A program made the translations under genes and the position numbers. 31,579 nt of DNA from Heterotrichella gracilis (Eukaryota; Sar; Xanthophyceae; Tribonematales; Xanthonemataceae), in assembly GCA_032358255.1 (NCBI GenBank), contig JAULBX010028116.1, positions 1 through 31,579 of the forward strand, read 5' to 3'. The notes under the pieces are model-generated. The model saw only the letters and a program-made list of their open reading frames with translations. It did not search any database and was not told where the DNA came from. This document shows positions 1-31,579 of the stretch, in pieces (the stretch's first letter is position 1; each line of letters begins with the position of its first letter).

Positions 1-879
1 GGCGTCCCCCGCCCCCAGGCGCCAGGCCAGCCCCAGGGCCCCCCTCCCCCTCCCCCCCAGCAGGCCCCCCCACCACAGCCGCAGCAGCCCGAGGCGCCCG
101 CCGCGCCCCCTGCAGCGTCCGCTGTGGTGCCTGGGCCCGAGGGCGGGCAGCTGACCACCGCCATGCTTGCCGCTGCGCCCCCAGAGACGCAGAAGCAGAT
201 GCTGGGGGAGAGGCTGTTCCCACAGGTGGGGTTGCCTTCCTGCATTATACCTCCATCCAGTGGTGCCATTGAGTGCCTCTTCTGTTCTGTCCAGTGTGCT
301 CTTGAGGGCGCTTAAGACGTGGTCACTCCTGCAGCAAGCACGCCTCTTTGCGCAAAGAGGTGTGTTTGCTGCTGGAGTGATTGCGTGCTTTAGCATCCTC
401 AACAGCGTACTGGACGGAACAGAAGAGGCACCCAAGGCCTTGACGCCAACCGTCACTGTCCCTTGATGACCCAGGAACGAACAAACAGAACGGGGGTCTG
501 TATTTGCACATATGATAGGGGCATGATGCATACTTGCATGCACACATATGATACAGGGCATGTGCGGCACATGGCATCACGCTTGCCACAGGGGCGTGCA
601 CTTGTGGTGGCAGGCCATGCACTTGGTACAACACGTCACTAGCACACGCATCTGCCATACCCTCTCCCATCCCTTCCTCACCCCACTCCTCCCCTCACCC
701 CCCTCCAGGTGGCCTCGCTCCAGCCCGAGCTGGCTGGCAAGATCACGGGCATGCTCCTGGAGATGGACAACTCCGAGCTGCTGCTGCTGCTTGAGTCCGA
801 TGAGGCGCTCAAGGAGAAGGTGGATGAGGCCATCCAGGTGCTCAAGCAGCACAACGCGCTGCCCGACGGCGTGGAGTAA
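1..879 (+). CDS. PABP: Polyadenylate-binding protein, C-terminal end (linker + MLLE/PABC domain), 5' part outside window
   Basis: Two exons are visible: 1-225 (open at the left edge, frame 1) and 709-879 with stop TAA at 877-879. The intron 226-708 is GT-AG, phase 0, with acceptor CCCTCCAG. The first exon encodes a Pro/Gln/Ala-rich linker, then the start of an MLLE domain ([20 protein letters not shown]). The second completes it with [20 protein letters not shown] and ends [14 protein letters not shown] is the hallmark of the PABC domain, which binds PAM2 peptides of translation and deadenylation factors. The RRM domains must lie upstream of base 1. The protein is expected in the cytoplasm on mRNA poly(A) tails. 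The gene converges on the DDRGK1 gene. The family assignment is firm; which paralogue it is cannot be told. Confidence 0.93.
273..431. repeat. Long near-perfect inverted repeat (hairpin) inside the PABP intron
   Basis: Bases 273-350 pair with 353-431 at roughly 80 percent identity. The outer ends are GTGCCTCTTCTGTTC and its complement, and the centre is the perfect 18-base palindrome at 343-360 with almost no loop. The fold is about 159 nt long and lies wholly within the intron. It could be a small foldback transposable element or a microRNA-type precursor; the sequence alone does not decide. Confidence 0.85.
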
Positions 880-1760
880 ACCCTGAACTAGGGTTTTTGA
901 TGACAGCCCCGGGGTTTGAACGAGGGCGCCGGGGTTTGGTAGGAGGATCGGAGGGGTTGGGACGAGGACGCCCTCGCGTAGGGTGTGTGGTTGTGTGTTG
1001 AGTGTGTGAGAGGGGAGGTACCCTTGTTGAGGGGAGGGGAGGGCTGCGCATGTTGCTTTGAAGGCAGTGCTGCGGCGTGGATGAGGGTGGTTGAGGGAAC
1101 GGTCCCGTTTGGGCGCATGGGTGTGCAGCCTGGTTTGGGGCGTGCAGCACGGTGTGCGAGGGACACTGTTCAATGCAAGCGCGGGTTGTATCGGAGGCGG
1201 CCCAGCGCTGTGCACATGTAGGCTGTGCTGACTGGCATCTGCACAATGGAAGGAGAGCGGGGGAACTACATGTGGTTCAAGAACAGGGGGTTGCCTGGTT
1301 TGCTAAGAGGCGATGGGCAGTGCTCCTCGTGCTTGAGCGCTGTGGGTGGGGTGCATAAATATGTGCACCCACCTCCAGACTGGGTGCAGAGGGCGTTGGG
1401 AGCCTGCCAAATTGGATTGAATCTGGGGCAGGGTTTAAAACGCTGCCTCAGCCACTGAGTGTAACCAGTTGATTCCAGCACCAGGTTCAACCTGAGTACA
1501 TGAAATTTGATGAGCCACACCGCCGGCGGCCGCAGCTGCGGCAGATAAGTAGTACTACAACTCACTCAGTGATGATGAGATTAAAAAAGGAGGCCTTTTA
1601 GACCTTCGCTGGTGACCAATGAATCAGTTCTACCCGGTCCGGAATCCAGTGACTGTCATCAGATGATCTTAACTTAAGATGTAGTCCTTAAAGGACTATG
1701 TCAAAGGAATCCCTTCAGAGGCAACCTGCAGGAAATGCATTGTCAATGACTGGGCATGCC
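880..1760. other. PABP 3' flank and convergent intergenic region
   Basis: No coding exon was recognised here. It starts with PABP 3' UTR sequence. A TGTAA motif at 1460-1464, the usual chlorophyte polyadenylation signal, is the best candidate end of the PABP transcript, about 580 nt after the stop. Short open frames on both strands have no recognisable content. The stretch is GC-rich up to about 1500, then more AT-rich. Confidence 0.45.
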
Positions 1761-1887
1761 ATGTTACAGGACTGGCCGGCAGTGGGGATGTGCCCACGTC
1801 TGTCACCACCCACACCCAAGGACTTCCTAGGTGTGTGGGTGGTGACAGACGTAACCAGGACCCCACTGCCAGCCAGTCCTGTAGCAT
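1761..1887. repeat. Second long inverted repeat between PABP and DDRGK1
   Basis: Bases 1798-1815 pair perfectly over 18 bp with 1833-1850 (GTCTGTCACCACCCACAC and its complement) around a 17-nt loop. Outside a 10-nt internal bulge, 1761-1787 pairs with 1861-1887 with two mismatches. The whole structure is a 127-nt imperfect hairpin in intergenic DNA. The symmetry makes both strands encode similar peptides in open frames, which therefore should not be taken as genes. Candidate foldback element or small-RNA hairpin. Confidence 0.85.
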
Positions 1888-2298
1888 GTAGCCTACGAAT
1901 GGTTCAAACCCCTCCCTTTCCTCGTCCTGCAAAGTTGACGCTCTCCAGATTACTGCAACCTGATATTATCAATCCATCAGCCTGGTATTAGTAATCCATT
2001 AAAAAATTTAACAATGCAGTGCGCTATGCCAAGGGATGTGGTAGATTAGCGACTCCCTCCCTACTTCCCAACAATCGCTGACTCTTTATTTGATCTCGCA
2101 ATGTGTATGCGTCTATGAATTGAAGGGCGGTGCACTTCTCTAAACTAATTCTAACCAATCTCACCCCCTCCCAAAATACCCAGCAACATCTCCAGCTCCT
2201 TCCCCACCCCCCTTTCACCCCACCACCATCACCCGCCTCTCCGCCTGCTGGCATCTCCTTCCGCCCTTCCTCCCCTCCCCTCCCACCCCCCACCACCT
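1888..2298. other. DDRGK1 3' flank
   Basis: No gene was recognised. The part nearest the DDRGK1 stop (about 2160-2298) is strongly C-rich on the plus strand, i.e. G-rich in the DDRGK1 3' UTR. The part from 1930 to 2130 is AT-richer. Confidence 0.4.
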
Positions 2299-4820
2299 TC
2301 ACTCCCCCCCTTCCCCCTTCCCTTCCCCCTCGAGCACCGCCTCCTCCCCTACATCCCTTGGCTCCAAATCAATGAGGCTGCTGCTGTGGGATGCCAGCTG
2401 GCTGATGGCCACCCTGCCGCTGGTGGTGATGTAGTCAGCCACAGCCTGCATCTCCTCAGGGGAGATGTAGATGAACTGGGGGAAGGGGAGGGAGAGGGGG
2501 AGGGGGTGAGGAATGAAGATGAAACAGGGTGAAGGGGGAAAGCCATGAGCCCTGTCGCGCGCCTCGTTCCCCACCCATTTTCACAGTCGCCGTCAAGTGC
2601 CAGCGTATAATAGAACCCCCCTAATCCAGAAGTTGTCTTGTTGCTGTCACTTTGCCCCCACCCAACCCCCACCCACCTCACACCATTCACACACACACCC
2701 CGTCGTCCATCACAGAATAACAGAACAATAATGAAATGCATGCCGCAGTCCTTCCCCCCTGTCGCCCATGCGCCCAGTGTTCCCCCCATCCACTGCACCC
2801 ACCCCACCACCCACCTTTCCCCTGTCGTCCATGAGCCCCGTGATCCGACCCATCCCCTCCAGCGCCTGCAGCCTCTGTATTGCCTCGGAGGTGCGCAGCC
2901 CAAAGTCAGCGGCAAGCACCTCCAACTCCACCATCTTGCGGCTGCGGATGTAGTCGATGAACTGCTGGAGCAGGCCCTGGAGGGGGGGGGGGGAGGGCAG
3001 GGTTTAGGGTTTAGGGTTTACCAGCTTCAGTAGGGTTTTGGGTTTACCATCTTGCGGCTGCAGATGTGGTCGGTCAACTGCTGGAGTAGGCGGGGGCAAG
3101 GGGAGGGTTTAGGGTTCACCAACTTGCGGCTGCGGGTGAACTGCTGGAGCAGGCCCTTGGGGGTGGCTCGGAGGTGGGCAAGGGCGCGGGTGCAGTCATT
3201 GTATTAAATTGGGCGGGAATGGGGCGAGGATACGTGCGCCTTGCATCCTGGCTTGGATCATACCTGCATCCTAACTTCCCCTCCACACCTCCACACCTCC
3301 ACCCCTTGATGTCCCCGCCCTCACCCCCTACCCCCTCACCCAGCCCAAAACCCTGGCCTAGGGTCTCCCCACCTGCGACTCCTCCTGCAGCTCCTGCTCC
3401 ACCGTGCCCTCCCCTTCCGTGGTGATCAGGTGCATCCACTTGGCAGCCTCGTCCTCCTCTGCCTGGCGAGCCGCCTCAGCTGCCCGAGCAATCTCGGCTG
3501 CCTGAGCTGACTCGGCGGCCTCGCGAGCCGCGTCCTTCTGGCGGCGCTTGTCCTCGTACACCTGGGCGGGGGTGGGGGTATTTAGTTATTTAGTTATTTG
3601 TTTCGTTAATTTAGTATTAAATAATTTTATTATGGCAGCGCTGGTCCTTGTACACCTGGGGGTGTGGGCCGGGGGTGGGGGGGGGTTGTGGGTGGGGGGC
3701 CCAGAGGTATTATTGGCAAGAACCAACAGCTGTAGGCCTATGGTCTTTGATGCTGCAACAAGGTACTGATACATGACTCGCGGCGGGGTACTGATACAAG
3801 ACTCCCGTCCGGACTGTTGCTGCGCCCATCGCCACCCCCGCCACCATCAGCGCCACCGCCGCCTCCACCGCCACCACCACCCACGCCCCACTATCGCCGC
3901 CGCAGCCACCCACGTACATTGACTTTCATGGCGCGCGCGTCCGCGTCCTCCCGCCTGGCAGCCGCCTGCTCCCGCCGCTGTTCCCGCTTGCGCCCCTTCT
4001 TGCCGCGCCGCCGCTGCCCAGCCCCTTCCTCCGCATCATCCTCATCCTAATCAACATGGGTGGCATTGTGATTTGAGTGTGCACACCAGGTGGTGCCGCG
4101 GCACGGCATGTGGTGGGTTGTGGCCTGGCATGGGGTGTGGCATTGGGGGGCCGTGGCATGTGGTAGGGTGGGGTGGCATGGCAGACAGATGTGACCCTTT
4201 TCGGCCGGGTGTGTTTCGGGCTCAGGTTTGAACCCTTACACCCTGGTTGTGCATGTTGGGCCCATGGGGTGAGTGGCTGTTCAGTCCAGTAGCACACCTA
4301 GGCATAGAGAAGCAGGACCAGCTCTGCTGCGTGTCTATATTTGGGGTTAAGGATTTACGTGAACAGGAGTGCACTGAGCCCCACCTCACTGTTGTCATCC
4401 GAGTTGTCCCCATCGTCAGACTGGAGCACGTCGTCCCCAGGGTCTGCCACTGCTGCTGCCGCCGCGTTCCGTCGTTGCCGCAGACGAGCTTGCATGCGGT
4501 CCACGGCTCGGCCACGGCCCCTGGCAGGCGCCACGTGTACCTGGCAGGATGCAGCGGACCTTAAAGCATTCGATATGCATGCATATATGCATGCATAATG
4601 GATTTTCGTGCCAAAAGAAGGAAGCAATTTTTTGCAGGGACTAAAAACGCTGAATGAAGATAAATGGGTTTTTATTGAGTGCAAGGTTCGACGTCGTCCT
4701 CACCTCATCAGGAATGGCTGGCTCCTGCTGTGAGTCGGTTTCTGGCGCTGGTCGTCTGTAGAACAATGCAGCCAGTGCAGCCAGCATGGCCACCAACACA
4801 AACGCGACGACGGCTATCAT
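2299..4820 (-). CDS. DDRGK1: DDRGK domain-containing protein 1 (UFBP1), UFM1-conjugation factor
   Basis: Six exons on the minus strand, all GT-AG and all phase 0: 4820-4704, 4540-4385, 4046-3918, 3561-3373, 2976-2815 and 2475-2299 (stop TGA), giving 309 aa. An in-frame TAG with no intervening ATG lies upstream of the start. Residues 2-21 form an N-terminal membrane anchor (MIAVVAFVLVAMLAALAALF) followed by RR. Residues 40-197 are acidic stretches and a highly charged Arg/Glu/Ala coiled coil. Residues about 198-290 form the winged-helix-like DDRGK domain, with FIDYIRSRKMVELE, the signature MDDRGK (247-251) and FIYISPEEMQAVADYI. The tail after SLIDLEP is an acidic/glycine-rich extension. The family works at the ER membrane with UFL1 as part of the UFM1 E3 ligase complex in ribosome-linked quality control. 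Length is close to the animal protein. Identification is firm; the exon 2-3 joins in the low-complexity part are somewhat less certain. Confidence 0.95.
3001..3157 (-). repeat. Two decayed copies of the head of DDRGK1 exon 5 in intron 4, interleaved with TTTAGGG repeats
   Basis: True exon 5 begins at 2976. Upstream in the transcript, 3090-3046 and 3157-3117 repeat its first about 45 bases (CTTGCGGCTGC and ACTGCTGGAG on the plus strand are shared by all three). Between the copies lie TTTAGGGTTTAGGG at 3001-3020 and GGGTTTAGGG at about 3105. The copies differ from the exon by substitutions and small deletions, so they look old and non-functional. Confidence 0.85.
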
Positions 4821-6193
4821 TGCTGCGTATTCCTTTGAGTACGCTACAGTGTCAAGCTTGACAAGTAAGGGTGGGCAGTGCTATCGAGGTCTTGGAGTTG
4901 GTGAATCGTTCAGGGTCAGCGGCATGCTTTGGGCCTGGTTCAAACCATTCGCTCTCTTGAAATGGCGCTCAGAGTTGTCTAAGACGGGGTTATGATGGGA
5001 AGCTTGTGCTGTGGCGCACAGCTATTGTTTGTATGCATGCATTCCCGAAATCATATTGACTTGTTAATGTTAACAACCAATTTATTTTAATTCTTTTTGC
5101 TGCAGTGATGGATTGCAATCATCGAGTCAGCAACGAAGGCAGTCGCGTGTGTACGCATGCCACGTATGGACAACGTTGTATTGAATCTTTACAGCATGTA
5201 AATGTAGTCTGAGAGTGAGCAGGGCATGTGGAGGCAAAGGTACAGGTGCTCACGAGGGCAAGACTCTGGACACCCTAGCCAAGGGCTAGGAAGGGCTGCT
5301 GCCCACACTGACCTCACTCCCTCGATCCAGGTCCGCACTTCCAGGCACGCGCTGCTGCTCAGGGTGGGCTCAGGGGTTAGGGTGTAGGGCCCTATACCGT
5401 ATTTCAACCCTAATTCCAGGTGCAGGCCCAGCATAGCCAGCTAAGCGCTGCTGCCGAGGGCTGGGTTTAGTATATACATATGTAGGACGTTAATTAAATG
5501 GGCCATGAGGGGCCCCAGTCCTAAAAAATGTGCAGATTCAGCGAAGCACTGCTGCCCAGGGCTGGGCAAGGCTGTCGATTCTAGTCAGGGTTGTCAGGTT
5601 GTCAGAGTGTGGCGTCATAAGAAAGAGAGGAAGAAAGGGAACGCACACAGGCAGAGATAGCCTATACCCTAAGGGGGTATACCTAGGCAGGTGGGGGTCC
5701 AGTACAGGGGTACCTATAAGCTATAGAGTATGGTTTGGTGAACTGGAAAATTTGAACCGTGTATGAAAAATGACAGAGCTGGTAAATGGACACCATATGC
5801 ACCTCACTGACAGGTGAAAGGTATCAGTACCAAGGTATCAGTACTATTGTGCGATAGTAACAAGGAGGGAAGACACAAGAAAACTGGCATGCTGTGTACA
5901 CGCAAAAGTGATACAAGGCAGTTTTGCGTCCATAGTGCATGCCAATGCCCGGGCCCCATGAGTGTCGGGATTAGCTATTAGCAATTAGCTACTATTGTTA
6001 TGATGTCATTACCGCAATGTCACGAAGTCCCCAGCCCTGCCAGTGCCCGGTGACAACTACCAGCCTTTACCAACAGCCCAGCGCATGGTGCATCAGTCTG
6101 GGCAGCCTGCGCCATGGGGTAGCTTGAATAGCGGTCTTACCAATGCCCTCCACCATCTAATGAAAGGCACCACGTTGTCGATGCGGCTATCCA
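4821..6193. other. Intergenic region between DDRGK1 and O-fucosyltransferase copy A
   Basis: No gene was recognised. It should hold the DDRGK1 promoter. From about 4985 to 5260 it resembles sequence around 10850-11020 and 17630-17830. Bases 5818-5846 contain a tandem GGTATCAGTAC motif whose complement (GGTACTGATAC) occurs twice in DDRGK1 intron 3 near 3763 and 3791. Short [22 protein letters not shown] motifs recur at about 5440-5570. No TGTAA signal was seen behind copy A. Confidence 0.4.
5040..5260. repeat. Boundary repeat, copy 1 of 3 (left of O-fucosyltransferase A)
   Basis: This segment (CGAAATCATATTGACTTG, then an AT-rich run, TGCTGCAGT, AGTCAGCAACGAAGGCAG and TTTACAGCATGTAAATGTAG) matches 10850-11020 and, in part, 17690-17830. 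The three copies bracket the two O-fucosyltransferase units and mark the likely joints of the tandem duplication. It is the most diverged of the three. Edges are approximate. Confidence 0.6.
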
Positions 6194-9100
6194 TCACCTC
6201 CCCAGCCCCGCTCCCGGATACAGCTTATTGGGCCGGCTGGGGTAGAGGGCCATACGCTCCCGCAAGATTGTGGTGGTGAAGCTGGAGGGGGGGCAGGCTA
6301 TGAACACATCGGCTTGGAGCGCAATCTCTTGCTCTATGAGGGCGGTCAGGTAGAAGCTGCCAGACTGAATTCCTGGTCCCTGGGAGGTCACCTGTGGGGA
6401 GGGACGTGTGGACTGTCAAGGAATGAGGGGGAAAAACATCAAAAGCTAGCAAGGCTAGCTTGGCTTGGGGGTTGAAGTGCTAGCTTTTCAGAACGCTGGG
6501 GTGGGGAGGGGACCTGTCTGGGGGAATGCACACATGTGCATTCTAGTCCTGACAAATAAACATTGTGGAGCCACATGGACTGCACTGCCCCACTACTGTA
6601 CCTGGTATATTACGAGAAATAAGTAGAAAAGGTCCTCACATCACACAGATCATTCGCACGCACTATTCTTTCTCACCCACCACCTAAACCCTAAACCCTT
6701 AAGCCATGTACATGTGATTGAGTCCATGCAACGAGGGTAGCCACACACACCAGGTCCCCCCAATGGAGGCGAGAGTCATGTGGGTCCAGCCAGTGCACTG
6801 CTTGGATTCCTGCTTGCCTCTTAAGGAGCATCATGATTGTGGGCCGAATGCCTGCACGGACAATATTCTGTAGCTAGTTTCACAGTTGTGTGTGTAGGGT
6901 GCCACTGAGGTTTTGAGAGTAGGGCTCACGTATGAAATTTATCACATGGTGTCCAGCAAAATACAACCAAGGAAGCAGCCTACCGTATACCACATGTCAT
7001 GCGCCAGCCATCCGTGTCCTGCCACTGGTTACATCACCTTTGCACCAGTTTTCATGCAGCTGAATGCCAGAAAGAAGGGTCCTGCCATTGTAAGACCAGC
7101 ATTGCCAAAACTAACACGCCTAAGAATGAGAACAAGAGCAAGGCCTTGAGTACCCGCAGTACCCTGAACCCTAAGCCCTAAACAGGCTATGTTACATACC
7201 CGGCGCTGCCACCCCAAAGATGTGGCTCACATTGTATGTGTCCAGAGCCCCTCGCACAGTCTCTGCCAAGGTGTTGTGCAAGTCATGCGGTCTGCACCCG
7301 TGTTCATGAAGGAGGCTCTCGTTGAACGTCAGGTTGTTACCTGTGGGACATTCAATGTAATACATGGGTAATTACAGATTGTTCCAAGTGATCACACGTT
7401 GCACGATTGTAAAACGATGCGCTGAACGCCAGGTTGTTCCCTGCAGCATTCAAAATCTATCAAGAAGTTGTAACCAGCGAGTATTTAAAAAATTCAAAGA
7501 GCAGCCCTTTGAACTGCAATCCTAGGATTAAGGATGTAGGATGCAGGTCACTGCAGGTGATTTCAGAAGTGGTTGAGTACATGATGTTACCTGCGGCCGC
7601 CTCCCATTCTCCCATGCACACGTCCTTTTTGTCATAGGGTCGAACGTGGAACGCAACGTATCTGGGGCCGCCCACAGCACCGCCGCTGCTGTTGTTTGGT
7701 GCATCTGCCCCGTGTGCCCCAGGGATTGGAAACATGAGTTGCATGAATTCCCGTGCGGCCTCCCGTATGGCTGGCGCCCTTTGAAGGTGCCTTGCGGCTT
7801 CAAAAAACCCTCGGTGGCAATCGGTAGGCTGGTGTGTGGCGTTTAACTGCAAACACGTTTAACTTAACTACATCAGGCAACGGAGTGATGACCACCAGAG
7901 TGATTGGCCCCCAAGTGATCAGTCAACGGCTCAATTAAGGCTTAAAATTTAATTCCATTCAAAAACCCACAGATCAGCACCATATTCCTTTGCAATCAAG
8001 TCACAGATCTACAACACCAACCTACTGCTTCCACAAAGAGATGCCACTATTGCTGTGGGCTGCAACCCGGCTGAGCTATGTCAATGTCAGTGCCACCTAC
8101 CGAGACAAGCAAGAAGACATCTTTGATGATTCCTTCGTGCTCGTATAGACCCACGTAGCGGTGGCCAGCGGTCAGGTTGCGCAACGAGCCCAGCATGGCT
8201 TGAGAACAGTCCTGCTTGTCGTTGTGCAACAGCTGCACCAGCACACAGCAGCCACCAGAATGAGCTCAGTCTGCAGCGACAAGGTGTGTGGGGATATGTG
8301 ATGCGTGCAGTGTGTAAAGTCTGTGATTTTCTTGACAGGTATAAATAATTATACTGATTGCCATTATACAGTGCACCTGTTGCTTACAAAATGCAACCGC
8401 AATTTCACTTCTTCTAGGCACAGTGAACTCAGGCTACGCTGGCTAGGGCATGTTGCACGCATGCCAGGCAATAAAATACCCAAGGGTGTTATGTTTGGCA
8501 GGACAGTGGGGTACCCTAGAGCACTGTAAGGATGCCCAGAGCCACTGGGTGGACCTAGCATTACATAATTTGGATTGGGCTGCCGGTATAGAGATGGTGC
8601 ATGCAGTGCCGACATTTGGCTGGTTGGCACAAGACATATTTACCTGGCATGTGGTTAAATATGATACTTTGACCAATTAGCAATCAACCAACCCAATCGA
8701 CCTCCCCCTCCCATGTCCTCCCCAGATGTTCCTGGACAAAGAATAGTTTTGTAATTACCTTTTGTTTCGCATTGCTGAGGTGGAAATTAAACCAGTCCTC
8801 CTGGACCTTTGAATATTCCTTGACAAAGTCTCTTGTGCGGGTATTGCGGACCACAACTTCAAACTTAGCACTCCAACCTAAAGACACAACATGTTGTATC
8901 TTAGATAGGGGATATAGATATAGGATGACAATGGTCGATGCTTGCAGTACATCACAAAAACGTGTACAGTATACATGGTCCCTTCATAATACTTCTCCAA
9001 CACTGATAGTCAAATATGAAATTAATAAACAAATTATTTAGGGTTGAGCCAGGTAAAGCTTGGCTTGAAATTTTATGTTCTGTACAACCTCAACCATGCG

Positions 9101-10664
9101 ACAGCCTGTCACAATGACTATTCAAAGTCTGATTCGTAGACTTTCTGTTCAAGATTTAAGATTTTCGTTTGGAAACCATGGTTTCTTGCAGGTGCCCTTC
9201 TCCTCACTATGCCAGCCACTGTGGGCACATACATTCAGCAGCGCCTGCTCAGTGTTTGGGATTTATGGCCGTACCCTTCTCCTTCAGCTCCGCTACAGTG
9301 ACTGTGGGCACATATTGTTCCAGCACCTGCCTGTCGAACGTTTCCTCAAAGTCATAACACCATCGGCCATCAGCGTCCCTGGGAGACGCCCCCACAGTCA
9401 GCAAAGATGGACAGTTTGACTTCTGAGGGTATCCCTCATATACAATTGATAAATGGGGTCAAAACCCAATGACTAGTAATAAAGACGATTGTGCAGGAAA
9501 TAAGCAGGATGATAATATCTGACTTGGGCCAAAAAGGAGAAGATATAGACAGATGTCCATCTATCTGCCTTCACAGGGTGAACAGTTGGCCAAAACCAGC
9601 TTGGCTAATAGCGGGCCCCGCCAAGTTGCCAGATAAGGGACAAAACAACCTTGTATCACTGATATTGAGTTGAGGCAGGTAAATACACAATCTTTTCTAT
9701 TATTTCACCTGTCTCTGTGGGGGAACCAGTCAACAGCAAACGATGTCTACCACTCACCTTGCACTCTGGTGGTTGCGGAACATTGGCAAGATAAGTGTGC
9801 GGTTGAGGTGCTTGGCCAAAAAGGCATGGGATATGAGCGCCGCATATTGGTTGTTGGGGCCATATTGCAGGATGGGGAACAGGTAATTGCCAGTGTTACC
9901 ATCCTCCGCCTCAGACAACCCTGCAGGTTCCTGCGGTGAAGGGGATAGAGAGGGGGTCATGAATGTAGAATCGTTGAAGTTGTTGAGGTACGTTTCCGAG
10001 TACGGGACTTTACAAAACCCCTCAAAATCTGCCAAGTTTGGTTAACCAAAGTTGGCAGATTTTAGGGTTTAGGGTTTTATCCCAGTAGCTTGGCACTGAG
10101 TTTGGACTCACTAACACTGCAATATACATGCCTCAGCCGGGATGCATCCACAGGTCAGCACAGGTAGATAGCCCTGTTGCCTCATAAGTGAAGCCAATGA
10201 GTGTGGTGAGTGGGAACCGCGTATACATGCATGCAGTGATGACACTAATGGGGGATGGGTTTCACCCAGAAGCCCTCTCCTGTGAGTTTTGTAACACCCG
10301 CACCCAGCGAGGGACACTACTGATGGTGTGGCACTGTTGATGACTAACTGGGTGACTATACACATGCAATGTGAACAGATGGCCTAGGGAAGGCTGTTGT
10401 ATATGTACTACTATGTGAGGCCGGCAGAGGCAATAAGCAAGCAGTTTGAAAACTGCAATACAAACAGTGCCGGGAACGACTTGGGGACGCACTCGGCTGC
10501 CAGCAAGGCTGCAACAAGGCTGCGATGCATATACCCAACTGACCAGCACATTAACGATAGGTTGACGATAGTTCTGGAGTACTTACCGTTGTGACATATC
10601 CCGCCAGAATAAGTAGAAACAGAAAGGCTGGCCCACGATTAGAGCACTTGTTTAGACTGGCCAT
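6194..10664 (-). CDS. GDP-fucose protein O-fucosyltransferase-like protein, copy A (intact)
   Basis: Nine exons, minus strand: 10664-10587, 9930-9758, 9378-9275, 8877-8759, 8232-8101, 7846-7591, 7340-7200, 6851-6751 and 6379-6194 (stop TGA). All junctions are GT-AG with phases that close, giving 429 aa. Residues 13-25 form a signal anchor (PAFLFLLILAGYV) of a type II secretory-pathway protein. Residues 41-75 (NYLFPILQYGPNNQYAALI, then LAKHLNRTLILPMF) match the N-terminal O-FucT motif. YVAFHVRPYD near 265-274 corresponds to the HLR-type donor-binding arginine motif of POFUT1-like enzymes. The C-terminal SSFTTTILRER motif is at about 400-410. Such enzymes move fucose from GDP-fucose to Ser/Thr of secreted proteins in the ER or Golgi. 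The last exon could instead start at the upstream CCACAG (6393), adding Val-Thr-Ser-Gln; copy B lacks that AG. Acceptor substrate is unknown. Confidence 0.85.
7421..7475 (-). repeat. Decayed copy of the head of exon 7 of O-fucosyltransferase A, in intron 6
   Basis: The true exon 7 edge at 7319-7368 and this segment share GAACG(T/C)CAGGTTGTT(A/C)CCTG on the plus strand. The segment also carries ATCTATCAAGAAG, which corresponds to intron sequence next to exon 7 in copy B (about 13390). It appears to be an exon-edge duplication present in A only. Confidence 0.6.
9190..9232 (-). repeat. Decayed copy of the 3' end of exon 3 of O-fucosyltransferase A, in intron 3
   Basis: The last about 44 nt of exon 3 (GTGCCCACAGTCACTGTAGC through GAGAAGG and the donor) are repeated about 75 nt downstream in the transcript in altered form. 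The equivalent copy exists in O-fucosyltransferase B at 15778-15821, so it predates the duplication of the gene. Reading through the copy gives stops in A. Confidence 0.75.
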
Positions 10665-10849
10665 CAGCAATAGAAGGCATGTCACTTGATGTTGAACACA
10701 TCACACTGGCTCGCATGATGTACTGCAGCGGGCGGCAAAAAACGGTCACTCCATAGCTATAACCACCAACTGGGTGATACTGTACACACTTACGAAGCGA
10801 GCTGTGCTTTTCATCGTTTCTGCATGCATTGTTCTGTATTTCCTGAAAT

Positions 10850-11020
10850 AATGCGGGAAATAATGTTCGTTTTGTTAAAACATATACTTTACTTGCAGCA
10901 GTCATCACAGTCTGACCTCCAATCAGCAACACGTTGCATTGACTCTCTACAGCTTGTAAATTTAGCCCAACAGTGTGCACGGGGCGTGGAAGCATAGCTA
11001 CTGTGCACACGAGTGCATGA
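10850..11020. repeat. Boundary repeat, copy 2 of 3 (between the two O-fucosyltransferase units)
   Basis: It contains GCAGCAGTCATCACAGTCTG, ACCTCCAATCAGCA and TTGACTCTCTACAGCTTGTA, closely matching 17740-17822 upstream of GlnRS and more weakly 5090-5215. Its position between the tandem gene copies fits a joint made by unequal exchange. Confidence 0.7.
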
Positions 11021-11085
11021 CCGAAGTCAAAACCCTTACCAATTAATAAACCCTAGGCATCCATAAGGCGGCGCGCGTAGCAAAC

Positions 11086-11159
11086 AAAAAATCATACACG
11101 TTATACAATGCTGTGTACATAAAATAAAAATCGTACACATTATACAATGCTGTGTACAT
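11086..11159. repeat. Two tandem copies of a ~39-bp A/T-rich unit
   Basis: 11086-11120 and 11126-11159 share the core TATACAATGCTGTGTACAT with a few changes. Only these two units are present. Confidence 0.85.
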
Positions 11160-11431
11160 ACAAAGAAACAATACAAGACAGTTTTGCGTCCACTTTGCAT
11201 GCCAATGCCTTAGTCCCAAAAGTGTGCCGCATTATTATCATGCAATTTATTGTTATGTTATCAATCACCCAGCTCTGTGCCCGGTTACAACTACTTTACC
11301 AATAACCCAGCATCCTTCCAGCAAGGTACACGAGGTTGGGGCTGGATGCGCCATGGGGTAGCTTGGGTGGCAATCCTACCACATGCCCTCCACCATCCAA
11401 TAAAAGGCACAATGTTGTCGATGGCATTCCG

Positions 11432-14400
11432 TCACTTTTCCAGCCTCGCCCCCGGATACAGCACATTGGGCCGGCTGGGGTAGAGGGCCATGCGCTCCCT
11501 CAGAATTGTGGTGGTGAAACTGGAGGGAGGGCAGGCTATGAACACATCGGCATGCAGCGCAATCTCCTGCTCTATGAGGGCGGCCAGGTAGAAGCTGCCA
11601 GACTCAGTCCCTGGTCCCTGGGAGGTCGTGGGGGTGACGGATGAACTGTCAAAGAACAGGGGGAACCCACCAAAGCCAGCAAGGCTAGGTTGGCTACGCA
11701 GTTAAAGCTTGAAGTGTAAGCTTTTCAATGTGCCACGCTGGGGACAGGGGGTGTCAGGAAGCATGCCATCCATGCATTCCAGACTCGACAAATTTGTGCT
11801 TGGATACAGGTTGCAACTGTGGGGCTCAAGTGCACAGCTGAAATTCCCTGCTAATTGCGCAGCCAATGCCTGTATGATGGAATGCTTGCAATTCACTAGT
11901 AAGTTATAACATGTCGTCGTGATGTGCGACCCACACCCTAAACCCTATACCCATAAGCGATGTACATGCGATTGAGACTGTGCAACTGGTGGTTATGTAG
12001 GTAGCCACGCACCAGATCCCCCCAATGGAGGCGCGAGTCATGTGGGTCGATCCAGTGCACAGCTTGAATCCCTGCTTGCCTCTCAAGGAGCATCATGACT
12101 GTTGGTCGAATGCCTGCAGTGACAATCTTCTGTTGGTAGTTCCACAGTCATGTGTGTGAGGGGTGGGGGAGGGGGGGGGGGGGGTATTTGATGTAGGGGT
12201 ATAGGGGCTTGTGGATTTGGGTCAGGGTTTGCTGTTTTGTTGTATGATATATTACTTACATGGGGCCCAGCAACGTGCAGCCAATCTTGCAGCCTATATG
12301 CCATGCGCCAGGCAGCTCTGTCCCGGCACTGGTTACGTCATCTGTGCACCAATGGTTTTCATGCAGTCGAATGGAGGACAGAAAGGGTCAGATATAGGGT
12401 TTTCTACCAAGAGGTGCACTGTGAGATCAACAATCTCAAGACCATACGCCAAAGAATAAGAACACCAAGTACCCGCCATTGCTTAGCCTCCACAAGTTAC
12501 GCTGATCTTGCCTATTGGCGGGAATGGATGTAGCAATCAAAACATGGATTTTTTGTCCACAGCGGTTTCTACATATTTGCACCACACCTATGTGATGGTG
12601 TGCAACTCCTCCGTCCCTGAGATTTGGCAATTGAAGCGAGATAAAGGTTTAGGGTGCAAGATGTAGGGTTCCGGAATGCTTGCAGGTTGTGGGCATATCC
12701 CTGACCTTGGGTTTTGACAACCGAAGAAGCCCTGGAATTCTTTTGCAAATTGGAACGCCAACAATACAAGATTTACAAGACTTTATTTGACAGTCACATT
12801 CAGGGAGCCAACCCGGTCACAACAATCCCATATGACGATCTCAATAGAAATTCCGTAAGCAGGGAAACATATAGGATAGAAGATATAAAGCAGAATACAT
12901 CATGTAGAAATTCTCAGATGCCTTTCGGGGCACCCAGATCCAAAAATGTGCAAAGGCTACTGATGACGCCCCGTGGTGGGGGCCGGAACCGGTATAGCCA
13001 GCTAATTTACCTCACACGTCTGATGGACCAAATTTGGTCCCGAGTTTGTGCCCTGACGCAAAAACACAAAACACACAATCATGTATTCATTATGTTGGCC
13101 AGCCAATCTGTACGTACCAGCCTATACAGATTTTGAACAGAGCTTAATGGTGGTAAACAGCCCACACGCCTACACCCACATAGGACAAATGTGAAGACTG
13201 TATATTTATAAGTATATATACATACCTGGCGCTGCCACCCCAAAGATGTGGCTCACATTGTATTTGTCCACAGCCCCTTGCAAAGTCGTTGCCAAGGTAT
13301 TGTGCAAGTCATGCGGTTTGCACCCAAGCTCATGAAGGATGCTCGCGTTCAACGTCAGGTTGTTACCTGCGGCATTGAGAACGTATATGATATCAAGAAG
13401 CTGGAGCAGCAATTGAAGAAAGTAATCAAGACTGACACCTGGTGCAGGCATCCGTTGTGCTTTCCCATAGCACAATGTATCGGATGCATGTGGTATATGA
13501 CCTTGGGTGCTAGTGCAAGTGGGCGAACTGTCCCGCTGATAATACCCTTATTGCCAGCAATTCCGTTAGTCTACTAGACTGTACCATAAAACACTTGTAG
13601 CGCAAGGTATGGTACGGGAGCAGTGCCAGGACAGGGCTCTTTGCGCAAGGCATGGAGGATTAACTGCCAATCTGGCTTTTTTGCTGGAACGCATGTAATG
13701 TGTAGTAAATAAGTAAAATGGTATGGAATGCATGTGGTATCCCCATTTGATTGTGTGGATAGTAAATGTGCTACATGTCACGACGCCTGCCTCCACCCTC
13801 CACCCTGAACCCTAAACCACTCCACTGGCCTGCATGTTTCAGCTGCATGTGCGCACTACAAACCCCAGTGAATGCAAGTTAGCTTTATGTTACAATGATA
13901 CTTATCATATTGCCATTCAGGCTCCCATGCTGTGGATACCAGAGGCAGCGCCCTTCTGCGTTCAAAGCATGCTGGTGTTGGTTATAACCTCTGCCACACC
14001 AATTGGACCGCCCTAGGGATGCTGCGATGTGACCTTTTAACCTCCTTACCTGCTACTGCAGGCGTGTTGGGAGTCATATGGTGGAACAAGTCATTTGCAG
14101 GTGTTTAGGGTTTACAGTTTAGGGTTTAGGTCAATGCCAGATGATGTCCGCAAGTAAATTTGGTTCAAGCTGAGTGCATGATGTTACCTGCGGCTGCCTC
14201 CCATTCTTGCATGCACACGTCGTGATTATCATAGGGTCGAACATGAAAGGCGATGTAATTGGGGCCGACTATTGCATCGCTGCTGTTGTTTGGTGTCTCA
14301 GCTCCGTGCGCCTCAGGGGTTGGAAACGTGAGTTGTATGAATTCCCGTGCGGCCTCTCGCATGGCTGGCGACCTTTGCAGGTGCTTTGCGGCTTCAAAGA

Positions 14401-17101
14401 ATCCTTGGTGGCAATCGGTAGGCTGGTGTGTGGCGTTCAACTGCAAACAATGTTTACTACATCAGGCAATGGAGTGATGACAAACCAAAGTGAATCCGTG
14501 GCTGACAATTAGTCCCGCATCAGGTCCCTACAGCACACTGGCTGGGCAATCCAAAATGTAAGACAGTGTCTATCGGCCACACTATCCCGATAACCCACAG
14601 CACACTTTACTAAAACTGAACTAGCACTGGTGGAAAGCGCATTCTGCGCAATGTCTAAAATGTGCCAAACTTCAGTTGTTCACTGTCATAGTATGTCACC
14701 TACCGAGACAAGCGCGAAGACGTTTTTGATGATTCCGTCTTGCTCAAATAGACCCACGTAGCGGTGGCCAATGGTCAGGTTATGCAACGAGTCCAGCATG
14801 GCTTGAGCACATCCCTCCTACTCGATGTGCAACAACTGCACCCAAATACAGCAGCCACCAGAATGAGCTCAGTCTGCACAGACAAGTGTGCAGGGATATG
14901 GGATGCGTGCAGTGCATAACGTATGTGATTTTTCTTAACAGGTATAGATAATTATATTAATTGCCATTATACAGAGCACCTGTTGCTTACAAAATGCAAC
15001 TGCAATACCATTTTTCCTAGCCTCATTGAACTCAGGCCCACACTGGCTAGGGCATGTTGGACGCATGCCAACCAACACAATACCCAAATTATTTTTGTTT
15101 GTTAGAACAATGGGTTACCGTGGCGCACTCTTGGGATGCCCAGAGCCACTTGGGCCAACCTAGCATTACATGATTTGGCTGCATGGACACCGCCGGCGGA
15201 GAGATAGTGCACACAGTGCCAACATTTGGCACAGGCATATTTAATGGTAAGAATGATATTTTGACCAACTAGCGAGCAACCAACCAATCAACCTTCCCCC
15301 CTCCTCCGTCTCCCCTGTCCTCCCCCAAATGTCCTCGGAAACGGCACAATTTTGACTTTACCTTACCTTGTGTGTCACATTCTTAAGAAGATGGATGTTG
15401 AACCAGTCCTCCTGCGCCTTTCCATAGTCATTGACGTACCCCATTGTGCGGGTAGTGCGGACCACAACTTCAAACTTAGCACTCCAACCTGAAGACACAA
15501 TTGATATGTTTTACAATTTAATTAATTTGAAACAGGCATTTTGATATAGGATGACAATGGTTGATAGTTGTTATATACTGGAAGAAGGTTTAGACATGGT
15601 TCAGTCAAAACACTTCCAACACTCCTGAAATATAGAATGATGATCAAATGATTCAGGCATCTACGCTGTACAATTCACATCAGCCTCAATACAGTCTGTC
15701 ACGATGATTTTTTAGAGCTTAATTTGTAGGGCTTATGTTCAAAATTCGACGTGTTTGTTGGAAAAAATAAATGTATGCCGTGCCCTTCTCCTCAGCATTG
15801 CAACAGCGACTGTGGGCAATACAATCTGCAGCGCCTGCTTAAGGTCTATTGCCGTACCCTTCTCCTTCAGCTCCGCTACAGTGACTGTGGGCACATATTG
15901 TTCCAGCACCTGCCTGTCGAAAGTTTCTTCAAAGTCATAATGCCATCGGCCATCAGCGTCCCTGGGAGACAGCACCCACAGTCAGCAAAGATGAACACTT
16001 TTCACTTATGATGGCAGATATACAAATTGACAAATGGGGTCAAACAGGGAAAATAAAGATAATTGTGCAGTAAAAACACAGCATAAGAAGATACGGGCCA
16101 AAATTGGGGCGATAAAGTTCAATCCATTTCCATTTATCTACCTCCATAAGTCAGGCACTTGGCCAAAACCAGCTTGGCTACAAGCGTGTCCCATCCCGTT
16201 GCCAGACAAGGGGCAACACAACCTTGTACTTGAGTTGAGGTGGTTAAAGTACACACACCCTTCCTTTTCTCTTATATGTCGTGTGCTGTGGGGGGAAGTA
16301 GTGAACAACAAACTATGTGTACCACTTACCCTGCGCTCTGATGGTTGCGGAACATCGGCAAGATGAGTGTGCGGTTGAGGTGCTTGGCCAAAAAGGCGTG
16401 TGCTATGAGCGCCGCATACTGGTTGTTGGGGCCAAACTGCAGGATGGGGAACAGGTAGTTGCTAGTGTTCCCATCCTCCGCTTCAGATGACCCTGCAGGT
16501 GCCTGCGGTGGAGGGGATAGGATGGAGCTGAGGGCGTAGAGTGGCCAACCTTGTTGAGATTAATCTGTGAGGACCCGACCAATGTACAGAGTAGGGGTGG
16601 CAGGGTTTCCAAGGTGCAGGGTTTAACAGTTTTAGGGTTTGGAGTTTAGGGTTTTAGGGCTACACATTAGAGTGGCCAAGTCGACACTATTGGGGTGTGA
16701 CCCTATCCCCAGATGCTATCTTTTGTGATAGAGTTGTGAGACCCACGTTAAATGAGGGATACTGGTATAGGTGATAGTTGTAAGTGGCTAAGTGGGTGAC
16801 TACACACATGCATGTGAAAACAGATGGGGTCTTAAGAGGAGGCCACTGTGAGTATATTGAGTGTGGCCGGCAAAGGCAATAAGCAGAGTCAAAACTGCAA
16901 GCAGCAGATGGGTACAAACAGCGCCACTGCTTGACCCAGTCAACATGATGGTGGTGGTGGCGAGGCAGCCAGTGACTGGACATGCATGTACTAACTGACC
17001 AACATCAACAATAGGGTTTGCGGTCTCACCGTTATTAAATAGCACGCCAAAAGTAGTAGGGACAGAAAGGCCGTCCCTCGGTTAGAGCTTATGTTGGCCA
17101 T
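11432..17101 (-). pseudogene. GDP-fucose protein O-fucosyltransferase-like gene, copy B, with premature stop in exon 5
   Basis: The same nine-exon layout as copy A: 17101-17030, 16502-16330, 15961-15858, 15488-15367, 14835-14704, 14440-14188, 13366-13226, 12113-12013 and 11617-11432. All splice sites and phases are conserved and it would encode 427 aa. It keeps the signal anchor (AFLSLLLLACYL), FGPNNQY, AFHVRPYD and the SSFTTTILRER end. Exon 5, however, reads Leu-Leu-His-Ile-Glu-TAG (stop at 14820-14818, codon 163), where copy A reads Leu-Leu-His-Asn-Asp-Lys. The break follows residue 162, before the HVRPYD motif. The AG of this TAG could serve as an in-frame acceptor that would skip the first six codons of exon 5, so a shortened protein is possible; a read error is another option. 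Other genes here end in TAA or TGA, so TAG reassignment cannot be tested. Confidence 0.82.
15778..15821 (-). repeat. Copy of the 3' end of exon 3 of O-fucosyltransferase B, in intron 3
   Basis: The exon 3 end at 15898-15853 (plus-strand CCTTCTCCTTCAGCTCC and CTGTGGGCA) is repeated at 15778-15821 as CCTTCTCCTCAGCATTG and CTGTGGGCA. Here the exon frame stays open through the copy to about 15739, but the donor at 15857-15856 gives the phase 1 that exon 4 needs, so I place the exon end there. Confidence 0.7.
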
Positions 17102-17130
17102 CACCAATCAAGGCACGTCCACTAGGAGTC

Positions 17131-17209
17131 AACGCCAGGCAGTGCAACGCAGGCAGTGCAACGCCAGGCAGTGCAACGCCAGGCAGTGCAACGCAGGCAG
17201 TGCAACGAG
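17131..17209. repeat. Minisatellite, five copies of AACGC(C)AGGCAGTGC
   Basis: Units of 14 or 15 bp follow head to tail; they differ in having one or two C after AACG. The array begins 30 bp upstream of the start codon of O-fucosyltransferase B, in its likely 5' UTR or promoter. Confidence 0.92.
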
Positions 17210-17689
17210 GTGGGATCCTCAAACTGCACCTAGACAAGGCACCACTTCTCGTGTATCACGGTAAACAGGTTTGCGATCCACCAGATCTACAGGTTATACC
17301 CTGACGTGATCGCAATTGCATCGGTGCAATTCCAATGCCACCAACTTATTGTACACATGTATGCAACTGCAAGTGCGGACGGTGTCGGTTAATGATGATC
17401 AGATCTATTTCAATAAGTGGCCTCTGCGCGAATTTTAGGTGGAGAGTGGCAATCTCTGTGAAGTGTTGCGGTGTCGGCCGGACAAGTTGAGGAGGCGCAA
17501 ACTTTGGTAGAGCGCAATTGGTAAGGCAAACTATCAAAGTCGTCCAGATCGACAGGGCTTTGGGGATCCTGTGTCAAAGGAGTTCTCTGACAGTGTTTAT
17601 CGCCACTGAGCCCGGTGGTTGAAAGGCGGGCTTATGCTGGGAACCTCACTCCTGTTGCGTCACATGCATCGCAGCCTGGCTGCCCCTTC

Positions 17690-17830
17690 AAACGAAATCA
17701 TATTCCTTTTTTTAAATGTTTATTTTGTTTATTTTTGCCAGCAGTCATCAGAGTGCGACCTCCAATCAGCACTGAAGGCAGCAGCGTATATCAGTTGCAG
17801 TGACTCTATTCACAGCTTGAAGCAAAGGCT
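17690..17830. repeat. Boundary repeat, copy 3 of 3 (immediately upstream of GlnRS)
   Basis: It contains GCAGTCATCAGAGTGCGACC and CCAATCAGCACTGAAGGCAG, matching the copies near 10900 and 5100. It covers the GlnRS 5' flank, so pieces of a GlnRS promoter may have been copied twice to the left along with the O-fucosyltransferase gene. Confidence 0.7.
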
Positions 17831-17870
17831 ATAGTACATGGTGCTGGCCACGCAGAGAGATAGCAACCAA

Positions 17871-20800
17871 ATGTCGGATATAGACCCCCTCGCCAAGTTT
17901 TTGGCCATTGGCCTAGCCGAAGAAACCGCAAAGTACGCCCAAAGCTGCGAAGCTGGCCTTTGCAAACAACAGGGTGTACTTTGGTTTGTAAACTGTTGGT
18001 CCCTGTTTGCAGGAATGCCGTCAAAAACCCCAAGTTTTGTCAAAGTTTACTGGCGGTGATCGATGAGGCAGACGTAAACGGTGGGTGCCCAAAGCCTATG
18101 GGCGCCCTCCTTTACACGGTGGCTTCAAAGGTGAGCGTTATATAAACCCAAGTGCCCAGCAAGGAATCAGTCGCACTCACGCAGTATCTTGTCATAAACC
18201 CCATGTGATGACACATGCATGCATTACTACCAACTTGACATCCGAGTGAGTGACACCCTAAGCTGCGGTGCCTGCAGTTCCCTGGCAGCGCCCTGGTGCA
18301 CAGGAAGACCCTCCTGGGATATATCACCTCAGAGAAAGTCAAGGTAAGCCAGCACATACTCTGTCACCCCCTGTGTTGCCCCCATCACTGGATTGCATGC
18401 GGCACCACCTGGGAACCCACTGGCTGCTGCTGTCTTCCCCAGAGCAACGCGCAGCTGGATGGCGTGCTTGAGTACCTGCGCAAGGCGGGTGCAGAGCCCA
18501 TAGACCTTGCAGCGCTGGAGGAGAGCGGCGGGGTGGGCGTCCAGGTATGGGAAAACACAGCCCAACCTGCAGATGCCTCGTGGGTAGAGCAGCTTGAAGG
18601 TTGCGCTCTAGCTTGCATTATAGAGCGAGACAGTACGCGCGCCAACCAGCATGCGGTTGCTGATAAGGGTGCTGCGCACAGGCCTTGACCAGGCGTTGTG
18701 GTGTGCATGGCAGGTGACTGCTGAGGAGGTGTCAGCAGCGGTGTCGGCGGCGCTTGAAGCAGTCAAGCCGATTCTCATTGAGGAGAGGTGCGCTGCATTG
18801 GGACACGCTGGTGTATGTCCGGTGCACCACTTGCCAGTAGGCGTTGGGTCTGCGAAGTACTGAAACCTGCACCTGCAGCGGGGGTGCGCGCCACTGTGGA
18901 ACCCCACCCCAAACCCTACCAAAATCCACCATTGCCCCATGATTAAACCCTTGCCAAACCCGCATTGCTCGGAGTACGGCGACAGCACCAACAAGCTGCT
19001 GGCCGGCTCAAAACCCCAGTAAAACCCTTGCTGAACCCTACCAATTCCCTTGCCAAAACCCTAGGTACGGCTACAACACCAACAAGCTGCTGGCCGAGGT
19101 GCGTGGCAAGGGCAAGGTGCGGTGGGCGGATGGCGCAGTGCTGAAGCAGGAGGTGGATGCACAGGTGGTGGCGCTGCTGGGACCAAAGACTGAGGCTGAC
19201 CTCAAGCCCGCACCCAAAAAGACAAATGTGAGTTGCGGGGGGTCCAGTGGGGTTGTTGTTTGCCTGGAGGTGGAGAGGGGGGGGGGGGGCGACATCTGGT
19301 TGGTGTTGCCATCTGGTGCTGCATCATGTGAGGAAGAAGTTATGGCAGTGTCGATGGACCCTCATGCCGTGTACGCATGGGCGCAACTGCATACAGTACC
19401 CATGCCCTGCATTAGAAGACACTGTGCCCTGTCACCACTTGACCCTGCTCATCCGAAACCCCGCCCACCATCCACCACCACCAGGCCAAGAAAGCCAAGG
19501 AGCCCAAAAAGGACCCCAGCGCCGACGGCGCCCCCACAACCACCGCCACCGCCGCCTCAGCCAGCGACCCGCCCAAGCCCCCCTCCGACCCCTTTGCCTT
19601 CTTCACCCCCCCCGGCGAGAACAACATGGTGCACACCACAGTGACCTTCAGCAATGGCCGCGTGATGCGCATCGCCAACACAGCGGAGCGGCTGGCGGCG
19701 CACCTGGGGGAGACAGGGGGGCGGGTCATGACGCGCTTCCCGCCAGAGCCAAACGGCTACCTGCACATAGGACACGCCAAGGTGGGCAAATTAGTTTTAT
19801 GTATAAACAAACTCACTTGTGTTTATGTGATCTATGTATTTAAAATCATATAATTGAATTCGCCATGTCATTGAAATACATCAATCTGGTGATGTAATCA
19901 GTTTTATATCTAATTCAAAGTTCACTAGGCCACGAAGTCTGGGAATAATGCTATTCTCTCAATGCATCCCTTCCTCCCACACACCCCCCGCCCTGGCAGG
20001 CCATGTTTGTCGACTTTGGCATGGCAGCGCGCAACGGGTATTTATCTTACTCTTTGTTTTTATTTTTATTTCTTTCTTATGCTATCCCCCTCCCGCAGGC
20101 CATGTTTGTCGACTTTGGCATGGCAGCGCGCAACGGCGGGTGCTGCTACCTGCGCTACGACGACACCAACCCCGAGGCCGAGAAGCAGGAGTACATCGAC
20201 CACATAGAGGACATTGTGGGCTGGATGGGGTGGAAGCCCTGGAAGGTGGGTGGGGTTGTGGGGGTGGAGGGGGTAGAGGCACTTGTAGAGACATTGTGAT
20301 GTGGGTGGGCTGGAAGCGGTGAAAGGTGCGTGGGTGGTGGGGGTGGTGGGGCCAGAAGCACTTGTGGGTGGGGTTGATGTGTGCCAAAGGGCAGCGCGGG
20401 ATTGCTTTGGAGCGGATCATACCAGATCGCTGCTGAGTGGATTTGATCAGGTTGCAAACTTGCTCGTTGCTGATCAGATGTCGCCTTTGCAGATCGCATG
20501 CATTTGCTGATCATCACTGATCATATCTAATTATTTGTGATCACTGCAGATCACCTACGCCTCCGATTACTTCCCTCAGCTACACGCATTTGCGGTGGAG
20601 CTCATTCGGAGGGGGCACGCATACGTGTGCCACCAAACTGGGGACCAAATCAAGGAATTCAGGTAAATTTTGCGGACCCTTCTGGGAGGCATAATGGTTG
20701 GGCGACATGTGCAGCCATGCAGGCTCTAAAACCCCAGGGCGGGTTGGGGGGTGTAGGGTTTTAGGGTTGCTGGCCAATCACCGACCATGTGAGCATGTCT

Positions 20801-23800
20801 CTGGTCATTGCCAATGGTCCAAGTAAGGCCAATATTCTCTGTGTTGGAGTAAGCTGTCGATCTATCAGTATGAAAAGAAAAACATCTACAAAATGACCTT
20901 GTTGTGGGTAAGGGAATCCAATAATGGGAGCTATTCACACAGCATTTCCCTTCCCTCCTGCGCAGGGAGAAGCGGCTCCCCTCCCCCTGGCGCGACCGGC
21001 CTGTTGAGGAGAGCCTGAAGCTGTTTGAGGATATGCGCAGGGGGCTGGTGGACGAGGGGGAGGCGACGCTCAGGTAGTGGAGGGAGGGGCCCGGGGGGGG
21101 GAATGGATGGCAAGCAGGGGGGCTGATGGCATCTGCTTGGGGATGGTGTGTGGAGGCAACACAATGTCTCCTGATCAATGATGTCAATGCTGCTGAACTC
21201 TACCCACCCATCTACACCCCTCCAGCAACCTTCCTGCCCCCGCACACCCCTACTCCCCTCCCATCCCCTCCACTGCACCCCCCCAGGATGCCCATGGAGA
21301 ACCCTAAACCCTAAACCTCCCTCCATCCCCAGGATTCGCATGGACCCACAAGAAACCCTAAACCCTAACCCTAACCCTCCACCCCAGGATGCGCATGGAC
21401 CACAAGAACGACAACTTCAACATGTTTGACCTCATCGCCTACCGCATCAAGTTTGTGGAGCACCCGCACGCCGGCGCGCGCTGGTGCATCTACCCCTCCT
21501 ACGACTTCACGCACTGCCTCACAGACAGCATGGAGAACATCACGCACTCGCTGTGCACCCTGGAGTTTGAGTCGCGGCGGGCTAGCTACTACTGGCTGCT
21601 GGAGGTTTGTAGGGTTTTGGGTGGGGTTTGTTGGGGTCGCACGAACCAGTTGCTGGAGGAGGTGGTCACTTTTCTGGTTCTGGGGCTTTGGGTTGGCCCC
21701 CCCAAGTGCTAGTCAAGCACATACCGTGGGTGGCATGTCATTCCAATGTACCCTCCACCTCCCCACCCCACCCCATTTTTCCGCACCCACCACAGGTCCT
21801 TGACATGTACAAGCCTGTGGTTCGAGAGTACCCCCCTGCCATGCAAAGTTTTCCCCACCTCCACGCCCACCACCCACCTGCACCATCCACCCCCACCCCC
21901 ACCCCACCCACTGCAGGTCCTGGACGTGTACAAGCCTGTGGTGTGGGAGTACTCGCGCCTCAACGTGACCCACAATGTGCTGTCAAAGCGCAAGCTCAAC
22001 AGGCTGGTGACGGGCGGGTGGGTGGATGGGTGGGACGACCCGCGCCTGCTCACCCTGGCGGGCCTGAGGAGGAGGGGGGTGCGAGCGGAGGTGGGTGGTG
22101 GGGAGTGGGGGTTGTGGGGGGTGCGCGCTGTGGTGGGTGGTGGGTGGTCGGATCGGAGGTGGAAACAGGGTGTCTTTGCTTGGGCACATAGGATGATCCA
22201 GGACACCAGCGTTACAGAACTCCAGGACACCAGCATTACCACCTGCTCCGCAGGCCATCAGCCAGTTGTGTAGGACATTGCATGATCCTAAACCCTAAAC
22301 CCTACCCCTAAATCCTAACCCTAACCCCGCAGGCCATCAACTCCTTTGTCCAGGACATCGGCATCACCCGCTCCGACAACAGCGAGGTGCCCCTGCACAG
22401 GCTGGAGGCGCACATACGCAGCGACCTGGACGCGACCTCCCCTCGCGCACTGGCTGTGCTGCGCCCCCTGCGGGTAGTGATTCTCAACCTGCCTGAGGAC
22501 CACTTTGAGGAGGTGCAGGCGCAGGTGAGGGGAATATGTGCCGGGGTGTGCAGAGAGAGGTGTTTGTTGGCTGCCAGCGTTTGCTAGGGTTTTGCTGGGG
22601 GTTTGCTAGGGTTTTGGCAGCAATGTCTGCCAGCTGTTGCCCCTTACTGGCAGGCGCCTGTGTTTTAAAAATGCATCCCAATTACAAGCGCTCCCCACCC
22701 TTCCTACCTGGCCACCTACCAAAGCCAACACCCAGCGCCTGCCCAAACCCTCCCCTCCCACCCACCCCCACATGCTACCTCCTTTACCCTCACCCAAAAC
22801 CCTAACCAAACCCTACCCCCACCCGCAGGTGTTCCCCGGCCGCTCCCCTGCCACCTACCCCCTCCCCTTCACCCGCACATGCTACATCGAGTCGACAGAT
22901 TTTAAGGCGCAGGATGAGCGGGGATACTACGGGCTTGCGCCCGGCAAGTCAGTCATGCTGCGCTACGCATACCCCGTCACCTACGTGCGCCACGATGTGG
23001 ATGCGGATGGGAGCGTGACCGCGGTGTACGTGGAGTATGCCAAGGAGGTGGAGAAGCTGCCAAAGGTGGGTGGTGGGGAGGGTATTGTTGCTGTATCACC
23101 TCCACTCACCTTCTGTACCACCTAAACCCACCACAGGCAAAACCCCAGGGCAGGGTTTGAAAAACTACAGCCATTTTATGGAGGGGGCGACAACCAGCCC
23201 GCATGCTAGGGTTTGGGCAAGGGTTGTAGTCGTACCATGAAGGGGGCGAGCCACGCCCTCCCTCAACAGGGTTGCGCCCCTGCCCCTGCCCCTCATCCAC
23301 AACCCAAACAACCCAACCGCCATACCATCTACCGCTATACCAACCCAAACAACCCAATCTCCATCCCCATTCTCCCCCACCGCGCCCTCACACCCCTCCC
23401 TTTCCCTCCCCAGGGCGTACTCAACTGGCTGGGCCAGCCCTCCCCTGGCACCCCAGGGCACCTGGGCCACCCCACCAGTGTTAAATCCCTTGTTAGGGTA
23501 CTTTCACTCTCACACCCACCTCCCCCCTTGTCCTCGCCCCCCCCCTCTTCCTTCTCCACACCCACCTCCCCCTCCCGCAGGGTGTGCTCAACTGGCTGGG
23601 CCAGCCCTCCCCCGGCACCCCACCCCCCACCTTCCAGGCGCGACTGTACGACACCCTGTTCACCGCACCCAGCCCCGGGGATCTGGATGACTGGCTGGAC
23701 CACCTCAACCCAGGGTCCATGCAGAAGGTGGAGGGGTGCATGGCCAGCCCCGTGCTGGCGCAGGCGGCTGTGGGGGACAGGTGGGGGGTGGGGATGTGTG

Positions 23801-24502
23801 GGGGCGGAATCCTGAAGGCATTTGATGCCTTGTGTACAACCATATGTGTGTGGGCGTCTGTTAAAACATGGCCACGCGCGATGTTTGTTGCATATCTTTT
23901 GGCATTTGCATTCGCATGCAATGGGCGGAGGGGTGCATGGCCAGCCCGGTGCTGGCGCAGGTGGCTGTGGGGGACAGGTAGGGGTGAAAGTCTCAAAGAC
24001 GTTTTGATGAGTTGCGTACTCCCATGGGGCAGTTTGCATGCGCATGTCTTTGAAAATGCGCAAGCGCGTGGTGTGTAACAGTGCACACTGTAAATGTTGT
24101 CCTGGCACCACCTATACCCTACCAACGTGTGGAAATCCTACAAGGGTATCCACCCTATCATGAGACACCCTACACACCCTGCCTCTCCCCTTTGCTAGGA
24201 TGCCTCCTCTCATGCCACACGCTGCGCCCTACTAGCGCTGTGCTCTGACTGTGTAGCTTCCCCCCTGCAGGTTCCAGCTGCAGCGCCTAGGACACCCTGC
24301 TAGGGTCCATCATACCTTGACGCACCCTAAACCCTAAACACCTTTTTCGCTGACTGTATACTCTCCCCTCGCCTCCTGCAGGTTCCAGCTGGAGCGGCTA
24401 GGCTACTTCTGCGTTGATTCCGACACCACCCCTGGCTCGCTGGTCCTCAACCGTACATGCACGCTCAGGGAGAGCGCGGAGAAGAAGGCGGTGGGGAGGT
24501 GA
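17871..24502 (+). CDS. GlnRS: Glutaminyl-tRNA synthetase, cytosolic eukaryotic type
   Basis: Sixteen exons, all GT-AG with closing phases: 17871-17932, 18013-18130, 18278-18343, 18443-18544, 18714-18787, 19065-19227, 19485-19781, 20099-20245, 20550-20662, 20966-21073, 21388-21604, 21917-22090, 22333-22524, 22829-23065, 23581-23780 and 24382-24502 (stop TGA). This gives 796 aa. The enzyme charges tRNA-Gln with glutamine using ATP. Residues 1-195 form the eukaryote-specific N-terminal domain ([21 protein letters not shown]), followed by a Lys/Pro/Ala linker. The class I core starts at [16 protein letters not shown] (HIGH motif, about 279-294). The KMSKS counterpart is VLSKRK (510-515). The anticodon-binding beta-barrels end in [14 protein letters not shown] and [10 protein letters not shown]. 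An in-frame ATG at 17838 would add 11 residues, but the start at 17871 matches the usual N-terminus. Eight exons have decayed edge copies in adjacent introns. Confidence 0.97.
18973..19006 (+). repeat. Decayed copy of the head of GlnRS exon 6
   Basis: It repeats the first about 34 nt of exon 6 (TACGGC, then CACCAACAAGCTGCTGGCCG). It is followed by AAAACCCCAGTAAAACCC and telomere-like AACCCT runs that lead into the true acceptor CCAAAACCCTAG. Confidence 0.85.
20000..20037 (+). repeat. Perfect 38-nt copy of the head of GlnRS exon 8 with its own acceptor and possible donor
   Basis: Bases 20000-20037 equal 20099-20136, both preceded by a CAG acceptor. The copy is followed by GTATTT, so it could act as a mini-exon; inclusion would shift the frame (38 nt). 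Full identity suggests a recent event. Confidence 0.92.
20286..20335 (+). repeat. Decayed copy of the 3' end of GlnRS exon 8 with donor
   Basis: It matches the end of exon 8 and its donor at 20209-20253: GAGACATTGTG, GTGGGCTGGAAG and AAAGGTGCGTGGG correspond to GAGGACATTGTGGGC, GGGGTGGAAG and GAAGGTGGGTGGG. Confidence 0.7.
20401..20558 (+). repeat. GATC/TGATCA-dense tract before GlnRS exon 9
   Basis: About nine GATC sites occur in roughly 150 bp, many as TGATCA or CAGATC, ending at the acceptor TGATCACTGCAG. The spacing is irregular, so this is not a simple tandem repeat. A similar run (TGTGATCAGA, repeated) occurs at 30112-30150. Confidence 0.8.
21287..21354 (+). repeat. Two decayed copies of the head of GlnRS exon 11, each followed by CCCTAAA repeats
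   Basis: Copies start after AG at 21287 (GATGCCCATGGAGA) and 21333 (GATTCGCATGGACCCACAAG). The true exon starts at 21388 (GATGCGCATGGACCACAAGA). Each copy runs straight into CCCTAAACCC, and the last repeat array feeds the used acceptor CTCCACCCCAG. Confidence 0.93.
21796..21838 (+). repeat. Decayed copy of the head of GlnRS exon 12
   Basis: After ACAG it repeats GTCCTTGACATGTACAAGCC and TGTGGTTCGAGAGTAC, against the true exon head at 21917. The frame stays open over the copy, so use of this acceptor would insert extra residues unless it is spliced out. Confidence 0.9.
22196..22288 (+). repeat. Three partial copies of the head of GlnRS exon 13, ending in a CCCTAAA array
   Basis: 22196-22216 and 22221-22250 repeat the exon segment TCCAGGACATCGGCATCACC in altered form. 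22254-22288, after CCGCAG, repeats the exon from its first base (GCCATCA) through AGGACAT. A CCCTAAACCC array then runs directly to the used acceptor CCCTAACCCCGCAG at 22332. Confidence 0.85.
23414..23454 (+). repeat. Copy of the head of GlnRS exon 15 with acceptor
   Basis: It is nearly identical to 23581-23621 (ACTCAACTGGCTGGGCCAGC) and is preceded by CTCCCCAG as the true exon is by CTCCCGCAG. Length is 41 nt with about three differences. Confidence 0.93.
23927..23977 (+). repeat. Copy of the 3' end of GlnRS exon 15 with donor
   Basis: It matches the last 51 nt of exon 15 (23730-23780; TGCATGGCCAGCCC, TGCTGGCGCAGG and GCTGTGGGGGACAG) and is followed by GTAGGG, a usable donor. Exon 15 is therefore flanked by a copied head upstream and a copied tail downstream. 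Confidence 0.93.
24271..24291 (+). repeat. Copy of the head of GlnRS exon 16 with acceptor
   Basis: After CCCTGCAG it repeats GTTCCAGCTG(C)AGCG(C)CTAGG as at 24382. About 35 nt later CCCTAAACCCTAAA occurs, then the true acceptor. Confidence 0.9.
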
Positions 24503-25382
24503 AACCCTTGGGGAGGGTTTTTCACCCGTAGGGATGTACCCTTGGGAGGGTCTTGTGGGAGAGCAGTGGGGCTTGAGAGAGCGCGCAGAGGGGGTTGTGG
24601 GTGGGGGATGGTGAAGGGGCGGACGAACCCGTGGAGAGGGTGTTGATCCCGTGGGGAGATGAGGGGCTTACCCTTGGAAGGGTGTTGTGGAGTGGCCGTG
24701 AGGTCCTAGAAAGGCTTGGAAGAGTAGCGGGAGACCCTTGTGGGAAGGTATTTTCACACTCTGGTGACCACAGATGTGTAAATACTTGAAATTTGTTTGC
24801 TGCTGCGTCAACCTTAGCCCAAGCCCCAAGCTCAATTGAGTGTCAACGAAGAGGCTTGGATTCCAAGTCGGAACTCTGTTACACAACAGGGTTCAAGCTA
24901 GGGTTTCAAGGTGGGGCACCCTACTGATGGGGCAACCAGCTTACCCAGTAGCACTGCTGTTAATCAGCATAACCCGACATCCAGACGCGTCAGCAGCAAC
25001 TACTATTGGAGTGCAGGCAGCAACGCAGAATAGGACGAGGCGCTTGAAGGTCCTAACGCGACAATGAGCAATATGCGTGCACCAGGCGGGTGGTGGCCCT
25101 GCCCTGCCTTTCTATAGTATCCTTCTGCTCGTAGGAGATTATCTCCTGGAGATACAGCTGGCTTAGGAGAAGGAGTTACAGCTAGGACTTGGGACCCGGC
25201 GTATGTGCATAGTGAACGCCGTGGCAGTGTGCCTTGGCTTTTTTGGCCTCGCAAGACGCCCAGGGGTATGACTTGACTTTGCGCAGGCTTCTGGAAGGTG
25301 CAGTTCGACCTGGTTGTTTTGTGCAGCTTGCTTAACATTGAAGTCTTCGACGACGCAGACGGTGTACCCGAGCTGACCAGCC
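24503..25382. other. GlnRS 3' flank and intergenic region to the zinc-finger gene
   Basis: 24503-24770 is a set of degenerate G-rich repeats of the last exon's tail (GAGAGCGCG and (A)CCCTTGG(G/A)AGGG recur). TGTAA at 24777-24781, 275 nt after the stop, is a good candidate polyadenylation signal. From 24790 to 25382 no gene was recognised. A long minus-strand open frame (25555-25163) overlaps the next gene's first exon and has no recognisable content. The promoter of the zinc-finger gene should lie here. Confidence 0.5.
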
Positions 25383-28300
25383 ATGGGCAGGTCTGCCAAG
25401 AAGAAAACAGGAGCACTGCTTGCAGCTTCGGCTAAAGCTGCTGCGCAGGTACCGTGTCGTTCGCTGTCTAAGTGTCGAGCAGCGTCCTTCTTGTTTCGCG
25501 GGTGTGCGCAATACCACGCATATATGTGGAGCGTGGCAGATATGCATGCCAACAAGGAGATGCATGCATGTGTGCATGCATTTATTGGGGTGCTAGCCTT
25601 TCACCACGAGCTAGCATATTATTATCTCCCTGGCGTCGCTGCCTGCCCGCAGCACACACAGTTCCCACCTCGCTGTTTTACTGGTTGCTGGCTGTTTTGC
25701 AACTTGCTTGGTGAACATGGGGTATGGTATAGTGTAGTACCCCACAGCTATTTAGGCTAGTATGTATGGTATAGTGTAGTACCCCACAGCTATATAAGCT
25801 AGTGTAGTATACCCCACAGCTATATAAGCTAGTGTAGTATACCCCACAGCTATGCAGTGTAACCCAGCCACAGCTGAACCCGTGCTTGTTCAAATGCGCG
25901 CAGGCCACAGACACCTCCTGGTATGCCAAGAAGAATGCTTCGGGCGAGCTGTTTGGTGTCATGGGGCCCAACAAGGCTCCCGCCAACCTGGATCAGCTCA
26001 TGGGCGTGTCCTATGGCGACTTGATGGACGGGCTGGACGAGGTGTCAGTCAGCATGGCCACACGTGCGTGTGCGACAGGAACCCTAAACTCTAAACCCTA
26101 AACATGTGGGCTAGACGAGGTATCAAATCAGCATGGCCACATGTGTGCGACAGCCTAAACCTCAAACCCTAACCCTAGCCGTTGGCCTGCCTATGCAGTA
26201 CCATGTGCAAGGAGGCGGCAAAGCCCAAACCCTCACCCCAAACGCAAACCCTAATCAGCAGCCTGTCCCATGTACGGTTGCGAGGGAGGTGCAGAGGCTT
26301 GTGAATTGCACATCCGCGGCGGAAAACCATGATGATAAACCTGTGCACATATTGTAACCTCACTACCACAGCCAGCCGTTGCCCACCCCAACAAGGGTGC
26401 TCAGTCAGGGAGCAGCAATCTTTTTATGTGAGAGACGTGTTCAAAATCCCTTGCCTGTCCTGCTGCGTGGCCTGCTGCTGGGTTCCTGGGGCGGAAACCT
26501 CCGGCCTGAGCTGTTGCGTTACCCTAAACCCTGTTACCCTAAACCCTGGTGCATGTGGCCACCGCTGGCAAGGAAACCCTCGAGCTGTGTGCTGACAAAG
26601 TACGTATACCCTATTGTAGGTCAACGGGACTGTCTTTGGCCACTAAATAAATTAATGGAATGAAACCAGGTCGTGTGGTGCCGCAGGTGTTGAATACCCT
26701 CCTGGGCCTGCTGGACTGCGGCAAGGTGAGGGTTGGCTTGATGATGCAATGCATTATCCACTAAATAGTGGTCATGTATTAATTGTAGGACGACATGGTA
26801 AACAATATCTACAATTTGTGCATTTCATAGGTATGCATTAACGTTTGTCGCCACGACCCCTTAGTTGGCTGCAGCACCGCTCGTCTGACGCCTTACCTCC
26901 CTTTGCCAGCGCTTCCGGAATTTGGAGCACCTGCCGGGGAGGGGGTTTCCCGGGACAGAGATGTCGAAACAGCGCGAGTGAGCCTGGAGGGGGCGCAAGT
27001 GCTGAGCTACCTCCAGCGCCAGCTGGCAGCCGGAGGCAGCATGAAGACGTGGGTATGCCCCAGCTGCGCCTTTGTCCAGCACTTCCCATCCCCCACTGCC
27101 CTGCTGCTCCACCTGCAGCAGGACCATTACCCTAAGCTAGGGACCCTGTTTGAGCTGGTGGTGGGGCAGGAGGCAGAGGTGGCTGCGGGGGATAAGGAGG
27201 TCCGCGCGATTGTGGGAGCCGCCATCAAGGACATGAAGGGCGCATGGTGCGTGCGGGGGACTAGGGTTTAGGATCTGGGGACCCTGTTTGAGCTGGTGGT
27301 GGGGCAGGAACTGGGCAAGGGCAAGGAGATTCGCGGCATTGTGGGAGGCGCCATCAAGGACATGAAGGGTGCATGATGCGTGCAGGGGGTTAGGGTTTAG
27401 GGTTTAGGCTGCATTGTGCGTGCAGCCCATGAAGGGCATGGATGGTGCAAGGTGCATGCAGGGGGCATTCCTTGACCTTTGCACACAGTCTCTGCATTTC
27501 CCTGCTGGCGGTCATTAATTGTTGTTTACCCTTCGATTGGAGCGGGGCCCAGCAGCCATGTGCCCCCAGTTTGGTGGCGCAGGGCCAGGTAAAGTGATCC
27601 AAGGTGCATGGGATGACAAGTGCCAGCCATGGGGATTCGCAGGTGAAGTGCACAGGTGAAGTGCACAGGAAATGTTCAGGGTTTTGGGTTCACGAGTATT
27701 TACCAATGTACAGCACTGGTGAACAGGTGAACTGTGAACAGGGAACAAAAAAAATCACAGCTGTCAGTCAACCCTGCCATTGCGTAACCCTAAACCCTAA
27801 ATCTAACTTTGAACCCTCCCATGCACTGCAGGCACCAGGGTCGAGGCCTCGAAGATCCTGTGTGGGGTGCCAACACCCTAAACCCTAAATCCTACACCCT
27901 AAATCCTAAATCCTAAACCCTAAACCTAAACTATCCCATACGCTGCAGGCACCAGGGTAAAGGCCTTGAGGATCTTGTGTGGGGTGCCAACGCCTTCTTG
28001 TGGGACCAACTGGACATTGAGTTGGAGAAAGAGGAGCGCCACGCATCCCCGGAGGTCCAGTCCCTGAAGGATACCTACCTGGTGCATGTGTTTGCTGTGG
28101 CAATCAAGACCATCCTGACGCACCCCGCAGTGTGAGTGGAGGGGGGTGAGCCACGTATGGGTAGGGTTAGGCTTGTGTTGCTGCGTATGGTTGGCTAGCA
28201 GCATAGGTGCTAGGCGTGAACCGTAATTCAAAACATTATGAAGGGGTGGGGCTAGGGGTGAACCTCACGAGGGTCCACACAGCACAGTTTGTTAAACAGT

Positions 28301-31300
28301 GGGCTATACATTCCACATATGGCACAGTATACCCACGCATGAATGCAATGAGGGTATGTGTGGTACTCTCTGGCCACACGTAATAAATCCATTCTTATAT
28401 ATCCACCAGCTACGCTGGCATACCTGCCCCCGCCTTTGCACCACCAACCCCTGTGGGCAGGCTGCCAAACCCTATATCTAAACCTGAAACCCTAAACCTT
28501 ATGAATCCCTTTGTGCAGGTACCAGGCGTCTGTCCAGCCCCTCCTGCACAGCGCCGCCAAGACCCTGCTAGGCATCCCGCAGCATAAACACCTGCCCGAG
28601 GAGCATGCACAGCAGGTGCTTTGGACCATCTACCAGCGGGCAGACGTCCACCACATGCGCGTGCTGAGCAGCAGGATGCACGAGGTGGTTCTGGCAATGG
28701 GGCTGAACCTCACAAAGCCCTGCGCCAACGGGAAGCTGTGCCATCATTCAGAAAACGTGTGTGGGCATGCAGGGTGCGCCAGCAGTGCCGACCACCTGCT
28801 GCGTTGGATGCTATTGCGCATAGCACGCCTGCGAAAAGCCCGAACACTGTGGAGGTGCAGGGGTGTGCTGGTGCAGGGTTGGGTGCCAATGCTAGGGTCC
28901 CTACCCTGCACCAGCAAAACCCTACACCCCCGCAACAAACTGACTCGGCCCCCCCACACACACCCACCCCCCATCCACCCCCCCATCACTCGCCACAGCT
29001 CATCACAAGCCCTGTCCTGCACATATCCTGCATATGTCCTGCGCATGTCCTGCATTTGCCCAGGGATTCCTCCCGACACAGGTACTCCAGACCTGCCCAT
29101 GCCAGTGGCCCTCAGTACCATATGTGGGCTGGAGTTTAGGGTTTAGGGTTAAGGGTTTAGGGTTGCTTGGCAAATGCGCTGTGCCGCTGCATGCAGGTCG
29201 TTGTAGAGAGCCGCGACATCTTGGCACAGGGGCCAGTGGCGGAGGGTGGGCTGGCGCCAGCCCTGTCCCAGTCCCGTGGCGGAGGCGCTGGGGGGGCATC
29301 TGGGGGAGATGCCGAGGGGATGCGTGGCGGAGATGGTGAGGGGGCAACTGGGGCAGGTGATGGGGGCGCATTTGGTGGAAATCCGAGGGCGCATTCAGCA
29401 CTGCAGGGGCACATGGTGCGGGTGCTGAGGGCATCTCTGGTGGAAATGCTGAGGGCACATTTGGCACTGCAGGAGCACACAGTGTGGGTGCCGAGGGCGC
29501 ATTTGGTGAATTTATTGAGCGCACATGTAGCACTGCAGGGGCACATGGTGCAGGGTGCTGAGGGCGCATTTGGTACTGAATGGCCACATTGCGCAGGTGC
29601 TCAGCTTGGCCTGTTCTTGAGCGAGGAATGGCTGGCCAGCATCCCAAAGGTGGAGCTGATGCTGCATTATGAGAGGGAGGGAGAGGACCCTGATCCCATG
29701 AGAGGCACGAGGGCCATCGACCTGGCGTCTGCGCTGTACAGGCTGCTGTACGAGCCGCACCTGGTGAGATTGGAAAGCGTGCAGGCTGCTGTAAAAAAAA
29801 TAGAAACGCCTGCGATTATACGGTGCACAGGCACATTTCACATGGGTTGTGTGCACAAGTAGCTTTTACCTCCTGCCCCAGGGTGCGCCCCACTTATGTC
29901 GCCTACCCCACACATGCCTTTGCTTTCCCGGCCATCGCACACCTGCATGTATGTATGTATGTATGTATTTACGCAGGTACAGGTATATCTACGCTGACTC
30001 ACAGGTACATGACTTACGTAATTTATGTAAATATGCACACAGATGAGCCACCATCAGCACAAACCTGTCACATGGGTTTGAGTGTGTGTGTGTGTGCAGC
30101 TTGACTGCGGATTGATCAGATGTGATCAGATGTGATCAGATGTGATCGTGTGTTGTTGTGTGTGCAATTTCAGGGCGGATCATATGCAACCCGGGGCCCC
30201 ATATCCGGGGTTGACCTGGGCCACCTGTGCGCAACGCAGGCACAGCGCGACACCTGGCAGCCAGGTGAACCCCGAAACCCTAAGTGCTAACCACTCAACC
30301 CCCACCAGCTGCCTAGACCTGGGCCACCTGTGCGCAACTCAAGCACAGCGCGACACATGGCAGCCAGGTGAAACCCTAAAGCCTAAACACAAAACACTGC
30401 CCACTCAACCCCCACCAGCGGCCTCGACCTGGGCCACCTGTGCGCAAGTCAAGCACAGCGCGACACATGGCAGCCAGCTGAAACCACCTCCCCTTCCATC
30501 TTCATCATCACCATTTGCATTCCAGTCGCAGATCACAACGTACATTCCAGCGCCATCATCACATACGCCTGTGCGTACCTGAGCCCAGTCTCTCCCCGGC
30601 ATAGCCGTACCATGCTGCCTGTCACATGCACACATGACAGCATGTACACATCACCAGGGGTATACTAATAATACTAACATAATAATACTAATAATACTAA
30701 CGAGTTAGTATAGTTAGTATACCCCTGACATCACCAGCATGACACCCGGAGCATGTGCGTACCTCATATGCACCCTACTGGGTGTGCCTGTGCAGCGCTT
30801 CCAAGCCCGGTCTCTCCAGTTCCCAAACCCTATACCCTATACCCTAAACCCTAAACCTGATGAGTGTGTCTTCCTGTGCGGCGCTTCCAAGCCCGTCCCT
30901 CCAGTTCCCAAACCCTATACCCTAAACCCTAAACCCTAAACCTAATGAGTGTATGTGCCTGTGCAGCGCTTCCAAGCCCGTCCCTCCAGTTCCCAAACCC
31001 TTTACCCTTTACCCTAAACCTGATGAGTGTGTGTGCCTGTGCAGCACTTCTGAGCCCAACCTCACCTGACCTGGTCATGTCTGTGCTGCGCGACGTGCTG
31101 CGGCAGATGAAGGAGGTGCGGGCGAAGTACAGCAAAGCCAAGTGGGTGCTGGGGGAAATGATGCGCGCAGCCGTGGAACCTAGGTAAGGGTCTTAAATGG
31201 GGCGGGCGGCCATGGACCCTGAACCTATGGCTTAAACCCTGAACTTATGTTGTCCTTTGTCTCTGAAATTCAATACAGTGAGAGCTCCACGTGTTTCCTC

Positions 31301-31450
31301 CCCTCACATTCTCCCATTTCCCCCCGCTTGCACAGCTGCCGCCTGGACCGGCTGTGGCGCATGTGGGCTGAGGGGCTGGATTGGGAGACTGAAGACAAAC
31401 TTGGGGGTTTGGATTTTGGGAGTATGGCGCTTGCCTACATGCGTGAAGTG
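25383..31450 (+). CDS. Unidentified multi-exon gene with C2H2-like zinc finger; partly resolved, continues past window
   Basis: Start ATG 25383 sits in good context (GCCATGG). Confident exons: 25383-25448, 25904-26063, 26687-26725, zinc-finger exon ending 27246, 27949-28131, 28519-28756, 29197-29763, 30174-30264, 31045-31183 and 31336-31450. Phases close for zinc-finger/27949/28519, for 28756/29197 and for 30264/31045/31336. Unresolved: an exon ending at 26599, the zinc-finger exon start (after 26909; its phase does not fit the exon ending 26725) and 29764-30173. The protein starts with a Lys/Ala-rich stretch. The finger is TWVCPSCAFVQHF then LLLHLQQDH (Cys-X2-Cys, His-X4-His). Further pieces are WHQGKGLEDLVWGANAFLW, GLFLSEEWLASIPKVELMLH and VLRDVLRQMKEVRAKY. 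The finger faintly recalls plant DUF629 proteins, but nothing else confirms that. Several exons carry edge copies. Confidence 0.5.
25728..25858 (+). repeat. Tandem repeat of TAGTGTAGTA(TA)CCCCACAGCTAT units in intron 1 of the zinc-finger gene
   Basis: Four units: two of about 41 bp (with GTATGGTA), then two of about 29 bp (CCCCACAGCTATATAAGCTAG), ending at CACAGCTATGCAG. The array lies 45 bp before the acceptor of exon 2, and every unit holds a CACAG acceptor-like motif. Confidence 0.9.
26106..26153 (+). repeat. Copy of the 3' end of exon 2 of the zinc-finger gene
   Basis: GGGCTAGACGAGGTATCA and CAGCATGGCCAC repeat the exon end at 26030-26063. CCCTAAACTCTAAACCC lies between exon and copy, and CCTCAAACCCTAACCC follows the copy. 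Confidence 0.85.
26439..26599 (+). repeat. Decayed copies of two neighbouring exon segments of the zinc-finger gene, with CCCTAAA repeats
   Basis: 26439-26473 resembles the 39-nt exon at 26687-26725 (GTGTTCAAAATCCC against GTGTTGAATACCC, then CTGTCCTGCTG). 26490-26515 resembles 26562-26590 (GCGGAAACCTCCGGCCTGAGC against AAGGAAACCCTCGAGC). CCCTAAACCCTG occurs twice between them. 26573-26599 probably ends a real exon (donor GTACGT), but no clear acceptor exists upstream of it. Confidence 0.55.
27272..27450 (+). repeat. Two copies of the 3' part of the zinc-finger exon, separated by TTTAGGG repeats
   Basis: 27272-27375 repeats 27143-27246 (GGACCCTGTTTGAGCTGGTG, then GCCATCAAGGACATGAAGGG) with the donor changed from GTGCGT to ATGCGT. 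A shorter third copy lies at 27407-27450. TTAGGGTTTAGGGTTTAG at 27389-27407 separates them; here the repeat is in the TTTAGGG sense. Confidence 0.9.
27832..27876 (+). repeat. Copy of the head of the exon at 27949, followed by a CCCTAAA array
   Basis: After CTGCAG it repeats GCACCAGGGT, GGCCT, GA(A/G)GATC(C/T)TGTGTGG and GGTGCCAAC. The copy ends in CCCTAAACCCTAAATCC, which runs on for about 55 bp and supplies the pyrimidine tract of the used acceptor at 27948. Confidence 0.95.
29337..29600 (+). repeat. Coding minisatellite, Gly/Ala-type repeats with two opposing 1-nt indels
   Basis: Units built on GCTGAGGGC(G/A)CATTTGG and CACTGCAGGGGCACATGGTG recur four to five times within the exon 29197-29763. 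Relative to sister units one base is missing at about 29386 (GGAAATCCGAGGGC against GGAAATGCTGAGGGC) and one is extra at about 29554 (GGTGCAGGGTGCTG against GGTGCGGGTGCTG). The frame in between differs from the ancestral Gly/Ala/Glu reading yet stays open. Confidence 0.75.
29946..29969 (+). repeat. ATGT microsatellite
   Basis: About five tandem ATGT units, in an unresolved part of the zinc-finger gene. Confidence 0.9.
30112..30150 (+). repeat. TGTGATCAGA tandem repeat before an exon
   Basis: Three to four units of TGTGATCAGA lie 25 bp before the acceptor of the exon at 30174, similar to the GATC-dense tract before GlnRS exon 9. Confidence 0.85.
30205..30478 (+). repeat. Three tandem 108-bp copies of an exon body and donor
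   Basis: The exon 30174-30264 contains the first copy (GACCTGGGCCACCTGTGCGC, then CAGCGCGACAC and TGGCAGCCAG). Copies two (30313-30367) and three (30421-30475) follow at 108-bp spacing. Each is preceded by CCCCCACCAG, an acceptor. Copy two keeps the donor GTGAAA; copy three has GCTGAA. CCCTAA(A/G) fragments lie between copies. The spacing is a multiple of three. Confidence 0.92.
30648..30737. mobile_element. Small A/T-rich foldback element flanked by 10-bp direct repeats (MITE-like)
   Basis: Left arm 30656-30678 and right arm 30704-30726 pair over 23 bp with two mismatches (GGGGTATACTAA ends). Direct repeats ACATCACCAG stand at 30648-30657 and 30728-30737, overlapping the arm end on the left. 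It sits in an intron of the zinc-finger gene. It has no coding capacity; the family is unknown. Confidence 0.7.
30783..31045 (+). repeat. Array of [acceptor + exon head + CCCTAAA repeats], three copies before the true exon
   Basis: Copies start at about 30783, 30865 and 30949. Each reads GTG(T)CCTGTGCAG, then GCTTCCAAGCCCG, TCCAGTTCCCAAACCC, a CCCTAAA/CCCTATA array and CTGATGAGTGT. The fourth acceptor at 31044 opens the real exon (CACTTCTGAGCCCAACC). Copy two has lost its AG (TGCGG). Periods are about 80 bp. Confidence 0.95.
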
Positions 31451-31507
31451 GTAAGGAGTCTCTGCATACCCTGGGAGAAGGGTTTAGGGTGCTCTCAGAG
31501 GCGGGGG

Positions 31508-31579
<72 letters not shown>
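31508..31579. other. Homopolymer G run at the window end
   Basis: About 70 uninterrupted G after GGCGGGGGCG. It may be a sequencing or assembly artefact rather than genomic sequence. It lies in the intron after the exon ending at 31450. Confidence 0.9.

Follow-up and report, generated by a model that had tools for sequence, protein, structure and literature searches.

The window (the whole 31,579-nt stretch of DNA that was analyzed) carries a short array in front of an exon at positions 30783–31045 and, upstream of it, a gene for glutaminyl-tRNA synthetase (GlnRS); the units, exons and duplicated blocks of the window described below lie on the + strand. The array consists of three 85-bp units, followed by the true acceptor and its exon. 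Each unit reads, in order, a TGTGCCTGTGCAG-type acceptor, an exon-head-like stretch, a CCCTAAA-type array and a short GT-rich spacer. Unit 1 (30783–30868; borders are approximate for all three units) has the decoy acceptor TGTGCAG at 30789, an exon-head copy and a telomeric array at 30825–30857. Unit 2 (30869–30953) has a decayed acceptor, TGTGCGG at 30875, with its exon-head copy and a telomeric array at 30910–30942, and unit 3 (30954–31031) has the decoy acceptor TGTGCAG at 30960, the exon-head copy and a telomeric array at 30995–31020. The true acceptor, TGTGCAG at 31038, leads into an exon (31045–31183) that by eye reads LLSPTSPDLVMSVLRDVLRQMKEVRAKYSKAKWVLGEMMRAAVEP and then gtaagg; the corresponding exon of a paralogue on contig C490 is much alike by eye. 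The original prediction had described four units, each with an acceptor, an exon head and a telomeric array. Three of them are indeed built in this way, while the supposed fourth consists of the true acceptor and its exon, without a telomeric array after it. The loss of the AG from one copy, which had also been predicted, was found in unit 2, so that one of the four acceptors lacks it. Tandem Repeats Finder assigned the array a period of 85, 2.8 copies and 91% matches, the head-to-tail arrangement and constant period of a minisatellite. The copies within the array differ from one another, which argues against duplication during assembly. A Pfam search returned no family for the array gene's own exon or for the 146-aa open reading frame upstream. 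Repeated TACTAA/TACTAAC-like motifs, which look like branch points, occur just upstream of the array (30640–30730), and a run of 77 G residues closes the contig (31503–31579), probably a sequencing or assembly end effect.

The decoy heads matched the head of the true exon at 10 of 13 positions in each decoy and at 15–17 of 28 positions in register. Among 400 other acceptor-like sites of the window, 2 reached the value of the best decoy over 13 nt, none over 20 nt and 1 over 28 nt. Free local alignment of 40 nt of decoy against the exon gave a score of 6.0, which is not above background (null mean 5.4, 95% point 8.0). Because the 13-, 20- and 28-nt matches are rare but the 40-nt alignment is at background, we consider approximately 13–28 nt of exon-head copy to be supported, rather than the roughly 35 nt per unit that had been predicted. 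The three decoys carry the same three differences from the exon within their first 13 nt and therefore represent one amplified family, derived from one copying event and subsequent tandem amplification. On the basis of these shared changes, we rejected three separate copying events for the array and, with them, the predicted origin of each unit as a copy in its own right.

A sequence search with the array returned the paralogue on C490 as well as matches over the telomeric stretches of the array (12 candidates scored). At the corresponding exon, the paralogue has an array of this kind, too. It contains three decoys whose head copies are unequal in length: one of ~60 nt, which clearly matches the exon in an alignment, and two of ~30 and 28 nt, as judged by eye. 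These unequal lengths suggest that copying at this exon boundary probably happened more than once. The gene that carries the array also contains, at 30211–30500, three copies of an exon tail with the donor CAG|gtgaaacc (assigned by eye). The first and second copies run into telomere-like sequence, with the tract of the second starting in register on the native AAACC, and the third copy continues as normal intron. At the paralogous site on C490, the block is present as a single copy without a telomeric tract and continues like the third copy. Among 40 of 139 candidates scored, we saw no empty paralogous site for 14 other clean loci.

Copies of exon edges are also frequent in the GlnRS gene, where five of the seven introns contain a copy of the neighboring exon edge. 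Two decoys, each made up of an acceptor and exon-head copy followed by a telomeric array, precede the true exon that starts at 21388 (21278–21408). Single acceptor and exon-head copies followed by a telomeric array are present at 22248–22358 (array 22287–22304, true exon from 22333) and at 24245–24403 (array 24324–24339, true acceptor and exon from 24381), and copies of the same kind without telomeric repeats precede the true exons at 21752–21952 (exon from 21917) and 23389–23622. On the donor side, an exon tail with its donor (23718–23984) is followed by a second copy 127 nt further on (70 nt, 90%). When the joined GlnRS exons were compared with solved glutaminyl-tRNA synthetases, no insertion was found at three exon joints. 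Affected introns lie at two of these joints, namely those at 21.6–21.9 and 22.1–22.3 kb. The absence of inserted residues at these two joints indicates that the copies are skipped and that the introns have been lengthened rather than multiplied.

We then considered a sample of 12 genes with 49 introns, made up of GlnRS, whose exons were set by eye, and 11 chaperonin-family gene regions found by profile, whose exons were taken from the Pfam profile and have approximate edges (53 of 58 matches were used, and C180, C189 and C263 were left out). Within 500 nt, these genes contain 25 direct repeats and no inverted ones, although the 25 pairs are not independent, as 7 are in C902, 4 in C487 and 6 in GlnRS. 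A coding copy was paired with a non-coding copy in 21 of the 25 nearby direct repeats, compared to 10.4 in random shifts, while no pair had two coding copies (4.1 in random shifts) and four pairs had none (10.5 in random shifts). A telomeric array lay between the copies in six pairs and was absent from between them in the other 19, so the telomeric cassettes appear to be a subset of a broader habit of junction duplication. By hand count, ~14–16 of the 49 introns are affected, and the copies in the 12 genes differ by 2% to 28%. The 24,193 non-coding nt of these genes contain 15 telomeric arrays, whereas none overlaps the 13,992 coding nt by >5 nt. One of the regions left out, G000:C180:5368–6876, has its chaperonin match inside a single open frame of 546 codons, which may be of organellar or bacterial origin.

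Coding constraint on the copies would place far more of the differences at third codon positions. In 19 pairs of exon and copy, the differences were distributed over codon positions 1, 2 and 3 as 26, 30 and 43, which is near the expectation for a neutral copy compared with a selected exon (~46% at position 3 by our own estimate). Judged from these differences, the exon-edge decoys look dead. Decoys under coding constraint had been suggested by mostly third-position changes at locus L058 and in C418, a candidate explanation that we rejected on the pooled count. Locus L058 itself (C20:86250–87450) has a telomeric array flanked on either side by a 60-nt exon-like stretch with a donor; the differences that we noted by eye between the two are silent, so both copies might be used.

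The genome is available as a draft assembly of 68.5 Mb in 903 contigs. Seven contigs start in CCCTAAA/TTTAGGG arrays (C70, C140, C526, C609, C717, C770 and C824) and three end in them (C173, C607 and C660), from which we conclude that the unit of the intronic tracts is the alga's own telomere repeat. Exact (CCCTAAA)2 occurs 5629 times in the genome, compared to 5 occurrences of the reversed pattern, and exact (CCCTAAA)3 occurs 834 times, compared to none, with overlapping matches and chromosome ends included. The window contains 28 telomeric arrays, whereas 20 Markov shuffles contained a mean of 0.0.

Of 68 sampled telomeric arrays, one was dropped, and local alignment showed 30 of the remaining 67 to be flanked by direct repeats. 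The corresponding values were 26 of 4422 for mispaired flanks and 1 of 11 for (AC)n arrays, after one of 12 had been dropped; the telomeric arrays were sampled in contig order rather than randomly, and the (AC)n control is small. At random positions in the window and in 13 further loci, of which some had been chosen for their match to the array, direct repeats were found in 559 of 8400 cases. In a second sample, in which long arrays predominated, 5 of 21 were above threshold, and L126, L128 and L129 also look clean by eye. We then pooled all 28 arrays found in the window, among them the units of the array at 30783–31045, with 88 loci, to a total of 116. L105 (at a contig end and without a central array) and L096 (without a central array) had been dropped from the first comparison, and a 40-nt flank filter removed none of the 116 by our own count. 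Ungapped repeats abutted the telomeric array on both sides in 27 of the 116, compared to 0 of 7656 mispaired null pairs; with gaps allowed, a count that has no null of its own, there were 33 of 116. Duplications of 13–90 nt were found, with L052, L054, L062, L072, L076, L077 and L120 as examples. Within the window, a direct repeat of ~65 nt with a TGCAG acceptor-like site (27810–27991) encloses the telomeric array at 27875–27926. Shuffles, the reversed pattern, random positions and mispaired-flank nulls together led us to reject a chance origin of the arrays and the flank pattern. The order of flank copy, telomeric repeat and flank copy thus recurs across the genome, which makes a single mechanism likely, as had been predicted from the constant order within the array, and the wider pattern that had been noticed throughout the window holds as well.

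Some individual loci showed further arrangements. Multi-unit tandem arrays of flank plus telomeric repeat, like the array in the window, are present at L013 (C76) and L016 (C31). At L054 (C16), positions 250–700, one exon appears by eye to have decoys on both sides, namely copies of the acceptor side upstream of it and a copy of the donor side attached through a telomeric repeat that is G-rich on the sense strand.

The joints between copies and tracts were more often in register than expected. The left joint was in register, meaning that the base after the right copy equals the start of the tract, in 29 of 33 cases, compared to a shuffle mean of 16.3 and a largest value of 25 in 5000 shuffles. 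At the right joint, where the base before the left copy is compared with the end of the tract, 25 of 33 were in register (shuffle mean 12.4, largest of 5000, 22). Random genomic context at the joints gave ~8 in register (largest 18 on the left and 17 on the right). Since the outer flank may itself be telomeric, which would make a match trivial, joints of at least 6 were set aside, and 23 of 27 left and 18 of 26 right joints were still in register (hand count).

A strict splice-like motif on either strand was present in 22 of 27 right-hand duplicated blocks, whereas random intervals drawn from these loci would lead one to expect 12.9; the list of motifs was chosen after some loci had been inspected. 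Copies on the donor side (by eye at L058, L059, L061, L081 and L113) and on the acceptor side both occur. We at first took the clean loci L052, L062 and L076 to lack splice junctions, and withdrew this view on finding splice-like motifs, at the motif level, in all three. The excess of copies at splice junctions that had been proposed as a check is therefore present both in the 12 genes (21 of 25 pairs) and in the duplicated blocks.

We think it probable, with room for doubt, that telomeric repeats were captured at an intron-exon boundary when a staggered break was repaired, or in an equivalent template switch, and that the array at 30783–31045 is the relic of this event after tandem amplification. 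In the first step, a short CCCTAAA tract would come to lie between two copies of the 13–90 bp around the insertion point, with both joints in register, the pattern that is seen at many loci. It would arise most naturally from a break with overlapping ends, if telomerase or copying of a telomere end added repeats at one end and microhomology joined the other. Near exons, such events would survive if the duplicated block carried a splice site, as one working junction would remain; the intron would grow by one block and one telomeric tract, and the other copy would become a dead decoy. In the last step, which the structure of the present array demonstrates, the unit of decoy and telomeric repeat would have multiplied as an 85-bp minisatellite whose copies decay. 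Selection would filter the outcomes. An event within an exon would destroy the protein, and one that spans a boundary would leave one working junction; within introns, events would be free, with both copies decaying. The survival of boundary duplications is compatible with the codon-position and placement tests, and much of the excess at exon edges could arise without any targeting if this filter acted and if pairs in which one member is conserved decayed more slowly. We count the direct-repeat flanks (30 of 67), the abutment on both sides (27 of 116, compared to 0 of 7656), the in-register joints (29 and 25 of 33) and the single-copy site in the paralogue in favor of break-repair capture, and likewise, from the 12 genes, the 25 direct and no inverted repeats, the 21 coding/non-coding pairs, the near-neutral codon-position counts and the lack of telomeric arrays in coding sequence. 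Several observations count against it. For 14 clean loci, no empty paralogous site was seen among the 40 of 139 candidates scored. Only 5 of the 21 arrays in the second sample were above threshold, and the genome is rich in tandem repeats, as the 559 of 8400 random positions show. Plain tandem duplication also happens, as in the 19 of 25 pairs without an array, and may be part of the pattern. The outer flank is itself telomeric at several loci (L067, L070 and L072), which fits unequal exchange too. Finally, the enrichment of splice-like motifs (22 of 27, compared to 12.9) is greater than an indifferent process without selection would give.

Ordinary minisatellite growth by slippage or unequal exchange, with the telomeric tracts as pre-existing intron sequence and exchange between them setting the unit borders, is in our view an unlikely explanation, albeit one with some weight. 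The 85-bp array is itself a tandem repeat, junction duplications with no telomeric array between the copies are common, and telomeric sequence lies beside the outer sides of the copies at L067, L070 and L072. Exchange of this kind is harder to reconcile with six loci (L052, L053, L062, L076, L120 and L134) that by eye have one tract and none adjoining the outer sides; in a permissive 60-nt scan of four of these six, a short telomere-like stretch was found on one side at L053 and L062 and none at L052 and L076. If the tract had no influence on where blocks end, abutment on both sides at the observed frequency would not be expected, and at the C490 site of the 30211–30500 block both the tract and the additional copies are absent. 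Errors of assembly, in which reads were collapsed or falsely repeated, might be suspected in a draft of 903 contigs and a window that ends in a poly-G run, but copies that differ by 2% to 28% and a pattern that recurs at dozens of loci leave this explanation with hardly any probability.

Splice junctions might instead be targeted as such, copied and joined to telomeric repeats, with RNA or R-loop intermediates or splicing-tied breaks as conceivable routes; the exon-overlapping copies (21 of 25, compared to 10.4 by random placement) and the motifs in the duplicated blocks speak for such a mechanism. It is because of the motif enrichment that we rate targeting higher, and capture lower, than at first. 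Donors and acceptors are both copied with intron attached, however, so there is no signature of spliced RNA; moreover, purging of exon-internal events together with slower decay predicts ~15 of 25 by our own rough estimate, and intron-only pairs exist (4 of 25). We therefore regard targeting as improbable. A mechanism that copies the neighborhood of splice sites had been part of the original prediction. An excess at junctions is present, but that the mechanism itself seeks splice sites is not supported, as selection and slower decay would push in the same direction. Functional decoys, serving as alternative splice sites, mini-exons or regulatory decoys under selection, are in our estimation very improbable. 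Several decoy acceptors and donors look intact and the differences noted by eye at L058 are silent, but the differences by codon position fit neutral decay, one decoy acceptor in the array has no AG and GlnRS aligns to a solved structure across two affected joints and one unaffected joint with no inserted residues. A strand bias might also be read in favor of function, since near TGCAGG sites the C-rich strand is approximately twice as frequent as the G-rich strand on the acceptor (sense) side (377 compared to 197, overlapping matches included); in the 12 genes, C-rich and G-rich tracts number 10 and 5. The sequence TTTAG|GG resembles an acceptor, and G-rich tracts may be selected against near acceptors for this mimicry.

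Introner elements are genome-wide insertions that shape introns, in the form of dispersed near-identical copies carrying splice sites. As with introners, insertion events throughout the genome shape introns here; unlike introners, the splice sites were copied locally, and the only insert that we saw to be shared is the telomeric repeat. No dispersed near-identical insert with its own splice sites was found in the search with the array, the one query used, among the 12 candidates scored. The array at 30.8–31.0 kb is a minisatellite like others, but one that was founded by a junction copy joined to a telomeric tract. Internal gene duplications have reportedly been treated by Gao and Lynch (2009).

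In mammals, according to the portions consulted of two studies (PMC2246262, PMC7215372), short interstitial telomeric sequences are inserted in the course of double-strand-break repair, and 67–80% of the insertions have at least one base in register, which is taken as a sign of telomerase (PMC2246262). Target duplication, judged against empty sites, was reported there at 4.6% of loci in rodents, 16% in primates and 4.5% in the horse, and of the human interstitial telomeric sequences none was in exons and 31% were in introns (PMC2246262, PMC7215372). The arrays described here resemble these insertions in having a telomere tract of a few units inside the genome, in-register bases and some target duplication, which in mammals is ascribed to staggered breaks. 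They differ in that 33 of 116 arrays have a duplication, judged by flank similarity and often tens of bp long, in that an exon edge is often part of the duplicated block and in that the units can multiply afterwards. In a potato RdRp gene, as described in the portion consulted of PMC4974935, a tandem duplication crossing an intron-exon boundary brought a branch site, pyrimidine tract and acceptor and led to the gain of a new intron, in a single case. The duplicated block likewise crosses the intron-exon boundary here (21 of 25 pairs), but existing introns appear to have been lengthened by dead copies, some with a telomeric tract between. Both components are thus already known from the portions consulted of these sources, telomeric insertion with target duplication as a minor class in mammals (4.5–16% of loci) and boundary-crossing duplication from single genes. 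In the parts of the open-access literature that we consulted, including PMC6410037, we found no interstitial telomeric repeats tied to splice sites or introns in algae, nor any work joining telomeric insertion with boundary-crossing duplication.

What we see in this alga looks like a DNA-repair outcome that is already known and that lengthens introns, here in an unusually active form. Intron gain or growth by break repair or boundary duplication has been argued from few traceable cases (PMC4974935, portion consulted). If the sampled fractions hold genome-wide, which is an extrapolation, there would be hundreds of events here whose insert is tagged by the telomeric repeat, and the insertion point, the target duplication and the fate of the splice site could then be read together. 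The pattern also bears on the effect of intronic telomeric repeats on splicing, posed as a question in the portion consulted of the horse study (PMC7215372). We tentatively propose, as a possibility that we hold with less than even confidence, that telomeric break repair with long target duplication is a leading engine of intron growth and splice-junction turnover in this alga and is possibly drawn to junctions. A large share of introns would then carry one or more ghost exon edges, the working splice site would be moved to a fresh copy by such events and intron borders would be renewed by DNA repair; some exon-internal events may found new introns.

Two minor observations concern the sequences sampled. 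A ~50-nt palindromic element lies to the right of the telomeric array at L126 (C346), with some two dozen dispersed copies among the matches listed. The CCT-beta protein is similar to green-algal ones and was closest, among named algae, to those of Coccomyxa elongata (80%), Micractinium (79%) and Chlorella vulgaris (77%), and the top row was a Vicia faba entry at 78%.
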